From contig CAIXKG010000004.1 of the NCBI GenBank assembly GCA_903919985.1, forward strand, positions 1 to 64,000: a DNA stretch of 64,000 nt. The letters are read 5' to 3'. This document shows positions 1 through 64,000 of this stretch, in pieces (within the stretch, counting starts at the first letter, position 1; each line of letters opens with the position of its first letter). Origin of the DNA: an uncultured Opitutia bacterium. GTDB taxonomy: Bacteria; Verrucomicrobiota; Verrucomicrobiia; Opitutales; Opitutaceae. The notes under the pieces are model-generated. The model saw nothing but the letters and a program-made list of their open reading frames with translations, made no database searches and was not told where the DNA came from. A program made the position numbers and the translations under genes.

Positions 1-1775
1 CCGATGAAATTGGGGTTGTCCACGACCGAATCATGGAAGCGGAGTCCGCTCGGCGCCGAGAATTTCGTGCTCGTTTCGCCGTAGCCAGCCCAGCGGTGCG
101 TACCGAGCCATTTCTTCCATCCGGACTCACGGGCGAAATCAAGTTGGAACGCCGTTTGAGCCCGGTAGCTGTCCGTGAACAACGGATATTTGAAGACCTG
201 CGGAGCTAGGCCGCCGATGAATGGGCGCAGGAAGAATGGATTGATCCGTTGGTCAACGAGGCGGAGATTCGTGTCCACCTCCAACACGGCCGGAACACCA
301 TCCTGCTGGGCGATGAATTGGCGGCGCGAATCTTCCTGCTCTTCCCGGCGCCAAGCCGCGTTAAAGTCGAGGCGGGCATTTTTGACCTGAAAAATTTCCT
401 GCTCGAGGGTGACGTTGAAGATCTTCGCCGATTGAATCTCCCGATTAGGGGCACTGATGTTGACGCTGGTGTAATCGTAGATCGCTCGATCCGTGGTACC
501 AGGGAGCGTGTAGAGAGGGCCAGCGGCGCTGACGCCCGCACTTTGGGTGAATTGGTCCACCGCCGAAGGCGTATTGTTCGGCTGGCCACCCCGCATGAAA
601 AAGTAAATTTGGCCGTCGTCGATGTACTGGACATCACGGGCGTTGGAACTGCCCAGCAGGGAAATACCGGCGGGGACGTTATTCGTCATCGTGGTGATGG
701 CGGGCTGCAGCACGCCATTGATGGTGAATCTCTGTGAGAGATTATCGTAGGTCGGGCTGCCGTTGGCCTTCCAGTTCGTAATTGTGTCGCGCGGCGTCAC
801 GGCGTTGGCGCGCTGCGCAAACTCGTGAAACATCTCGAAGGAACCGTTGATGCGGGTCGTCCGGAAAGGATTGAACGCGAGGGCGAACTGCTGACGGTTG
901 GTGCGGTCGACCGAAGGCTTCCGTTGGTAGCCGACTTCGTTGTACACCGCGGAGAAGCGGAACCCGAGTTTGTTGCGAATGATCGGGCGATTCAGATCGA
1001 TGCTGAAACGAAAGCCGCCGACGCTATCAACCCGGGATGAAACGCTGGTGATCGCACGGCTGAGATTGCCGCGGCTTTGGTTAAGATTCACCGTGCCGCC
1101 GGCGTCACTCAGGCCAGCGGTCGTCGCGTTAGGTCCGCGGGAAATTTCAACGCTATCAAGATTGTACGGATCGATTGGGATGCTGCTGCTGGCCTCGAAG
1201 CCGCCGACGAGGATGCCGGCCTGCGCCAGACCGCGGACGCGATTCGCGCCGGTGGGATTGCCGGAAACGTTATCGTAGTTACCACGGCCGTCATTGGTCG
1301 GATCCGTGAATTGCGCCGTACCCTCGGTGCCGACTTCGAATTGAAAAATGTCGTTGATATCGAGCGCCGCCGTATCGAGCAACTGCTCCTTGGTGACGAC
1401 GGTCATCGAACTCGCGATATCCTCGAGCTTAGAGTTCAGACGAGTGCCGGACAGCGTGCTGGATGCCGCATAACCTTTGTCGTCTGCCCCGCTGACCTCG
1501 AAAGGGGAAAGCACCGTGACGTCCTTCGCCGTTTCCGCGGTGGAGGGCGTGGCGGTCTTCTCGATCGCCGCCGCTTCCTCTTTCGTCAGAGGCTTGGCCG
1601 GGTCCTTCTTCACAGCGGCGGGGGCGGCCGCAGCCGGGGACGTCTGGCCCGGTACTGCGGGCGTTGGCGTAGGGGCAACAGCATCAGCGCCACGCAGCGA
1701 AACAAAGGCCAAACATGCGGGCAACAGCGTCGCACGGGGCAAATAGCCAAGACGGGAGATCCAATTTGGTTTCAT
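1..1775 (-). CDS. TonB-dependent receptor, N-terminal part (cut by window edge)
   Basis: This is the first 591 codons of an outer-membrane TonB-dependent receptor; the rest of the beta-barrel lies beyond base 1. The start ATG at 1775 is followed by a basic, hydrophobic signal-peptide-like leader (KPNWISRLGYLPRATLLPA), then an Ala/Pro/Thr-rich linker, then a box resembling a TonB/plug entry (VTVLSPFEVSG). The plug domain is recognisable by the motifs NDIFQFEVGTEGT, NRVRGLAQAGILVGGFE and SVEISRGPNA. Family knowledge says such receptors import siderophores, vitamins or oligosaccharides, energised by TonB-ExbBD. The substrate cannot be read here, and no neighbouring transport gene helps. The long linker-plus-plug style is common in Opitutaceae-like genomes. 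The family call is secure; the ligand is unknown. Confidence 0.9.
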   Translation of the reverse strand, partial: MKPNWISRLGYLPRATLLPACLAFVSLRGADAVAPTPTPAVPGQTSPAAAAPAAVKKDPAKPLTKEEAAAIEKTATPSTAETAKDVTVLSPFEVSGADDKGYAASSTLSGTRLNSKLEDIASSMTVVTKEQLLDTAALDINDIFQFEVGTEGTAQFTDPTNDGRGNYDNVSGNPTGANRVRGLAQAGILVGGFEASSSIPIDPYNLDSVEISRGPNATTAGLSDAGGTVNLNQSRGNLSRAITSVSSRVDSVGGFRFSIDLNRPIIRNKLGFRFSAVYNEVGYQRKPSVDRTNRQQFALAFNPFRTTRINGSFEMFHEFAQRANAVTPRDTITNWKANGSPTYDNLSQRFTINGVLQPAITTMTNNVPAGISLLGSSNARDVQYIDDGQIYFFMRGGQPNNTPSAVDQFTQSAGVSAAGPLYTLPGTTDRAIYDYTSVNISAPNREIQSAKIFNVTLEQEIFQVKNARLDFNAAWRREEQEDSRRQFIAQQDGVPAVLEVDTNLRLVDQRINPFFLRPFIGGLAPQVFKYPLFTDSYRAQTAFQLDFARESGWKKWLGTHRWAGYGETSTKFSAPSGLRFHDSVVDNPNFI

Positions 1776-1957
1776 GAAAATAAAGGCAGCGAACAGCTTG
1801 GGTGGTGAATCAGACGGTTGGTGGTAAGAATGGCTCCGCGCGTGGTCAGCGGCGAACCCGATGGGGCAAGGTAAAGACGAACTCGAAAACACTACTTTTA
1901 ATCGCAGGTCCGGAGAAACTCCGCGTCTACGGACAGTCTTACTGGTCAATAGCCGTG

Positions 1958-3628
1958 TCAGAATTTAAGCAGCGTCACGTTCCCCGGCGGCGCGACGCGC
2001 GGCTGTACGTTCCGGAGAAGAACAAAGGCGGCCACGACCAAGACGCCACAGACCCCGATCAGCCAGTCGCCGTGTTCGACATAGAAACTCTGCCGGCCGA
2101 TCCAACGGGCGTCACGAGTCACGTTTTCCGCCCCGGTGCCCCGGAAATAGACGCTCGCTCGCTCGTCGAGCGTCGTGAAGCGGACGTTGCCAAACTCGTC
2201 GATCCAACCACTCCAGCCGCCGTTGCCACAGCGGAGCACGGGGCGACGCATTTCAACCGCACGCAAAACCGAGTGCGCCATGTGCTGATAGGCGGCCGCA
2301 CCCTCCCCGTACCAGGCATCGTTGGTGAGCACCGCGAGCACGTCGCTGCCAGCCCGGACACTCGCCCGCGCCAACGTTGGAAAAATATCTTCGTAGCAGA
2401 TCAAAGGGCCGACGGTGACCTGTGCGCCGCGCAACGTCATCACCAGCGGGGACGAATCCGGGCCGGTTTGAAAATCATCGCCGACGGGCACGAATTTCTT
2501 GAGCCACCCAAAGACGGGGCGCATCGGCACATACTCGCCAAACGGCACAAGGTGACGTTTGGCGTAATAAACAGACGAAAGACCAAGGTCGGGCGTGACC
2601 AAAAACGCCCCATTAAACCATTGTTCGCCCGGCTGCCCGGCCTGCTCGATCGCGATCGAGCCGAGCAACAATGGCGTCCGGGCCCGCTTCGCCAGGCTCT
2701 CGACGAATCCACGCACATCATTGTTGCCGCGCACCGCCCAAGGCGTCACCGCCTCCGGCCACAGGATGAGATCCGACCGCGAGCTGGCGGCAGCGAGCGT
2801 CGTCTTTTCCAAAACATCGAGAATCCCCGGCCCCTTCAACGGGTCCCATTTTACATCCTGCGGAATATACGGCTGCACAAAGGCAATCCGGGCAAGCGGC
2901 ACCGTAAACCGGCCGCGATTGAAGGTCTCCTGGACGTGAATGCTCAGGCACACCAACAGCAAAAACAGAGCGAGGAAAAATTCCTGGCTACGTTTATTGA
3001 GTCCGGTCGCTCCTTCGCGAAACAACCGGTGCGCATAAGCGGCAAATCCGAGATTCATCGCGACCAAAACAAATGACACGCCCCCCTGCCCCGTATACGC
3101 AGCGATTTGCAGGACGCTGATCCGCTCCCACTGGCTCGCCGCCAAGGGCAACCACGGAAACCCTGTTAACAGCCACGTCCGCGACCATTCGACCACAGTC
3201 CACGCCCCTGCCAGCGCGAGCAACACGAAGAGCCGTTCCATCGTCGGCCGTCCGATCATGCGCGGCATGGTCCACCACACCGCCAGAAACCAAACACCCA
3301 CCCACGCCCCCACCACGGGCCCGAGGAGAAACAAACCCACCCACGTCACATGGTGTAGCCAGCCCAGCAAGATGGTCCACGTCACCGCCTGCGCAGCGAA
3401 CATCGTCCACGCGAAAAGTTTCAACCGCGGCCGCGTGTACGCCCAAAAAATCGCCGGCACGAAACACGCGTACGCAAACTCCGGCGCCTTGAACGGCGGA
3501 AACGCCATCACCGTCAGCACAATGGTGAAAACAAACACCGTCGCCGCCGCGACCATCTCGGCGTGACGCTGCCAAAACGTCGGCCGCGGGGCATAGGGAT
3601 CGGAAACGCTCACGTCAGGGGACGGCAT
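1958..3628 (-). CDS. lnt: Apolipoprotein N-acyltransferase Lnt
   Basis: Lnt transfers the third acyl chain from a phospholipid to the N-terminal cysteine of diacylated lipoproteins in the inner membrane, the last maturation step before Lol sorting. The protein has 556 residues from the ATG at 3628. A longer in-frame start exists 20 codons upstream but adds no conserved sequence. The N-terminal half (about residues 25-230) carries many hydrophobic segments. The C-terminal nitrilase domain holds the full catalytic triad: Glu292 in LILWPEAVTPW, Lys357 in YYAKRHLVPFGEYVP and Cys411 in GPLICYEDIFP. A last transmembrane segment lies near the C-terminus, as in the family. It follows secA on the same strand after about 140 bp. 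Its presence supports a diderm cell with triacylated lipoproteins. Confidence 0.95.
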   Translation of the reverse strand: MPSPDVSVSDPYAPRPTFWQRHAEMVAAATVFVFTIVLTVMAFPPFKAPEFAYACFVPAIFWAYTRPRLKLFAWTMFAAQAVTWTILLGWLHHVTWVGLFLLGPVVGAWVGVWFLAVWWTMPRMIGRPTMERLFVLLALAGAWTVVEWSRTWLLTGFPWLPLAASQWERISVLQIAAYTGQGGVSFVLVAMNLGFAAYAHRLFREGATGLNKRSQEFFLALFLLLVCLSIHVQETFNRGRFTVPLARIAFVQPYIPQDVKWDPLKGPGILDVLEKTTLAAASSRSDLILWPEAVTPWAVRGNNDVRGFVESLAKRARTPLLLGSIAIEQAGQPGEQWFNGAFLVTPDLGLSSVYYAKRHLVPFGEYVPMRPVFGWLKKFVPVGDDFQTGPDSSPLVMTLRGAQVTVGPLICYEDIFPTLARASVRAGSDVLAVLTNDAWYGEGAAAYQHMAHSVLRAVEMRRPVLRCGNGGWSGWIDEFGNVRFTTLDERASVYFRGTGAENVTRDARWIGRQSFYVEHGDWLIGVCGVLVVAAFVLLRNVQPRVAPPGNVTLLKF

Positions 3629-3767
3629 GAAACGCTCAACGTCGACCAAGCCGGAGCTTCCCACAAGGCTGAAGGCGCAATGGCCCATCGCGCGAAGGCT
3701 GAGCGCGGCATGAGCAAGGTCGCGCTGGAACTTCCGCGCCCGGAGGTCACGCCTCTACCGCCGTCGC

Positions 3768-6767
3768 TCACGCCCCGTGGCAATTCTTGAATTTTTTGCC
3801 GCTGCCGCAGTGGCACGGATCGTTGCGGCCGACCTTCGGCGCGTCGCGACGGATCGTGATTTTAGGCAGCTGAATTTCCGCCGGCGCTTCCATCGGCGCC
3901 GTGCTGGTCGAACCACCCGTCGTAACCGAGGTCGAGATCTGTGGCGCCGCGGTCGGCGGCGTATCGGAAGGGCCCACCGCGCGCACCGTGCGACTGAGCA
4001 ACGCCAGCATGTTCTCAAAGCTCTCAATGTTCGACGCACTGCGGAACAGCCCGGTGCAGATTTGCAGCCGCACGTTGTTCATCAGCTCCTCGAAATATTT
4101 GTACGCCTCGCTCTTGTACTCCACCAGCGGATCTTTCTGGCCGTAGCTGCGGAGGCCCACCGATTGCCGGAGATTTTCCATCTCGGTGAGATGTTCCTGC
4201 CAGTGGTGGTCGATGGCGTTAATGACGACGTAACGCTCCAGCGCGCCCAGCGCCTCCGCCACCTCGACCGACTCCTTCACCGCGTAGGCGTTTTTGATTT
4301 TCTCAACGAGGGTCGCGGTCAACGCGTCGACATCGTCGCCCGTCAGCTCCGTGGCGGCGATGCTGATGGGGAAATGGGTGTTGAGCCAGCCGACGAGGCT
4401 TTCGGTGCCCGACGCCGTCGCCCCGCCCTTTTCGCCGAAGCCGGCGACAGCGAGGCGCAGGGCGATTTCCTCGGCGACTTGCTCGAAGATGATGTCTTTC
4501 GGGCGGTCGGCGTGGATCGCCGCGTTGCGAATCCCGTAGACCACTTCGCGCTGTTGGTTGAGCACGTCGTCGTACTGCAACAGGCGTTTGCGCACGGAGA
4601 AATTCTGCTGCTCGACTTTTTTCTGCGCGCTTTCAATCGAGCGATTGAGCCACGGATGCTCGAGTTCCTCGCCATCTTTCATCGAGCCTTCCATCAGGCG
4701 CGACGCGAGATTGCCCTGCAGGAAAAGCCGCATGAGCTCGTCCTCGAGCGACAGGAAAAATTTAGTGAGACCCGGATCGCCCTGACGCGAACAACGGCCA
4801 CGCAACTGACGGTCGATGCGACGCGACTGGTGGCGCTCGGTGCCCACGACCATCAGGCCGCCGAGATCGCGCACCCCTTCGCCGAGTTTGATGTCGGTGC
4901 CGCGGCCGGCCATGTTGGTGGCGATGGTCACCGCGCCGCGCTGACCGGCCCGCGTGACGATCTCGGCTTCCTGCTGGTGAAACTTGGCGTTGAGGACGGA
5001 GTGGATCACGCCGGCCCGTTTCAACATGCGTGAAAGCACCTCGGACGATTCGACGCTCACGGTACCGACGAGCACAGGCTGGCCGCGCGCATTGGCCTCG
5101 GAGATTTCCTTCACCACCGCGTTGAACTTGTCGCGGCGCGTTTTAAAAATGGAGTCGTTCCGGTCGACCCGGATGCAAGGCTGGTTGGTCGGAATTACCT
5201 GCACCGCGAGCCGGTAGATGTCCTGAAACTCGGTGGCCTCGGTCTCAGCCGTGCCGGTCATGCCCGCGAGCTTCTCGTACATGCGGAAGTAATTCTGAAT
5301 CGTGATCGTGGCGTACGTGCGGGTCTCACGCTCGATCATGACGTTTTCCTTGGCCTCGACGGCTTGGTGCAGGCCGTCGGACCAACGCCGGCCGGGCATG
5401 ACGCGCCCGGTGTTTTCATCGACGATCATGACCTTGCCTTCCTGGACGACGTACTCGACGTCGCGCTCGTAGAGCGAATAGGCGCGGAGCAGCTGGGAAA
5501 TCGCGTGGATCTCCTCGGAGACCTCGGCGTAGCGGTTTTGCGCCGCGAGCTTCAAGGCCTCGCGCTCCTCGGGCGTGTGCTTCGTATCCTTGTCGAGATC
5601 GGAAAATTCGGTGGCGAGATCGGGCAGTACGAACGCGTCGGCGTTATCGGGTCGGAGCTGCTTGCGCCCGATCTCGGTGAGATCGGCCTGATGCTGACGT
5701 TCGTCGACGACGTAGAGGAGATCTTCCTTGAGCTTGTAGAGTTCGTCCTTGTTGAGGTCGGAGTTGAGGTCGGTCTCGACCTTGTCGAGCAGCTTGCGCA
5801 AGGCCGGGGTCTCGAAGAGGCGCAGGAGGAGCTTGTTGTTGGGCGCGCCCATTTTCACCTGCAGCATTTTCCGGGCGGCGAGATCGCGGTCGTCGGGCTT
5901 CACGTCTGGTTTTTCCAGAATCGCGGCCGCTTCGGACACGAGTCGGTTACAGAGGCGGGCCTGATCGTTGACCAGGCGCTCGATCGGCGGCTTGATGCGG
6001 GAGAAAGGCTGTTCGCGTTCGATCGGGGCGGGGCCGGAAATGATCAACGGCGTGCGCGCCTCGTCGACGAGGATGGAGTCGATTTCGTCCACGATGCAGA
6101 ACCAATGATCGCGCTGGACCTGGTCTTCCTTGCGCGTGGCCATGCCATTGTCGCGGAGGTAATCGAAGCCGAACTCGCTCGCTGTGCCGTAAGTGATATC
6201 GCGGCCGTACATATCGCGGCGCAAGTCGGGCGACATCTGCTGCTGGATACAGCCGACGGTGATGCCGAGAAAGTTGTAGAGGTGCCCCATCCACTCGGAG
6301 TCGCGGCGGGCCAGGTAATCGTTGACGGTGACGAGCTGCGTGTTCCGGCCGACCAACGCGTTCAGGTAAAGCGGGAGGGTGGAGACGAGCGTCTTGCCTT
6401 CGCCGGTGGCCATTTCGGCGATTTTGCCCTCATGAATGGCGATGCCGCCGATGAGCTGCACGTCGAAGTGCACCATATCCCATCTCAACTCGTGCTCGCA
6501 GACCAATGCCGTCCGACCCACGAGCCGGCGCGCGGCGTTTTTTACCGTGGCGAACGCCTCGGGGAGAATCGCCTCAAGGGCCGCGTGTTTATCGGTGGCC
6601 GCGGCGAGGCGGGCACGAAATTCGTCGGTCTTGGCGCGCAGCTGATCATCGGTGAGCGTCTGGTAGGATTTCTCGAGCTCGTTGATGCGTGCGACGATGG
6701 GACGACACTTCTCGATAAATTTCCTATAGTGACGGCCGGAAAAACGTTTGAAGAGAAGCGAGAGCAT
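3768..6767 (-). CDS. secA: Preprotein translocase ATPase SecA
   Basis: SecA is the motor ATPase that drives unfolded preproteins through SecYEG. The 999-residue product has the N-terminal DEAD-type motor with Walker A MATGEGKT (119-126) and Walker B VDEID (226-230). It also has the preprotein cross-linking region, the second motor domain with [14 protein letters not shown], and helical scaffold/wing domains. A complete C-terminal zinc SEC-C motif ([15 protein letters not shown]) has ligands Cys985, Cys987, Cys996 and His997, so it likely binds SecB or phospholipid. At 999 residues it is longer than E. coli SecA (901), with extra sequence before the second motor domain and in the Pro/Thr-rich linker ahead of the zinc motif. 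The start ATG at 6767 gives the canonical amphipathic N-terminus. Several long frames on the other strand are antisense shadows of its high-GC codon use. Confidence 0.98.
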
Positions 6768-6975
6768 GAAAGGGGTGAGACGGTAGGCGCGGCCGATGCC
6801 TTGGCAAATGGCAAATGGGGGAAAGCGCCGCGGGAGCGTTGTCCGTCAGCCCGGCCCTCCATTCTCCAACGTGGGTGCGGCCCCCACCCCGCATTAACGT
6901 GCGATAATTTGCGACGTCGCTGCCGGGTGAGGGCACCCCGCCTACGTCCGATCTAGCGTCGACAAAGCGATCCGA

Positions 6976-7905
<930 letters not shown>

Positions 7906-8006
7906 GATGAAAATAGAAGAGGAGCCGCCGCGAAAATAAAAGCCTGAATCCAGTCGGGGTGCATCGGGACCTCGGAGCCCGATCTAAAATTGTCATGAAT
8001 CGGAGG

Positions 8007-8130
8007 TTTTTCCGGAGCCATTTGGGGTCGCGGCAGGCGTCTCTGCCGGTGGGCTTCGACGGCCTCGTTTTCGGCCGGCGGGGACGCCTGCCGCTACGTC
8101 GTGAGCGGCTACGCTTTGGGTCAAACCGCC
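8007..8130 (-). repeat. Copy A of a ~120-bp structured 3'-UTR repeat
   Basis: Read on the minus strand, directly after the tgt stop codon, this stretch runs from GGCGGTTTGACCCAAAGCG to a terminal GGAAAAA. Its core is an inverted repeat with 12-bp arms GCGGCAGGCGTC and GACGCCTGCCGC around a smaller GCCGG/CCGGC hairpin. Two further copies, at 17880-18003 and 19925-20046, share the whole layout: TTTxACCCAAAG entry, GTAGC, the two stems, then ACCCAAAACGGCC. Each begins within a few bases of a stop codon in the same orientation. No reading frame is conserved, so it acts as DNA or RNA, not protein. Confidence 0.8.
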
Positions 8131-9285
8131 CTAGGCCACACCCGCAATCCGGGCCGCGGCTCCGGCTTCGTAGCGCTCCACCCACGCCCGGTGCCACGTT
8201 GCGTAGTCTCCGGCTTCAAGGTGGACGCGCGCCTGACTCATCAGATCGAGGTAGAAATGCAGATTGTGCAAAGTGCAGAGCGTCGCCGCGAGCATCTCAC
8301 CGGAAACGGTGAGATGGCGGAGATAAGCCCGCGAAAAATTCCGACACGTGTAATTGTCGAGGCCTTCGACGATGGGCCGCGGATCGGCGCGATATTTTTC
8401 GTTCTTCAGATTGATCGGGCCATCGGGCGTGAAAACGAGCCCGTTGCGGGCAACGCGCGAGGGCAGCACGCAGTCGAACATGTCCACGCCGAGCGCGACC
8501 ATCTTCAACAACTGCGGCGGCGTCCCGAGTCCCATTGTATAACGCGGCTTGTCCGACGGCAGAAACGGCGTCGTCGCTCCCACCTGTTTCAACATTTCCG
8601 GCTCCGGTTCGCCGACGCTCACGCCGCCGACCGCGTAGCCGGGAAAATCCAGCGACGCCAGCGACTCCGCCGCTTCGCGCCGCAGATCGTCGAACGTCGA
8701 ACCTTGCACGATCGCAAAGACATGGTGGCCGTTCGCGAGAAATCCGCTGTCCGTGGCGATCTGTTTACACTGCCGCGCCCAGCGGAAACTCCGCGCCACG
8801 GCCGTCGCACACGCGTCGCGTTCACACGGCCACGGCGGGCACTCGTCGATCACCATCGCGATGTCGCTGCCGAGATTTTGCTGGATGCCCATGACCTCGC
8901 GCGGCCCGAGAAATAATTTCGCGCCGTCCAGATGCGATTGAAAGGCGACGCCGTCGTCCCGGATCTCCCGCAGCTTCGCCAGCGAGAAAACCTGAAACCC
9001 GCCGCTGTCCGTGAGAATAGGACCATCCCAGCCCATGAACGCGTGCAGCCCGCCCAACTCGCGCACGAGTTCAGAAGTGGGGCGCAGATTGAGATGGTAG
9101 GTGTTGCCCAAAATAATCTGCGCGCCGATTTCTCGCAGGTGCGCCGGGGTAAGCGACTTTACCGTACCCTGCGTGCCAACCGGCATGAAGATCGGCGTCT
9201 CGATCGTGCCATGTCTCGTGCGCAAACGTCCGCGCCGCGCGGCGGTGGCTGTATCAGTCGACAAAAGCTGGAAGTGATCGGGCAT
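8131..9285 (-). CDS. tgt: tRNA-guanine transglycosylase, with degenerate zinc site
   Basis: Tgt exchanges guanine-34 of GUN-anticodon tRNAs for preQ1 on the way to queuosine. The TIM-barrel landmarks are present: GTIETPIFMPVGTQGTVKSL at the N-terminus, the general-acid Asp in DSGGFQVFSL, GGVSVGEPEPEML and the nucleophile Asp in DCVLPSRVARNG. I chose the ATG at 9285 because homologues begin just before the RRGRL motif; in-frame ATGs at 9342 and 9300 are alternatives. Oddity: where the family has a CxCxxC zinc loop (PECDCYTC in E. coli), this protein reads GLDNYTC. Two of the four ligands are therefore Leu and Asn, while the third Cys and the distal His (LHNLHF) remain. Copy A of the 120-bp repeat starts right after its stop. 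Confidence 0.93.
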   Translation of the reverse strand: MPDHFQLLSTDTATAARRGRLRTRHGTIETPIFMPVGTQGTVKSLTPAHLREIGAQIILGNTYHLNLRPTSELVRELGGLHAFMGWDGPILTDSGGFQVFSLAKLREIRDDGVAFQSHLDGAKLFLGPREVMGIQQNLGSDIAMVIDECPPWPCERDACATAVARSFRWARQCKQIATDSGFLANGHHVFAIVQGSTFDDLRREAAESLASLDFPGYAVGGVSVGEPEPEMLKQVGATTPFLPSDKPRYTMGLGTPPQLLKMVALGVDMFDCVLPSRVARNGLVFTPDGPINLKNEKYRADPRPIVEGLDNYTCRNFSRAYLRHLTVSGEMLAATLCTLHNLHFYLDLMSQARVHLEAGDYATWHRAWVERYEAGAAARIAGVA

Positions 9286-9402
9286 CGGCGAAGCGACGAG
9301 CATCGACGATCGGCCGCCCAACATCCAATCTTGATTTTTCATCGGCACCGCCGCGCTTGACCCGGCGAGCCAATCAACAACCTATCTTGCCCCAAACCCG
9401 CC

Positions 9403-9969
9403 GTGCTGCTCGTCATCGACAACTACGATTCGTTTACCTTCAACCTCGTCCAATATTTTGGGCAGCTGGGGGTGGAACAGCGCATTTTTCGCAATAACGA
9501 GATCACGCCGGCCGAAGCTATCGCGCTCAAACCCGACCGCGTACTGCTGTCGCCAGGGCCATGTTCCCCGCGCGAAGCGGGCGTCACGCTGGACATGATC
9601 AAGGCCTTCGCCGGCGTTAAGCCCATCTTAGGTGTGTGCCTGGGGCACCAGTCGATCGGTCATTATTTCGGCGGCAACGTCGTCCGCGCCGGGCGGCTCA
9701 TGCACGGCAAGACCTCGCCGATCCTGCACAAGGATACCGACGTTTTTAAGGGCATGCCGCAAGGCTTTGCCGCCACGCGCTATCACTCGCTGCTGATCGA
9801 GCGCGCCACGTTTCCGGCCGAATTGGAAATCACCGCCGAGACCGCCGAGGGCGAAGTGATGGGATTACGCCACCGCGCCCTGCCCATCTGGGGCGTGCAA
9901 TTTCACCCGGAGTCGATCGCGACCGACGGCGGAATGAACATCCTGAAAAACTTTTTGTCGCTCAACTGA
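9403..9969 (+). CDS. pabA: Anthranilate/aminodeoxychorismate synthase glutamine amidotransferase (TrpG/PabA)
   Basis: This is a class I glutamine amidotransferase of 188 residues that supplies ammonia to a TrpE- or PabB-type chorismate enzyme. It begins with the family signature [18 protein letters not shown], has the oxyanion stretch [12 protein letters not shown], the nucleophile Cys in [10 protein letters not shown], and His/Glu in [10 protein letters not shown]. The start is GTG at 9403; no better in-frame start is present. It may serve tryptophan synthesis, folate synthesis or both, and no TrpE/PabB partner is nearby to decide. nrdR starts 4 bp after its stop, so the two are probably co-transcribed. 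Confidence 0.9.
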
Positions 9970-9973
9970 TCCC

Positions 9974-10441
9974 ATGCGCTGCCCCAAATGCACCTCGATC
10001 GAGGACAAGGTCATGGACTCCCGCATCAGCAAGGAGGGATCCACGATCCGCCGGCGGCGCGAATGCCTGGAATGCGGCCACCGCTATAGCACGACCGAAA
10101 CTGTTCTGCGCGACGGCATGGTGGTGATCAAACGCGATGGCCGCCGCGAAGAATTCGATCGCGAAAAACTCATGCACGCCGTGCGCGCCGCCTGCCACAA
10201 ACGCCCGGTCGATCTCGAACAAATTAGTATGCTGGTCGAAGACGTGATCGACTCCGTCGAGGCGCAATTCGACACCGAGATTCCCTCGCGCGCGCTCGGC
10301 CAAGGCGTGATGCAACGCCTGCGCAACATCGACCAGGTCTCGTACGTTCGCTTCGCCAGCGTCTACAAGGAATTCCGGGACGTCACCGAGTTCGTCGAGG
10401 AGATCAGTGCGCTCGGAAACCCGAAGCCGGAGAACCGGTGA
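9974..10441 (+). CDS. nrdR: Transcriptional repressor NrdR
   Basis: NrdR represses ribonucleotide reductase genes by binding tandem NrdR boxes and senses dATP/ATP. The 155-residue protein has the N-terminal zinc ribbon (MRCPKCTSIEDKVMDSR, then CLECGHRYSTTE) followed by an ATP-cone (VIKRDGRREEFDREKLMHAV to about residue 140). Length and domain order are standard. It sits 4 bp downstream of the pabA/trpG-like gene. I see no ribonucleotide reductase gene in this window, so its targets lie elsewhere. Confidence 0.97.
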   Translation: MRCPKCTSIEDKVMDSRISKEGSTIRRRRECLECGHRYSTTETVLRDGMVVIKRDGRREEFDREKLMHAVRAACHKRPVDLEQISMLVEDVIDSVEAQFDTEIPSRALGQGVMQRLRNIDQVSYVRFASVYKEFRDVTEFVEEISALGNPKPENR

Positions 10442-10453
10442 AGCGCACCCGTT

Positions 10454-10488
10454 GTTTCCGGGAGGGCGGTCGCGCTCCCCATCGGAAA
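10454..10488. repeat. Short palindromic repeat, second family (intergenic copy)
   Basis: The core GGGAGGGCGGTCGCGCTCCC is a near-palindrome flanked by GTTTCCG and CGGAAAC, extending the hairpin to about 35 bp. Very similar cores occur inside two genes, at 16376-16399 and 32128-32187. It lies in the 110-bp gap after nrdR and has no T tract, so it is not a classical terminator. It looks like a REP-type mobile palindrome. Confidence 0.5.
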
Positions 10489-10551
10489 CCCTTCCTGAAT
10501 CGCCTCGCGGGCTCGAACGACGGGTTCATCGGCGAATCCTAGCATTTCAAA

Positions 10552-11058
10552 ATGCCCGCCCGCTCTCGTGACGACCTGCGTCGGCTGCACTTCATCAACG
10601 AGCTCTTCGCGCACACCACGGGCCGCGATCTTTATCTCGCCGAACAAATCAAGACGGCGATCACGTTCAGTCTGACGGAACTCGAACAGCAGACCGCGGC
10701 GCACCCGGAGTTTGCCGCCACGTTCGATGTCGCCTTCAACGCCGCCGCTTCCCGGTTGCTCGCTAAATTTTTTTCGGAGCGGCCGAGCCACGGTTTTTTC
10801 CATTGGGACGCCGCTGACACGCCGCACGCCGCCACCCCGCTTTTCACGCGGGCTGAAATCATGAGCGGACTGAAGCAGCTCGCGCCTTTCCGGGAATCGA
10901 CGCTACTCGTCACGAACCTCCGCCCCGCCCTGCTCCCGCCGGAGAAACGGGCCACCCCCCGCCGCCTGCGCGACTACACCGAAGCCCTCGCCTTTATCCG
11001 CGATCTCGCCGCCGCCCGCACGGCCCGCAGCGCCAATCTACAGCTGCTGTTTTTGTAG
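10552..11058 (+). CDS. Unknown 168-residue soluble protein
   Basis: The ATG at 10552 opens a frame with clear coding bias and a mixed alpha-helical sequence (for example RDDLRRLHFINELFAHTTG and LTRAEIMSGL-like helices). I see no signal peptide, membrane segment or known catalytic motif, and I do not recognise the family. It lies between nrdR and the HIT gene, all on the plus strand, with gaps of 110 and 116 bp, so it may be independently expressed. The opposite strand here has only shorter, repetitive frames. It is most likely a real lineage-specific gene of unknown function. Confidence 0.7.
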   Translation: MPARSRDDLRRLHFINELFAHTTGRDLYLAEQIKTAITFSLTELEQQTAAHPEFAATFDVAFNAAASRLLAKFFSERPSHGFFHWDAADTPHAATPLFTRAEIMSGLKQLAPFRESTLLVTNLRPALLPPEKRATPRRLRDYTEALAFIRDLAAARTARSANLQLLFL

Positions 11059-11174
11059 CCCACGGATCACACCGAACACGCGCAAAAGGGAATGAGTGGC
11101 GATGCGGCTCGGGCATTTCCTCATCCACTTTCTTCCGTGTATTCCGCGCGTTCCGGAGGCAACTTCTCCCAGCC

Positions 11175-11516
11175 ATGGTAAAAACGCTTTTCCAAAAAAT
11201 TATCGACCGCGAGATCCCCGCCAAAATCGAGCATGAGGACGATCTCTGCATCGTGCTCCACGATATCCAGCCGCAGGCGCCCGTTCACCTGCTCATCATT
11301 CCGAAAAAGCCCATTCCACGCGTGGGTGAAGCCACGCCCGCCGACCAAGCCATCCTCGGCCATTTGCTGCTCACGGCCGGCACCCTCGCGAAAAAGCTCA
11401 ATCTAGCGCGCGGCTTCCGTCTCGTGATCAACCACGGCCCCGACGCCACCGAGTCCGTGCCGCATCTCCACGTCCACCTGCTCGCTCAACGTCAGCTGAC
11501 CTGGCCCCCGGGTTGA
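11175..11516 (+). CDS. HIT-family nucleotide hydrolase (HinT-like)
   Basis: This 113-residue histidine-triad protein resembles HinT, which hydrolyses nucleoside phosphoramidates and acyl-adenylates in the cytoplasm. It opens with the HinT signature TLFQKIIDREIPAKIEHEDD, continues with PVHLLIIPKKPI, and ends with the catalytic histidine triad HLHVHLLA about ten residues before the C-terminus. Length is normal. The start ATG at 11175 is the only sensible one. A separate secreted protein gene begins about 160 bp downstream. Confidence 0.93.
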   Translation: MVKTLFQKIIDREIPAKIEHEDDLCIVLHDIQPQAPVHLLIIPKKPIPRVGEATPADQAILGHLLLTAGTLAKKLNLARGFRLVINHGPDATESVPHLHVHLLAQRQLTWPPG

Positions 11517-11674
11517 AAGCCTGCCGAAGAACGCTCAGCCCGTGGGTGAGCACGCTGGCCTCCACCGATTTTATGCGGACCAGAACTGCCGGAACGCCCC
11601 GTCGTTTCATTTCGCGGCGGAACAATCCACCGTTGGTCCGGATCCTACGCGGCCGGCCCCTTTCGCTCCGTAGC

Positions 11675-14026
11675 ATGTTTTTTCCCACGTATTCTTTCCG
11701 ACGTCTGGTTGTTTTGTTGGGCTGCACGGCGTCGCTTCTGACCGCACAACCCGCCAGCCGGTCCCGCAACCCGCCCGCCCAGCCCACGCCCGCCAACACG
11801 GCACCGACGCTGACTCCGCCGGAGCTAAAACTCGTCGCCCAATTTGATCGGGACGGCGACCAGCGCCTCGATGCGACGGAGAGGCAGGCCGCCCGCGCTT
11901 ACCTCGCGCAACATCCCGAACCCCTCCCCGCCCCGACCGCGAATCGTCCTATCCTCGATGAACCATTCGCCCTCGAACCCAGCCGGCCCGGCGAAAAAAT
12001 TACGCCCGCGCAAGTCGCAACGTTGGCCGAAAGGCCGCTCTATGATCCCGCCACGTTGCGCACCGTTTTTCTGGAATTCGATTCCGCCGATTGGGAAGCG
12101 CAACTCACCGACTTCGCCCGCACCGATGTGCGCGTTCCGGCGCGCCTCACCGTGGACGGCCAGAGTTACCCGGCCATCGGCGTGGGCTTTCAACCACTCC
12201 CTGCGGGCACGTCTTTTCCCTTAGGCTACAAGCGAACCCTCTCGCTCGCGTTGGATTTTTCCCGCAGCGAGGCGCGCCTCGGTGGAGAACGCACTTTGCA
12301 ACTCGAAGACGCGCGCACCGATCCGACCCTCGTGCGGAGCATACTCTATCGCCAGATCGCCCGCGATTATCTGCCGACGCCGCAGGCCAACTTCGTCCGC
12401 GTGGTCATCAATGGCGAATCGTGGGGCATCTATGTGAGCACGCAGTCATTCGACGACGAGTTCCTCCGCGAAAACTTCGGCTCGGTCGCCGGTGCGCGCT
12501 GGATTGCGTCCGGCCAGGGAAATTTCGCCTACCTTGGCGACGATCCTGCGCCCTATCGCAATCGCTACCGCATGCTTTCGCGCGACGATCCCGCCGCATG
12601 GGCCCGCTTGATCCAGCTTTGCAAAACGCTCGACCAAACGCCGCTGTCGGAACTCGAGAACGCGCTAAAGCCGCAGCTCGATGTCGACCGCGCCCTCCGG
12701 TTTCTCGCTCTCGAAACCGCCCTCATGAATCAGGGAGGCTACACCGACGGCGGACGCGGCTACGGTATTTACCTCGATCCCAAAGGGCACTTCCAAGTCA
12801 TCCCACTCGCCACCGAATCGAGTTTCCAACTGCACGCGGCCCATGAGTTCGTCAACGAGCCGCGCGGTCGCCCCGGCCGAAAAACACCTCCGTCGCCCAA
12901 CGATCCCGCGCCGCCCAAGGCCCCGGCTGAAATCCCGGTGCCGCCCAAAGCCACGCCAAATGGAACGCCCGGCGAGTATCCGCGCCAGAGCGGCACCGAC
13001 CTCGCGCTGCTGCTGAGCTACAGTTTCGTCAACAAGGTCGATCGCAACGGCGACCTCACGCTGAGCCGGGAGGAATGGCTGGATTTCGCCCGAGCGTGGT
13101 TTCTCGTCATCGACGAGAATTACGCCGGCGAAATTACCCTGACCCAATTCACGGCCAGCGTTCGGTATCTGATCGCCCCGCCGTCGATGCGGAATCCGAA
13201 GGTCCAACAAACATTTTCCGGCGACGACGCGGCGGCTCAGATCGCCGGCGATCTTTGGCGCGCGATGGCGCCGCACCGCCGGGAAGACCGCGTGGACCGC
13301 GATGAATTCGTCGCGTCGTTCGCCGCGTGGTTCAGCACATGGAGCGATCCGAAAATTCCCCAGCTCACCCAGCCGGTGCTGCAACGCGCGTTCGAGCGCC
13401 TCTTTTCCCGCTCGGTCTTTCAAGCCGATCAACTCTACGTCAAGCAAGGCGCTGGCGCGGTGCGCGACGATGCAGGCGGCCCCGAGACCCGCGGCGGGCG
13501 GGGTGGCCGCGGCAGCAGCGACGGAGGCGGTGGCTTCGGTGTCGGCGGAGGACTCTCCGCTCTCGGTGGGCTGGTAGGCTTGGGGCCGGACGGTCTTCGA
13601 ATCGGTCGCGGCCGCGGTGGTCGCGGTGGCGGCGGCGCAGATGCGGGTCGCGTGCTCGAGACCTACTACGAACCACTCGATCCCCTCGGTCCGCTGCAGG
13701 ATCCGGAAAATATTCTCTTCATCAAGCTACTCGCGGCGCCGTCGTTGCGCGCGCGTTACCTCAGCTACGTTCGCGCGATCGCGGACCAGTGGCTCACATG
13801 GCAACGCCTCGGCCCAATTGCGAAAGCAGCGCAGGCGATTGTCACCGAAGACGTGAAACGCGAGACCCACACTCCGAACAGCTACATCCGCTTTGTGCAG
13901 AATCTGGATCAGGATACGTCCCCGGGAAACGGGTTGAAACGTGACTCCACCGAAGCGCCGAACTTGAAAGCGTTCATCGAGGAACGCCGCGTTTACCTGC
14001 AACAGCATACAGCGCCGAATGGGTGA
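11675..14026 (+). CDS. Secreted CotH-kinase-like protein with EF-hand motifs and Gly/Arg-rich segment
   Basis: The 783-residue protein starts at ATG 11675, where a signal peptide begins (MFFPTYSFRRLVVLLGCTAS); the LLGC could be a weak lipobox. An EF-hand-type loop DRDGDQRLDATE lies near residue 58. Residues about 125-390 match CotH, an atypical secreted protein kinase fold: LRTVFLEFDSADWE, GVGFQPLPAGTSFPLGYKRT, VRVVINGESWGIYVSTQSFD. More EF-like loops follow (VDRNGDLTLSREEW near 455, then weaker ones to about 540). A Gly/Arg-rich linker of about 65 residues sits near 600-660, then a conserved helical tail. Such proteins are common in Verrucomicrobiota and Planctomycetes, with unknown substrates. 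The frame is open further upstream, but that part has no coding character. Confidence 0.85.
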   Translation: MFFPTYSFRRLVVLLGCTASLLTAQPASRSRNPPAQPTPANTAPTLTPPELKLVAQFDRDGDQRLDATERQAARAYLAQHPEPLPAPTANRPILDEPFALEPSRPGEKITPAQVATLAERPLYDPATLRTVFLEFDSADWEAQLTDFARTDVRVPARLTVDGQSYPAIGVGFQPLPAGTSFPLGYKRTLSLALDFSRSEARLGGERTLQLEDARTDPTLVRSILYRQIARDYLPTPQANFVRVVINGESWGIYVSTQSFDDEFLRENFGSVAGARWIASGQGNFAYLGDDPAPYRNRYRMLSRDDPAAWARLIQLCKTLDQTPLSELENALKPQLDVDRALRFLALETALMNQGGYTDGGRGYGIYLDPKGHFQVIPLATESSFQLHAAHEFVNEPRGRPGRKTPPSPNDPAPPKAPAEIPVPPKATPNGTPGEYPRQSGTDLALLLSYSFVNKVDRNGDLTLSREEWLDFARAWFLVIDENYAGEITLTQFTASVRYLIAPPSMRNPKVQQTFSGDDAAAQIAGDLWRAMAPHRREDRVDRDEFVASFAAWFSTWSDPKIPQLTQPVLQRAFERLFSRSVFQADQLYVKQGAGAVRDDAGGPETRGGRGGRGSSDGGGGFGVGGGLSALGGLVGLGPDGLRIGRGRGGRGGGGADAGRVLETYYEPLDPLGPLQDPENILFIKLLAAPSLRARYLSYVRAIADQWLTWQRLGPIAKAAQAIVTEDVKRETHTPNSYIRFVQNLDQDTSPGNGLKRDSTEAPNLKAFIEERRVYLQQHTAPNG

Positions 14027-14151
14027 AGCGCGCTTTCGCGCTATCTCAGATTGGAAACTCGAGATCGCCGATTTCAGATTCAGCGGTCGCGGAGCTGACC
14101 GCGGACGGTGGGCCGGCCATGCGATCGGCCCTTCATCCCGCGCAACCGCCC

Positions 14152-15276
14152 CTAACTCCGCGCCTCGAACGCACCATCCACACGTTTCGCCACGGCGCGT
14201 TTCAACTCCAGCATCATCAGCACCGCCGAGATTCGCGCCGCCGTCAGTCCGGTCTGTTCCGCCAGCGCATCCGGCGTGAGCAACGCCCCGCCCGCAAAAC
14301 ACGCGAACACCTTGGCCTCATCCGCCGTGAGATTGGCCGGCGTTCCCTCCGGCGTGCCGGGTTTTGCGGGGATCGGGGACGGGCGTAATCCATCGAGGTA
14401 GTTCAACTCGCCCAACACATCGTCCACGCTCGTCAGCAAAGTCGCCCCGTCGCGGATCAACTGATGGCACCCCGCACTCGTCGATTGATCGATCCGACCC
14501 GGGACCGCGAAAAGCAACCGCCCCTGCTCGCCCGCAAAGCGCGCCGTGATCATCGCGCCGCCATCGACATCGCTCTCGACCACGATCGTCGCTTCGCACA
14601 TGCCCGCAACAATGCGGTTGCGCATGGCAAACGACTGACGGTCGGCGCGCCGCCCAAACGGAAATTCCGACAAAACCGCGCCGCTCTCCTCGATCTTCCT
14701 ATACAGCTGCAAATTTTCCGGCGGATAAACGAGGTCGATGCCGTTACCCAACACCGCCGCGGTTTTTCCACCCACCGAAAGCGCGCCCTCATGCGCCGCG
14801 GTGTCGATGCCGCGCGCCAATCCACTGACGACGCAAAACCCCAGTCTCGCCAGTTCCGCGCCGAGTTTCTTCGCCGTGGCCTGACCATACAAAGTCGTCC
14901 GCCGCGAGCCGATGATCGCGATGCAGGGCTGAGAAAAATCATAGTGCCCTTTGCGATAAAGCGTGATCGGCGGGTCCGAAATTTCGCGCAGCAATTTCGG
15001 ATAGGCGGGATCGCGGCCGGTGAGAAAATCCGCCCCGCTCTGCGCGAGCCGGGCTTCTTCTCGCGCCAGATCGAAGTGCTCCCGCCATCCCGCCAACGTC
15101 GCGCTGATGACCGAGCCGACTCCCTTCACGCCTTCGAGCCGACGGCGCTCCGTGCGAAATATTTCCCGAGGATCGCCGCCGAGTTCATCGAGTAGCCGGT
15201 TGAGCGTGATCGGCCCGATGTTCGGCAGCGCATTTAAGACCAAAAATGCCTGCCGCTCGGTTAACTCATCGCTCAT
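14152..15276 (-). CDS. dprA: DNA-processing protein DprA
   Basis: DprA binds incoming single-stranded DNA and loads RecA during natural transformation. The 374-residue protein has an N-terminal helix-hairpin-helix-like part (VLNALPNIGPITLNRLLDEL), the Rossmann-like DprA core with SGLARGIDTAAHEGAL, RNRIVAGMCEATIVVES and AVPGRIDQSTSAGCH, and a C-terminal winged-helix (DML1-like) domain after an Ala/Pro linker. The ATG at 15276 overlaps the upstream nnrE/nnrD stop by 4 bases (ATGA), giving translational coupling. It is the last gene of the acpS cluster. Confidence 0.96.
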   Translation of the reverse strand: MSDELTERQAFLVLNALPNIGPITLNRLLDELGGDPREIFRTERRRLEGVKGVGSVISATLAGWREHFDLAREEARLAQSGADFLTGRDPAYPKLLREISDPPITLYRKGHYDFSQPCIAIIGSRRTTLYGQATAKKLGAELARLGFCVVSGLARGIDTAAHEGALSVGGKTAAVLGNGIDLVYPPENLQLYRKIEESGAVLSEFPFGRRADRQSFAMRNRIVAGMCEATIVVESDVDGGAMITARFAGEQGRLLFAVPGRIDQSTSAGCHQLIRDGATLLTSVDDVLGELNYLDGLRPSPIPAKPGTPEGTPANLTADEAKVFACFAGGALLTPDALAEQTGLTAARISAVLMMLELKRAVAKRVDGAFEARS

Positions 15277-16769
15277 GCCGGCGACTCTCGTAGTGCGTCC
15301 GGCAAAAAGTCCAGCAGCTGCGTCGTCATCACCGCCGTTTGCCCATGCGCCCGGGCCAGCGCATCTGCCGCGCGCCCATGCCACTCTACGCCACGACTCG
15401 CCGCGAGCAGCGGATCCGACGGCGTCTGAGCGAGCAATCCGCCGACTAAACCCGCCAGCAAATCGCCGCTGCCGCCGCGCGCCAGCACCGGCCCTCCCGC
15501 CAGGCTGTGGTAAGTTTCTTGGCCTGCACGGATCCGCGTGATCGGGCCCTTCAGTACGACGGTCGCGCCTGTACTAGCGGCAAATTCTTGCAAGGTCGCC
15601 CCGGCCGCGATCCGCGCGAATTCGCCGGCGTGCGGCGTAAGCACCCGCGGCGCCCCGCCCGCGCGCACGATCTCGGGTTGCAACGCATCAGCGTCGATGA
15701 CGAGCGGAACGGGTGACGTCGTCACCATCGCTTTGACCAGCGCGCGGGTCTCAGCTTCGCACCCGAGACCCGGCCCAATCACGAGCGCGCTGGCCCGCGC
15801 GATGCGCTCGTTCCATAAATGTTGTCCCTCAAGCGCGAGACCGCCGCCCGGTGTTTCCGGCCAGCCGACCCACATGGCCTCCGGCGCGCGGGCGGCAAAC
15901 GCCGGCACGAGAAACTCCGGGACAAACGCCGTCACCAAACCCGCGCCGCTGCGCAGCGCGGAGAGCACCGACATCAGCACCGCGCCCGGATAATTTCTCG
16001 AACCGCCTACGATAAAAACGTGGCCGTGCGTCCGCTTGTCGGACCGTGAAGCCCGCAACGCCGCCAGCGGACCGAGCAGCGCGGGCGTGAGCACGCGATC
16101 GAGCGCGGGAACGTTTTTCTCCTCAAAAAAACCGAGATCGAGATAGCGCAGGCGACCGGCGTTCGCGCAGTCGAGCACCGGTGATTTCACGATGCCGGTG
16201 GCGTAGGTGAAATCGGCGCGAAACGCGTCCGGCGCATCGAGTCCGCTCGGCAAATCCACGGCGGCACGCAGACGGACGGGCAAAGCGTTGGCGCGCCGCA
16301 AAACTTCCGAGGAGCGCGCGTCGAGCGGCGGGCGAAATTGAAAACCGAAAACTCCGTCGAGACTGAGATCGTAGCGTGGGAGGGCGGCCGCGCCCCCACG
16401 ATTCACCCGTTCGCGTCCAAAATGAACGAGGTCCCGCCACGCCCGGCGCGCGAGCGGTCGCAGCGCACGTTCACCGAAAACAAATTCCACGTCGGCGGTG
16501 GCGGCGGGGAATTTTTCGAGGATCGCGCGGGTCGCGAGCAAGGCATCGCCGCCGTTATGGCCCTTGCCGACTAGCACCAGCACGCGCGCCTCGGACGGAA
16601 ACCGGCCGATTTCCTGGAAATCCTGCAGCACGGCCCCCGCGAGCGCGCGGCCGGCTTGCTGCATGGCGGTCCACTCGAAGGCTTCGTTGGCGCCAAACCG
16701 TTTCAGCTCGAAGGCGCCAGCTTCGGCGCACGACAGGATCGGATGACTCGCGGACAGCGAAATGCTCAC
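15273..16769 (-). CDS. nnr: Bifunctional NAD(P)H-hydrate epimerase / ADP-dependent NAD(P)H-hydrate dehydratase
   Basis: This 498-residue fusion repairs damaged NAD(P)HX. The N-terminal YjeF-type epimerase domain (about residues 1-220) shows MQQAGRALAG, VGKGHNGGDALLATR and VDLPSGLDAPD. The C-terminal ribokinase-like dehydratase shows GHVFIVGGSRNYPGAVLMS, VIGPGLGCEAETR, LTPHAGEFARIA and GGPVLARGGSGDLLAGLVGG. I place the start at GTG 16769 because it overlaps the preceding stop by 4 bases (GTGA) and the family begins here. Upstream in-frame sequence belongs to the neighbouring gene. A short GC-palindrome (16376-16399) sits inside the epimerase domain and codes for an NRGGAAALP loop that looks inserted. 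Confidence 0.95.
   Translation of the reverse strand: MSISLSASHPILSCAEAGAFELKRFGANEAFEWTAMQQAGRALAGAVLQDFQEIGRFPSEARVLVLVGKGHNGGDALLATRAILEKFPAATADVEFVFGERALRPLARRAWRDLVHFGRERVNRGGAAALPRYDLSLDGVFGFQFRPPLDARSSEVLRRANALPVRLRAAVDLPSGLDAPDAFRADFTYATGIVKSPVLDCANAGRLRYLDLGFFEEKNVPALDRVLTPALLGPLAALRASRSDKRTHGHVFIVGGSRNYPGAVLMSVLSALRSGAGLVTAFVPEFLVPAFAARAPEAMWVGWPETPGGGLALEGQHLWNERIARASALVIGPGLGCEAETRALVKAMVTTSPVPLVIDADALQPEIVRAGGAPRVLTPHAGEFARIAAGATLQEFAASTGATVVLKGPITRIRAGQETYHSLAGGPVLARGGSGDLLAGLVGGLLAQTPSDPLLAASRGVEWHGRAADALARAHGQTAVMTTQLLDFLPDALRESPA
16376..16399. repeat. Short GC-palindrome inside the nnr reading frame
   Basis: The stretch GTGGGAGGGCGGCCGCG followed by CCCCCAC is a near-palindrome matching the cores at 10454-10488 and 32128-32187. 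It keeps the nnr frame open and adds a small Gly/Ala-rich loop to the epimerase domain. Because the sequence is short and very GC-rich, chance similarity is possible. Confidence 0.4.
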
Positions 16770-17320
16770 TTCGGATCGACCGGCGGCTTCGCGCCCGGTG
16801 CGGGAATATTTTTCTGCGCCGCTTCGGCGAGCGCGCGGAAGGTGAGTTGATTGCGCTCCTTCAGCCACTCGTCACGCCGAGCCTGAGTCTCGGTGAATTG
16901 AAACGGCGCATTGGGTTTCACGTCGTGGGTGAGCACCGGACGCGTCAGTCGAGGAATCGAGCGAAAGTAGAAACTCCCTCCCGAGCGCATCACCTCATAA
17001 AAATCGGAGTAACTCTTATTGTCGCCGTTCCACATCGCGACCTCGGTGATGTCGTTCGCCCATATCGCGGAGTCGCTCCATTCGGCGAACACGTTTTCGA
17101 CCAGTGAGAGACGGGCCAGTGTCAGGGGTGGCGCCGCGGGCGGCGGAACGGGAGGGAGGAGTGGAGCGGCGGGCGGCGCGGGATGGGGCAACGCGAGCAC
17201 GAACAACGCGCCCAGCACGAAGCCGAGCATCGCCCAAGAAGGTGCCATCGAAGGTTTCGCCCGCCGCAAGGGGCGCGCGTTTTCGTCCGGCACGTTTTCA
17301 TCGCTCACGTCGTCACTCAT
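16766..17320 (-). CDS. Unknown single-pass membrane protein, Pro-rich
   Basis: The 184-residue protein has an acidic N-terminus (MSDDVSDENVPDEN), a basic stretch, one hydrophobic helix (about residues 27-46, WAMLGFVLGALFVLALP), a Pro/Ala-rich spacer, and a periplasmic-side domain with conserved-looking Trp/Tyr residues (WSDSAIWANDITEVAMWNG, SGGSFYFRSIPRLTRPVL). I do not recognise a family. Its stop overlaps the nnr GTG (GTGA) and its start is 9 bp from the acpS stop, so it is part of one operon with acpS, nnr and dprA. Topology is inferred from the positive residues before the helix. Confidence 0.8.
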   Translation of the reverse strand: MSDDVSDENVPDENARPLRRAKPSMAPSWAMLGFVLGALFVLALPHPAPPAAPLLPPVPPPAAPPLTLARLSLVENVFAEWSDSAIWANDITEVAMWNGDNKSYSDFYEVMRSGGSFYFRSIPRLTRPVLTHDVKPNAPFQFTETQARRDEWLKERNQLTFRALAEAAQKNIPAPGAKPPVDPK

Positions 17321-17329
17321 CGGGAAACG

Positions 17330-17749
17330 TTAGGCCGGAACTCCGTGCTTTACCAGTGCAGCCACGGCCATCGCGGCCGTGTCGGTGTGCGAGAGACTGA
17401 CGAGAACGTGCGTGGCGCCGATGTGCGCGAGCAGGGCCTGCGCTTTTTCGTCAAGGCGCACGAGCGGCTCGGCTCGCTCACCGTGGTAGATCGACATGGA
17501 CTTCCAACCTAGTTCGGCGCCGATACCGGTGGTGAACGTTTTCGAAATGGCCTCTTTGGCCGCCCAACGCGCTGCGTAGTGCTGATACGGATGGGGTTTC
17601 CCAGCGCAGTAGGCGCGTTCCTCGGCGGTAAAGATACGATCGAGGAAACGTTCGCCGTGCCGCTCGAGCACCTCGCGAATGCGGTTCACCTCGACGATGT
17701 CGCATCCGAGACCGAGCAAAATGCCGCCGGGAGGGAGAGAAAGGTTCAT
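17330..17749 (-). CDS. acpS: Holo-[acyl-carrier-protein] synthase AcpS
   Basis: AcpS transfers 4'-phosphopantetheine from CoA to ACP. The 139-residue product carries the magnesium-binding motif GLGCDIVEVNRI, FTAEERAYC, the substrate motif ARWAAKEAISKTF and the C-terminal HVLVSLSHTDTAAMAVA. The ATG at 17749 places GILLGLGCDIVEV close to the N-terminus as in homologues; the frame extends 36 codons further upstream without family similarity. It heads the short operon acpS - membrane protein - nnr - dprA. Confidence 0.95.
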   Translation of the reverse strand: MNLSLPPGGILLGLGCDIVEVNRIREVLERHGERFLDRIFTAEERAYCAGKPHPYQHYAARWAAKEAISKTFTTGIGAELGWKSMSIYHGERAEPLVRLDEKAQALLAHIGATHVLVSLSHTDTAAMAVAALVKHGVPA

Positions 17750-17879
17750 CGATGAGAGCGGCGAGTAGTGAGTAGCAAGTAGCGGACAGAAATCCAGCAA
17801 GGATCGCGCCCGCCAAGGTCGAGACGCTGCCTCCGGTCCCCGAGGTCGCGATGCCACCCTGAACGCCCGAGGGGATTAA

Positions 17880-18003
17880 ATTTTCCCGTGGCCGTTTTGG
17901 GTAGCGGCAGTCGTCTCTGCCAGCCGGGTTCGGCCTCCTCGTTTCGGCCGGCATGGACACCTGCCGCGGCCTGGTTAGCCGCTACGCTTTTGGTTGAACC
18001 CTA
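17880..18003 (-). repeat. Copy B of the ~120-bp structured 3'-UTR repeat
   Basis: Read on the minus strand right after the pdxJ stop, it runs from GGGTTCAACCAAAAGCGTAG to CGGCCACGGGAAAATT. The outer arms are GCGGCAGGTGTC and GACGACTGCCGC, which pair with one mismatch and one G-U. The inner part CATGCCGGCCGAAACGAGG aligns with copies A and C. It fills most of the gap between pdxJ and acpS. Confidence 0.8.
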
Positions 18004-18747
18004 CTAGCCGTTCATCCGGGCCCGCATTTCCCGCACCGCTTCCTCGATGCCGGTGAATAGGGCGCGACTGATGATGCTGTGGCCGATGTTGAGCTCGTGT
18101 AAATGGGGCAGCGTTCGCACCTCGGAAATGTTCACGTAATTGATCCCGTGGCCGGCATTGACCACCAGGCCGCGGTCGTGCGCGTGAACGCAACCGAGCC
18201 GGAGACGCTGGAATTCCGCCGCGCGCTGGGACCCGTAGTACGCGTTGGCGTAGGCTCCGGTATGAAGTTCGACCCACGGCGCGCGTACCGCCGCGGATGC
18301 CTCGATGGCGGCTTCATCGGGATCGATGAACAAACTCGTCACGATGCCGGCGGCCGTCATCGCGTCGACGCAGGCTCGAATTTTTTCCTTCTGCCCCACC
18401 ACGTTGAGCCCGCCCTCGGTCGTGACCTCTTCACGACTTTCGGGCACCAGGCAAACGGAGTCGGGTTTCAACTTCAGGGCGAAGTCGATCATCCAGGGCG
18501 TGCAGGCCATTTCCAAATTCAGCCGGGTAGAAATCGTTTCGCGCGTGCGCCAGACATCGCGCTCCTGAATGTGGCGCCGGTCCTCGCGCAGATGAATCGT
18601 GATCCCATCGGCGCCCGCGCGTTCGCAGAGCACGGCGAGAGTGACAGGATCGGGCTCGACCGCTTGGGCGACCGTCGCCGGAGCCTCGCGATAACGCGCC
18701 TGCCGTACGGTGGCACAATGGTCGATGTTGACGCCGAGAAGAAGCAT
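18004..18747 (-). CDS. pdxJ: Pyridoxine 5'-phosphate synthase PdxJ
   Basis: PdxJ condenses 1-deoxyxylulose 5-phosphate with 3-amino-2-oxopropyl phosphate to make pyridoxine 5'-phosphate (DXP-dependent B6 route). The 247-residue TIM barrel starts [17 protein letters not shown] and shows [56 protein letters not shown] and [10 protein letters not shown]. All are diagnostic. The ATG at 18747 is chosen over one 10 codons upstream because the family motif starts at once. The 120-bp repeat copy B separates it from acpS. Confidence 0.97.
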
Positions 18748-19207
18748 GGTGGAGGGAGAATAGACGGCAGAGGCCATAAATGGGCAGGATGAAATCCGAT
18801 CCCACCGCCACCCACCAGCAGCAGAATCGCCACCGGTCTCAATGGATCGGCGGCGACTTTTCGCGAACGGCGTTCAAATCGAACGCCGGCCGTGCGCCGC
18901 ACGACGGTTACGGCTGTTCGTAGATTTCAATCAGGCCCGCAATGGAGCTGGGACGTGGTGCCGCCGGTGGTGGCGAGATGGGGCAGAGCCGTAAACGGCG
19001 CCGGACTGACGGTCTGAGCCGACACGCTGAGTACGGTCAGGCCCACGCCTAGCGCTCGAAATGAAAACAGCCGAAGACGGCTACTTTTGCTGCGCAGAAG
19101 AAACGGGATCGATGGCGCTTTTCGCCCGGGAGCGGCCAAGGCGAGGATTGTTAAATGCCGCGATTTAATTTCCGCTCTGACCCAATTACCGATAAATTCC
19201 TGATAAC
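18748..19207 (-). pseudogene. 460-bp stretch without an intact gene; remnant of a secreted protein gene
   Basis: No convincing full gene is present. On the minus strand a 70-codon frame (19139 down to 18927) encodes a basic/hydrophobic signal-peptide-like leader (RLRLFSFRALGVGLTVLSVSA) and about 30 further residues. Right after it, in another frame, SSIAGLIEIYEQP followed by a stop resembles the C-terminal end of secreted Ig-like or autotransporter-type proteins. This suggests the two ends of a secreted protein joined by an internal deletion with a frameshift. The evidence is weak; the rest of the gap shows nothing I can name. Confidence 0.3.
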
Positions 19208-19924
19208 ATGGCGCCTGCCAAAACCAAACCAGAGAACCTGATCGTCAATATTGTGTGCAATATTGTGGTGCCGACATTGGTGCTGCAAAAATTGAGCGGA
19301 GATAACCGGCTCGGGCCGCTCTTGGCGCTGGTGGTGGCGCTGATATTCCCCTTGGGCTACGGCGCATACGATTTTTTGCGGCGGCGCCGGACCAATTTTA
19401 TTTCGGTGGTCGGTCTCCTGAGCGTGTTGCTGACCGGCGGACTCGGTTTGATGAAACTCGATGGCTTTTGGTTCGCGGTCAAAGACGGCGCCCTGCCCGC
19501 CCTCATCGGCATCGCCGTCCTGGCATCGATGAAAGCCAAGGAGCCGGTGGTTCACGAGTTGATCTACAACCCGCAGGTCATCGACGTGGATCGCGTCGAC
19601 GCCGCGCTCCGCGCCCGGGGTGCCCAGGCGGCCTTTGCCGAACTCATGCAAAAATCGAGCTATCTGATCGCAGCCGCGATGCTCATCAGCGGCGCGCTTA
19701 ATTTCAGTTTCGCCCGGTTGATCATCCGGAGCGCTCCCGGCACTGAGGCGTTCAACCAGGAACTGGCCAAGATGCACTGGGTCAGTCTGCTGGGGCTGTC
19801 GCTGCCCTCGATGGCGATGATGATGTATGCGCTCTGGAAATTGCTGAAGGGACTCGAAGGCCTGAGTGGTTTGACGATGGATGAGATTCTCCGTCAGCCC
19901 CCCGAGAAGAAACCCGCCGCCTAA
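19208..19924 (+). CDS. VC0807-type multi-pass membrane protein
   Basis: This 238-residue inner-membrane protein resembles the uncharacterised VC0807 family, related in topology to intracellular-septation protein A. It has an N-terminal helix (LIVNIVCNIVVPTLVLQKL), a second helix with GPLLALVVALIFPLGYGAYDF followed by RRRRTNFISVVGLLSVLLTGG, a further pair around residues 155-180, and a last helix (WVSLLGLSLPSMAMMMYALW). The function is unknown. The start ATG at 19208 follows an AT-rich spacer. Copy C of the 120-bp repeat begins right at its stop codon. Confidence 0.8.
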   Translation: MAPAKTKPENLIVNIVCNIVVPTLVLQKLSGDNRLGPLLALVVALIFPLGYGAYDFLRRRRTNFISVVGLLSVLLTGGLGLMKLDGFWFAVKDGALPALIGIAVLASMKAKEPVVHELIYNPQVIDVDRVDAALRARGAQAAFAELMQKSSYLIAAAMLISGALNFSFARLIIRSAPGTEAFNQELAKMHWVSLLGLSLPSMAMMMYALWKLLKGLEGLSGLTMDEILRQPPEKKPAA

Positions 19925-20046
19925 GCAGTTTCACCCAAAGTGTCACCGCCAACGCCGTAGCAGCAGGCGTCCCTGCCGGCCGAAAAGAGGGCGCCGAACC
20001 CGGCAGGCCGAGACGCCTGCCGCGACCCAAAACGGCCAAGGAAAAA
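19925..20046 (+). repeat. Copy C of the ~120-bp structured 3'-UTR repeat
   Basis: Directly after the TAA of the VC0807-type gene the plus strand reads GCAGTTTCACCCAAAGTG, then arms GCAGCAGGCGTC and GACGCCTGCCGC. They enclose a perfect 8-bp inner hairpin CCTGCCGG/CCGGCAGG with a loop of about 20 bases. It ends ACCCAAAACGGCCAAGGAAA. Copies A and B have the same layout. It also lies downstream of the convergent gltA gene. Confidence 0.8.
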
Positions 20047-20099
20047 CTCAAACCGCCCCAGCTAAATCGAGCCGCGACGCGACCTCAGTCGCTCCGCCC

Positions 20100-21398
20100 T
20101 CAAGCCCGCTGTCCGATCGGCAAGTATTCCCGTTTCACCGGACCAGCATAGATCTGGCGCGGCCGATAAATACGACCTTTCGGATTCGCGGCGACTTCGC
20201 GCCAGTTTGCGATCCAGCCCGGGGAGCGGCCAATGGCGAAATTAACCGTGAACATGTTCACCGGAATTCCGAGTGCGCGCATAATGATGCCGCTGTAGAA
20301 ATCGACGTTCGGGTAAAGTTTGCGGGCGAGAAAATACTCATCCTTCAATGCCGCCTGCTCGAGGTTTTTGGCGATCGCGAGCAGCGGGTCGTTGATCCCG
20401 AGTTTAGCGAGGACATCATCACAGGCCTTGCCGATGATCTTCGCGCGGGGATCGAAGTTCTTGTAGACCGCGTGGCCGAAGCCCATCAAGCGGTTCGATT
20501 TGCTGCCCGATTTCGCCGCCGCGATGAAGCGCGTGCCATCGTCGCCTTCGGCATGGATGGACTCGAGCATTTGCATGACGGCCGTGTTCGCCCCGCCATG
20601 CAGCGGGCCGGAGAGCGCACAGATGCCGGCCGAGAGCGAAGTAAACAAATTGGCCGCACTGGAGCCGACCATGCGCACCGTCGACGTCGAGCAATTCTGC
20701 TCGTGATCGGCGTGGAGCAGAAGGAGGAGATTGAGCGCCTTCGCGATCTCCGGCTCCGCCACGTAATCTTTGTACGGCTCCGAAAACATCATGTGCAGGA
20801 AGTTTTCGCAGAACGGCAGCTCCTGCTTCGGAAAAATATAAGGCAGGCCTTTTTGGTAGCGATAGATCATCGCCCCGATGGTGCGGATTTTCGAGATCGC
20901 CATCGCCGCGGCCAGGTCAAAATTGTTCAAGTCTTTCTCAAAACTGTTCGTCGCGAGATGCGGGTAGTGGGCGGCGAGTGAGGCGACGATCGAGGATAAC
21001 ATCGCCATCGGCGGCGCGTCTTTGGGAAAGCCCTCAAAAATCCGCTGCATCTGCGTTTCGACCGCGGCATTCTGCCGCAGCCGCAGCCCGAATTCCTTGC
21101 GTTGAGCCGCATTCGGCAGTTCGCCGTAAATGACCAAGTACGCCGTCTCGACGTAATCGCTCTGCGCCGCCAGCTGCTCGATCGGATAACCGCGATGACG
21201 CAGGATGCCGCTTTCGCCGTCGAGATAAGTGATCTGACTTTCGCACGAGCCGGTGTTGCCGTAGCCTTGGTCGTAAGCGATGTAGCCCGAGGCCGTGCGC
21301 AGCGCGCGGGTATCGACCGCCCTCTCACCCTCGGTGCCGACGATCACGGGTAGGGGGTATTCTTTATCGTCGATTTTCAGCGAGGCATTGGTGGCCAT
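20100..21398 (-). CDS. gltA: Citrate synthase (type II, hexameric-like)
   Basis: Citrate synthase condenses acetyl-CoA and oxaloacetate at the entry of the TCA cycle. The 432-residue protein has the N-terminal extension [21 protein letters not shown] and all catalytic regions: [19 protein letters not shown], the first active His in [15 protein letters not shown], the second in [14 protein letters not shown], and the active Asp in [10 protein letters not shown]. Length matches the type II enzymes of Gram-negatives, often NADH-regulated. It stands alone on the minus strand; sucC and sucD follow some 6 kb away on the other strand. Confidence 0.97.
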
Positions 21399-21837
21399 TT
21401 CCGCCGAGGGAAACTAAAACCAGACGGCTTGCAAAACAAAGATCGTCCACGCCCGTACGGCCGCCCGGAAATAAGGTCAGGCCTCGGCTGCTATAAAAAA
21501 ACCGCGAGGCGGTTTCAGACCGCAATCCTTCGGCTCAGCTTGCGCGTGGAAGTAAAACAAAAGGAGAACCGCTGATCGGATTTTCCCAACGGGAAAAATC
21601 TTTGACCGGCGGCTTCCGCTGATCGGCCGGCGTATCGAGCCCGTGGCGTCCGCCCGTCGCAGTCGATTTTACCCAGGCTAAAATCGACCAAGATCACCCG
21701 CCGCGCTCATTAGATCCGAAGGCGATGAGCCGCAGAGATTTTGTCGGCTCGCCCATTGGCGAATCCCATTAGCGTTTCAATTTCCCCAGGTGTATTTCGG
21801 AATCAAACCCTGGCTGCTACCGCGCCCCGAGATAAAT
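21399..21837 (-). other. 439-bp gltA-hisH gap with several strong hairpins; candidate structured RNA
   Basis: No gene is evident; the only frame (60 codons, minus) has no family signs. The gap holds a perfect 10-bp inverted repeat GTCGATTTTA/TAAAATCGAC at 21662-21688 and a perfect 8-bp one ATTTTCCC/GGGAAAAT at 21580-21598. It also holds an 11-bp direct repeat CCGCTGATCGG at 21569-21579 and 21616-21626, and a minus-strand terminator at 21493-21516. Hairpins followed by a terminator on the minus strand could be a small RNA or a long hisH 3'-UTR. Confidence 0.4.
21493..21516 (-). terminator. Rho-independent terminator (minus strand)
   Basis: On the minus strand AAACCGC-CTC-GCGGTTT forms a 7-bp stem with a 3-base loop, running into a T tract. 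It ends minus-strand transcription more than 300 bp downstream of hisH, so it belongs either to a long hisH transcript or to a separate small RNA in the gap. Confidence 0.65.
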
Positions 21838-22476
21838 TCACGCTCCGGCCGCGACCGCCGCAAAATTCCCATAGATCTGCAGGCCCTTTGCCTGGCTTTT
21901 TTCCGGGTGAAACTGCGTGGCGAACATCCGGCCCCGTCCGACGGCCGCGCAAAAAACTCCGCCGTAGTCGCACTCTCCGAGCACCAGCGCCGGATCCGTC
22001 GGAACGCAGTGAAAACTATGTACGAAATAAAATGCCTCACGATCCACCGCGAGCCCGGCCGCCAGCGGCGAACGCGGCTGCACAAAGCGCACCGTGTTCC
22101 AGCCCATATGCGGAATCTTGAATTCGGGCGGACGGCGAAATCGCTGCACCTTGCCGGGCAAAATTCCGAGGCCCGTGACGTCGCCCTCCTCGGAATGCTC
22201 GAACAGCGCCTGCATGCCGAGGCAAACCCCGAGGAACGGCCGGTCCGCCGCGATCCACTCGCGCACCGTCGCATCGAGTCGCGTCGCGCGCAGCGCCGCG
22301 ACGCAATCGCGCAGCGCGCCGACGCCGGGCAGCACCAGTCCGGTCGCCCCACTCGCCGCCACGTCCGCCGGTGTATGCACCACGCGCGGCGCAGCACCGA
22401 CGGCCTCAAGGGCCTTCGTGACGCTGCGCAGATTGCAGATTCCGTTGTCGATAACGGCGATGACGGGAGCAGACAT
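21838..22476 (-). CDS. hisH: Imidazole glycerol phosphate synthase glutaminase subunit HisH
   Basis: HisH releases ammonia from glutamine for HisF in histidine biosynthesis. The 212-residue class I amidotransferase shows VIAVIDNGICNLRSVTKALE, LVLPGVGALRDC, the nucleophile Cys in FLGVCLGMQALFEHSEEG, GWNTVRF and the His/Glu pair in ATQFHPEKSQAKG. Length is typical. Its usual partners (hisF, hisA) are not adjacent. The start ATG at 22476 lies divergent from a degraded hisC-like aminotransferase. Confidence 0.95.
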   Translation of the reverse strand: MSAPVIAVIDNGICNLRSVTKALEAVGAAPRVVHTPADVAASGATGLVLPGVGALRDCVAALRATRLDATVREWIAADRPFLGVCLGMQALFEHSEEGDVTGLGILPGKVQRFRRPPEFKIPHMGWNTVRFVQPRSPLAAGLAVDREAFYFVHSFHCVPTDPALVLGECDYGGVFCAAVGRGRMFATQFHPEKSQAKGLQIYGNFAAVAAGA

Positions 22477-22579
22477 GGCGCGCCAACGTAGCGCTCCCCG
22501 CGCCCGGCGCTAGTCCGAAAATTTTGGCCGAAGGCACCTCATATGCTCAGCCAAAATCAGGTCGAGTTAACCGCGCATC

Positions 22580-22990
22580 GTGCCGCCCACGCCCACCCGA
22601 ACTATTTTCCCCGCCGCCTTCCCGCGGGCCGCGTCCGCAATCGGCCGGGGCGCTACCCCCGCGCTCGCCCCCAGGCCCTCGCCGTACACCGGCCAGCCCG
22701 CGCTCAACGACGGCGCCACGCTTATCAGCCGCAACGAAAACCCGTTCAACGTTTCGCCCGAGGCAGCGGAGCGGGCGAAGGCCACCATCGAGGCCACGAA
22801 TTATTACAGCCCCAACGATGTCGCCAAACCCGCAGCGGTGCTCGTGGAGAAAAAGGGCGTGCCCAGGATTTATATTTTGCCCACGCCCGGCTGCGGTCCG
22901 GTTTTAACGCTGACCGCCTGGGCCGACCCGAAACCCGGCGTGAGCGTTGTCACCGTCGCCCTGCGATTCTTCACGGGAGCTCTACCCTGA
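22580..22990 (+). pseudogene. Truncated hisC-like (class I/II) aminotransferase remnant
   Basis: The frame from GTG 22580 codes for a segment typical of the N-terminus of histidinol-phosphate-aminotransferase-like proteins: LISRNENPFNVSPEAAERAK, TIEATNYYSPNDVAKPAAVL and LPTPGCGPVLTLTAWADPKPG. It then loses similarity and stops after about 135 codons, before the PLP-lysine region. The next 170 bp (to about 23150) hold no recognisable continuation in any frame. An intact member is about 350 residues or longer, so this is a 3'-truncated relic. It may have been a secreted homologue rather than a true histidine gene. Confidence 0.65.
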
Positions 22991-23148
22991 TCATTGGGGC
23001 CACTGGTCGCCGCTGTCGGTCGGGCTGGCGCTCAAATTTGTCGGCGGCGCGACGCCCGCGTTGCAGGCCGCTGCGACTCGGTCCCCAAAACGAGCGACGC
23101 CGGACGGGCACGTTAAGGATCACGCGCCCTGCCTGGTGAAAATGCCCG

Positions 23149-24039
23149 TTAGCCTTGCTGCTTCTTGAAAAATTCCAGCGTGCGTTTCCACGAAAGTTCA
23201 GCCGCCGTTTTGTCGAAACGTGGGGTCGTGTCGTTGTGAAAGCCGTGGTTCACCTCAGGATAAATATGCGCCTGGTGCGACACGGAGGCCGCCTTCAAAG
23301 CGGCTTCGTAAGCCGGCCAGCCGGCATTCACGCGCGTGTCCAATCCCGCGTAGTGCAGCAAGAGCGCCCCCTTGATTTTCGCTGCGTTCTCCGGCGACGG
23401 TTGGCCGCCATAATAGGGCGCGGACGCCTTGACGATTTCGGGCAGGCGCCACGCGAGCGTGTTAGCCATCCCGCCGCCGAAGCAGAATCCCGTGACGGCC
23501 ATGAAGCCGTTGCAGTCGGCGTGCGTGTGCAGGAATTGGGTGGCAGCGACGAAATCCTCGGTGATCTTTTTCCCGTCGAGCTTCCGTTGCATCGCAACGC
23601 CTTCCTCGTCGGTGCCGGGATAGCCGCCGAGCGGATAGAGGGCGTCGGGCGCGAATGCCACGTAGCCTTCGAGCGCGAGTCGGCGCGCGACGTCCTCGAT
23701 GTAGGGATTCAGCCCACGGTTTTCGTGCACGACAATGACCCCGGGAAGCTTCCCTTTGGCCGCGCTGGGTTTGGCAAAAAGACCGCGCATTTCACCACTG
23801 CCGTCGGGCGAAGCGTATTTCACGTACTCGGACTTAACCCGGGCGTCTTCCTTCGGCACTTGAACAGCCAAGGCATAATTGGGGCTCATCATCTCGAGCA
23901 ACGCCACCGCCGTCAGTCCGCCGACGGCGAACTTCGCCGCCCGTTCGAGAAATGTCCGACGGTCAATGTGCCCGTGGGCATAAAAATCGTAGAGATAAAG
24001 CAGCTCCTGATCGAATTCCTGGGCGGTCTTGCGTTCCAT
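23149..24039 (-). CDS. Dienelactone hydrolase family protein with Tat-like leader
   Basis: This is an alpha/beta hydrolase of 296 residues related to carboxymethylenebutenolidase. After a 25-residue N-terminal helix comes a twin-arginine-type signal (RRTFLERAAKFAVGG with a hydrophobic run to PNYALA), suggesting export of a folded enzyme. The catalytic set is visible: nucleophile Cys in TGFCFGGGMANT, His in EVNHGFHNDTTPR, and an Asp near AGLDTRVNAGWPAY. VIVVHENRGLNPYIEDVARR is the family oxyanion region. The natural substrate is unknown; many such paralogues are not in aromatic degradation. It is alone on the minus strand. Confidence 0.88.
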   Translation of the reverse strand: MERKTAQEFDQELLYLYDFYAHGHIDRRTFLERAAKFAVGGLTAVALLEMMSPNYALAVQVPKEDARVKSEYVKYASPDGSGEMRGLFAKPSAAKGKLPGVIVVHENRGLNPYIEDVARRLALEGYVAFAPDALYPLGGYPGTDEEGVAMQRKLDGKKITEDFVAATQFLHTHADCNGFMAVTGFCFGGGMANTLAWRLPEIVKASAPYYGGQPSPENAAKIKGALLLHYAGLDTRVNAGWPAYEAALKAASVSHQAHIYPEVNHGFHNDTTPRFDKTAAELSWKRTLEFFKKQQG

Positions 24040-24257
24040 GGTCGGTACAGCGATTGGGGTTGGAGAAGCAGTCGGGACGGCTAAGAAACAGCCGCCCGCG
24101 CGATCGCAGTCAAACGGGAATCGAAACGGTTAAGGACGTTAACGCCGGGACCCTTCTGAAGTTGGGAAAACGCGGGCTGGGTCCCCCTCACCCCGCATGA
24201 ACGCAACATCATCTGCGCCGTCGCGGTGGAGTGGATGCACCCGCCTCAATCCCTTTT

Positions 24258-25286
24258 CTACCCCGCGCTCGATGTCGCCCAGAGGTTGATGTCGCCGTCC
24301 TTCGCGTACCGGTCAATCGCCACGAGCTCATCGGTCGAGAAATTGAGATTCTGTAAAGCGCCCACGCAGTCGTCGACCTGCGCGACCTTACTCGCACCGA
24401 TCAATGCGGACGTCACCTGCGGACTCCGCAACACCCACGCGATCGCCATCTGCGCCAGCGTCTGGCCGCGGGCTTGCGCGAGATCGTTTAGGGCGCGGAT
24501 GTTCGCCAGATTTTCCGCCGAGAGCAGCGTCGGACTGAGCGAGCTATTCGCCTTCATGCGACTATCCGCCGGCTGGCCGGCGAGGTACTTGGTCGTCAAC
24601 ATCCCCTGTGCCAGCGGCGAGAATGCGATGCAGCCGATGCCCTGCGCTTCCAGCGTCGGCAAAAGTCCGTCGCTCTCGACCCAGCGATTCAGCATCGAGT
24701 AACTCGGCTGATGAATCAGGCAACGGTGGCCGAATTCCTTGAGCAACGCTTGAGCCTCCTGCGTGCGGCGGCTGTTGTAGGACGAGACGCCGACGTACAG
24801 CGCCTTCCCGGATTCCAGCGCTTTGGCCAATGCGCCCATGGTTTCATCGAGCGGTGTAGCCGGATCGAAACGGTGCGAATAAAAAATATCCACGTAATCG
24901 AGACCCATGCGTTGAAGGCTCTGGTCGAGGCTCGCGGTGAGATATTTCCGACTGCCCCACTCGCCGTACGGGCCCGGCCACATCCGGTAGCCGGCTTTGG
25001 TGGAGATGATGAGTTCGTCACGCAGTCCGGCGAAATCAGTGCGCAGAATTTCACCGAAGTTGCGCTCGGCCGATCCGGCGGGCGGTCCGTAATTGTTCGC
25101 GAGATCGAAATGCGTGATGCCCAGGTCGAAGGCCCGGCGGCACATCGCCCGCGTATTTTCGGTCGGCGTCGTTCCGCCGAAATTGTGCCACAAGCCGAGC
25201 GAAAGTGCGGGCAGCTTGAGCCCACTCTTTCCACACGTGCGATAGATCATCGATCCGTAACGATTCTCGGCGGGGCTATAACTCAT
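24258..25286 (-). CDS. Aldo/keto reductase, YghZ (L-glyceraldehyde 3-phosphate reductase) type
   Basis: This NADPH-dependent oxidoreductase has 342 residues in a TIM barrel. It begins SYSPAENRYGSMIYRTCGKSG, as in the YghZ/Kv-beta-like subfamily, and has DLANNYGPPAGSAERNFG (catalytic Asp and Tyr), ISTKAGYRMWPGPYGEWGSR (catalytic Lys) and IFYSHRFDPATP (catalytic His). Family knowledge gives methylglyoxal or L-glyceraldehyde 3-phosphate as substrates. ATG 25286 matches the family N-terminus; a second ATG three codons upstream is possible. Confidence 0.92.
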   Translation of the reverse strand: MSYSPAENRYGSMIYRTCGKSGLKLPALSLGLWHNFGGTTPTENTRAMCRRAFDLGITHFDLANNYGPPAGSAERNFGEILRTDFAGLRDELIISTKAGYRMWPGPYGEWGSRKYLTASLDQSLQRMGLDYVDIFYSHRFDPATPLDETMGALAKALESGKALYVGVSSYNSRRTQEAQALLKEFGHRCLIHQPSYSMLNRWVESDGLLPTLEAQGIGCIAFSPLAQGMLTTKYLAGQPADSRMKANSSLSPTLLSAENLANIRALNDLAQARGQTLAQMAIAWVLRSPQVTSALIGASKVAQVDDCVGALQNLNFSTDELVAIDRYAKDGDINLWATSSAG

Positions 25287-25783
25287 AGCCGTCACGTATC
25301 GCGCGACTCCGGTGGCCCAACAAGCCTGTTTCAGCCAGCCGGTCCGGACCCGCGCCGTCCATTCGATGTGACGACTCCATCCGCGCTGAAATAAATTCCC
25401 GCGAAAGGCCGAGCGAAACCTATTGCGTTACCCTCGGCCGACGTGACGCCACGCGGCGCTTTGCGGGCCACAAAATTTTTCCGGGGTTGCGGAGCGGCTA
25501 TAGTTCATCCGCCGCCGCGGCACGATTTTGCCGGCAAGGGCTGCGCGCCAACGGGCGGACCCCTCGCGCTCGGGGCGAAACGCACGGGCCGATCGAGGAG
25601 TCGCCGGGAATCGTGTCGCCGCAGCAAGAATACGAACGTCGCACCATGACGCGATGCGTCCATCCGGGAAACGTTTCCAGCGACGCGCGATCAAAGCTGC
25701 CCCGGGTCGCTTCAGCGACCCGGTCTATCAACCGCTCGAGTTTCAATTCCACGCTGCACCCACCACCAGGATCAGACTCGCAC
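25287..25783. other. About 500 bp without a convincing gene; strong hairpin near its right end
   Basis: Short open frames on both strands are repetitive and resemble no family. At 25702-25723 the sequence CCGGGTCGC-TTCA-GCGACCCGG forms a perfect 9-bp hairpin with a 4-base loop and no T tract, about 60 bp downstream of the DUF6282 gene stop on the minus strand. I see no other element here. Confidence 0.5.
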
Positions 25784-26701
25784 TCAAGGTTCGAGCCCCA
25801 GCAGGCGAGCCGGATTTCGCCGCACCATTAAATCCACTTCGCGGTCCGTCAGGCCTCCGGTCTTGAGCGCGGAGATAAACGTCCGCAGCCCGTCCGTGTG
25901 CAGTGGCGCGTTTGCCTGGCCCATGTCCGAAGACACGAGAAAGTGCTCCGCGCCGACCGCCTGCACCGCGCTTACGCAATCGCTGACGGGAACGCCCTGT
26001 CCAACTGGCGCAGGCAGATGCGTCAACCAGGTGAATTCCATCACAACGCCCAATGCGGCCAGCTGTTTCATTTGCTCGAGTGCGGCCCGTGTCGTATCGG
26101 ACAGCACATGCGTCGCCAGCAGCCGCTTGACCCCCGCGGCCCGCGCCGCCTTGAAAATAATCAGGGCTTCCTCCGCGGACGAGTGGCCCGACGCTAGGAT
26201 AAGATCGTTAGCCGCGATCACTTCGAAAATCTCCTTCAATGCCGGCACCGGTTGCCCATCTTTCACCACGGCGACGAACGGGCGGGCCGCTTTTGAAAAG
26301 CGCACTTGGTTTTCCGCGTCGAACGTCGGAAGCCAGACGATTTTTCCACGGTGTCCTTCGATCTGAATCATTCGCTGCACGGCTTCCGCGTTGAGCCCGC
26401 CGTTGGAAAAATTCAGCACCACGCCACCAAAAACATCGATGCCGCCGACCTCCTGCATGGCCAGTTGGGCGAGGGCTGCGGTACCGAGGAAATGATTTTT
26501 CAACACCACCCCGCGCATACCCGCCGCGCGCGCCTGCCGCACCACGGCAAAGCTGTTCAGCGAACGGCCCACGGTGTCCGGTCCCGAATGACTGTGAAAA
26601 TCCACGACGCCGGCCAGCACGTTGGCTTCCACAGGAGCATCCGCCGCGCGCAAAGAGACGCCGGCCAGCAACGAAATAAAGAGGGGGAAAAAGAATCGCA
26701 T
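25784..26701 (-). CDS. Secreted DUF6282 (amidohydrolase-like) protein
   Basis: The 305-residue protein begins with a clear signal peptide (RFFFPLFISLLAGVSLRAADA); ATG 26701 is chosen for this reason over a 53-codon upstream extension. The mature part has VVDFHSHSGPDTVGRSLNSF, an amidohydrolase-like metal motif HSHSGPD, then MRGVVLKNHFLGTAALAQ, LASGHSSAEEALIIFKAAR, LLATHVLSDTT and LVSSDMGQANAPLHTDGL. The ordered His/Asp residues fit a metal-dependent TIM-barrel hydrolase. DUF6282 has no established substrate. The protein is probably periplasmic. Confidence 0.82.
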   Translation of the reverse strand: MRFFFPLFISLLAGVSLRAADAPVEANVLAGVVDFHSHSGPDTVGRSLNSFAVVRQARAAGMRGVVLKNHFLGTAALAQLAMQEVGGIDVFGGVVLNFSNGGLNAEAVQRMIQIEGHRGKIVWLPTFDAENQVRFSKAARPFVAVVKDGQPVPALKEIFEVIAANDLILASGHSSAEEALIIFKAARAAGVKRLLATHVLSDTTRAALEQMKQLAALGVVMEFTWLTHLPAPVGQGVPVSDCVSAVQAVGAEHFLVSSDMGQANAPLHTDGLRTFISALKTGGLTDREVDLMVRRNPARLLGLEP

Positions 26702-26893
26702 CGCGGGGTTGCAGGAGCTTCGTGGCCGAGGGCCCACACGCAAGATCGGGCGATCGATCCCCGTCGGAATCCATCCACCACCGCATCGCGCCGCGCGGGC
26801 AATGCTTCGCAGAACGCTACAAGTAAACAATCTGCACCCGGTAATGTCGCCGGGCTTCAACGGCCATTAACCGCGTTTCCCCTCTGGCTCCTC

Positions 26894-27364
26894 CTATCCT
26901 TTCGCTTCCGGCTTCGGCGGACCGAAATTGCCGCTCTCCGCGGCGTACACAAAACCTTCGGTCACGCTCTTGAGTTCTTCCCAACGGGCCCGGATTTTTT
27001 TCGCTTCCTCCCTGGTGATGATATTGTCCGCCGAGGACATCGCGATCGTCGCCAACATGTCGGCGAACTCCTGCACAATCCCGTTTGTCATGGGAATGAG
27101 CGGCTGATGGGGCGCCAGATTCTGCGGATTACGGATGAAAAATCCTCCCGCTTGCTCCGCCACCCATTGGGCGATGCTCGCGTCGTGCGTGCTGCGAATG
27201 AGCTGCCCCACGCGGTCGAGCGGATTGTTCGCCCCGCTGCCAATATCATCCTCCGGCGATTCCGCCCATTTGTAGATCAAGGAGAGCGACAGTTGGAGGT
27301 CGGCGCTGATCTGCTTCGCGCTCGTCTTCTTGAGCACCTCCCGGATCACTTCGTGCGATTGCAT
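26894..27364 (-). CDS. HTH protein resembling phage CII-type regulators
   Basis: The 156-residue protein starts MQSHEVIREVLKKTSAKQIS and continues with a helix-turn-helix (ADLQLSLSLIYKWAES), then NPLDRVGQLIRSTHDASIAQWVAEQAGGFFIRNP, a pattern I associate with proteins near the phage CII/CP76 family. Similar stand-alone proteins occur in Verrucomicrobiota without prophages. ATG 27364 is the first ATG next to the conserved region. There are no other phage genes nearby, so I regard it as a chromosomal regulator of unknown target. It is divergent from sucC. Confidence 0.7.
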   Translation of the reverse strand: MQSHEVIREVLKKTSAKQISADLQLSLSLIYKWAESPEDDIGSGANNPLDRVGQLIRSTHDASIAQWVAEQAGGFFIRNPQNLAPHQPLIPMTNGIVQEFADMLATIAMSSADNIITREEAKKIRARWEELKSVTEGFVYAAESGNFGPPKPEAKG

Positions 27365-27584
27365 GACGCCGGCGAGCCTGCCGGGGCGATGAGGCCGCGC
27401 AACATTGTAAGTGATCCCGGGCCGCAAAACCGTTTTCGATCCTGCCTCTCCCTTGGCGACCACGCGCGCCATGCGATCATTTCGGCCATGGGTTTGAACT
27501 CGGGTCGGTGGTGAAAGCCGGGGCTATTCTTGACCGACCGACAAGACTGCCGGCCATTAGACCGACCGCCCCATTGCAGTACCA

Positions 27585-27617
27585 GAGCCTGAACTTACGC
27601 TCAGGCCCTCTTTTTTT
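27585..27617 (+). terminator. Terminator-like hairpin in the sucC upstream region
   Basis: AGCCTGA and CTCAGGC arms with a short loop are followed by a 7-T run, pointing in the plus direction 55 bp before the sucC ATG. No plus-strand gene lies upstream; the gap 27365-27671 is otherwise without a gene. It may end a short leader or small RNA, act as an attenuator for sucCD, or simply insulate sucC. No riboswitch consensus was recognised in the 250 bp upstream. Confidence 0.55.
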
Positions 27618-27671
27618 CGTGCGTTGTCCAGCTGGCCTCTGGCTAACTGCGGGTTCCGTTTTCACTTTCCC

Positions 27672-28853
27672 ATGAATATCCACGAGTATCAGGCCAAGGC
27701 TCTCTTCGAAAAATTTGGGGTTCCGGTACCCAAAGGCGCGACCGCGACGAAGCCCGAAGAATTTATCACCGCCCTCGCCAGCCTGCCCGAAGGCCCGACC
27801 ATGGTGAAATCCCAGATCCACGCCGGCGGCCGCGGCAAGGGCACGTTCACCGACGGCTTCAAAGGCGGCGTGAAATTCTGCAAGACCAAGGCCGACGCCC
27901 TCGACATGGCCGGAAAGATGCTCGGCAACACCCTCGTCACCGCGCAAACCGGCCCCGCCGGACGCAAGGTGCAGACGATCTATTTCACCGTCGCGAGCGA
28001 CATCAAGAAGGAGTACTACCTCGCGATTCTTCTCGACCGTGCCACCTCGCAGCCGGTGATCGTCGCCTCGACCGAGGGCGGCATGGACATCGAGAAAGTG
28101 GCCCACGACACGCCCGAGAAACTTTTCAAGATCTTCGTCGATCCCGCCTACGGCCTCGCGGATTTCCAAGTACGCGAACTCCTCTTTAAACTCGCCCTGA
28201 CCGGCGCCGAGGCGAAGAACGCCGCAAAACTCATCCGCGCGCTCTACACGATGTACTGGGAAACCGATGCCGCGATGATCGAGGTTAATCCGCTCATCAC
28301 CACGCCGACCGGTGAAGTCCTCGCGCTCGACGCCAAGGTCTCTTTCGACTCCAACGCCCTCTATCGTCACCCCGCCATCGTCAGCCTGCGCGACCTCAAC
28401 GAGGAAGACCCGAAGGAAATCGCCGCGTCGAAATTCTCGCTGAGCTACATCGCGCTCGACGGCAACATCGCCTGCCTCGTTAACGGCGCCGGCCTCGCGA
28501 TGAGTACGATGGACATCATCCAGCACTTCGGCGGCACGCCGGCCAACTTCTTGGACGTCGGCGGCGGCGCCTCGAAGGACCAGGTTATTGCGGCGTTCAA
28601 GATCATCCTCGGCGACGCCAACGTGAAGGGCATTCTCGTGAATATTTTTGGCGGCATCATGGACTGCAACGTGATCGCGACCGGCATCGTCGAAGCGGTA
28701 AAGGAAGTGGGACTCAAGCTACCGCTCGTCGTCCGCCTGGAAGGCAACAACGTCGCTGCCGGCAAAGCCACCCTCGCCGCCTCCGGCCTCGCGCTCGTCT
28801 CGGGCGATACCATGGCCGACGCCGCCCAGAAAATCGTGAAACTGGTCGCCTGA
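27672..28853 (+). CDS. sucC: Succinyl-CoA ligase (ADP/GDP-forming) beta subunit
   Basis: SucC carries the ATP-grasp nucleotide site of succinyl-CoA synthetase, the substrate-level phosphorylation step of the TCA cycle. The 393-residue protein starts MNIHEYQAKALFEKFGVPVP and contains VKSQIHAGGRGKGTF, WETDAAMIEVNPLI, LDAKVSFDSNALYRH, NGAGLAMSTMD, GGTPANFLDVGGGASKDQV and NIFGGIMDCNVIATGI. ATG 27672 is the family start; the frame is open upstream. It is followed by sucD after a 304-bp gap that contains a relic gene, an unusual spacing for this pair. Confidence 0.97.
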   Translation: MNIHEYQAKALFEKFGVPVPKGATATKPEEFITALASLPEGPTMVKSQIHAGGRGKGTFTDGFKGGVKFCKTKADALDMAGKMLGNTLVTAQTGPAGRKVQTIYFTVASDIKKEYYLAILLDRATSQPVIVASTEGGMDIEKVAHDTPEKLFKIFVDPAYGLADFQVRELLFKLALTGAEAKNAAKLIRALYTMYWETDAAMIEVNPLITTPTGEVLALDAKVSFDSNALYRHPAIVSLRDLNEEDPKEIAASKFSLSYIALDGNIACLVNGAGLAMSTMDIIQHFGGTPANFLDVGGGASKDQVIAAFKIILGDANVKGILVNIFGGIMDCNVIATGIVEAVKEVGLKLPLVVRLEGNNVAAGKATLAASGLALVSGDTMADAAQKIVKLVA

Positions 28854-28942
28854 AAAATTTCGCCGGAGGCCACCGAGAAAACAGAGGGTTTCGTATCCGC
28901 GCCTATGTCCGTTTCCTCCTGCAGAAAACCAACCCGATCCCC

Positions 28943-29095
28943 GTGATTATCCACGTCAAAAAATTCGCGTTCGTCTGTCATCCCGTCGCGGACATCGCAG
29001 GCGCCCGCGAATTCCACGAAGGGCGGCTCGCCCTCAAGCTTGGTACGCAGATCGAGTTCGCCCCCGGCCGCCACCCGCGCAACGCCACCGCCTAA
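28943..29095 (+). pseudogene. Remnant of a VOC (glyoxalase-fold) family gene between sucC and sucD
   Basis: From GTG 28943 a 50-codon frame reads VIIHVKKFAFVCHPVADIAG, then AREFHEGRLALKLGTQIEFA, then a short unrelated tail and stop. This is the first beta-alpha-beta unit of a vicinal-oxygen-chelate protein (compare the common VxDxxRAxxFYExxLGL pattern). An intact VOC domain needs about 120 residues and two such units, so the gene is truncated. It is probably untranslated or non-functional. Confidence 0.6.
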
Positions 29096-29157
29096 ACCCG
29101 CGGCCGAACGTCCAACCTACTCACTAATTACCACCCGCTACTCGCTCCTTTCCAAAA

Positions 29158-30081
29158 ATGTCCATCCTCATCACCCCCGAAACGAAGATTCTCGTTCAAG
29201 GCATCACCGGCGACTTCGGCGGCCGCCACGCCAAACTCTCGCTCGACTACGGCACCCAGCTCGTCGCCGGCGTCACGCCCGGCAAGGGCGGCCAGTTCTT
29301 CGAACACGGCGCGCATAAGGTGCCGATCTTCAACTCCGTCGCCGAAGCGGTCGCCGCCACCCGTGCGACGGTCGCCGTCGTCTATGTTCCACCGCCATTC
29401 GCGGCCGACGCCATCCTCGAAGGCGTTGCGGCCCGACTCGACCTGGTGGTCGCCATCACGGAGGGAATTCCGATCAAGGATATGATCCGCGTGAAGCGCG
29501 CGATGCAGGGAGCCAAGACCCGGCTCGTAGGCCCAAACTGTCCTGGCATCGTCACACCCGGTACCGGCAAAGACTCCAGCGGCGGCTGCCGGATCGGCAT
29601 CGCGCCGGGTTACATTCACAAGAAGGGCCACGTCGGCGTCGTTTCCCGCTCTGGCACTCTGACCTACGAGGCGGTCTTCCAACTGACGTCGAAAGGTATC
29701 GGCCAATCGACCGCCGTCGGCATCGGCGGCGACCCCGTTAACGGCACGAGCCACCTCGATGTTATCAAGCTTTTCAACGAAGACCCCGACACGCATGCGA
29801 TCATCCTCATCGGTGAAATCGGCGGCAACGCCGAGGTCGAAGCCGCGCGCTGGATCAAGGCGAACTGCAAGAAACCGGTCGCCGGATTTATTGCCGGCGC
29901 AACAGCCCCTGCCGGTCGCCGGATGGGCCACGCCGGCGCAATCGTCGGCGGCGCAGAGGACACGGCCGCAGCGAAGATCGCTGTCTTCAAAGAGTGCGGC
30001 ATCGAAGTCGCCGCGACGCCAAGCGACATGGCCGATGCTTTGCTCCGCGCAGCGAAAGCAAAGGGCGTGACGCTCTCCTGA
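29158..30081 (+). CDS. sucD: Succinyl-CoA ligase alpha subunit
   Basis: SucD binds CoA and carries the phosphohistidine. The 307-residue protein has the CoA-binding Rossmann start [76 protein letters not shown]-type stretches, [15 protein letters not shown] and the active-site His in [15 protein letters not shown]. Length is a little above the usual 290. The ATG at 29158 follows the VOC relic. A GC-rich hairpin follows its stop. Confidence 0.97.
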
Positions 30082-30582
30082 GATCACGCGCGTTGACGCC
30101 CAACGCGCTTTCGCGGCCGCCGATACCACTTGCGGCCCAACTCCTTGATTTCCGGCAAGGCGGGAATCGTTCGTGACCCAGTAAATGGCCGGCTTCCGCG
30201 AGCGCCGGCTCTGTCGGCGCCGGAGTCTCGTCCCCGCACGGATGGGGACTTCTTGCTGCGCTCGTGCCACTGATCGTCGGCGCTACGCAAACTTCACCGT
30301 CGGCCCGCATTGCCCCCCTTAGTTAATCGCCGAAATCTTCACGTGTTGAAAGATCGCGCGGAGTGCCTTTCGCCAGCCCCGCCGCCCGTTTGCCCACGCG
30401 CCCGACGACGGACTTTTATGGGCTGGCTTAACGCTCAGCGACCGCGCGGCTCTTGCGCAAAACGGGCCTGGAGGAAGACCCACCAAGTGTCGGCCGAATG
30501 CGGCTGGTTGCGCCCCAACAAAAATCGCATCGCGCCGTCCGCAGCCTTGCCTCTCCTCTGGCGCTTCTCCTTAACCATTTTC
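30082..30582 (+). other. 500-bp gap after sucD; weak terminator, otherwise nothing clear
   Basis: Just after sucD, 30088-30108 forms an 8-bp GC-rich hairpin (GCGCGTTG/CAACGCGC) followed by only three Ts, a weak terminator. A second small hairpin GTCCCC/GGGGAC lies near 30220-30240. The remaining frames, including one continuous with the downstream gene, have no family signs. The promoter of the DUF3500 gene should lie in the right part but no clear boxes are visible. Confidence 0.5.
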
Positions 30583-31614
30583 ATGCGCTCCACCCCTCGC
30601 ATCCTCCTCGCCACGCTTTGCGTGTGCCTCTCCGCCTCGTTCGTCCGCGCCCACGCGCCGGCGGTCGATATGCTCGAAGCCGCCAAAGCGTTCCTCGGCA
30701 AACTTTCGCCCGCCCAAAAAGCCAAGGCGACCTACGCGCTCACCGATGCCGAGCGGGAAAATTGGAATTTCGTGCCCATCGCCCGCCAGGGCCTGCCGTT
30801 CAAGGAAATGAGCGCGGAACAGCACGACCTCGCCGCCGCCCTCCTCCGCACCGGCCTAGGCCAACGTGGCATCGTCCGCGCCGAAGCCATCATGGCGATG
30901 GAGCTCGTCCTAAAAGAACTCGAGAACAACCTGCCCGCGGGCCGGCGGGATCCGACGAATTATTTCACGACCATTTTCGGCGAGCCTTCCGCGGACAAGT
31001 CCTGGGGCTGGCGCTTCGAGGGCCACCATCTTTCCTTCAATTTCACTGTCGTCGACGGCTCACACGTATTTTTCACCCCGTCGTTTATCGGCAGCAATCC
31101 CGGCGAGGTCATGGCCGGACCCCGCAAAGGCGAACGCGTCCTCGGCGAAGAGGAAGATCTCGGACTCGCGCTCATCAATTCACTGGACGAAGCGCAGCGC
31201 AAAATCGCCGTCTTCGATGCGAAGGCCCCCGGCGAAATCATCACGACCAACAAACATCGCGTCGATCCGCTCTCGCCCGCCGGGATCGCCGCCGCCCAGT
31301 TACAGCCGGCGCAGAAAGCTAAACTGCTCGAACTGGTGAAAGTTTATCTCAGCCGCTGCCGCACCGAGATCGCCGATGCCGAATTCGCGTCCATCTCGGC
31401 TGCCGGCCTGGACAAGATTACCTTCGCCTGGGCCGGCGGTTTTGCCCGTGGTGTCGGCACTTATTACCGCGTCCAAGGGCCGACGTTTCTCATTGAATTC
31501 GATAACACCCAGAACAACGCCAACCACATCCACACGACGTTGCGCGATTTCAAGGGCGACTTCGGCCACGACCTCCTCGCCGAACATTACGCCAAGGAAC
31601 ATCCCGCCAAATGA
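30583..31614 (+). CDS. Secreted DUF3500 protein
   Basis: The 343-residue protein starts at ATG 30583 with a signal peptide (RSTPRILLATLCVCLSASFVRA). DUF3500 features follow: AKAFLGKLSPAQKAKATYAL, ENWNFVPIARQGLPFKEM, YFTTIFGEPSADKSWGWRFE, GHHLSFNFTVVDGSHVFFTP, SFIGSNPGEV and the His-rich end NTQNNANHIHTTLRDFKGDFG. The ordered His and Asp residues hint at a metal site, but no reaction is established for this family. The upstream in-frame extension is discarded because the signal peptide fixes the start. Confidence 0.88.
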   Translation: MRSTPRILLATLCVCLSASFVRAHAPAVDMLEAAKAFLGKLSPAQKAKATYALTDAERENWNFVPIARQGLPFKEMSAEQHDLAAALLRTGLGQRGIVRAEAIMAMELVLKELENNLPAGRRDPTNYFTTIFGEPSADKSWGWRFEGHHLSFNFTVVDGSHVFFTPSFIGSNPGEVMAGPRKGERVLGEEEDLGLALINSLDEAQRKIAVFDAKAPGEIITTNKHRVDPLSPAGIAAAQLQPAQKAKLLELVKVYLSRCRTEIADAEFASISAAGLDKITFAWAGGFARGVGTYYRVQGPTFLIEFDNTQNNANHIHTTLRDFKGDFGHDLLAEHYAKEHPAK

Positions 31615-31824
31615 TGAGGCGGCCGCGTTTCTGACGCAGAACCTCAAAAATCGACGACCCGACGAAATGGTCGCCCGCAGATTTACATTCGGAACACGAA
31701 CGAATCGGTTTTAACCGGCCGATTCCGCCAAACGGGCCGGGGGGCCGCCGCGATGGATCGGAAGCAAATCCGGATGTGAGCGGTCACTATCCAGGACCAG
31801 CAAATCAGAACGCCCCCGAAGACC

Positions 31825-31853
31825 AGCCGATCTGAAGCCCAGATCGGCTTTTT
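31825..31853 (+). terminator. Rho-independent terminator (plus strand)
   Basis: AGCCGATCTG-AAGCC-CAGATCGGCT followed by a run of Ts is a textbook plus-strand terminator. It lies about 210 bp after the DUF3500 stop and before the convergent minus-strand gene ending at 31957. The 342-bp gap 31615-31956 shows no gene. Either the DUF3500 transcript has a long 3'-UTR or a small plus-strand RNA ends here. Confidence 0.75.
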
Positions 31854-31956
31854 GCTTTCCCTCGGTGCATGGAGCGACCGCCCGCAGACTCCGGCCTAAT
31901 TCACCGGGCCGTGGCCGCACCGACTGGTTGGACGGCGGTCGATATTAGCGGCCCAT

Positions 31957-33417
31957 TTATACCAACCGACAAGGCAGCAACGCCGCGTCCTGCATGCCGT
32001 GGATGATCTTTTTGTCCGGCGGGCAGAATGTCGCGAGTGCGCCCGACAGCAGGGCTTGGCCACCGACGATAAAATAATACGGACAAAGCCGCAGCCGCCC
32101 CGCGCGAAGCGTGGCTTCGGCAGCCCCGGGAGCGCGGGCGCCCTCGCCCACTTCGGCCTCAATGCGGCCGGAGGCGGCCGCGCTCCCAGGATAGAGGCGA
32201 TGCTCGATCCGGCGCGGCTTCTTATAGGCTTGGAGCAGGTGTAGATTCATCGGCGCGAACTCGATCGCGCGTTCGATGCCCTGTTGCCATTCTTCGCGGG
32301 AACAGTCGCTGCCCAACACCACGCTCCGCGCGCCCCAGGCCGTTTCATGGTAGCCGGAAATTTTGATAATCAGATCGCGCTCTTTTTGCGTGGCTGCCGC
32401 CAGGTCACGCCAATCGCTGAGCGCGCGGCCGGCGACGCGGGGCGCGTCCAAAACCGCGCCCGGCGGCAAAGGGGCGGAATCCATAATCCACGACGGCGGG
32501 ATGAGCGACCGAAGGATTTTTAACGCTGATGCGCTGAGCGACTCCGCCCAATAGTCGGCGAGCAGGTGGTGGTGGAACAAGCCGAAGGCGAGTTTCTCCT
32601 CCTGAAAGGGCCGCATCGGCGGCGCGATGACGACCTCGCCCGCCGCCCACGCTTCGAAGAAGAATCGTTCCGTGGAAAGGTTAGCCAGATCGAAGAGTTC
32701 GAAGAAGCGATAGATGATGTCGATTTTCTCCGGATTGCCGTCGGCATCGAAGAACAACGCATTTTCGAGTGGGAAAATATCCTCGGGCTTAAGGCAAAAC
32801 ACCCGGTGACCGAGCAATTGAAGTTGATGCGCGAGCCAGTTCATCTCCGGCCGGTAAGTCGCCGCCTCCTCGCTCACAACCAGCGCGATGAGCGGATTGC
32901 GTTCCGCCGGCCGCAACGCCGCGAGCGAAGCGTGAAAATTTCTGATCATCGCATCGCTGGCCCCGAGAATGGCGCCGCGGGCGTCCGCGCTCCCATAAAG
33001 CCGGTTCAAAAACGCGGTCAACCCGATGCCGCCTGGCACCGAATCCAATTCCGTCATGACGAAGCCATCATCCGTCAGCAAAAGGTCGGGCCGGAGGACC
33101 GTCGGAAAAAGGCCGCGATTTTTCGGATCGCGCGCGTGGGCGATCAGGTGGGCCGGTTTGCCGCGGTCGAGATAGTCAGCCACCCACGGCGCGAGCAGCG
33201 GCTTGTTGCGGAGAAGATTTTTCCCTGCGACCGACCGCAGATAAAGCGTTTCCAAGGCCTGATGAAATTCCAGACAAGCGGGGCCAATGGCCTCGAGTTG
33301 CGCGAGCTGATCGGCGGTGATCGGCCACGCGTCGGGAGAAAGCTGCCATGACTTATCCTCGAAAAGCGATTGCGCGGCAAACGCGGCGCGGAGGTGTTCG
33401 AAGGACAGGTCGGGCAT
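31957..33417 (-). CDS. ATP-grasp-like protein of unknown specificity
   Basis: The 486-residue protein has TDDGFVMTELDSVPGGIGLT, reminiscent of the NxD substrate loop in glutathionylspermidine-synthase-type ATP-grasp enzymes, followed by LIALVVSEEAATYRPEMNWL, IDIIYRFFELFDLANLSTER, a Lys-containing strand DLIIKISGYHETAWGARSVV and a C-terminal CPYYFIVGGQALLSGALATF. The layout suggests a permuted ATP-grasp ligase, but no subfamily is recognised. Between the strand near RRIEHRLYPG and RLRLCPYYF lies a segment of about 35 residues rich in Ala/Gly/Glu, encoded by a palindromic repeat (32128-32187); it looks inserted. Function unknown. Confidence 0.65.
   Translation of the reverse strand: MPDLSFEHLRAAFAAQSLFEDKSWQLSPDAWPITADQLAQLEAIGPACLEFHQALETLYLRSVAGKNLLRNKPLLAPWVADYLDRGKPAHLIAHARDPKNRGLFPTVLRPDLLLTDDGFVMTELDSVPGGIGLTAFLNRLYGSADARGAILGASDAMIRNFHASLAALRPAERNPLIALVVSEEAATYRPEMNWLAHQLQLLGHRVFCLKPEDIFPLENALFFDADGNPEKIDIIYRFFELFDLANLSTERFFFEAWAAGEVVIAPPMRPFQEEKLAFGLFHHHLLADYWAESLSASALKILRSLIPPSWIMDSAPLPPGAVLDAPRVAGRALSDWRDLAAATQKERDLIIKISGYHETAWGARSVVLGSDCSREEWQQGIERAIEFAPMNLHLLQAYKKPRRIEHRLYPGSAAASGRIEAEVGEGARAPGAAEATLRAGRLRLCPYYFIVGGQALLSGALATFCPPDKKIIHGMQDAALLPCRLV
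32128..32187. repeat. Palindromic repeat doublet inside a reading frame
   Basis: The arms GGGAGCGCGGGCGCCCTC (32128-32145) and GAGGCGGCCGCGCTCCC (32171-32187) are near-perfect inverted copies around a 25-base spacer containing CGGCCT and GCGGCCG. The length keeps the surrounding frame open and adds a low-complexity Ala/Gly/Glu stretch to the ATP-grasp-like protein. The core resembles the copies at 10454-10488 and 16376-16399. Confidence 0.6.
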
Positions 33418-33522
33418 GATTCAGGACAAAGAGGCCAGAAGCCAGAGGCCAGATGCCAGAAAATGCAATTGAGCGAAGCCGTTGTTCGGCGTTTTTCGGC
33501 CCCTGACTTCTGGCTTCTTCGA

Positions 33523-34666
33523 TTACTCTTCCATCTGGATGTCCTTATTCCGATGCCGCGGACAGCCCGCGCGGAGCCACGCGTTGACGAAACGATCTAG
33601 GTCGCCGTCCAGTACGCCCTGGGTGTCGCTGGTGCTGATACCGGTGCGAAGATCTTTCACCATTTGATAGGGCTGCAAAACATAACTCCGGATCTGCGCG
33701 CCAAAGCCGATCTCGCCTTTCTCACCGTAAAATTTGTCCATTTCGGCGCGTTGCTCGTCCTGCTTGCGCTCGTAAAGCCGGGCCTTGAGGACGTTCATCG
33801 CGGTGGCCTTGTTCTTAATTTGGGAGCGCTCGTTTTGGCAGACGACCACCACCCCAGTCGGAATGTGCGTGAGGCGCACGGCGGAGTCCGTGGTGTTGAC
33901 GCCTTGGCCGCCCTTGCCGGACGAACGGTAAACATCGGTACGGATTTCGTCCTCGGGGATCTCGATGACGATTTCATCCGTAATTTCGGCGACGACATCG
34001 ACGGCGCAAAACGACGTATGCCGGCGCTTGTTCGAATCGAAGGGGCTGATGCGCACGAGGCGGTGGACCCCGCGCTCCGCTTTGGCGTAGCCGTAGGCGT
34101 TTTCGCCCTTGATGAGGATGGTGGCCTTGCTGATGCCGGCGGTGTCTCCGGGCTGCACATCCATGAGTTCGACGCCGAAGCCGCGGCGCTCGGCCCAGCG
34201 CGAATACATGCGGAACATGAGGTCGGCCCAGTCGTTCGCCTCGGTGCCACCCGCGCCAGATTGGATCGAAAAGATCGCGTTGCTACGGTCGAACTGCCCG
34301 GTGAGGAACGAGGCGATTTCAAGCGCATCGAGCTCCTCCGTGAGCGCGACGACTGACCCGGCCAGTTCCTTGTCGTAGGCTTCCTGGGCCGCGGCGTCCT
34401 CGCCCGTGATGAGCTCGAGCATCACCGCAATATCGTCGAGTTTTTTCTGGTACGCGACGACCGGCAGCACCGCCTTCTTCAGGCCGTTCAGTTTCCCAAT
34501 GTGCTTTTGAGCCCGCTCGTTGTTATTCCAGAAATCCGGCACGCCCATCTGGGCGTCCATCGCCTCGATTTCCCGCTGCTTTTGGTCGACGTCAAAGAAA
34601 CCTCCATAGATGCCCGGCGCGCTTCTTGATGGATTCGACTTGGTTGAGGTTTTCGATGGAGATCAT
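33523..34666 (-). CDS. prfB: Peptide chain release factor 2 with programmed +1 frameshift
   Basis: RF2 terminates translation at UGA and UAA. The gene is read in two frames. The first 24 codons start at ATG 34666 ([20 protein letters not shown], then WRFL) and stop at an in-frame TGA (34594-34592). A +1 shift at CTT-TGA-C continues with [20 protein letters not shown] to the stop at 33523, about 380 residues in all. RF2 identity is set by the anticodon-like SPF in [15 protein letters not shown] and the catalytic GGQ in [17 protein letters not shown]. The frameshift autoregulates RF2 level: low RF2 means slow UGA recognition and more shifting. Confidence 0.95.
34591..34605 (-). promoter_or_regulatory. 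prfB +1 programmed frameshift site
   Basis: On the minus strand GGAGG-TTT-CTTTGAC combines an internal Shine-Dalgarno-like GGAGG three bases upstream of the slippery CTT with the in-frame TGA followed by C. This is the arrangement known from E. coli prfB (AGGGGG, CUU UGA C). After the shift the second frame opens with GAC. Confidence 0.93.
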
Positions 34667-34711
34667 GGCAGAAGGGTCATGGCCGCAAACTGCAGCCAAG
34701 GGCGCAAGAAT

Positions 34712-34745
34712 GAAAAAGGCCGCGGACCGAAGTCCCGCGGCCTTG
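34712..34745 (-). terminator. Rho-independent terminator for the DUF4870 gene
   Basis: On the minus strand GGCCGCGGGAC-TTCG-GTCCGCGGCC followed by TTTTTC forms a strong GC stem with a stable UUCG tetraloop. It lies about 25 bp after the DUF4870 stop and before prfB, separating the two transcripts. Confidence 0.85.
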
Positions 34746-34767
34746 TCTGCAAAAAAGAAAAGCCAAA

Positions 34768-35142
34768 TCAGGTGAACGCGCCACCAAACCATTTCTGATA
34801 ATGCCCGCCCATCACGGGCACGGGTTTCATCTGGCCGTTGGCCGCGGCCACGAAGCCCATGATCAGCATGACCAACATGGAAAGGCCAAAGAGCGGCCAG
34901 ACCAAGATCATGATAAAATTAACGAACGGAATAAACGTGACGATCAGGCCGGGCACCCAAAACGCGACGGCAGTGATAAAAAGGCCCAGGGCTTGGCGCA
35001 GATGAAACGAACCGAGCGCGGTTTTTTTGCTACCGTGCATGACGAGCGCGATGATGAATCCGACGGCGGTGATGTAGCTGAGGATGGCAACGGTGCGATC
35101 CTCGGCGACTGGCGCTGCGGGGGGAATTCCAGTGGTGGACAT
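34768..35142 (-). CDS. DUF4870 (Tic20-like) membrane protein
   Basis: This is a 124-residue membrane protein. After a short Pro-rich start (STTGIPPAAPVAEDRTVAIL) come three hydrophobic segments: SYITAVGFIIALVMHG, ALGLFITAVAFWVPGLIVTF and MILVWPLFGLSMLVMLIMGF. The motif KKTALGSFHLRQALGLFI is typical of DUF4870 (Tic20-like). The function is unknown. I take ATG 35142; the frame is open for 30 further codons without similarity. A strong terminator follows. Confidence 0.85.
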   Translation of the reverse strand: MSTTGIPPAAPVAEDRTVAILSYITAVGFIIALVMHGSKKTALGSFHLRQALGLFITAVAFWVPGLIVTFIPFVNFIMILVWPLFGLSMLVMLIMGFVAAANGQMKPVPVMGGHYQKWFGGAFT

Positions 35143-35271
35143 AAAGGTTGAAGGCGGGACTAGAGCGCGAATCTCGTGCCGGGAAACCGGAGGGCAGCGG
35201 CCATACCCTCCTTCTCCGGAAACAAAGCCCAATTTGTAGGCGGAGTGCCGAAATTCAATTCCGCTTGCGGC

Positions 35272-36207
35272 TCAGCTGCGGAGCGTGCCCGCGGCCTGCT
35301 CGGCGAGGAAACTGGCGTACGTCTTTTCCACGCCTGCGCGCAGGGCGATTTTTGCACGCCAGCCCAATCCCGCCAAGCGTGATACATCCATGAGTTTCCG
35401 CGGCGTGCCGTCCGGCTTCGTCGCGTCCCACACAATTTTTCCACCGAACCCCGTCACCGCCGCAACGGTCTCGGTCAGTTCGCGAATCGTGACGTCGGTG
35501 CCCGTCCCGACATTGATCCAATCGGGCGGATTATCGAGCCCCAGGAGAAATGCGCAGGCCTCAGCGAGGTCATCGACATGGAGGAACTCGCGCTTCGGCG
35601 TGCCACTGCCCCAGGCGACCACCTCCGGGCTGCCTGTTTTTTTCGCTTCGTGAAATTTCCGGATCAGCGCCGGCATGACATGTGAATTTTGCAGATGATA
35701 GTTGTCGCCCGGTCCGTAAAGGTTGGTCGGCATTGCCGAGTGGAACAGCACGCCGTGCTGCTTCCGGTACGCTTGCGCGAGTTTGAGGCCCGTGATCTTG
35801 GCGATGGCGTAGGCCTCGTTGGTCGGTTCGAGCGGCCCGGTCAGCAAGCAATCCTCGGGCATCGGTTGCGGGGCATGCTTCGGGTAAATGCACGAGCTGC
35901 CGAGGAAGAGCAGGCGATTCACGCCGGCGCGGTAGGCGCCGTGAATCGTGTTCGTCGCAATCGCGAGATTCTCGTAAAGAAAATCGGCCGGATAAATGTT
36001 GTTGGCGTGAATGCCGCCGACCTTGGCCGCGGCGATGATCGCGACCTCCGGCCGCTCCGAGGCGTAAAAAGCGTCGACCGCGCTCGACGAGTTCAGGTCC
36101 AGTTCGCTGCGGGTGCGCAGCACCAATTCGACCCCCGGCTCCTTCGAAAAGCGGCGGACCAGCGCGCGCCCGACCATGCCGTTGTGACCTGCGATAAAGA
36201 GTTTCAT
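35272..36207 (-). CDS. fcl: GDP-L-fucose synthase
   Basis: Fcl (WcaG) epimerises and reduces GDP-4-keto-6-deoxymannose to GDP-L-fucose with NADPH. The 311-residue SDR has the nucleotide motif [56 protein letters not shown], the catalytic Tyr-x3-Lys in [13 protein letters not shown], and [20 protein letters not shown]. All are specific for this enzyme. ATG 36207 is used; a codon six upstream adds nothing. It follows gmd by 94 bp on the same strand, giving a two-gene GDP-fucose operon. Confidence 0.97.
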
Positions 36208-36301
36208 GGAAAAAGGTGCGGCCAAGGAGCGTGGCCGGCCGATGGAAGACGAAGATTTTCCCTACTCGCAATTACCCCGCCCATCATCGCGTTTTAGTCG
36301 C

Positions 36302-37318
36302 TTAGGGCTTGGGCAACGCGGCGATCTGCGCCTCCCGTTTAGCGAGCTCAAGATCGGCCTCGGTCATGATTTTCACGAGCTCCTTGAATTTGGTTTTTGG
36401 CTCCCAACCGAGCTGGCGCTTCGCTTTCGCGGGATCGCCGATGAGGAGCTCGACCTCGGCCGGCCGCTCGTAGCGCGCGTCGTATTTCACGTATTTCTCC
36501 CAGTCGAGATTCAGCAGGCCAAACGTTTCCTGAATAAACTCCTTAACCGTATGCGTCTCATTCGTCGCGACCACATAGTCGTCGGGTTTATCCTGCTGCA
36601 GCATGACCCACATCATCTCGACATATTCCTTCGCGTAACCCCAGTCCCGACGCGCGTCGAGGTTGCCCATGAACAATGAATCTTGCAGCCCGAGTTTGAT
36701 GCGGGTCGCCGCGCGCGTGATCTTGCGGGTCACGAACGTCTCGCCCCGGCGCGGGCTCTCGTGGTTGAAGAGAATACCGTTCGAGGCGTGAAGATTGTAG
36801 CTTTCGCGGTAGTTCACCGTGAGCCAGTAGGCGTACATTTTCGCGCAACCGTACGGTGAACGCGGCCAGAAGGGCGTCGTTTCGGTCTGCGGCACTTCCT
36901 GCACTTTGCCGAACATTTCCGACGACGATGCTTGGTAGAAACGGCATTTCTTCACGAGACCCGCCTCGCGGATCGCCTCAAGAATGCGCACCGAACCGAG
37001 GCCCACGACGTCGCCGGTGTACTCTGGGATATCGAACGACACGCGCACGTGCGATTGCGCGCCGAGATTATAGATCTCATCCGGCTGGAGCTCGTAAAGC
37101 AGCTTCACCATCTGCACGGAATCGGCGAGGTCGCCGTAGTGGAGATGAAGCCGCACGCCATTGACGTGAGGATCGCGGTAAAGGTGGTCGATGCGGCTCG
37201 TGTTGAACGTCGAAGCGCGGCGGATCACACCGTGGACCTCGTAGCCTTTTTGCAGCAACAACTCAGCGAGATATGAACCGTCTTGACCGGTGATGCCGGT
37301 GATAAGTGCTTTTTTCAT
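36302..37318 (-). CDS. gmd: GDP-mannose 4,6-dehydratase
   Basis: Gmd converts GDP-mannose to GDP-4-keto-6-deoxymannose, the step before Fcl. The 338-residue SDR shows [73 protein letters not shown], the catalytic [11 protein letters not shown], and [16 protein letters not shown]. Length is a little under the usual 370, with the C-terminus ending just after [18 protein letters not shown]. Upstream manA (on the other strand) makes mannose 6-phosphate for the same pathway. Confidence 0.97.
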
Positions 37319-37473
37319 GCAGGCGGCGAAACGCTACCGACCGCGTCACCGCCACCGCAAGTCTCCAAATTCGACCAGCCCAACGTGCGCCGCGATCGCT
37401 TTGCCGAAGACAAACGGCCGGCGCGGCATCTCGGGCATTGACGCCAATTTTGCCGGTTTGTTTCTTGTTCGTC

Positions 37474-38214
37474 ATGCATGTGACCAAACCCGTCGTGCCC
37501 GGCGTGAAATACAAACGCATCATCCTGAAGCTCTCCGGGGAGGTGCTGCGCGGCGGGAAGTCGGGCGACCCCATCGACGCTGCCACGCTCGAGAAAACCT
37601 GCAGTCAGGTAAAAGAGATTGCTGATCTAGGCGTCGAGGTGTGCGTGGTCATCGGCGGCGGCAACATCTTCCGCGGCCTCACCGGCGCGCAGCGCGGCGT
37701 CGACCGCACCACCGGCGACTACATGGGCATGCTTGCCACTGTCATCAACGCCCTAGCCCTGATGGACTGCCTGGAAAAAATGGGGGTCACCACCCGGGTC
37801 CAAAGCGCGATCCCGATGAACCAGATCGCCGAGCCATTCATCCTCCGCCGCGCAATGCGCCACCTCGAAAAGGGGCGGGTCGTGATCTTCGCCGCCGGCA
37901 CCGGCAATCCGTACTTTTCCACCGACACCACCGCGGCCCTCCGTGCCTCTGAGTTGCACGCCGACATCATCATGAAGGCCACGAAGGTCGACGGCATCTA
38001 CGACAAGGATCCGAAGAAGTTTCCCGACGCGGTTAAGTACGACCAGATCACGTTTATCGACGCCCTGAAGCAGCGGCTCAACGTCATGGACTCGACCGCG
38101 TTTTCGCTGTGTCTCGACAATAATGTTCCCATCCTCGTGTTCGACCTCAACGACGAGCACGCCATCCGCAAAGCCGTCCTCGGCGAAAAAATCGGCACGC
38201 TCGTCAAGAGCTGA
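37474..38214 (+). CDS. pyrH: UMP kinase
   Basis: PyrH phosphorylates UMP to UDP in the cytoplasm and is the hexameric bacterial-type enzyme. The 246-residue protein starts with [20 protein letters not shown], then [56 protein letters not shown] and [20 protein letters not shown], all family motifs. ATG 37474 is the first start adjacent to the conserved region; a long upstream open extension is ignored. frr follows at 61 bp, the common pyrH-frr pairing. Confidence 0.97.
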
Positions 38215-38275
38215 ACACTCGTCCTCGTTGGCCGCCCGTTAAAATCGCGACTCCAAAAAACAAAAACTTCCTCCC

Positions 38276-38821
38276 ATGTCCTCCCCTTTCCTTTCAGAAG
38301 CCCAGGCCAAGATGAAAAAAGCCGTGGACCATACGCTCCACGAATTCAGCGCCATTCATACCGGCAAAGCCACGCCCGCGATGGTCGAGACGATCATGGT
38401 CGAGGCTTATGGCCAGAACACCCCGCTCAAACAGTGCGCCGCCATCAGCACGCCCGACGCGCGGCTCATTCAAATCCAGCCGTGGGACGTCAGCCTGATT
38501 AAATCCATCCTCAAGGGCGTTCAGGAGGCCAATCTCGGTTTCAATCCCATCCCCGACGGGAAAATCATCCGCATTCCACTCCCTGAAATGAGCCGTGAAC
38601 GCCGGCAGGAATTCGTCAAGACCGCCCACCGTCTCGCGGAGGAAGGTCGCGTTCACGTGCGCAACGCCCGCCGCGACATCCTGGAGACAGTCAAAAAAGC
38701 CAAGCTGCCCGAGGACGAGTCGAAGCGCCTCGAAAAAGACATTCAAGCGGCGACGGACGCCGCGATCAAAAGCATCGGCGACCATCTCGCGCACAAAGAA
38801 AAAGACCTGCTCACCGTTTGA
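38276..38821 (+). CDS. frr: Ribosome recycling factor
   Basis: RRF splits post-termination ribosomes together with EF-G. The 181-residue protein is recognisable by KKAVDHTLHEFSAIHTGKAT, VEAYGQNTPLKQCAAISTPD, RLIQIQPWDVSLIKSILKGV, IPDGKIIRIPLPEMSRERRQ and VRNARRDILETVKKAKLPED. Length is normal (about 185). It sits between pyrH and proB on the plus strand and may share their transcript. Confidence 0.98.
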   Translation: MSSPFLSEAQAKMKKAVDHTLHEFSAIHTGKATPAMVETIMVEAYGQNTPLKQCAAISTPDARLIQIQPWDVSLIKSILKGVQEANLGFNPIPDGKIIRIPLPEMSRERRQEFVKTAHRLAEEGRVHVRNARRDILETVKKAKLPEDESKRLEKDIQAATDAAIKSIGDHLAHKEKDLLTV

Positions 38822-38903
38822 GCCAGAATCGGACCGGAGCTCACCAGGTCTGCGCAGAAATCCCGCCGACGTTTTCCTCGCTCCGCTCCCTCCGTTATCT
38901 CCA

Positions 38904-40016
38904 GTGAAAATCTCCGGGCAGAATTCCGTTCCGCGACGAGTGGTCGTCAAACTCGGCACCGGCGTGCTCACGACCGGCATCGGCCAGCTCGACCTCGCGC
39001 GACTTTCCGATCTCGCCGCCCAACTCGCTGCCCTCCGCGCCCAGGGCACCGAGGTGATTGTGGTTTCCTCCGGCGCGGTCGGCCTCGGGATGGGACGGCT
39101 AACACTCGCAAAAAAGCCCCGCGATCTCCCGAAAAAGCAGGCCTGCGCCGCCGTCGGACAATCGCTCCTCATGCAAGCGTGGCAGGCGGCATTCGCGCCG
39201 CATACGTTGCCCGTCGCCCAGGTGCTCCTGACGCACGAAGACCTGCGCGCCCGCGAACGTTACCTCGGGATCAAACATTGCCTGCGCGAACTCATCGCCT
39301 ACGGCACGATTCCGATCATCAACGAAAACGACACGGTCAGCGCCGCCGAAATCAAATTCGGCGACAACGACACGCTCTCGGCTCTCGTCGCGAGTCTCAT
39401 TGAGGCCGATCACCTCATCATCCTTTCCACCGCGCCCGGCCTGATCGATTTGAAGGGCACCGGAAAAATCATCCCGGTGGTGGAACGCATCACGGCCGAC
39501 GTGGAAGCGATGGCCGGCGGCACCACCAGCGAGACCGCCACCGGTGGCATGATCTCTAAAATTTCCGCGGCCAAACTGGCGACGCGCGCCGGCTGCGGCG
39601 TTTTCATCGCCAGCGGCGCCGAGCCCGCGATCGTGGCACGCCTGCTCGCCGGCTCCGGTCCCGGTACATTCTTCGTGCCCAGCGGCCTCCCGCTCGAAGC
39701 CAAAAAACACTGGCTCGCTTATTTCCAGCGCCCCGTCGGCACGATTCACCTCAATGAACGCGCCGGTCCCGTCCTGCTTGAGCGCGGCAGCAGCCTGCTC
39801 GCCGTTGGAGTCACCCACGCCAGCGGCGATTTCAGCGCGGGCGATATCGTCAACATTTCCAGCCGCACCGGCACGATCATCGCCCGCGGTAAATCCAGCT
39901 TTGGGAGCGACGAAATCCCGGCGCTCGCAGGGCTCAAAGCCGAGGCGCTCCGCGCGCTGTATCCGCAACGCAAACGCCTCGAGGTCGTGCATCGCAACGA
40001 TCTCGTGCTGCTTTGA
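38904..40016 (+). CDS. proB: Glutamate 5-kinase
   Basis: ProB makes gamma-glutamyl phosphate, the first step of proline synthesis. The 370-residue protein has the kinase core RRVVVKLGTGVLTTGIGQLD, VIVVSSGAVGLGMGRL, QVLLTHEDLRARERYLGIK, IINENDTVSAAEIKFGDNDT and GGMISKISAAKLATRAGCG, followed by a PUA-like C-terminal domain (LLAVGVTHASGDFSAGDIVN). The start is GTG 38904 (VKISGQNSVPRRVVVKLG), the only plausible start after the frr stop. The partner proA is not in the window. Confidence 0.94.
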   Translation: MKISGQNSVPRRVVVKLGTGVLTTGIGQLDLARLSDLAAQLAALRAQGTEVIVVSSGAVGLGMGRLTLAKKPRDLPKKQACAAVGQSLLMQAWQAAFAPHTLPVAQVLLTHEDLRARERYLGIKHCLRELIAYGTIPIINENDTVSAAEIKFGDNDTLSALVASLIEADHLIILSTAPGLIDLKGTGKIIPVVERITADVEAMAGGTTSETATGGMISKISAAKLATRAGCGVFIASGAEPAIVARLLAGSGPGTFFVPSGLPLEAKKHWLAYFQRPVGTIHLNERAGPVLLERGSSLLAVGVTHASGDFSAGDIVNISSRTGTIIARGKSSFGSDEIPALAGLKAEALRALYPQRKRLEVVHRNDLVLL

Positions 40017-40175
40017 GCCAAGCCCCAAGGGGCAAATCAACTTCCGGCCGTGACGAAGATTCATGGTCCGTCCAAAACGGACAGGTGTCCCCGTTTGCTT
40101 GCCATCGGCCGTTGCGACCGGCTGTCTAGCCCTTCCGCGCGCCCTGTGCGCGGAAAAAACTCCCGTCGATACTCC

Positions 40176-41582
40176 ATGAAATTTACCGCCCTGGTTCCCC
40201 TGTTACTCGCCCTCGCGTCGCTCTTGCCCACGGCCCACGCAGCGTCCGCGCCCGTGACGTGGGATACCGCCGCCACGATTCTCGCTCGCATCAAGGCCCC
40301 CACGTTTCCCGCCCGCGATTTTCCGATCACGAACTACGGCGCCAAAGCGGACGGCACCACCGATTGCACGAAAGCCCTGCAAGCCGCGATCGCCGCGTGC
40401 TATACCGCCGGTGGCGGACGCGTGGTGGTGCCCGCCGGCGTTTTTCTCACCGGCGCGGTCCATCTGAAAAGTAACGTCAACCTCCACGTGCTCGCCGGAG
40501 CCACGCTGCGTTTCAGCACCGATCCCGCCGCCTACCTGCCGGTCGTCCGCACCCGCTGGGAAGGCCTAGAGTGCATGAATTACTCGCCGTTTATCTACGC
40601 CTTCGAGCAGGAAAACATCGCCGTCACCGGCGAGGGCACGCTCGACGGCAGCGCCGCGGCCGAAAACTGGTGGGGCTGGGCGCTGAAGGGCGCCGAAAAA
40701 TCCACCCGTGCCACTCCCGATGTTCGGGCCCTCAACGATCTCGCCGACCGCGGCGTGCCCCTGGCCGAGCGTGTTTTCGGTGCCGGACATCTTTTGCGGC
40801 CTTCGTTCATTCAACCTTACCTCTGCAAAAACATCCTGATCGAGGGCGTCACGATTCTCCGCTCGCCGATGTGGGAGGTCACGCCTGTGCTCAGTTCCAA
40901 TATCATCGTGCGCGGCGTAAAAATCGACACGCACGGCCCCAACAACGATGGCTGCAATCCCGATTCCTGCCGCGACGTGCTGATTGAGAACTGCGTGTTC
41001 GACACCGGGGACGACTGCATCGCGATCAAGTCGGGCCGCAACAACGACGGCCGGCGCATCGGCGTGGCCTCGGAAAATCTGATCATCCGCAACTGCGTGA
41101 TGAAAGACGGCCACGGCGGCGTGGTCCTCGGCAGCGAGGTCTCGGGCGACGTCCGTAACGTCTTCGTCGAAAACTGTACGATGGACAGCCCCCAACTGGA
41201 ACGCGCCCTTCGCTTCAAATCGAACGCCAAGCGCGGCGGCACGATCGAGAATGTTTTCATGCGCAACGTCACCGTCGGCCAGGTGGCTGAGGCGATTCTC
41301 ACCATCGACTTCCTCTATGAAGATGGCGCTAAGGGCGACCACTTGCCCACGGTCCGCCACGTCCTCATCGAGAACGTCACGAGCAAGAACAGCCCGCGCG
41401 TGTTTTACGTGGCCAGTTTCAAGGGCGCGACGATCGACGACATCGTCGTCCGCAACTGCACCTTCGCCGGCATCACGAGCAGCGAGTTCATTCAGCACGC
41501 AGGGCGCATCACGCTCGACAATGTTACCATTCTGCCCGTGAAAAAATCGCCCAGCTTGAGCACACGCGAAGGCCCGCTCTGA
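40176..41582 (+). CDS. Glycoside hydrolase family 28 (polygalacturonase-like)
   Basis: This is a secreted right-handed beta-helix hydrolase of 468 residues. The signal peptide (KFTALVPLLLALASLLPTAHA) fixes ATG 40176. GH28 motifs follow: FPITNYGAKADGTTDCTKAL, VVVPAGVFLTGAVHLKSNVN, the catalytic region PNNDGCNPDSC and DTGDDCIAIKSG (Asp triad), the His in KDGHGGVVLGSEVSG, and repeated NC/RN coils. Family members cut pectic polygalacturonan or rhamnogalacturonan. It suggests growth on plant polysaccharide. No other pectin genes are adjacent. Confidence 0.94.
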   Translation: MKFTALVPLLLALASLLPTAHAASAPVTWDTAATILARIKAPTFPARDFPITNYGAKADGTTDCTKALQAAIAACYTAGGGRVVVPAGVFLTGAVHLKSNVNLHVLAGATLRFSTDPAAYLPVVRTRWEGLECMNYSPFIYAFEQENIAVTGEGTLDGSAAAENWWGWALKGAEKSTRATPDVRALNDLADRGVPLAERVFGAGHLLRPSFIQPYLCKNILIEGVTILRSPMWEVTPVLSSNIIVRGVKIDTHGPNNDGCNPDSCRDVLIENCVFDTGDDCIAIKSGRNNDGRRIGVASENLIIRNCVMKDGHGGVVLGSEVSGDVRNVFVENCTMDSPQLERALRFKSNAKRGGTIENVFMRNVTVGQVAEAILTIDFLYEDGAKGDHLPTVRHVLIENVTSKNSPRVFYVASFKGATIDDIVVRNCTFAGITSSEFIQHAGRITLDNVTILPVKKSPSLSTREGPL

Positions 41583-41869
41583 CGCTGGACGGCGCTATTA
41601 GACCTCGCTCCGGCAAACCAACCCTGGCTTCGGCCAACCGCCTCAGGCATTCGGCGCTCGGAAAATTCCTGAGATCAGGGCCGTGGGTCCGGGTGAATCA
41701 GACGGCGCCCTTATTTTATCGCGCTAACTCGCGCGCCGCCGAATCGAGCGGAAATCGTCGTCGTACCACCGATGTCATCGGTTCGATCCGGGATGAAGAA
41801 ACGAACTGAGGTCGCGTCCTTGGTATTGGCTTGGCTTCGCGATCAACCATTCTCCGCAAAGCACCGAGC

Positions 41870-42979
41870 ATGAGCCCGCCGATCAAATTCGTTCGCCTGC
41901 CACCCAATCGCGTCTGGCGAACCTATCAAGGCGGCCGGCTGCTCGACCACCTCGCGGCCGCTGCGTCGCCCGCCGATTCCCATTTTCCCGAGGATTGGAT
42001 CGCGTCGACGACGCAGGCGATCAACCCGCCCGACGCCACCCGCCACCCATCGTCGGCCGGGCCGGAAGGCGTCTCGTCGGTCCTCGTGGGCTCCGACGTG
42101 ATCCCGCGCAATTTCGCCGATCTGCTCGCGACCGATGCCGCCGGTTTTCTAGGTGCCGCACACGCGCGGCGCTTTGGCGCGTCTCCGCAGCTGCTGGTCA
42201 AATATCTCGATCCCTCGACCCGGCTGCACTTTCAAGTCCACCCCACCGCCGATTTTGCTCGGCGGTTTCTCGGTGCGCCCTCTGGTAAAACCGAGGCGTA
42301 CCATGTTCTCGCGGTGCGCGACGATCTGCCGCACCCGCCGTTTCTCTACCTCGGGTTCCAGCGACCGCCGTCCCGCGAAAATCTCCGTCACATGATCGCA
42401 ACCCAGGACATCGCGGGAATCGAAGCCTGCTTTGATCGGATCCCGGTCAGCGTGGGCGACACGTTGCTGGTGCCCGGCGGCGTGCCGCACGCGCTTGGGC
42501 CGGGATTGATGTTGGCCGAAATCCAAGAGCCGAGCGATCTCGTGGTGCGTTTTGAATTCGAGCGCGGCGGCTACGTGATACCCGAGTCCTCGCGCTTCAT
42601 GGGGCGCGGCCTTGATTTCTGCCTCGATGTGTTCGATTTCGCCGCCTGGCCCGCCGCGCGTGTGTTCACGGAGGCATTCTGTCCGCCGCGCCGACGCCGC
42701 GCGCTCGGGGTCGATTCGTCCCAAGACGACCTCATTGGCCACGAGCGCACACCGTGTTTCCGCGTCCGGAAAAGTCACATCCGAGCTCCGATTGTGCGCC
42801 ATGAATCCGAATGCTTCATCGGCATCGTAACCGCCGGCACCGGCACCCTCCACGTCGGAGGAGAAATCCATGCCCTGCGGACCTTCGAAAAATTTTTCAT
42901 CCCGGCCACCCTCGGCCCGTGGGAACTGATACCCGCCCCTACGCTCGAACTGCTGGAATGCTATCCACCGGCGGCGTGA
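41870..42979 (+). CDS. manA: Mannose-6-phosphate isomerase class I-like protein
   Basis: This cupin-fold zinc isomerase of 369 residues should interconvert fructose 6-phosphate and mannose 6-phosphate. Family features are RVWRTYQGGRLLDHL, KYLDPSTRLHFQVHPTADFA, the metal-site Glu/His in GKTEAYHVLAV, GDTLLVPGGVPHALGPGLML, EIQEPSDLVVRFEFERGGYV and a C-terminal cupin half (VTAGTGTLHVGGE). It is shorter than E. coli ManA and closer to Firmicute-like forms. Its product would feed GDP-mannose and the gmd-fcl route 5 kb away. ATG 41870 is preferred over a start 13 codons upstream. Confidence 0.85.
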   Translation: MSPPIKFVRLPPNRVWRTYQGGRLLDHLAAAASPADSHFPEDWIASTTQAINPPDATRHPSSAGPEGVSSVLVGSDVIPRNFADLLATDAAGFLGAAHARRFGASPQLLVKYLDPSTRLHFQVHPTADFARRFLGAPSGKTEAYHVLAVRDDLPHPPFLYLGFQRPPSRENLRHMIATQDIAGIEACFDRIPVSVGDTLLVPGGVPHALGPGLMLAEIQEPSDLVVRFEFERGGYVIPESSRFMGRGLDFCLDVFDFAAWPAARVFTEAFCPPRRRRALGVDSSQDDLIGHERTPCFRVRKSHIRAPIVRHESECFIGIVTAGTGTLHVGGEIHALRTFEKFFIPATLGPWELIPAPTLELLECYPPAA

Positions 42980-43040
42980 AGCCCGGGATCCATTTCGTGC
43001 CGGGACGAGCGCGAAATGGGCCCCTTTAAACGGCCTAAAA

Positions 43041-43116
43041 TGGTGCCCCCGTCCGGAATTGAACCGGAATCCAACGTTTAGGAAACGCTTGCTCTATCCA
43101 TTTGAGCTACGGGGAC
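43041..43116 (-). tRNA. tRNA-Arg (anticodon CCT)
   Basis: On the minus strand the sequence folds as a full cloverleaf. The acceptor GTCCCCG pairs with CGGGGGC; the D arm has GCTC/GAGC; the anticodon stem is AGCGT/ACGTT with loop TTCCTAA, giving anticodon CCT for AGG codons; the T arm is TCCGG-TTCAATT-CCGGA; the 3' end ACCA is encoded. The total is 76 bases. It is divergent from rpsR, 100 bp away. Confidence 0.96.
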
Positions 43117-43215
43117 GCTGCGCCGGAATTCCGCGCATTACCTGTGGGTTGTAAGCCCAAAATGCGGGTTGACAACCCTGCTCCCAAAATCAGTTTCACC
43201 CTTCCACTTTTCGTC

Positions 43216-43410
43216 ATGAGCACCACCGCACCCGCCACGCAGACCCTCACGCCCGCCGAGATTCCCTTCACCACTCCGGAGGTGATGCGGCATTTCGTGA
43301 CCGACACGGGCAAGATTCTGCCCCGCAAATACACCCATCTGACCGCGAAGCACCAGCGCGCTATCACCCGCACGCTCAAGCAGTCCCGCAATCTGCTGCT
43401 CGCGAAGTAA
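43216..43410 (+). CDS. rpsR: 30S ribosomal protein bS18
   Basis: This is a 64-residue small-subunit protein at the ribosome platform. The conserved core TGKILPRKYTHLTAKHQRAI and TRTLKQSRNLLLAK occupies the C-terminal half, and the N-terminus is a short Thr/Pro-rich tail starting STTAPATQTLTPAEIPFTTP. ATG 43216 is the start; the frame continues upstream into the tRNA gene without meaning. The usual rpsF-ssb-rplI neighbours are missing, so rpsR is isolated here. A strong terminator follows at once. Confidence 0.93.
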   Translation: MSTTAPATQTLTPAEIPFTTPEVMRHFVTDTGKILPRKYTHLTAKHQRAITRTLKQSRNLLLAK

Positions 43411-43435
43411 GGCTTCGCCTTGCGCTTCCTTTTCA

Positions 43436-43463
43436 GGCCGGAGTTCCCCGCTCCGGCCTTTTT
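43436..43463 (+). terminator. Rho-independent terminator of rpsR
   Basis: GGCCGGAG-TTCCCCG-CTCCGGCC followed by TTTTTC gives a perfect 8-bp GC-rich stem and a T tract 26 bp after the rpsR stop. It separates rpsR from tsaC, which starts 18 bp later. Confidence 0.92.
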
Positions 43464-43481
43464 CGTGTCGTCCTGCCAGCC

Positions 43482-44468
43482 ATGACCGCCCGGACTTATC
43501 GCGGCACCCCGCGCAACCTCGCCCTCCTCGCACAGGCTTTGCAGGCGGGAGAGCTGGTCGCCGTCCCAACGGAAACCGTCTATGGTCTCGCCGCCGACGC
43601 GCTCGACGCTCGTGCCTGCCGCAAGATTTTCACGGCCAAAGGCCGGCCCGCGAACGACCCCCTGATCGTTCACATTCACGCGCTCCGTCAACTTGAACTC
43701 GTGGCCCGGCCGAACTCCGCCGCGCTCAAGCTCGCAAAAAAATTCTGGCCCGGGCCACTCACGCTTGTGCTGCCAAAGACCGAAGCGATCTCCGCCGTCG
43801 TTTCCGCCGGACTACCGAGCGTCGCCGTCCGCATGCCCGCGCATCCGCTTTTCCGCCGGTTGCTAAAACTGACCGGCGTCCCGCTCGCCGCGCCGAGTGC
43901 CAACCGCTTCGGCTACGTCAGCCCGACCACGGCCGCGCACGTGTACGAAGGTCTCGGAAAAAAAATCCGCTACATTCTCGACGGCGGTCCCGCCCAAATC
44001 GGGCTCGAGTCCACCATCGTCGATCTCCGCGATCCTCTGCATCCACAATTGCTGCGTCCGGGCGCGATCACGCGCACCGCACTCAGCCGCGCCTTGGGCC
44101 GTCCCGTTGGAACGCCGGCCTCCACCCCCGCACGCGTCGACACGGCGCAGCTCGCTCCCGGCCTGTTGGCCCGCCACTACAGCCCGCGAACTCCCGTCAC
44201 GCTCCATAAGCAACTTTCGGTCCGCGCCGCCGCGATCTCATCGGCGGACGAAGCCTGGTTGTTCATCTCCCGCCCTGCCCGCCTGCGCGGTGAAAATATT
44301 TTCTGGCTCGATGCGAAGGGAGAGTTGGGCGGTGTCGCGCACACGCTTTTCGCCACCTTGCGTCGGCTTGATCGTAGCGGCTACCGCCGCATCCACGTCG
44401 AACTTGCCCGGGGTGACGGCCTCGCAGCCGCGATCAACGATCGCCTGCGCCGCGCTGCGGCCCGGTGA
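43482..44468 (+). CDS. tsaC: L-threonylcarbamoyladenylate synthase (Sua5/TsaC type)
   Basis: This enzyme makes threonylcarbamoyl-AMP for the t6A37 modification of ANN-decoding tRNAs. The YrdC domain (about residues 1-200) shows LVAVPTETVYGLAADALDAR, IFTAKGRPANDPLIVHIH, FWPGPLTLVL, VAVRMPAHPLFRRLL, PLAAPSANRFGYVSPTTAAH and GLESTIVDL. At 328 residues it has the extra C-terminal Sua5 domain, joined through PGLLARHYSPRTPVTLH. It begins just downstream of the rpsR terminator. Confidence 0.95.
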   Translation: MTARTYRGTPRNLALLAQALQAGELVAVPTETVYGLAADALDARACRKIFTAKGRPANDPLIVHIHALRQLELVARPNSAALKLAKKFWPGPLTLVLPKTEAISAVVSAGLPSVAVRMPAHPLFRRLLKLTGVPLAAPSANRFGYVSPTTAAHVYEGLGKKIRYILDGGPAQIGLESTIVDLRDPLHPQLLRPGAITRTALSRALGRPVGTPASTPARVDTAQLAPGLLARHYSPRTPVTLHKQLSVRAAAISSADEAWLFISRPARLRGENIFWLDAKGELGGVAHTLFATLRRLDRSGYRRIHVELARGDGLAAAINDRLRRAAAR

Positions 44469-44495
44469 AAGTTTGTTGCGCCTAGATACGGGCGC

Positions 44496-45701
44496 TTACG
44501 ACACCGGGGCCAAGGTCTCCGCGACCGGCGTCCGATAAGCTTTCGCGGCCGGTACGGCGCCCCCAAGGGCGCACAGCGCAATCATCGCAACGGGGCAAAT
44601 CCAGAGGACCGGATGCATCGCCGCCACCTCGAGGACGACGCCGGTCTGCGCGCGGATCACTCCGGCCACGGCCACCAGCAACGCGCCATAAATCGCAAAT
44701 CCACCCACCGCGCCGAGCAGGCCGATGGCCGCGGCTTCCGCCACAACCGCACCGAAAATCGTCCGCCGCCGCGCTCCTAGCGCGCGCAGAATCGCGAGGT
44801 CGCGCTGCCGCGCACTCATCGAATTATAAATGCTCGCGAGCACCGAACCGGCCGCGACGAGCGCAACGAGGTACGCCACCAGCGCGAGCACCTGGTCGAA
44901 CCATGAAATTTTACCGAACAATTCCGCGATGATCGCGTTCACCGGATAAGCCAGCGTCAGCCGGTTGCCCTGTTTGTTGATCATTACGTCGAGCATCATG
45001 CCCGCCGTCTGCGCCCGCAGTTGCACCAACACGGCACTTACATCGGTCGCCGCTTTCGCGTCGTGGCCACTCATCGTCTGCACGCCTTGCAACGGAATCC
45101 AAACGACTTTGTCCGCCGGCGTGTTGGTCGGCGCGAGCACGCCCGCGACGGTATACGTCTCCGCGTGTTCGTTCTTGGGATCGAAAGCCAGACCGTGAAA
45201 GGGATGGAACGTGTCGCCAGCTTTCAGACCCAGCCGGTCCGCCGCGAAACTTCCCACCACGGCTTCGCGCGCGGCCTCACCGAAAATTTTTCCGCCCGGC
45301 TGCACCGCATATTTTTTCCCCGCTGCGTACTCCACCGTCGTGAAAAGTTCAGGCAGGGTGCCGACGATGCGATATCCGCGCAGGTTGTCGCCCACCGCAA
45401 TCGGGATCGCGGTCTTCACCGCCGGATGACGCTTGATCGCTTCGTAGTCACTCCAGGCCAAATTCCCCGGCGAAGCCTCCAGATGAAAAATCGCGTTGAG
45501 CACAAGCTGTAGCTTTGAACCACGCGCACCGAGCACGGCATCGAACGCCGTCGACGTCGAAACGAAGGCCGCTTGCGCCTGCGCCTTTACCATCCACACG
45601 GTCATCAGCAAACCGCACGCGAGAGCGATGCTGCCGGCTGTGATGAGCGTCGAAAGCGCGTGCTGGCGCAGCGAGCGGTATATAATGAGCGGGAGCGTCA
45701 C
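44496..45701 (-). CDS. ABC transporter permease, FtsX/MacB (DUF214) type
   Basis: This 401-residue membrane protein has an N-terminal helix (TLITAGSIALACGLLMTVWM), a large periplasmic domain of about 200 residues, and three C-terminal helices (VLALVAYLVALVAAGSVLAS, GAVVAEAAAIGLLGAVGGFA, LWICPVAMIALCALGGAVPA). The cytoplasmic loop SARQRDLAILRALGARRRTI is the FtsX-family coupling signature. It starts at GTG 45701, overlapping the ATPase stop by 4 bases, so the two are co-translated. Such exporters move lipoproteins, peptides or macrolides; the cargo is unknown. Confidence 0.93.
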   Translation of the reverse strand: MTLPLIIYRSLRQHALSTLITAGSIALACGLLMTVWMVKAQAQAAFVSTSTAFDAVLGARGSKLQLVLNAIFHLEASPGNLAWSDYEAIKRHPAVKTAIPIAVGDNLRGYRIVGTLPELFTTVEYAAGKKYAVQPGGKIFGEAAREAVVGSFAADRLGLKAGDTFHPFHGLAFDPKNEHAETYTVAGVLAPTNTPADKVVWIPLQGVQTMSGHDAKAATDVSAVLVQLRAQTAGMMLDVMINKQGNRLTLAYPVNAIIAELFGKISWFDQVLALVAYLVALVAAGSVLASIYNSMSARQRDLAILRALGARRRTIFGAVVAEAAAIGLLGAVGGFAIYGALLVAVAGVIRAQTGVVLEVAAMHPVLWICPVAMIALCALGGAVPAAKAYRTPVAETLAPVS

Positions 45702-46378
45702 GGTGAAAGCACGCCGCGGGCGGCAGCGTTAATGACCTTGAAATCCTGCACGCCCGCGAACTGCGCGAGCACCGCTTCGTCGTGGCTCACCAACAAAAGT
45801 GCCGCCCCGTTTTCCCGGCAAACTTCCCGGATCAGCGCCAGCGCCTCATGCGCGTGCACACGGTCGAGATTGCCCGTCGGCTCGTCCGCGAGGACCAGCT
45901 TCGGCCGGTTCGCAAGCGCGCGGGCGACCGCCACGCGCTGCTGCTGGCCCGTGGAAAGTTGGCGCGGAAAATGGCGCAGCCGGTGCCCCAGTCCGACGCG
46001 CGTCAATAACTCCGTGGCCTGTACGCGATCAGCGCCGCGCGGCCCGAAGCTCATGCCCAGCATCACGTTTTCCAAAACCGTGTAGCCCTGCAGAAGATTA
46101 AAAGTTTGGAAAATGTAGCCGAGTTTTTCCGCCCGCAACTGGTCCCGCCGCGACTCGGTCAGCGCCGCCATGTCGATACCGTCGATCTCCACGCGTCCCC
46201 CATCCGCCGAGAGAATGCCGGCGATCAAATTCAAAAACGTGGTCTTCCCCGACCCGCTCTCCCCGCGCAACGCCCGCTGCTCTCCCGCCCCGAGGGCGAA
46301 AGCCGGGACACGCACGATCTCGACGCGCCCACCTTCGGGGACCTCGAACGATTTCGTCAGATCGGTGACAACCAGCAT
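45698..46378 (-). CDS. ABC transporter ATP-binding protein (LolD/MacB type)
   Basis: This is a 226-residue ATPase with Walker A GESGSGKTTFLNLI, Q-loop YIFQTFNLLQGYTVLENV, signature LSTGQQQRVAVARALANRPK (LSxGQ), Walker B LVLADEPTGNLD and switch His in LLLVSHDEAVLAQ. The FQTFNLL and EPTGNLD forms place it in the LolD/MacB/FtsE group. ATG 46378 starts the conserved region; an upstream extension of 77 codons is not coding-like. It is coupled to the FtsX-type permease through a GTGA overlap. Confidence 0.95.
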   Translation of the reverse strand: MLVVTDLTKSFEVPEGGRVEIVRVPAFALGAGEQRALRGESGSGKTTFLNLIAGILSADGGRVEIDGIDMAALTESRRDQLRAEKLGYIFQTFNLLQGYTVLENVMLGMSFGPRGADRVQATELLTRVGLGHRLRHFPRQLSTGQQQRVAVARALANRPKLVLADEPTGNLDRVHAHEALALIREVCRENGAALLLVSHDEAVLAQFAGVQDFKVINAAARGVLSP

Positions 46379-46541
46379 CGTGCGGAAGTTAAGGAATCGC
46401 GGCCTGCACGCCAACTGTTTCTCACCGGGCCGCCCACCATGAGGGAAAGCCTGCGACGCTCCAAACCTGGCGCCCGACGCTGCATCGAAAAAAGAGCACC
46501 GCGTCGGGAGCGAAGTCGCGCGGGGCCGCGCCGCACGCGAC

Positions 46542-48191
46542 TCATTCCGATTTTTTGCGGGGCCGCGGACGGCGCCCGCCTTTTTCACTGCCAGCGTCGT
46601 CTTCGGCAAACTTCGTGGCTTTCGCGTTCAACCAGATTTCGTCCTTCGCGTTTTTGTTTAGCCAGAAAATTTCTCCCGCATGTTCGACGAACACCGGCTT
46701 TTCGCGCGACTTCCCCGGCACTTTCAAGCCAGCAGCGACCACGGTCGCGAGCAGATCCTCCGGCGAACGCGCGAGCTCAGCCGCGACGCGTTCGAGTTTA
46801 CCGGCGAAGCCACCGGTCTTCGTTTCCTTAAGCAACAAGCGTACTGCGCCCAATACATTACCGGAAACCGACGCGGCCGACTTGGGCTTGGTTACCGCCG
46901 CCACTTCGGCGGCCGGCGCAGGCGCCGGCGGAGTTTGATCCGAGGACGCGGCTGGAGCGGAGACCGTCGATTCCGATGCGGGCGTTTCGTCCCCCTTTTC
47001 ACGTCCATTGATCCAGATGCCGCCGCGCTGATCCTGGTTGAGCCACCAGACATGTTCGCCGATTTCGAGGTTAACCGGCTTGTCGGCCGGTGTTGCAGGC
47101 AACACCAGACCCAGAGCGGCAAAGCTCGCCATTAAATCCGCTTCGCTGCAGCGCAGGGCGCGCGCCAGAAAAGTCGTGCTGCCTGAACCGCCCGGTCCAC
47201 GCCGATTACGGCGCATGAGCGGACGCACTTTTTCCAGGATCTCGATGCCTCCGTCGATCGGCGTGCCCAATGCCGGAGCGACTGTCGCGGGCACCGGGGC
47301 ATCGGACGCGGGCCGGTTGTCAGCTTTGGACGCGCGCGATTCCCGAGGGCGAGGCTGAAACACGGGCGCTTCAGCGCGCGGCACCCCCGCGTTCGAATCA
47401 GCCGGAGCCACGCCGACTCCCGAGGCCCCAGCGACCTCTGCTTCCGGCGGCGCGAAAGGCGTGGCCTTCACCGTCCGGAATACAGGGCGCGGCTTCTCCT
47501 TGGTGTTGATCCACAGTTCGCCGCGGCGGTTGATGTTGAGCCAAAAAAGATCGCCGTCGAATTCGACGTAGGCGGGCAGTGAATCCTCGTCTTCGGGGAC
47601 CACAAATCCGCATTCTTTCAGCGCGCCGATGACATCGGCGTCGCTGAAATCCCATTTCTTCGCGAGATAATCGACGCCCACCGACATGCCGGGACCGCGT
47701 TGATTGCGGCGCATGTGGGGCTTCATCGCTTCGAAAAACGACGGTAGTTCCTCCTCCTGGCCGAGCTTGTCCCATTCGTCCTTCGGCGCTTCGTCTTCCT
47801 GCAATTCAGGATCGCCGTCGCGTTCCGTGTCACGCAGTCGGCGGAAACCATCTTCGGGCGCGGCTTTTTCGGCGATCACGCTCTCGGGCTTTTCCTCGGC
47901 GATCGCGGACGGCGCTGCGGCCGTCGCGTTTTTGAACTTAGCCTCGAATTCCGCCCGGAGTTTTTCCGCTTCCGTCTTGGCCGCGGCGGCCGCGGCATCC
48001 TGCAACGTCCAGTCACGCTGCGTCGAGCGACGCGCGAGGCCGGTGAAGGCGAGCATGTTCTCCGGTTGGCTATAAAACGAAATGATCTCCCACTCTTCTT
48101 TGCCGAGATCGTTTAAAAATTTTTCCATGAGCACGGGCGTGGCGAAACCGCCGCGGCCGCTCGTGATAACCTTATATTCCCAAAGTGACAT
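46542..48191 (-). CDS. DUF4177-like protein with three tandem copies of an uncharacterised module
   Basis: The 549-residue protein opens with a DUF4177-like domain (LWEYKVITSGRGG, LNDLGKEEWEIISFYS), then a charged Ala-rich coiled segment, then three diverged copies of a module of about 85 residues. Each copy has a helical start (MKPHMRRNQRGPG, VRPLMRRNRRGPG and a diverged third near RLLLKETKTGG), a winged-helix-like middle with a GLxVP core (GFVVPEDED, GLVLPATPA, GLKVPGKSR), and a beta-hairpin end (LFWLNINRRGELWINTKEK, VWWLNQDQRGGIWINGREK, IFWLNKNAKDEIWLNAKAT). Pro/Ala linkers join them. The basic tail GGRRPRPRKKSE could contact nucleic acid. I do not recognise a described function. Confidence 0.85.
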   Translation of the reverse strand: MSLWEYKVITSGRGGFATPVLMEKFLNDLGKEEWEIISFYSQPENMLAFTGLARRSTQRDWTLQDAAAAAAKTEAEKLRAEFEAKFKNATAAAPSAIAEEKPESVIAEKAAPEDGFRRLRDTERDGDPELQEDEAPKDEWDKLGQEEELPSFFEAMKPHMRRNQRGPGMSVGVDYLAKKWDFSDADVIGALKECGFVVPEDEDSLPAYVEFDGDLFWLNINRRGELWINTKEKPRPVFRTVKATPFAPPEAEVAGASGVGVAPADSNAGVPRAEAPVFQPRPRESRASKADNRPASDAPVPATVAPALGTPIDGGIEILEKVRPLMRRNRRGPGGSGSTTFLARALRCSEADLMASFAALGLVLPATPADKPVNLEIGEHVWWLNQDQRGGIWINGREKGDETPASESTVSAPAASSDQTPPAPAPAAEVAAVTKPKSAASVSGNVLGAVRLLLKETKTGGFAGKLERVAAELARSPEDLLATVVAAGLKVPGKSREKPVFVEHAGEIFWLNKNAKDEIWLNAKATKFAEDDAGSEKGGRRPRPRKKSE

Positions 48192-48249
48192 AGAGAGTGG
48201 TTGAAGAAGCTAAAGTTAACCCATCCCAAATGGTCCCCGGCTTGCCGAG

Positions 48250-49419
48250 TCAAATCGCGACGAAGCCGATTGCCACGGCGTGCTGCGCGGCCCTGCCAAC
48301 GACTATTTGCGAGACCAATGGAGGCGGGGTGTCCTCGCGCACGCCCAGACCGCAGGCCTCGTGATTCACGATCCACACGCCGCACACCGGTCGGTTACCA
48401 CCGTCAAACACCGGGATCGGCGCGATCGCTTGAAACACAAAACCCTCGGTGCCGTAGTCGCCGCCGTTTTCCTCGACCGTTCGCCCGTCCTCGACCAGCG
48501 CAACGTTGGCTCCCTCACGACTGAGGCGCGGTTTCTTGACGTAGCTCGCGCGGGTGCCCGCGGCGTCGACGAAAGGCCCGGGCGTTTCGTAGGCCGGCAG
48601 CAAATTGGCGTGACCGGGAAACAGTTCCCACAGCACGGGCAGCAGGCCTTTGTTGCTCAAAAGCAATTTCCACGGCGGCTCGATGAAAAGATTCGGCGCC
48701 GACTCGACGTACTCGGCGAACGGCTCGTGCCACATCCACTCCCACGGATAAAGTTTGAACAGCGCCTCAATTGCAGTCCCGCGTTCATCGACAAATCGTT
48801 TCGCCCCGGTGTCCCAGCCAAGGGCGTCGATCGCCGTGCAGTGCACGCCGAAACCCGCCTGCGTGCAGGTGTCGGCGAGATACGCGAGCGTCTGCTCGTC
48901 CTCCGGCAGATCGCGTACGCCAGCGAAATGAACGCTATCGCTCGCCACATGGCGCCATGCCTCGATTAAGCGCTCGTGGATGGAATTGAACTGGTCGCCC
49001 TCGGGAAATCGCTCCTTCAACCAATGCCATTGGACGACCGACGCCTCCACGAGGGCAGTAGGGGTGTCCGCGTTGTACTCGAGCATTTTCGGCGGCGAGC
49101 TTCCGTCATAAGCGAGATCGAAACGCCCGTACACGCTCGGATCGTCGCGTTCCCACGAGGCCAGGATCGCCGGCACCGCGCGCTCCGGAATGCCGAGGCG
49201 CGACCACCATCCGCGATCGACGACCGCTTGGGCCGCCTCGATGCACAGCGCATGCAGCGTGTTGGCGGCCGCTTCGAGTTCGTCGACTTCCCGCGCGCTC
49301 AATTCGTAATACGCGCTTTCGTCCCAATATGGTCCGGTGTCGTGCGTGTGATACGTAAAGCCGAGGGCCTCGACTTGCGCGCGCCAATCCACGCGCGGTG
49401 AGAGCGAAAGACGTTTCAT
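48250..49419 (-). CDS. Glutathionylspermidine-synthase-like ATP-grasp ligase (YjfC/YgiC type)
   Basis: The 389-residue protein matches the C-terminal synthetase domain of glutathionylspermidine synthase, as in YjfC/YgiC: YHTHDTGPYWDESAYYELSA, YGRFDLAYDGSSPPKMLEYN, ADTPTALVEASVVQWHW, LYPWEWMWHEPFAEYV, SNKGLLPVLWELFPGHANLL, the ATP-binding YVKKPRLSREGANVALVEDG, and GFVFQAIAPIPVFDGGNRPV. The amidase half is absent, so glutathionylspermidine itself may not be the product. It follows DUF1190-like and DUF350 genes, the arrangement seen in the yjfL-yjfM-yjfC cluster. Confidence 0.93.
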   Translation of the reverse strand: MKRLSLSPRVDWRAQVEALGFTYHTHDTGPYWDESAYYELSAREVDELEAAANTLHALCIEAAQAVVDRGWWSRLGIPERAVPAILASWERDDPSVYGRFDLAYDGSSPPKMLEYNADTPTALVEASVVQWHWLKERFPEGDQFNSIHERLIEAWRHVASDSVHFAGVRDLPEDEQTLAYLADTCTQAGFGVHCTAIDALGWDTGAKRFVDERGTAIEALFKLYPWEWMWHEPFAEYVESAPNLFIEPPWKLLLSNKGLLPVLWELFPGHANLLPAYETPGPFVDAAGTRASYVKKPRLSREGANVALVEDGRTVEENGGDYGTEGFVFQAIAPIPVFDGGNRPVCGVWIVNHEACGLGVREDTPPPLVSQIVVGRAAQHAVAIGFVAI

Positions 49420-49473
49420 CGCCCGCCGACTCCCTCATCACGTTGTCCCTTACTGACACGCCGCTCCGCGCCC

Positions 49474-49511
49474 GGCCACTTGTAACCTAATAGGTTACAA
49501 GTGGCCTTTTT
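49474..49511 (+). terminator. Perfect 15-bp hairpin with T tract, facing against its neighbours
   Basis: GGCCACTTGTAACCT and AGGTTACAAGTGGCC are perfect inverted copies around AAT, followed on the plus strand by five Ts. This is an ideal plus-strand terminator, but both flanking genes run on the minus strand in one apparent operon. Either it stops antisense transcription, or as minus-strand RNA it is a stable intra-operon hairpin between the DUF1190-like and synthetase genes. Confidence 0.75.
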
Positions 49512-49569
49512 CCCGAGTGAAACGGGCGGGATCGAAAACGGCGGAAACGGGGGCATGAACTTTCGATTT

Positions 49570-50130
49570 TCAAGACGCGGCCGGATGCGACGACGAGCCG
49601 AAGCCGCCGTGCAAAACCGGCGCGGACCGCGGCGCCGCGGCCGAACCCGGACGTTGCGCCGTCGGGACGGTCGGCGTGGAGGATTGGAATCGCGACAGCC
49701 CGCCGGAGCTTCCGCTCCTGAAACCCCGCGTCGCGAAACTGTTGCCCGCTGCTTGGGCCTGGCGCTGTTGCTCGCGCAATTCAACGTCATCGGGTTGAGC
49801 CGCGCTCCGCCACACGCCGCCCCGAAACCACCCGCGACCGGCCTCGTATGAGTTATAGGGCAGCGGAAACCACATATGATAGGGCAAGTGATAATAACCA
49901 CGCCCCTGCTGAAACGCGTTGTTCGGGTACTCGGTAGCGGCGTTCGCGAGCGGCGGCAATTCGTCCACCAGGATTTCCTCCGTCGGCGAACAACGGGAGA
50001 GGCTGAAGGCGAGCGGCAGTCCGATCGCGCCGGCGGCGATCAGCAAAGGTGTCAGCACCTGGCGCGACATCCGCGACCGGGCCGGGCCGGCACCGGCGCA
50101 GAGACTACGCGAATCGGGATCGATCTTCAC
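49570..50130 (-). CDS. DUF1190-like (YjfM/YgiB-type) exported small protein
   Basis: The 186-residue protein starts at GTG 50130, overlapping the DUF350 stop by 4 bases (GTGA). A hydrophobic leader SRQVLTPLLIAAGAIGLPLA ends near SLSRCSPTEEIL, where the Cys could be a lipobox. The mature part is Tyr/Gly/Ser-rich (NNAFQQGRGYYHLPYHMWFP, AGRGWFRGGVWRSAA) and ends in a Ser/Gly/Pro-rich low-complexity tail. Position between a DUF350 gene and a YjfC-like ligase supports the YjfM/DUF1190 assignment; the sequence similarity alone is modest. Confidence 0.7.
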   Translation of the reverse strand: MKIDPDSRSLCAGAGPARSRMSRQVLTPLLIAAGAIGLPLAFSLSRCSPTEEILVDELPPLANAATEYPNNAFQQGRGYYHLPYHMWFPLPYNSYEAGRGWFRGGVWRSAAQPDDVELREQQRQAQAAGNSFATRGFRSGSSGGLSRFQSSTPTVPTAQRPGSAAAPRSAPVLHGGFGSSSHPAAS

Positions 50131-50393
50131 CCCATGATCGCCGCCGCGACGACGATACACACGCCGATGATCACGGCCGCACCGATGAGGGCTGCGGCGG
50201 TGTTGCGATGCTTGAGAATCTCCTCGTGCAAGTTCCCCGGCGTGCAAACGTCGAAGAGCTTATAGCCGACAATCGCGAGGCCGATGCCGAGCAGCGAAAA
50301 CAGCACCGTGTAGAGCACGGCCTGTCCGAGCGAAGCCGCGTGCCAGTCGAGACCCGACTGCGCGAGCGGAAGCGAAGCAGGGATGGATGTCAT
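50127..50393 (-). CDS. DUF350 membrane protein (YjfL-like)
   Basis: This 88-residue membrane protein has two hydrophobic stretches (LGQAVLYTVLFSLLGIGLAI and AALIGAAVIIGVCIVVAAAI) separated by YKLFDVCTPGNLHEEILKHR, the DUF350 hallmark. ATG 50393 gives a short soluble N-terminus. It is the first gene of the operon DUF350 - DUF1190-like - YjfC-like. The operon is divergent from the TonB-receptor operon across a 211-bp promoter region in which I could not identify clear boxes. Confidence 0.88.
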   Translation of the reverse strand: MTSIPASLPLAQSGLDWHAASLGQAVLYTVLFSLLGIGLAIVGYKLFDVCTPGNLHEEILKHRNTAAALIGAAVIIGVCIVVAAAIMG

Positions 50394-50604
50394 GTGAAAT
50401 GAACGAACGCGGCCGAACACGCGGACGCAGACCGGCGCGTAAATAATATCCGGCGGATTTAGAAAAATCGCCGTGCAGTCCAACGCGTCGCCAAGCCGTT
50501 GGGACGATGAGCGGACATCCATTATGTACGCGTAATCTGTTCTTCCCCGGAACGTGACCTGCGCGGGTTGTATTCCGCAAATCGCGATCTTCGCATCAGA
50601 GCGC

Positions 50605-52833
50605 ATGAAAGCATTTCCCTTGAGCCTCACCGCGCTGTGCTACGTCGCATGCGCCATCCCCGTCACCTACTCACAAGTAGCCGCGATTGCCTTCGCGAGT
50701 TCCAATTCACCGAACACAGCCGACGGTTCGAAAGAAAAGACCGTTCGACTCGAAGAAATCGAAGTGACCGAAAAGCGCACATCCGCGCTGACGCAAGCCC
50801 CGGTCGAGAGCCGGCTGGATACCGTCCAGCCGCAGTCGATCGTGGAGGTCTCCACGATCAACAACTCAATCGCGCCCTCCGCGGACTACACGATGATCGC
50901 CAATCTCACGCCCAGCGTGACGACCGTGCAGGCGAACGGCCCCGGCCTAAGCGAGGCAAAGAACATTCTCCGCGGTTTCACCGACGGCCAATACAACATC
51001 ACTTTCGACGGCATTCCTTTCAGCGATAACAATTCGTTCTCGCACCACTCCACGAGTTATTTTCCGGCGAAGCTTATCGGCCGCATGATTGTCGATCGCG
51101 GGCCGGGTACGGCGAGCACGATCGGACAAGCGACGTTCGGCGGGACGATGGCCATGCTGTCCAAGGATCCGCGAACCACCGACGGCATTGTACCGACGCT
51201 CAGCTACGGGAGCTTCCGGACCTTCGTCGGGCACCTTGAGGGGAGCTCGGCAAATTTCGCTCCGCTCGGCGGCGCCTCCACGATCGCGAGTTACCAGTAC
51301 CTGACTTCGGACGGCTTCCTCACGCATTCGTACGAACGCCGGCACACGCTCTACTTCAAGCATCTCCAGCCCGTCGGCCCGCACACCACCCTGACGTTTC
51401 TCACCACTGAAAACTGGATCAAGTTCGGCACGCCACCTTCTGTCACGCAGGCCACCATCGACGCCAAGGGGCGCGATTACGGCCTGGTCGACGATGCGAA
51501 CAATATCCTATCGCCGCTCTACAACTATCAGAAGAAGGAAGCGGACTTCAGCTACATCGGACTGGAGACCGATCTCGGTGGAGGCTGGCACGTCGGCAAC
51601 AAGGTGGGCACGTACCTCTACGACAACGACAGCTACCAGACGCCGACCCAGGGAACCAAGACCGCGAAGGCCAACATCGGTGGCACCTACCAATTGAACT
51701 ACTATCGCGCGTGGTTCGATCACGCGGAGCTCACCCACGAGGACGAACATGGCACATTCAAGACCGGCGGCTGGGGCGAGTACGTCCGCAATGATCGTTA
51801 TCAATACCTGATCGATTATACTCGCGGCGGCGTCCTCGATTTCAATGTCGCGACGACTGCACCCGACGTGGGGACGCTCGCCGCCACCACGTACCTCATG
51901 AAAAACTACATGCGGACGGCCCAGCTGTTCGCGGAGTACGACTGGCACCCATTGCCCGATCTTTCGATCAACGCCGGCGTGCGATACGCCCATTTCCGTC
52001 GCGACATCGAGGCGCCGGTGAATCAGACGACCCGCCTGCGTTACTTCGGCGAGCGCACGGACACGAACACGATGCCGAGCATCGCGATCAACTATCGTCT
52101 GAAACCCGAGTGGTCCGCGTACGCGCAGGTCGCCAAGGGATTCCTGGCTCCAAATCTCCAGCTATTCTACGTGCCCGAGCCATCGAAGAACAACGTGAAG
52201 CCACAGGAGACGATGAACTACCAGATCGGCACCGTCTATAAGACTGGCCGCCTCAATGCCGACATCGACGCATACTGGATCGATTACAAATACCTGCCCC
52301 TCACGATCACCGATACCGCGACGAGCCAACAGTACTATGCGCTCGCCAGCGGTGCCTACTACAGCGGCATCGAGTCGCAGGCGACGCTTTCGGTCGGGGG
52401 CGGCCTCAGCCTCCACGCCAACGGCTCGATCAACCGGGCGGTCTACAAAAAGTCCAAGCTCGATATCCCCGGCGTTTCGCGCTCCACGGCGCTTCTCGCC
52501 TTGATCTACAACCACGGCGGCTTCTTCGCTTCGCTTTCCGATAAATACGTCGGCGAACAGAAAATTTATGGGTCCGGACTCAATCCCGATATCGCGTCCA
52601 CCCTCAAGGTCAGCGTCGCCGCGCCAAGCCGCTGGTCCGAGGATCTGGCGTTCGGCTACAGCCAGAGCCTCAAGCACCGGAACTTCATCCGGAGCCTGAA
52701 GATCAAGGTGCAGGTCGACAATCTCCTCAATCGCCAGCAGCAGGTCGTCAGCTCGGTCAGCGCCGCGGCGGTGCGATCGTTCATCGTGCTGCCGGGCCGC
52801 AATTACTTCTTCACGTTCTCGGGGGAGTTCTGA
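50605..52833 (+). CDS. TonB-dependent receptor
   Basis: This outer-membrane receptor has 742 residues, starting at ATG 50605 with a signal peptide (KAFPLSLTALCYVACAIPVT). A TonB-box-like VRLEEIEVTEKRTSAL precedes the plug: IANLTPSVTTVQANGPGLSE, NILRGFTDGQYNITFDGIPF, IVDRGPGTASTIGQATFGGT. The barrel ends with aromatic RNYFFTFSGEF. It resembles siderophore/haem-type receptors more than SusC. It is followed after 20 bp by a PepSY-like membrane protein and then a phosphatase, presumably one operon. The ligand is not known; context suggests a phosphorylated or metal-bound nutrient. Confidence 0.93.
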   Translation: MKAFPLSLTALCYVACAIPVTYSQVAAIAFASSNSPNTADGSKEKTVRLEEIEVTEKRTSALTQAPVESRLDTVQPQSIVEVSTINNSIAPSADYTMIANLTPSVTTVQANGPGLSEAKNILRGFTDGQYNITFDGIPFSDNNSFSHHSTSYFPAKLIGRMIVDRGPGTASTIGQATFGGTMAMLSKDPRTTDGIVPTLSYGSFRTFVGHLEGSSANFAPLGGASTIASYQYLTSDGFLTHSYERRHTLYFKHLQPVGPHTTLTFLTTENWIKFGTPPSVTQATIDAKGRDYGLVDDANNILSPLYNYQKKEADFSYIGLETDLGGGWHVGNKVGTYLYDNDSYQTPTQGTKTAKANIGGTYQLNYYRAWFDHAELTHEDEHGTFKTGGWGEYVRNDRYQYLIDYTRGGVLDFNVATTAPDVGTLAATTYLMKNYMRTAQLFAEYDWHPLPDLSINAGVRYAHFRRDIEAPVNQTTRLRYFGERTDTNTMPSIAINYRLKPEWSAYAQVAKGFLAPNLQLFYVPEPSKNNVKPQETMNYQIGTVYKTGRLNADIDAYWIDYKYLPLTITDTATSQQYYALASGAYYSGIESQATLSVGGGLSLHANGSINRAVYKKSKLDIPGVSRSTALLALIYNHGGFFASLSDKYVGEQKIYGSGLNPDIASTLKVSVAAPSRWSEDLAFGYSQSLKHRNFIRSLKIKVQVDNLLNRQQQVVSSVSAAAVRSFIVLPGRNYFFTFSGEF

Positions 52834-52853
52834 GCTCAACTCACAGGCCTGCT

Positions 52854-53222
52854 GTGAAACAGCTCCGTCAGCTTCACCTCTATCTGGGGGTTTTGTTTGC
52901 GCCCCTCCTGGTCTTCTTCTCTGCGACCGGCGCGTGGCAGCTCTTCGGGCTGCACCAAAACGCGAAGGATGGTAGCTACGCCGCTCCCTCACCGCTCGTC
53001 GCCATGGCGGCGGTGCACAAACACTCCCACCTCCCGGGCACGCTGAACCAAGCCGCGACTCCGCTGCGTTGGTTCAGTCTTGCCGCCTCGCTCGGTCTCA
53101 TCGCCACCACGGCCCTTGGGATCGCGATGGCGTTTCGCTACACCGCCAGCCGGGCACGTGTCGCCGGTTGCCTCGCCGCCGGCACCGCCGTGCCGGTCAT
53201 TCTCCTCCTCATCTATCGCTAG
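52854..53222 (+). CDS. Small PepSY-TM-like membrane protein
   Basis: The 122-residue protein starts at GTG 52854. The N-terminal helix KQLRQLHLYLGVLFAPLLVF with FFSATGAWQLFGLHQNAK resembles the first segment of PepSY-associated TM proteins, which often accompany iron-siderophore receptors as reductases or accessory factors. Two further helices follow (FSLAASLGLIATTALGIAMA, LAAGTAVPVILLLIYR). It is much shorter than the usual 350-500-residue PepSY_TM protein and has lost the periplasmic PepSY parts. It lies 20 bp after the receptor and 8 bp before the phosphatase gene. Confidence 0.75.
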   Translation: MKQLRQLHLYLGVLFAPLLVFFSATGAWQLFGLHQNAKDGSYAAPSPLVAMAAVHKHSHLPGTLNQAATPLRWFSLAASLGLIATTALGIAMAFRYTASRARVAGCLAAGTAVPVILLLIYR

Positions 53223-53230
53223 TTTTTCCC

Positions 53231-54757
53231 ATGCACTCCGCTCCCCTCTCCCGCCGCCAGTTCCTCCGGTCCGCCGGAGGCATCACCTTCCTTGCGCTCG
53301 TCCCCACGAGCACCGGGCTCTTCGCCGCCACCGAGAAACTCAAACCCATGTCGGTGCCGGTCTTCACCGCGCTCCCCTACGTGCAACCCGGGCCGCAGGC
53401 GAAACTCGTCCCCGGCGCCGAGATCGCGCGGCTCGCGTGGCAAACCGAAGGCACCGAGGCGAACTTCGAGGTCAGTTTCGGTCGCAACAATTCGTATGGC
53501 CAGACGGCGTCGATCGAGCGCACGTCGCGCGACTACAGCGGGCGGGGCGACAAGGGCAGCCGTTTCAACTACGTCACCGCGTTCGCCGGCCTCCAGCTTG
53601 GCACGGAGTATCGTTATCGCGTACGCTGCAACGGCGCGACCATCGCCGAGGGTTACTTCACGACCCGGCAGCCCCGCGGCCGCAAAATTCGCTTCGCGGC
53701 TTTCGGCGACAACGCCTTTGGCGATCCCGGCGAACGCGCCATCGCTTATCAAGCATACCGCGCCAACCCCGACTTCATCCAGAACACCGGCGACAATGTC
53801 TACGACGCCGGCCTCGACTCGGAATATACCCGTCACTTCTTCCCTGTCTACAACGCCGATCATGCGAGCCCGCAAATCGGCGCGCCACTGCTGCGCTCGA
53901 TCCCGTTCTATGCCGTGCTCGCCAATCATGATGTCGAGGGCTTCATGCCCGAGTCGAAAATTCCCGCGGCCAACTTCGAACTCTACGCCGACGCGCTCGC
54001 TTACTACACCAATTTCCATTTCCCGCTTAACGGTGTGCCGCAGCCGACGTTTCAGACGATGATGCACGGACCGGAAAAACGCCTCGCCGATTTCAAGGCC
54101 TGCGCCGGAGCCCGTTTCCCTACGATGGCGAATTATTCTTACGATGCGGGCGACGCCCACTTCCTTTGCCTCGACTCCAACAACTACACCGACGCCACCG
54201 ATCCGGCACTCCAACAATGGGTCGCAGCTGATCTCAAGGGCAGCGACGCACGCTGGAAATTTGTCACGTTTCATCACGGCGCCTTCAACATCGGCCTGCA
54301 TCACCGCTACGAGCAACAGATGCGGGTACTGGCCCCGATCTTTCAGGAAAACGGCGTCAACTTCGTGCTGAGCGGACACGAGCACAATTACCAGCGCACC
54401 GTTCCGATCCGCTTCACGCCCAAAGACGTCACCAAGGCGCACGCGATCCACACGAAGGCTCGCGGTGTGACAGGTGACTTCAAACTCGACCTCGCATTTG
54501 ATGGCGTGACGAACACGAAGGCGAACGGGGTGATCTACATTACAACCGGAGCCGGCGGAAAATATCTCTACGACCCAGAGTACAACAACGCGCCCGAAAA
54601 ATGGGTGATTCCCGAGGACGGCAATCTGGCATTCACCGTAAAACTGATTTCCGATCGGCACTCGCTCACCGTCTTCGACGTCGAACGCGACGAAGTTCTC
54701 CTCCGACAAATCGACGAGGAGGGCAATGAAATCGATCGCATCCGCGTAACGGCCTGA
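53231..54757 (+). CDS. Tat-exported metallophosphoesterase (purple acid phosphatase-like)
   Basis: The 508-residue protein begins with a twin-arginine signal (SRRQFLRSAGGITFLALVP). An N-terminal fibronectin-like domain (about 60-150, ARLAWQTEGTEANFEVSFGR, TEYRYRVRCNGATI) precedes a calcineurin-like core with metal motifs FAAFGDNAFGDPGERA, FIQNTGDNVYDAGLDSEY, YAVLANHDVEGFM, FVTFHHGAFNIGLHH and VLSGHEHNYQRTVP. The GDxx / GDNVYD / NHD / H / GHxHxY order matches purple acid phosphatase-like enzymes. It would release phosphate from organic esters outside the inner membrane. It ends 4 bp from the convergent kinase gene. It is the third gene of the receptor operon. Confidence 0.93.
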   Translation: MHSAPLSRRQFLRSAGGITFLALVPTSTGLFAATEKLKPMSVPVFTALPYVQPGPQAKLVPGAEIARLAWQTEGTEANFEVSFGRNNSYGQTASIERTSRDYSGRGDKGSRFNYVTAFAGLQLGTEYRYRVRCNGATIAEGYFTTRQPRGRKIRFAAFGDNAFGDPGERAIAYQAYRANPDFIQNTGDNVYDAGLDSEYTRHFFPVYNADHASPQIGAPLLRSIPFYAVLANHDVEGFMPESKIPAANFELYADALAYYTNFHFPLNGVPQPTFQTMMHGPEKRLADFKACAGARFPTMANYSYDAGDAHFLCLDSNNYTDATDPALQQWVAADLKGSDARWKFVTFHHGAFNIGLHHRYEQQMRVLAPIFQENGVNFVLSGHEHNYQRTVPIRFTPKDVTKAHAIHTKARGVTGDFKLDLAFDGVTNTKANGVIYITTGAGGKYLYDPEYNNAPEKWVIPEDGNLAFTVKLISDRHSLTVFDVERDEVLLRQIDEEGNEIDRIRVTA

Positions 54758-54761
54758 ACCC

Positions 54762-56153
54762 TCACGTCGGGACGGGCGGCGACATCAGAGTGAAAGTCAA
54801 TCGTTGCGGCGTCTCGCTCGCCGCCGTGAGCGTCCAACCCATCGCCTCGGCAAAGGTGCGCGCAATCGGCAATCCGAGCCCGAGATGCGCGCCGCCCGTG
54901 CGGGCCTTTTCTTTTCGCCAGAAACGATCGAACAGCCGGGAGACGTCCGCCGTCTCAAGATCGTCAGTCGTATTGGTGATGCACAAGGCCACCCGATGGC
55001 CAACCGTCTCGACACCGACGACGATTTCTCCCCCCTTCGGCGTATAGCAAAGGGCGTTCTCGCAGAGGTTGGTGACGATGGATTGAAGCAGCGTTGGATC
55101 GGCCGTGACCGGCGCCGCCTGGGTCGAAACCTTCACCGACAACCCGAGGTCATGGGCGCGTTCCGCGTAGTTCGGCCAAACCCGCTGAAATATATCGTCC
55201 AGCACCACGGACTCATTGCGGACGGCGAGCTGACCCTGCTCACTGCGGGCGAGGGCCAGCATGTGCTCCACCAGTTGCTCCATTTGCAGGCTGATCGCGA
55301 GGGTTTCGCGATCCGTGGACCGGTCACGGGTGTCCGGCCACTTGAGCGAACACTCGGCCGCGCTCCGCAACTCCGCGAGGGGCGTGCGAAGCTCGTGCGC
55401 CAAGTCCGCGCTGAATCGCCGCTCGCGTTCGAACGAGGCTTCCAGCCGGGCCAGCAGATCGTTCAACCGCCGCGTGATCGGCTGCAGTTCGGCGGGCGCA
55501 CCGTCGGTCGGGAAACGCGTCGCCAACGAACGGGCGTCGATGTCGGCCGCATACTCGCCGAGAACATGCAACGGGCTTAGGCCGCGGCGGAGCGCATGCG
55601 GTACAAACCACACCGTCGCGGCGGTGAGTCCCGCCGCACAAGCGATCAACAGCCAAAGGAGCCGGCTGAGAGTCGCATCGAGCGGTGCGCGCTCGACGGC
55701 CACCACGATTTGTAGTTCCGGTTGCAAGACCCGGTCCGCGGCGGGATCACGCGGGCGAAAAGTGAACCCGATGGCACGGCCAGATTCTCCATTCGGAAGC
55801 GGCAAATCCCAAATCCGCGGTTCCGCGAGCGTGCCAAAGACGGTCGGCAGGCTCCCGTCCCGTAGTGAGCCCGAGCGAGCGAGCGGCCGCCCCTGATCCC
55901 AGATTTCAAAAAAATCGTGCGGCGTTTTCTTGTCGAAGCCGCGCATGAAGCGGTTGGAGAAAATTACTTTTACCCCGCCGGGGCTGGGTAGCGTCATCGT
56001 GCAGATCGCGTGGGACTTCACCTGCAGCGCGTCGTCGAACTGGGTGATCGCGGTGTGGCGGGCCGCGAAATAGAGGGCGAGCAAGCCACCGCCAAATACC
56101 GTCAGTGCCGCGCTGAGCAATTCGCGCGTGAGTCGACGGCGAATGGAATTCAT
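54762..56153 (-). CDS. Sensor histidine kinase
   Basis: This 463-residue two-transmembrane kinase (helices near 13-30 and 163-185) has a periplasmic sensor of about 130 residues, a HAMP-like linker (LRRGLSPLHVLGEYAADI), an H-box FSADLAHELRTPLAELRSAA with phospho-acceptor His253, N-box NLCENALCYTPKGGE, and a catalytic domain ending GLGLPIARTFAEAMGWTL. ATG 56153 overlaps the regulator stop (ATGA). Together they form an OmpR/EnvZ-like system of the QseC/TctE sensor type. The signal is unknown; the gene neighbours are receptor and phosphatase genes on both sides. Confidence 0.94.
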   Translation of the reverse strand: MNSIRRRLTRELLSAALTVFGGGLLALYFAARHTAITQFDDALQVKSHAICTMTLPSPGGVKVIFSNRFMRGFDKKTPHDFFEIWDQGRPLARSGSLRDGSLPTVFGTLAEPRIWDLPLPNGESGRAIGFTFRPRDPAADRVLQPELQIVVAVERAPLDATLSRLLWLLIACAAGLTAATVWFVPHALRRGLSPLHVLGEYAADIDARSLATRFPTDGAPAELQPITRRLNDLLARLEASFERERRFSADLAHELRTPLAELRSAAECSLKWPDTRDRSTDRETLAISLQMEQLVEHMLALARSEQGQLAVRNESVVLDDIFQRVWPNYAERAHDLGLSVKVSTQAAPVTADPTLLQSIVTNLCENALCYTPKGGEIVVGVETVGHRVALCITNTTDDLETADVSRLFDRFWRKEKARTGGAHLGLGLPIARTFAEAMGWTLTAASETPQRLTFTLMSPPVPT

Positions 56154-56842
56154 CGCGCGCTGGTCACGGCGGGGTTCGTGTCGAACACGTAACCGAAGCC
56201 GCGGCGCGTGTGGATCAAGGTGGCGGCCTCGCCAACGGCGAGTTTGCGGCGCAGCACGCACACGGCCGAGTCCACGACGTTGCTCGTCGGATCGAGCTTG
56301 GCGCCGTAAAGGTGGGCTTCGATCTCGCCGCGGGACACGACATCGCCGCGGCGTTTCGCGAGATACTCAAGGAGCTGGTATTCGCGCGCCGTGAGTTCGA
56401 GCTTCGTGACACCGCGGCGTGCGGTGCGAGCAAAGGTGTCGATTTCCAGATCGCCGACGGCGAGGAGCGTTTGCCTACCGCCGCCGGACCGGCGGCAGAG
56501 CGCCTGCACTCGGGCGAGGAATTCCTCGAGCGCAAAGGGCTTCACGAGGTAATCGTCGGCCCCGGTTTGCAGACCGCGCACGCGGTCTTCGATCGTGTCG
56601 CGCGCCGTGAGAACCAACACACGGACATTGCGCTGCCGGCGGCGCAACTCCGTGAGGACCGAGAGGCCGTCGCGCTTGGGCAACATCAAATCGAGCACCA
56701 TCGCGTCGTAGTCCTCGGAATCGGCGCGCCACAGGCCTTCCTCGCCGTCGGCCGCCGCGTCCACCGCGTACCCTGAGCGCTGGAGCGCGACGGTGAGACT
56801 GGCTTGGAGGCGCTGGGAATCTTCGACGAGTAACACACGCAT
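56150..56842 (-). CDS. OmpR-family response regulator
   Basis: This 230-residue regulator has a receiver domain MRVLLVEDSQRLQASLTVAL with phospho-acceptor Asp51 (MVLDLMLPKRDG), Thr79 and Lys101 (DDYLVKPFALEEF). A C-terminal winged helix follows (TKLELTAREYQLLEYLAKRR, GEIEAHLYGAKLDPTSNVVD, LIHTRRGFGYVFD). It lies 76 bp downstream of the second TonB receptor and overlaps the kinase gene. The likely targets are the flanking receptor/phosphatase operons, but no repeated operator was identified. Confidence 0.96.
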   Translation of the reverse strand: MRVLLVEDSQRLQASLTVALQRSGYAVDAAADGEEGLWRADSEDYDAMVLDLMLPKRDGLSVLTELRRRQRNVRVLVLTARDTIEDRVRGLQTGADDYLVKPFALEEFLARVQALCRRSGGGRQTLLAVGDLEIDTFARTARRGVTKLELTAREYQLLEYLAKRRGDVVSRGEIEAHLYGAKLDPTSNVVDSAVCVLRRKLAVGEAATLIHTRRGFGYVFDTNPAVTSAR

Positions 56843-56918
56843 GGGAGCGGATCTCGGAGAATGATCGGGACGATTCGAAAACGCCGACCAAAATTCGGCC
56901 GCCGGTGTGACGGATGGG

Positions 56919-59732
56919 TTACTTTTTCCACTGAACGCTCAGGCTGAATTCGGGGCCGTTGACCTCGACTTCTTTCAACCGGGTGCGATCGCCGGTGTAA
57001 TCTTGCGTGGAACGGTTGCTGAGATTCGCCGCCGCGAACTGGAAGCGCATGGCCTTCGATAGTTGGTAAGTAAACCCGAGCTCGAAATCCCAACCGGCCC
57101 GCCGGAGCAAATCCCGACCGGGTGAAACCACGCTTTCGAGCGTCTGCCCGCGGTAGCGCGCAGTGAGTTCCATGGCGGCGGCTCCGCGTACAAATTGCGC
57201 CGCGGTGGAGATCTGATGGTTCGCCTGGCTCGGGAGCGGCACCGACTCGCCCGGGCGGTCGGGCAAATCGGCACCACTCCGAAGGAGCGTATAGGAAAGC
57301 GCCGGGGTGAACTTCACGCCGGCGACCGCCAGGGGAACAGCATTGCCCTTCCAACTCGTCTCGAGGCCGACCACGTGCGCGCGTCCTCCATTAATGCGAC
57401 GGCGCTCGAGATAGGGACCGAAGGGAAACAGATTTACCGACTGCTGAGACTCGACGATGAAACGCGAAATGTCCTTCGCGAACACCGCCGCGGAAAAAAG
57501 CCCGAGCGACTCGCGGTAGAGATCCGCGGAGAGGTCGTAATTGATCGACTCGTAGGGGCGCAGCGTCGGATTGCCGGACTGCACACGGCGATCGACGAAA
57601 TTGAACTGCTGCGTCGGCAAGATGTCGCTGTACGACGGGCGCGACAATGACCGCGTGACGGAACCCCGCACAATTAGGCCCGGGGCCGCATCGAGTCGCA
57701 CATGCAGGCCGGGCAACACGTGCAAATACGACGATCCCGCCGCCACGGAAGAGACACTCTGGAGCGCGCCCGCGACGCTGAACCCAAGACGGTTGGCGTC
57801 ACCCTGCACATCGGTCCCTTCCAACCGCACGCCGCCCAATACCGTCCAGCGATCAAGCTTCCACTGCGCCATTCCGTAACCGGCCCAAATCGATTCCGTG
57901 ACCCGGTAGTCCGTGGACGCATTGGCGATAGCGGTCTCGAAGGCATCAGTCTGAAAAAATCCGGGCGACGCCGCGAGCAGAGCCGCGACGGCGGCCGTGC
58001 TCGGGATCGGACCAAAGCGATAGATTCCGTCTACAGTCGTGAAATCCGCCGAGCGCACAAGGCCGACCATCGAGAGTGGAGCGGAGGAGGCGTCGAAAAT
58101 CTGGCGATCCGAATCGGCCGTGCGGTGACGCTGCTGGAACTTGACCCCAAACTTGACGAACGACTCGCCCGGCACGGAGCCGAGCTCACGCTGGAAATTC
58201 ACGCGGCCCGAAATTTCGCGATCGCGCGTCTCCGTTCGAGCGCGCGAAAAACTATCGAAGCGGTAGCGAGTGGGGTCGAACGGGCTCGCCGCGTCGGCGG
58301 GATTCGTTTCATCGACGAAAGCGTAGGTTGGGCGAAAAGGATCCGCGCCCAGATCGTAACTCGCGCGAAACGTCCGATCGCTCTTGAATACCGTATCGAG
58401 CGTATGCGGGTCGCGATCGCGCGTGAGCACGAGCCCGAGCGCCGCGTCGAGTTTCGAGTCTGGCCGCCGCACGTCGCCGCCAAACGAAAACGAACCGGAG
58501 TCGCGCTCGGTCGTTTGCTCCTGCTCGCGGCGCTCCAAATGCACGCCGGAAAAAAGTCCGCGCGCCGGCGTAAGTTCGAGGGCTCGACCCTCGGCGACGT
58601 CGAAACGCATCCGACGTCGGCTGCGCACGCTCGTGTCGCGAGCGAGATTGGAGCGAAGAAAAAGCGTCAGGTCGCCGAGCCGCGCGTCGGCGTTCAGAAG
58701 CCCACCGTAGCGCCGGCGATGTTCCTCGGTGATTTCGAGCCGGACGAGCGTGTAGGCAGGGATGAGTTGCCCCGTGAACGGCGCGGGTCCGGGTGACAGA
58801 ATCGAAGGCCAGTCGTCATCGGTCTCGTTGTTTTCCCGTCGCCGATATTGATCGTCGAAATTAACCGTCGCAATCAGCCCGCCGGCGGATTTCGGGCCGA
58901 GCCAGTGCACCGGCAACCCCTGCGTGAAGCTATTGCGGATACCAGGCCGATTTTCGATCGGTGCAAAGGTGAGTTGGTGGCGCCCTTGCGCGTACGCCGC
59001 CTTGATGTTCTCGGAACTTTGCGTCGTGACATTGATCGCTCCGCCGAGGGCGTCGGCGTCGAGGTCGGGCGTGAGTGACTTGGCGACTTGTAGCGATTTC
59101 ACAATCTCGGGCGGCACGGAATCGAGCGGGTTGCCACGCCCGCCCTGCCGCTGCCCGTCGACGGTCACCCGCACAAAACGCGAGTCGAGGCCTCGCATCG
59201 AGACGTTGGTCGAGCCGTCGGCACCGCGCGTCACCGAAACGCCCGCGGTGTCCTTGATGAGATCGGTTGCGACCTGCGCGGCGGGCCGGTCGAGCGCGCG
59301 TCCGGTGATCGACTCGACAAGACCGGCGGCGGAAGTCCGGTCGCCGAAGTTAGCCGCGGCTTCGCTCGCACGGTCGGCGACGACGACGCGGTCAAGTTGA
59401 ACAATCTCCGCGGCCAAGGCGAAAGGCGTCGGCCAATTTTCCCCATCTCCAATCGTGAGCGTGGTGTTGAGCGTGCGATGCCCGGCGGCGGTGACGACGA
59501 CGCTATAGCGTCCCGGTGGCAAATCGTCCGCCGCGATGCCGCCGGTTTCATCCGCGGTGAAGGCGCGGTTGCCGATCACGACTTGGGCTTCGACGAGGGG
59601 CCGGGCGTTGCCTTCGTCCACGACGCGAACCCTCAGCGACGCGGCATCCGCCGGCACGAGTAAGGCGAGAGTCAGCGTCGCACAACCGAAGGCGCAGCGC
59701 GGGGAACGGAAGAACGAGGTGGGTTGGCCCAT
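56919..59732 (-). CDS. TonB-dependent receptor with N-terminal carboxypeptidase-regulatory-like domain
   Basis: The 937-residue outer-membrane protein starts at ATG 59732 with a leader (CAFGCATLTLALLVPADAAS). Next comes a carboxypeptidase-regulatory-like beta sandwich (LRVRVVDEGNARPLVEAQVV, DLPPGRYSVVVTAAGH), then the plug (VATDLIKDTAGVSVTRGADG, NVSMRGLDSRFVRVTVDGQR, VPPEIVKSLQVAKSLTPDLD, DALGGAINVTTQSS) and a long barrel ending FSLSVQWKK. This is the form seen in polysaccharide- and phytate-type receptors of diderms. It lies between a metallophosphoesterase (upstream) and the regulator/kinase (downstream), all minus strand with gaps of 76-79 bp. Confidence 0.95.
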   Translation of the reverse strand: MGQPTSFFRSPRCAFGCATLTLALLVPADAASLRVRVVDEGNARPLVEAQVVIGNRAFTADETGGIAADDLPPGRYSVVVTAAGHRTLNTTLTIGDGENWPTPFALAAEIVQLDRVVVADRASEAAANFGDRTSAAGLVESITGRALDRPAAQVATDLIKDTAGVSVTRGADGSTNVSMRGLDSRFVRVTVDGQRQGGRGNPLDSVPPEIVKSLQVAKSLTPDLDADALGGAINVTTQSSENIKAAYAQGRHQLTFAPIENRPGIRNSFTQGLPVHWLGPKSAGGLIATVNFDDQYRRRENNETDDDWPSILSPGPAPFTGQLIPAYTLVRLEITEEHRRRYGGLLNADARLGDLTLFLRSNLARDTSVRSRRRMRFDVAEGRALELTPARGLFSGVHLERREQEQTTERDSGSFSFGGDVRRPDSKLDAALGLVLTRDRDPHTLDTVFKSDRTFRASYDLGADPFRPTYAFVDETNPADAASPFDPTRYRFDSFSRARTETRDREISGRVNFQRELGSVPGESFVKFGVKFQQRHRTADSDRQIFDASSAPLSMVGLVRSADFTTVDGIYRFGPIPSTAAVAALLAASPGFFQTDAFETAIANASTDYRVTESIWAGYGMAQWKLDRWTVLGGVRLEGTDVQGDANRLGFSVAGALQSVSSVAAGSSYLHVLPGLHVRLDAAPGLIVRGSVTRSLSRPSYSDILPTQQFNFVDRRVQSGNPTLRPYESINYDLSADLYRESLGLFSAAVFAKDISRFIVESQQSVNLFPFGPYLERRRINGGRAHVVGLETSWKGNAVPLAVAGVKFTPALSYTLLRSGADLPDRPGESVPLPSQANHQISTAAQFVRGAAAMELTARYRGQTLESVVSPGRDLLRRAGWDFELGFTYQLSKAMRFQFAAANLSNRSTQDYTGDRTRLKEVEVNGPEFSLSVQWKK

Positions 59733-59811
59733 GAGTAACGGAAATGAGATCAGACCGCAGAAATACGGCGACACGGCGCCGGTAGAATTTGGACCGAGCG
59801 TGCAGCCGTCC

Positions 59812-61713
59812 TCACCGCAGTTTCACATCCTCGCAAATCCGCCCAAACGTCTCGGCGCGAAACGCGGTGAGGCTCACGCGGGCGCCGTCCACCGAGACGA
59901 GCGCCACGCTGGGCGGCTCCGTGAAATACTTCCACTGGGAGTTCCACGGCGTCGTCAGCATGGCGTAGGGCGCGGAGCCGCCGCCGCCATTGTTGATGTG
60001 ATAGATCGTGCGGCTGAGCTTGATGCGCGGGCCCGTGTAGTCCGGAAGGTAGAGCGGTGTCGACGGTGTTACCTCGAGAAAGGCGAAGTTGTGTTCATCA
60101 CCCGAGAGGAACGCCAAAAACTTCCGGCTCCGGTTCACGCACAGTTCGAGAATTTGATCGCGGCGCTCGAGAATGCCGACGGCCACGGGTACCCCTCGCA
60201 CTTTAGCGCGCGCGATATTGGTGCCGTCGTACCACATCGCGCCGTTGGCGTGATCCCCGTTCGGGAAAACGGCGCTGTGGGTATTGACGAAAATGTGCTC
60301 GATGGCGGGATCCGCCTCGTAGTGCGCGATCATCGCCTGCAACCAGGCGAACTGCTGGTCCATGACGTAGCCCTCGGGATTGCCGCTCATTTTCGGATCT
60401 TGGGCGGCCCAGTATTCGGTGTTGAGCACGATCATCGCGACATTGTCGTAAGTGTAAGCGTACACGTTTTCCAGGTACGTCGGAAAATCTGTGCGCGCCG
60501 GATCGGGATCGTAGCGGCTTCCATCCTCGCTCGCCGGGCCGTTTTTCGGATGGACGAACGCTCGCGCAAACACGGCTTCGCCGGAATCCGTCGCATAGGG
60601 AAATCGTTCCATTTTTGGCGAGCGTTTCGTGACGGTATCCATGGCGAAGCTCATCGTATTGGTCTCGTGATCGCCGAAGCCAACGTAGACCGGAATGTGG
60701 CACCAGAACGGATCGAGCGCGCGTTTCCAGTTGGCGTACTCGAGCAGATGGCCGCCCTCGCTCACGTTGCCGCCGTTGGTGATGTCGCCCGACGCTTGGA
60801 GGAAGACGGCGTGACGCGACACGGCCGCGGCCATGACCGCGCGCGTCGAAGAATAGTTCGTGCCGCCAAAATCGCGTTCGCCGCCGCCGGTCGTCGCGCG
60901 ATTCGCGCTGGCGAACGCAAACGTGAATGGTTTCCTCGCGCCCGGCTCAGGCGCGGTCGCGAATTCGCGCCGGCACTCACGCGTGCCGTAGGTAATCGCG
61001 TAGGTGTAACGCGTGGCCGGCCGCAAGCCGGAGAGTGCGATCTCGTGATGCGTCCCGGCGGCATCGTCGCGGAAAATTTTTCCTTCCACCGCGATCGTCG
61101 CAATCAGAGGCACCTGGGTTTCAAATGAGATCACAGATCCGTTGGGACCGAGCTCATTCACGAACGGCCCCTCGATTATCGTCGGCAGCACACGATACGG
61201 TCCGGTGCCCTCAAATGCGACCCGGCCTTCGTAGACGATGCGGCCGTCGGCGTTGCTCACGCGATAGCCGAGGATACCGGAGCCGCTGACCTGCAATTTC
61301 AGAAAGTCGTTCGGTCCATTGAAAGCGGATTTGATCTCAAGCAGCGCCTTGCCGCCCTGCACCTTCGCGCCCTTCGCGAGAAAGGCCACGGTCGGAAAAT
61401 CGGTCGCCTCGTTGTACGGTCCATACGCGATCGTGCCGCTGAATTCCGGGTCGTGAAAGTCGAGCGCGATTCCGGTCTCCGTGCCGACGGGCACGCCGAT
61501 CATCTGCGGCAGCACGGAGGCGTCCTTCCTCTCCAAGTCTACGAGCTGCTGGCCGTTCTTTTCCAAGACGAGTTTGCCGTCGGCGTTGTATGAAAGCGAC
61601 GAGAGCACCGCCGGGATTTCCGGCCGCGCGGCGTGCGCGAGATCGAGTGGAAAAACGGGAATAAGCGCGAAACAGAGGGCTTGAAAACGCAACCGGCGAA
61701 GAGGGCTGGGCAT
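59812..61713 (-). CDS. Secreted metallophosphoesterase with long N-terminal beta region
   Basis: The 633-residue protein has a signal peptide (SPLRRLRFQALCFALIPVFP; ATG 61713). Residues 25-250 form a beta-rich region (GKLVLEKNGQQLVDLERKDA, GYRVSNADGRIVYEGRV, and a fibronectin-like HHEIALSGLRPATRYTYAIT). The catalytic domain follows: FAFASANRATTGGGERDFGG, FLQASGDITNGGNVSEGG, IPVYVGFGDHETNTM, HIFVNTHSAVFPNGDHAN and LAFLSGDEHNFAFLEVTP. The metal motifs resemble, but differ from, the enzyme at 53231. It is the first gene of the likely minus-strand unit phosphatase - receptor - regulator - kinase. Confidence 0.9.
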   Translation of the reverse strand: MPSPLRRLRFQALCFALIPVFPLDLAHAARPEIPAVLSSLSYNADGKLVLEKNGQQLVDLERKDASVLPQMIGVPVGTETGIALDFHDPEFSGTIAYGPYNEATDFPTVAFLAKGAKVQGGKALLEIKSAFNGPNDFLKLQVSGSGILGYRVSNADGRIVYEGRVAFEGTGPYRVLPTIIEGPFVNELGPNGSVISFETQVPLIATIAVEGKIFRDDAAGTHHEIALSGLRPATRYTYAITYGTRECRREFATAPEPGARKPFTFAFASANRATTGGGERDFGGTNYSSTRAVMAAAVSRHAVFLQASGDITNGGNVSEGGHLLEYANWKRALDPFWCHIPVYVGFGDHETNTMSFAMDTVTKRSPKMERFPYATDSGEAVFARAFVHPKNGPASEDGSRYDPDPARTDFPTYLENVYAYTYDNVAMIVLNTEYWAAQDPKMSGNPEGYVMDQQFAWLQAMIAHYEADPAIEHIFVNTHSAVFPNGDHANGAMWYDGTNIARAKVRGVPVAVGILERRDQILELCVNRSRKFLAFLSGDEHNFAFLEVTPSTPLYLPDYTGPRIKLSRTIYHINNGGGGSAPYAMLTTPWNSQWKYFTEPPSVALVSVDGARVSLTAFRAETFGRICEDVKLR

Positions 61714-61927
61714 GGCGAGCGCGAACCAGAACCGAGCGCGGCGGAAGATCAATTCGACTGGGTGGCGATTCGGTGAAGATAGGATGACGCGCGCATAATG
61801 TATCGGCCGAGCGGAGAAAGCAGAAGCGTTCTGCGCAGCGTGAGAACGAGCGACGCCAAGTGTTCAGCGCAGCAGATAATTTGAGCGCCCACCCGAACGC
61901 GGCCGAGCGCCAGTGCGCCGCCGGCCG

Positions 61928-63064
61928 CTACTTCGTTACCACGGACAAAAAATGGCGCAGGGCATAAGCCGTGAGCTGCCCGCCAGGTCCGGAGAGATTG
62001 TAGTCGAACGCGTGCGTGGCCCACGGCAGCGCCACAAAAACATGCGGCACGCCCGCCTCCGTGAGTTTTGCATCGAGGCGCTCGCTTTGTTTGTACCACA
62101 CGAGCGTGTCGATCGCGCCGTGAATAAGCAGGGTCGGCGGCACGCCGGCGTGCGTGTGCAAGTAAGCACTCGCGCTATCGTAGGCAGCCGCGGCTGCGTC
62201 CGGCGCACCGCCGAGAAACGCGCGCAACAGTTGCGGCGATTTCAGAACGTCGTCATCGCGCGCGTATTTGTACGCGAAGAACATGTCGTGCGGCGAATAC
62301 AGCGCCACCAGCCCGCGGATGGCCGGATCGTTTTCCGTGTACGCCACCGCACTGGCGATCTGCCCGCCGGCGCTCCGGCCGAGCAGGATCAGCCGGGTCG
62401 CATCGATGCCGAGTTCGGCCGCGTGACCTTTGAGCCAGGCGATCGCCGCGCGCACGTCGTCGCGTTGCGCCGGCCAGACGGCTTGGGGCGCGAGCCGATA
62501 ATCGATTGCCGCGACCGCGTAGCCCTCGCGCGCGAGCCAGTGATTGAATCCGTCCAGTTGCGTGCGATCGCCGCTGTCCCAACCGCCGCCATGCACCACC
62601 AACACGCAGGGCACGCGACCGCCACCAAAGGCGCTACGGTAGAAATCAAGTTCAAGTTCGTCGGAAAATTTTCTTGTTTCGATCAGCACCGACCTCCGCG
62701 CGGCATGGAAAAAACCGGCGACCGAAAACGGCGGCGCTTCGAGCGCGGGACGCGCCGGCCCGAAGGCCTGCTCCAGTGCCGCAGGTAATCCCACCGCGAT
62801 CTGGCGCGCTTGCATCGAAGGCTTAAGCAAAAGTGCGGCGTCGATCAGACAAAGCACCACGATCGCTCCGCGAAAGACGCCGTGGCCGCCGAGACTGAGA
62901 ACTGCGAGCAGTGCGATCAGGATGGGCCCAAGCACGAGCCAGTGACCGAAATCGCCCGCGAGGAGCGCGAGCTTCCACTCGGACCAATCCGGCGAACGAA
63001 ATACCGTCAACGCACCGAGTGGCAAAAAAAGGAGGGCGAAAAAAAGCAGGATCCAGCACAGCAT
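61928..63064 (-). CDS. Membrane-anchored alpha/beta hydrolase (acetyl-esterase-like)
   Basis: This 378-residue protein has two or three N-terminal hydrophobic helices (CWILLFFALLFLPLGALTVF, LVLGPILIALLAVLSLGGHG, RGAIVVLCLIDAALLLKPSM), then an HSL/BD-FAE-type hydrolase: CVLVVHGGGWDSGDRTQLDG (oxyanion HGGG), AAIDYRLAPQAVWPAQRDDV, the nucleophile Ser in LLGRSAGGQIASA, Asp near LLIHGAIDTLVWYKQSE and His in LPWATHAFDYNLSG. The catalytic set is complete and faces the periplasm by prediction. The substrate is unknown. It lies 214 bp upstream of the phosphatase gene. Confidence 0.9.
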   Translation of the reverse strand: MLCWILLFFALLFLPLGALTVFRSPDWSEWKLALLAGDFGHWLVLGPILIALLAVLSLGGHGVFRGAIVVLCLIDAALLLKPSMQARQIAVGLPAALEQAFGPARPALEAPPFSVAGFFHAARRSVLIETRKFSDELELDFYRSAFGGGRVPCVLVVHGGGWDSGDRTQLDGFNHWLAREGYAVAAIDYRLAPQAVWPAQRDDVRAAIAWLKGHAAELGIDATRLILLGRSAGGQIASAVAYTENDPAIRGLVALYSPHDMFFAYKYARDDDVLKSPQLLRAFLGGAPDAAAAAYDSASAYLHTHAGVPPTLLIHGAIDTLVWYKQSERLDAKLTEAGVPHVFVALPWATHAFDYNLSGPGGQLTAYALRHFLSVVTK

Positions 63065-63386
63065 GGGACGAATGATGCACGTAAAAGACGCCCAAAAGGA
63101 ACGCCGATTCTTTCATTCCGCCCGGCCCCGACGGCGACGCGATCAGCCCGCCAATCTGCTCTCAACCTGAAACGATTGGCTTAGCATCGGCGTGCGGCGA
63201 TCGGGGAAAGCGCGTCGGCCGTCCGCTCGCAGACACTCCGGCGCTCGCCAGCGAGCTGATTGACCTTGATGCCGAAAAATTCCGTTAGGGAATAAGTGAC
63301 CTTTCGTCGGACGCGCGCCCCCAGCGAGGTACTCCGCTAGGAAAAGTCTTTTGCATTTCTCCCGTTTTCTCGCCGCTAATCGCGTC
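63065..63386. other. 320-bp divergent intergenic region without a gene
   Basis: The gap lies between the minus-strand hydrolase gene and the plus-strand pseudouridine synthase gene, so it should hold two promoters. I see a short palindrome GCTCGC-CA-GCGAGC near 63242-63257 and an AT-richer patch (about 63265-63300 and 63340-63365), but no clear promoter boxes, tRNA or hairpin-plus-T terminator. Confidence 0.6.
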
Positions 63387-64000
63387 ATGCGTCGTCTCGA
63401 CCAGCTGCTCTCCAATCTCGGCTATTGTTCCCGCAGCGAAGCACGCGACTGGATCGATTCGGGGGCCGTGACGGTGAAGGGCGAACCCGCCAACAACGTG
63501 AGCCTCAAGGCCGCGCCCGCTGAGATCCTCGTCGACGGCGAGCCCCTCGACCATCCTGACGGCCTGCTCCTTTTGCTCAACAAACCCCTCGGTCTGGTCT
63601 GCTCGCACGAGATGCGCGAAGGTCCGAATGTCTACAGCTTGCTCCCCCCGCGCTGGCAACGGCGCAACCCGCACGTCACGAGCGTCGGCCGGCTCGACAA
63701 AGACACCAGCGGCCTGCTCCTGCTCACCGATCAAAGTGCCCTCGTGCACCGATTGACCTCGCCCAAACACAAGGTCCCGAAAATTTATCGGGCTACGCTC
63801 TCAGCTCCCGTGACTCCCGTTCGCGCGGCGGAACTCATCGCTCTCTTCGGCGCCGGGACGCTCGTGTTGCCCGACGAGAAAATTGCGTGCGCTCCGGCGA
63901 GCCTCCAGTTTTCAACCCCAACCGAGGCGGAGCTCACGCTGACCGAGGGTCGTTATCACCAAGTGCGGCGCATGTTCGCCTGCCAGGGCCACGAAGTGCT
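63387..64000 (+). CDS. RsuA/RluB-family pseudouridine synthase (cut by window edge)
   Basis: This is the first 204 codons of an rRNA pseudouridine synthase. ATG 63387 opens an S4 RNA-binding domain (RRLDQLLSNLGYCSRSEARD, WIDSGAVTVKGEP). The catalytic domain follows with LLLLNKPLGLVCSHE, the nucleophile Asp in VGRLDKDTSGLLLLTD, VPKIYRATLS and LTEGRYHQVRRMFACQGHEV. The spacing fits RsuA (16S psi516) or RluB/RluE/RluF; the C-terminus that could help decide is outside the window. The opposite strand has a long antisense shadow frame. Confidence 0.95.
   Translation, partial: MRRLDQLLSNLGYCSRSEARDWIDSGAVTVKGEPANNVSLKAAPAEILVDGEPLDHPDGLLLLLNKPLGLVCSHEMREGPNVYSLLPPRWQRRNPHVTSVGRLDKDTSGLLLLTDQSALVHRLTSPKHKVPKIYRATLSAPVTPVRAAELIALFGAGTLVLPDEKIACAPASLQFSTPTEAELTLTEGRYHQVRRMFACQGHEV

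Follow-up and report, generated by a model that had tools for sequence, protein, structure and literature searches.

The repeats described here are very probably copies of a non-autonomous IS630-type MITE with two GTAG-type REPs, inverted relative to each other, as its interior. They were first noted in the window, the whole 64,000-nucleotide stretch of DNA that was analysed, which belongs to an Opitutaceae-type MAG (G000; 79 % complete, 213 contigs). Sequence comparisons point to this identity through a unit of ~142 bp at ~90 places in the genome, common terminal inverted repeats (TIRs), YTAR/TA borders, deletion derivatives and full IS630 elements of relatives that bear these ends; from them we infer that the element has been mobile. 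The first-pass annotation had proposed a family of doubly hairpinned repeats. The family stands and is far larger than the three copies it listed, whilst the TIRs, the TA target and the IS630 link had gone unseen.

All three noted repeats are present in the window and can be aligned end to end. Their length had been given as ~120 bp; the repeat is real, but these borders were only partly right, as each copy extends past them to a full unit of ~142 bp. A covariance model (R1) built from the alignment gave full-length matches down to E=5e-42 and recovered copy 1 at 7992..8134 (minus strand, 3′ end degraded; 132 bits, E=9.5e-33), copy 2 at 17866..18007 (minus strand; 142.6 bits, E=1.1e-35) and copy 3 at 19920..20061 (plus strand; 138.2 bits, E=1.8e-34), the first two being on the minus strand relative to the third. 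The unit was rightly called larger than a classic REP, for it holds two of them. As located from the sequence and alignment A2, REP 1 lies at 8072..8097 (minus; GTAGCGGCAGGCGTCCCCGCCGGCCG), 17945..17970 (minus) and 19957..19982 (plus; GTAGCAGCAGGCGTCCCTGCCGGCCG) in copies 1, 2 and 3, respectively, and the inverted REP 2 at 8025..8050 (plus), 17901..17927 (plus) and 20001..20026 (minus). The terminal TAG or TAA of every window copy (3/3) is also the stop codon of a neighbouring gene whose product aligns with its family profile as far as the end or close to it, a window-only control for this being small. At copy 1, the TAG at 8131..8133 (minus) ends tgt (8131-9348, minus; 365/368 positions of TIGR00430), and at copy 2 the TAG at 18004..18006 (minus) ends pdxJ (18004-18777, minus; pdxJ profile nearly whole), both genes being supported by the ORF list and coding score. 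The TAA at 19922..19924 (plus) at copy 3 ends a VC0807-family gene (19208-19924, plus) taken from the ORF list, which matches NF041646 to the profile end.

Across the 2.6-Mb genome, the 12-mer GCGGCAGGCGTC occurs 45+46 times, compared with 0+3 for its reversed control, which is well above chance. Alignment of ten full copies gave the consensus CTAG AGCGGTTTAACCAAAAGCGTAGCCGCTAACGAC GTAGCGGCAGGCGTCCCTGCCTGCCG AAACGAGGACGCCGAACC CGGCAGGCAGAGACGCCTGCCGCTAC CCAAAACGGCCACGGAAAAACTTAAACCGCT CTAG, bounded by TIRs of ~27-29 bp, TAGAGCGGTTTAA…GTAGCCGC (the far end also being written TTAAACCGCTCTA). The covariance model of this alignment returned 132 matches in the genome, many of which were one place found on both strands; an HMM search of the loci around them left 97 non-redundant matches, a few of these being two pieces of one copy, so that the family occupies ~90 places rather than only the three first noted. 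The element is multicopy and has no coding capacity, many copies are decayed, and sizes cluster near 142, 96-104 (~100) and 68-70 bp. The ~100-bp class retains one REP palindrome, and as we read the sequences its break would fall between two GGCAGGC stretches. A 68-bp copy (C147:24344-24411) retains the two ends almost back to back and has no REP, and it is therefore the ends, not the REPs, that define the unit. Several matches fall no more than a few dozen bases from the end of a contig (for example C18:32, C45:40, C88:16, C128:3 and C144:5), which would be expected of a repeat that breaks the assembly. Two tandem copies ~143 bp apart were also seen at a contig end (L014, G000:C28:3166-3419).

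TA is present at both borders of the element. The base preceding it is C or T in 112/129 ends of the host genome and in 82/88 ends from other genomes, which defines a YTAR target. Conservation is lower at the terminal TA than at the bases just inside it, a pattern that is consistent with target duplication yet limits the precision of the borders. A search across the family placed TAGAGCGGTTTAA in 32/252 Opitutaceae-family genomes, a few of which have several copies. Loci in relatives carry short units that share these ends (TAGAGCGGTTTAA-n6-GTGTAGCCG...CGGCTACA...TTTAAACCGCTCTA), and at one locus (L257) a transposase gene lies between such ends instead of a short interior. Read as two frames joined at an A-run, its product matches the IS630 family NF033545 with 173.9 bits (cutoff 100) and carries a DDE_3 domain (PF13358, E=1.6e-31). 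Its second frame has relatives in 42/252 family genomes, and three genomes of the same genus as the host (G003, G006 and G007) have an IS630 of this type. Most intact cases have inverted TAGAGCATTTTAAATAAAACTGTAGCC-like ends ~1.0 kb apart around DDE_3 ORFs, and among relatives the full IS630 elements that bear TAGAGCGGTTTAA...GTAGCC ends are seen most clearly at L257 and L286. The host MAG, 79 % complete in its 213 contigs, gave no match to this IS630 type at E<=1e-20. A parent IS in the same genome is usual for an IS630-derived MITE, though not strictly required. One locus in another MAG (L071) carries an own-type element (154 bits), and the element alone, out of this copy and its 8-kb flanks, matches the host genome; an empty-site search by way of these flanks thus found no pair of filled and empty alleles in the host genome. 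The contig concerned (G060:C46) bears two near-consensus own-type copies in a MAG labelled Verrucomicrobiales, and could be mis-binned or could reflect transfer between lineages.

The same ends enclose different inverted REP pairs in other genera. The interiors found were GTCATCGCGAGG...CTCGCAATGAC in G082, AAGTGTAACCTATTAGGTTACACTT in G085, GCGAGCGCCAGCGAG in G028, GGAGGGCGGACC in G143, GTAGGTCGGGGTTTATCCCCGAC in G145 and GGGCGTGCACGAGGCACGCCCCTAC in G135, with a similar one in G195. In a descriptive, tree-free comparison whose end assignment tolerated four mismatches, so that single calls are uncertain, the G145 REP lay inside the TAGAGCGG shell at 7/14 examined places, and the G135 REP was in the shell at 3/15 places and had no end nearby at 10/15. 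The G145 pair was also found in a unit of ~114 bp with other inverted ends, TGGGTCAGTTT...AAACTGACCCA, at 7/14 examined places in G142 and at three places in G145. Units of this second kind, with a GTAGGTCGGG REP pair, were observed at L365-L393 (G142) and at L382, L386 and L390 (G145). From these sequences, shells and interiors look exchangeable, and at least one REP pair appears also in an unrelated shell. We lean, by a modest measure, towards the broader proposal that IS630-type MITE shells of Opitutaceae repeatedly gain inverted REP pairs as swappable interiors, with one shell hosting many pairs and one pair entering more than one shell. The REP pair of the JANYCF and CAMBVX MAGs was considered as a second MITE shell and not counted, its shared flanks of ~170 bp having no clean inverted ends in an ungapped 12-mer test. 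The ~170-bp repeats of the CAMBVX MAG (L044, L060, L089 and L115) contain a hetero REP pair, one of GCGGCAGGC type and one of CCACAGGC type, and have conserved flanks that end in CAGCGAGGAACC on one side and are not cleanly inverted.

The interior by itself would suit another agent of movement. The core consists of two GTAG-headed palindromes in inverse orientation, the REP having the form GTAG-CGGCAGGC-gtccct-GCCTGCCG together with its inverse (alignments A2 and A3). GTAG heads are the hallmark of GTAG REPs (Nunvar 2010, PMC2817692; Di Nocera 2013, PMC3733652), in which Opitutus terrae is rich (Di Nocera 2013, PMC3733652). The repeat might accordingly be a BIME or REPIN moved by a REP-associated tyrosine transposase (RAYT), with the outermost ~40 bp at either end as a passenger. 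A scan of named genomes located the core in several MAGs of Opitutia, where the IS630 ends were mostly missing, and in the JACQFT locus L244 a RAYT-like gene (NF047646, E=5e-19, score 68.6, below the cutoff of 80) has own-type and sister-type (CCACAGGC) REPs on both its sides. Among RAYT loci in ten relatives, L244 was the only one flanked by the own-type REP. The host genome yielded no RAYT of the L244 kind, and the only Y1 transposase there, at L001, is of a different, ~325-aa type; it was rejected as the mover, for its flanks are GGGGTCAGGTTGCCC repeats and not these REPs. What bounds the unit are the conserved ends, which persist in the 68-bp copy, surround other interiors in other genera and are borne by full IS630 elements. 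As an account of the mobility of the 142-bp unit, movement by a RAYT is therefore largely refuted, and we regard it as highly improbable. Observed separately at L001 (G000:C75), the Y1 (IS200-like) transposase gene at 886-1863 is bounded by inverted repeats of the GGGGTCAGGTTGCCCATTTCCCC kind and has a further copy downstream, the repeats lying near 879-903, 1937-1968 and 2353-2442, and GGGGTCAG there agrees with the GGGGWSAS motif reported for TIRtrons. A 613-bp stretch outside the element is shared at 77.7 % identity between the JANYCF MAG and the host genome (L054:7245-7855 and L183:359-969).

Placement on stop codons extends beyond the window. Genome-wide, 25 element ends fall exactly on a stop codon, about a quarter of the copies, with other distances thinly spread and with 13 left and 12 right ends, indicating no orientation preference. 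A TAR in frame is a stop codon by definition, and with slightly less than an even chance the coincidence is a mere by-product of the YTAR target and the purging of intragenic insertions, involving no extra preference, an account that is compatible with the MITE identity. A looser control agrees with this, the share at copies (24/92) being no higher than at unoccupied YTAR sites (73/215). When a single gene caller served both sets, however, non-intragenic copies were at a stop in 23/92 cases and free YTAR sites outside genes in 21/208 (odds 3.0, p=0.0013), and in other genera 14 ends were in frame versus 5 out of frame. The coincidence is real, whilst an extra preference beyond the target is unproven. 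Since TA plus the element's own G remakes TAG, insertion at a stop should be harmless to the gene; termini of GTAG REPs likewise often provide TAG stops to adjacent ORFs (Di Nocera 2013, PMC3733652). The frequent start at stop codons, together with strong palindromes (fold z down to -3.9), might also suggest a selected structured RNA or a host-domesticated regulatory element of 3′ ends, such as a terminator or stabilizer. Stem pairs had been described as mostly kept, and 85.8 % of long-stem cells (86 % when rounded) are indeed paired in 33 near-complete copies, but shuffled copies reach 85.6 %, and long-stem covariation was 0.050 in both. Compensatory changes, which the first-pass annotation had proposed looking for, are thus essentially absent from the long stem, and pairing and covariation in the terminal repeats are likewise at shuffle level. 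Only the two local REP hairpins rise above it (89.0 % versus 87.3 % paired, a level reached by 1/500 shuffles), and this weak signal comes from one column pair per REP hairpin that switches between A-U and C-G. The pattern fits decaying DNA palindromes, and a maintained or conserved RNA structure is not supported. The orientation-neutral placement and the many decayed copies also speak against a regulatory RNA, as do the background counts of the core arm in genomes of the same genus. An Rfam scan gave no match to the element, only a tRNA, and promoter and terminator scans around the window copies were at chance level, with no terminator in or beside copies 1 and 2 and one weak 5-pair match inside copy 3, where counts over the region were at chance. 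We consider an RNA element scarcely credible.

For the MITE identity that we favour, the sequences suggest the following course. Acting in trans, an IS630 transposase would have bound to the ends and carried the unit into the TA of YTAR sites. Where such a site lay at the TAA or TAG stop of a gene, the first base of the unit would have rebuilt TAG (TA+G), leaving the gene intact and the copy tolerated. More tentatively, a RAYT/REP population may have been the source of the captured REP pair, perhaps through a template switch at the common GTAG(CC) as the excision of an IS was being repaired. By analogy with other REPs and MITEs, the hairpins may stabilize or process transcripts at mRNA 3′ ends.

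The element resembles, and by most of the features tested is, an IS630-type MITE, and its plan is close to that of RUP of S. pneumoniae (IS630-Spn1) and Correia/NEMIS of Neisseria. These resemble it in a 107-155-bp class, TA termini and ~100 copies (Delihas 2007, PMC2229807; Nunvar 2010, PMC2817692), as well as in TIRs common with an IS630 element, shown for RUP, and size classes arising by loss of internal blocks (PMC2229807; PMC2817692). Unlike them, the present element has an inverted GTAG REP pair as its interior, which varies by genus while the ends stay and is its distinguishing feature; it also has an Opitutaceae-type host and no parent IS detected in the host genome. With GTAG REPs, BIMEs and REPINs associated with RAYTs, including the Opitutus terrae families, it shares the GTAG head, the palindrome and inverted pairs (PMC3733652; Bertels & Rainey 2011, PMC3116915), termini that give TAG stops to neighbouring ORFs and, in a relative, the presence of this REP on the flanks of a RAYT-like gene. 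It differs from these in that the REP pair of the host genome sits within an IS630-type TIR shell with no RAYT found there, and in that its TAG stems from the IS630-type end and not from the GTAG of the REP. In Pseudomonas TIRtrons the TIRs are composite: degenerate GTAG units adjoin unrelated stem-loops, so that REP material is similarly fused to the inverted ends of another repeat (Di Nocera 2013, PMC3733652), but those TIRs flank tyrosine-transposase genes, whereas the present ends are of DDE (IS630) type. The open-access literature searched held no description of an IS630-type MITE combined with a REP pair.

MITEs and REPs are usually held to be separate classes, associated with unrelated transposases (DDE and tyrosine, respectively). 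A DDE-type shell holding palindromes of the tyrosine-transposase type, in pairs that differ by genus, offers a tractable data set on the origins of MITEs. The YTAR target and the TA+G end would give a simple account of how such elements settle on stop codons and leave genes unbroken. There is also practical value in knowing these repeats, as they appear to break assemblies of such MAGs. If shells do repeatedly gain REP pairs, the capture of REPs (template switching at a shared GTAG in gap repair being one possible mechanism) would be a general means of forming and renewing these MITEs.
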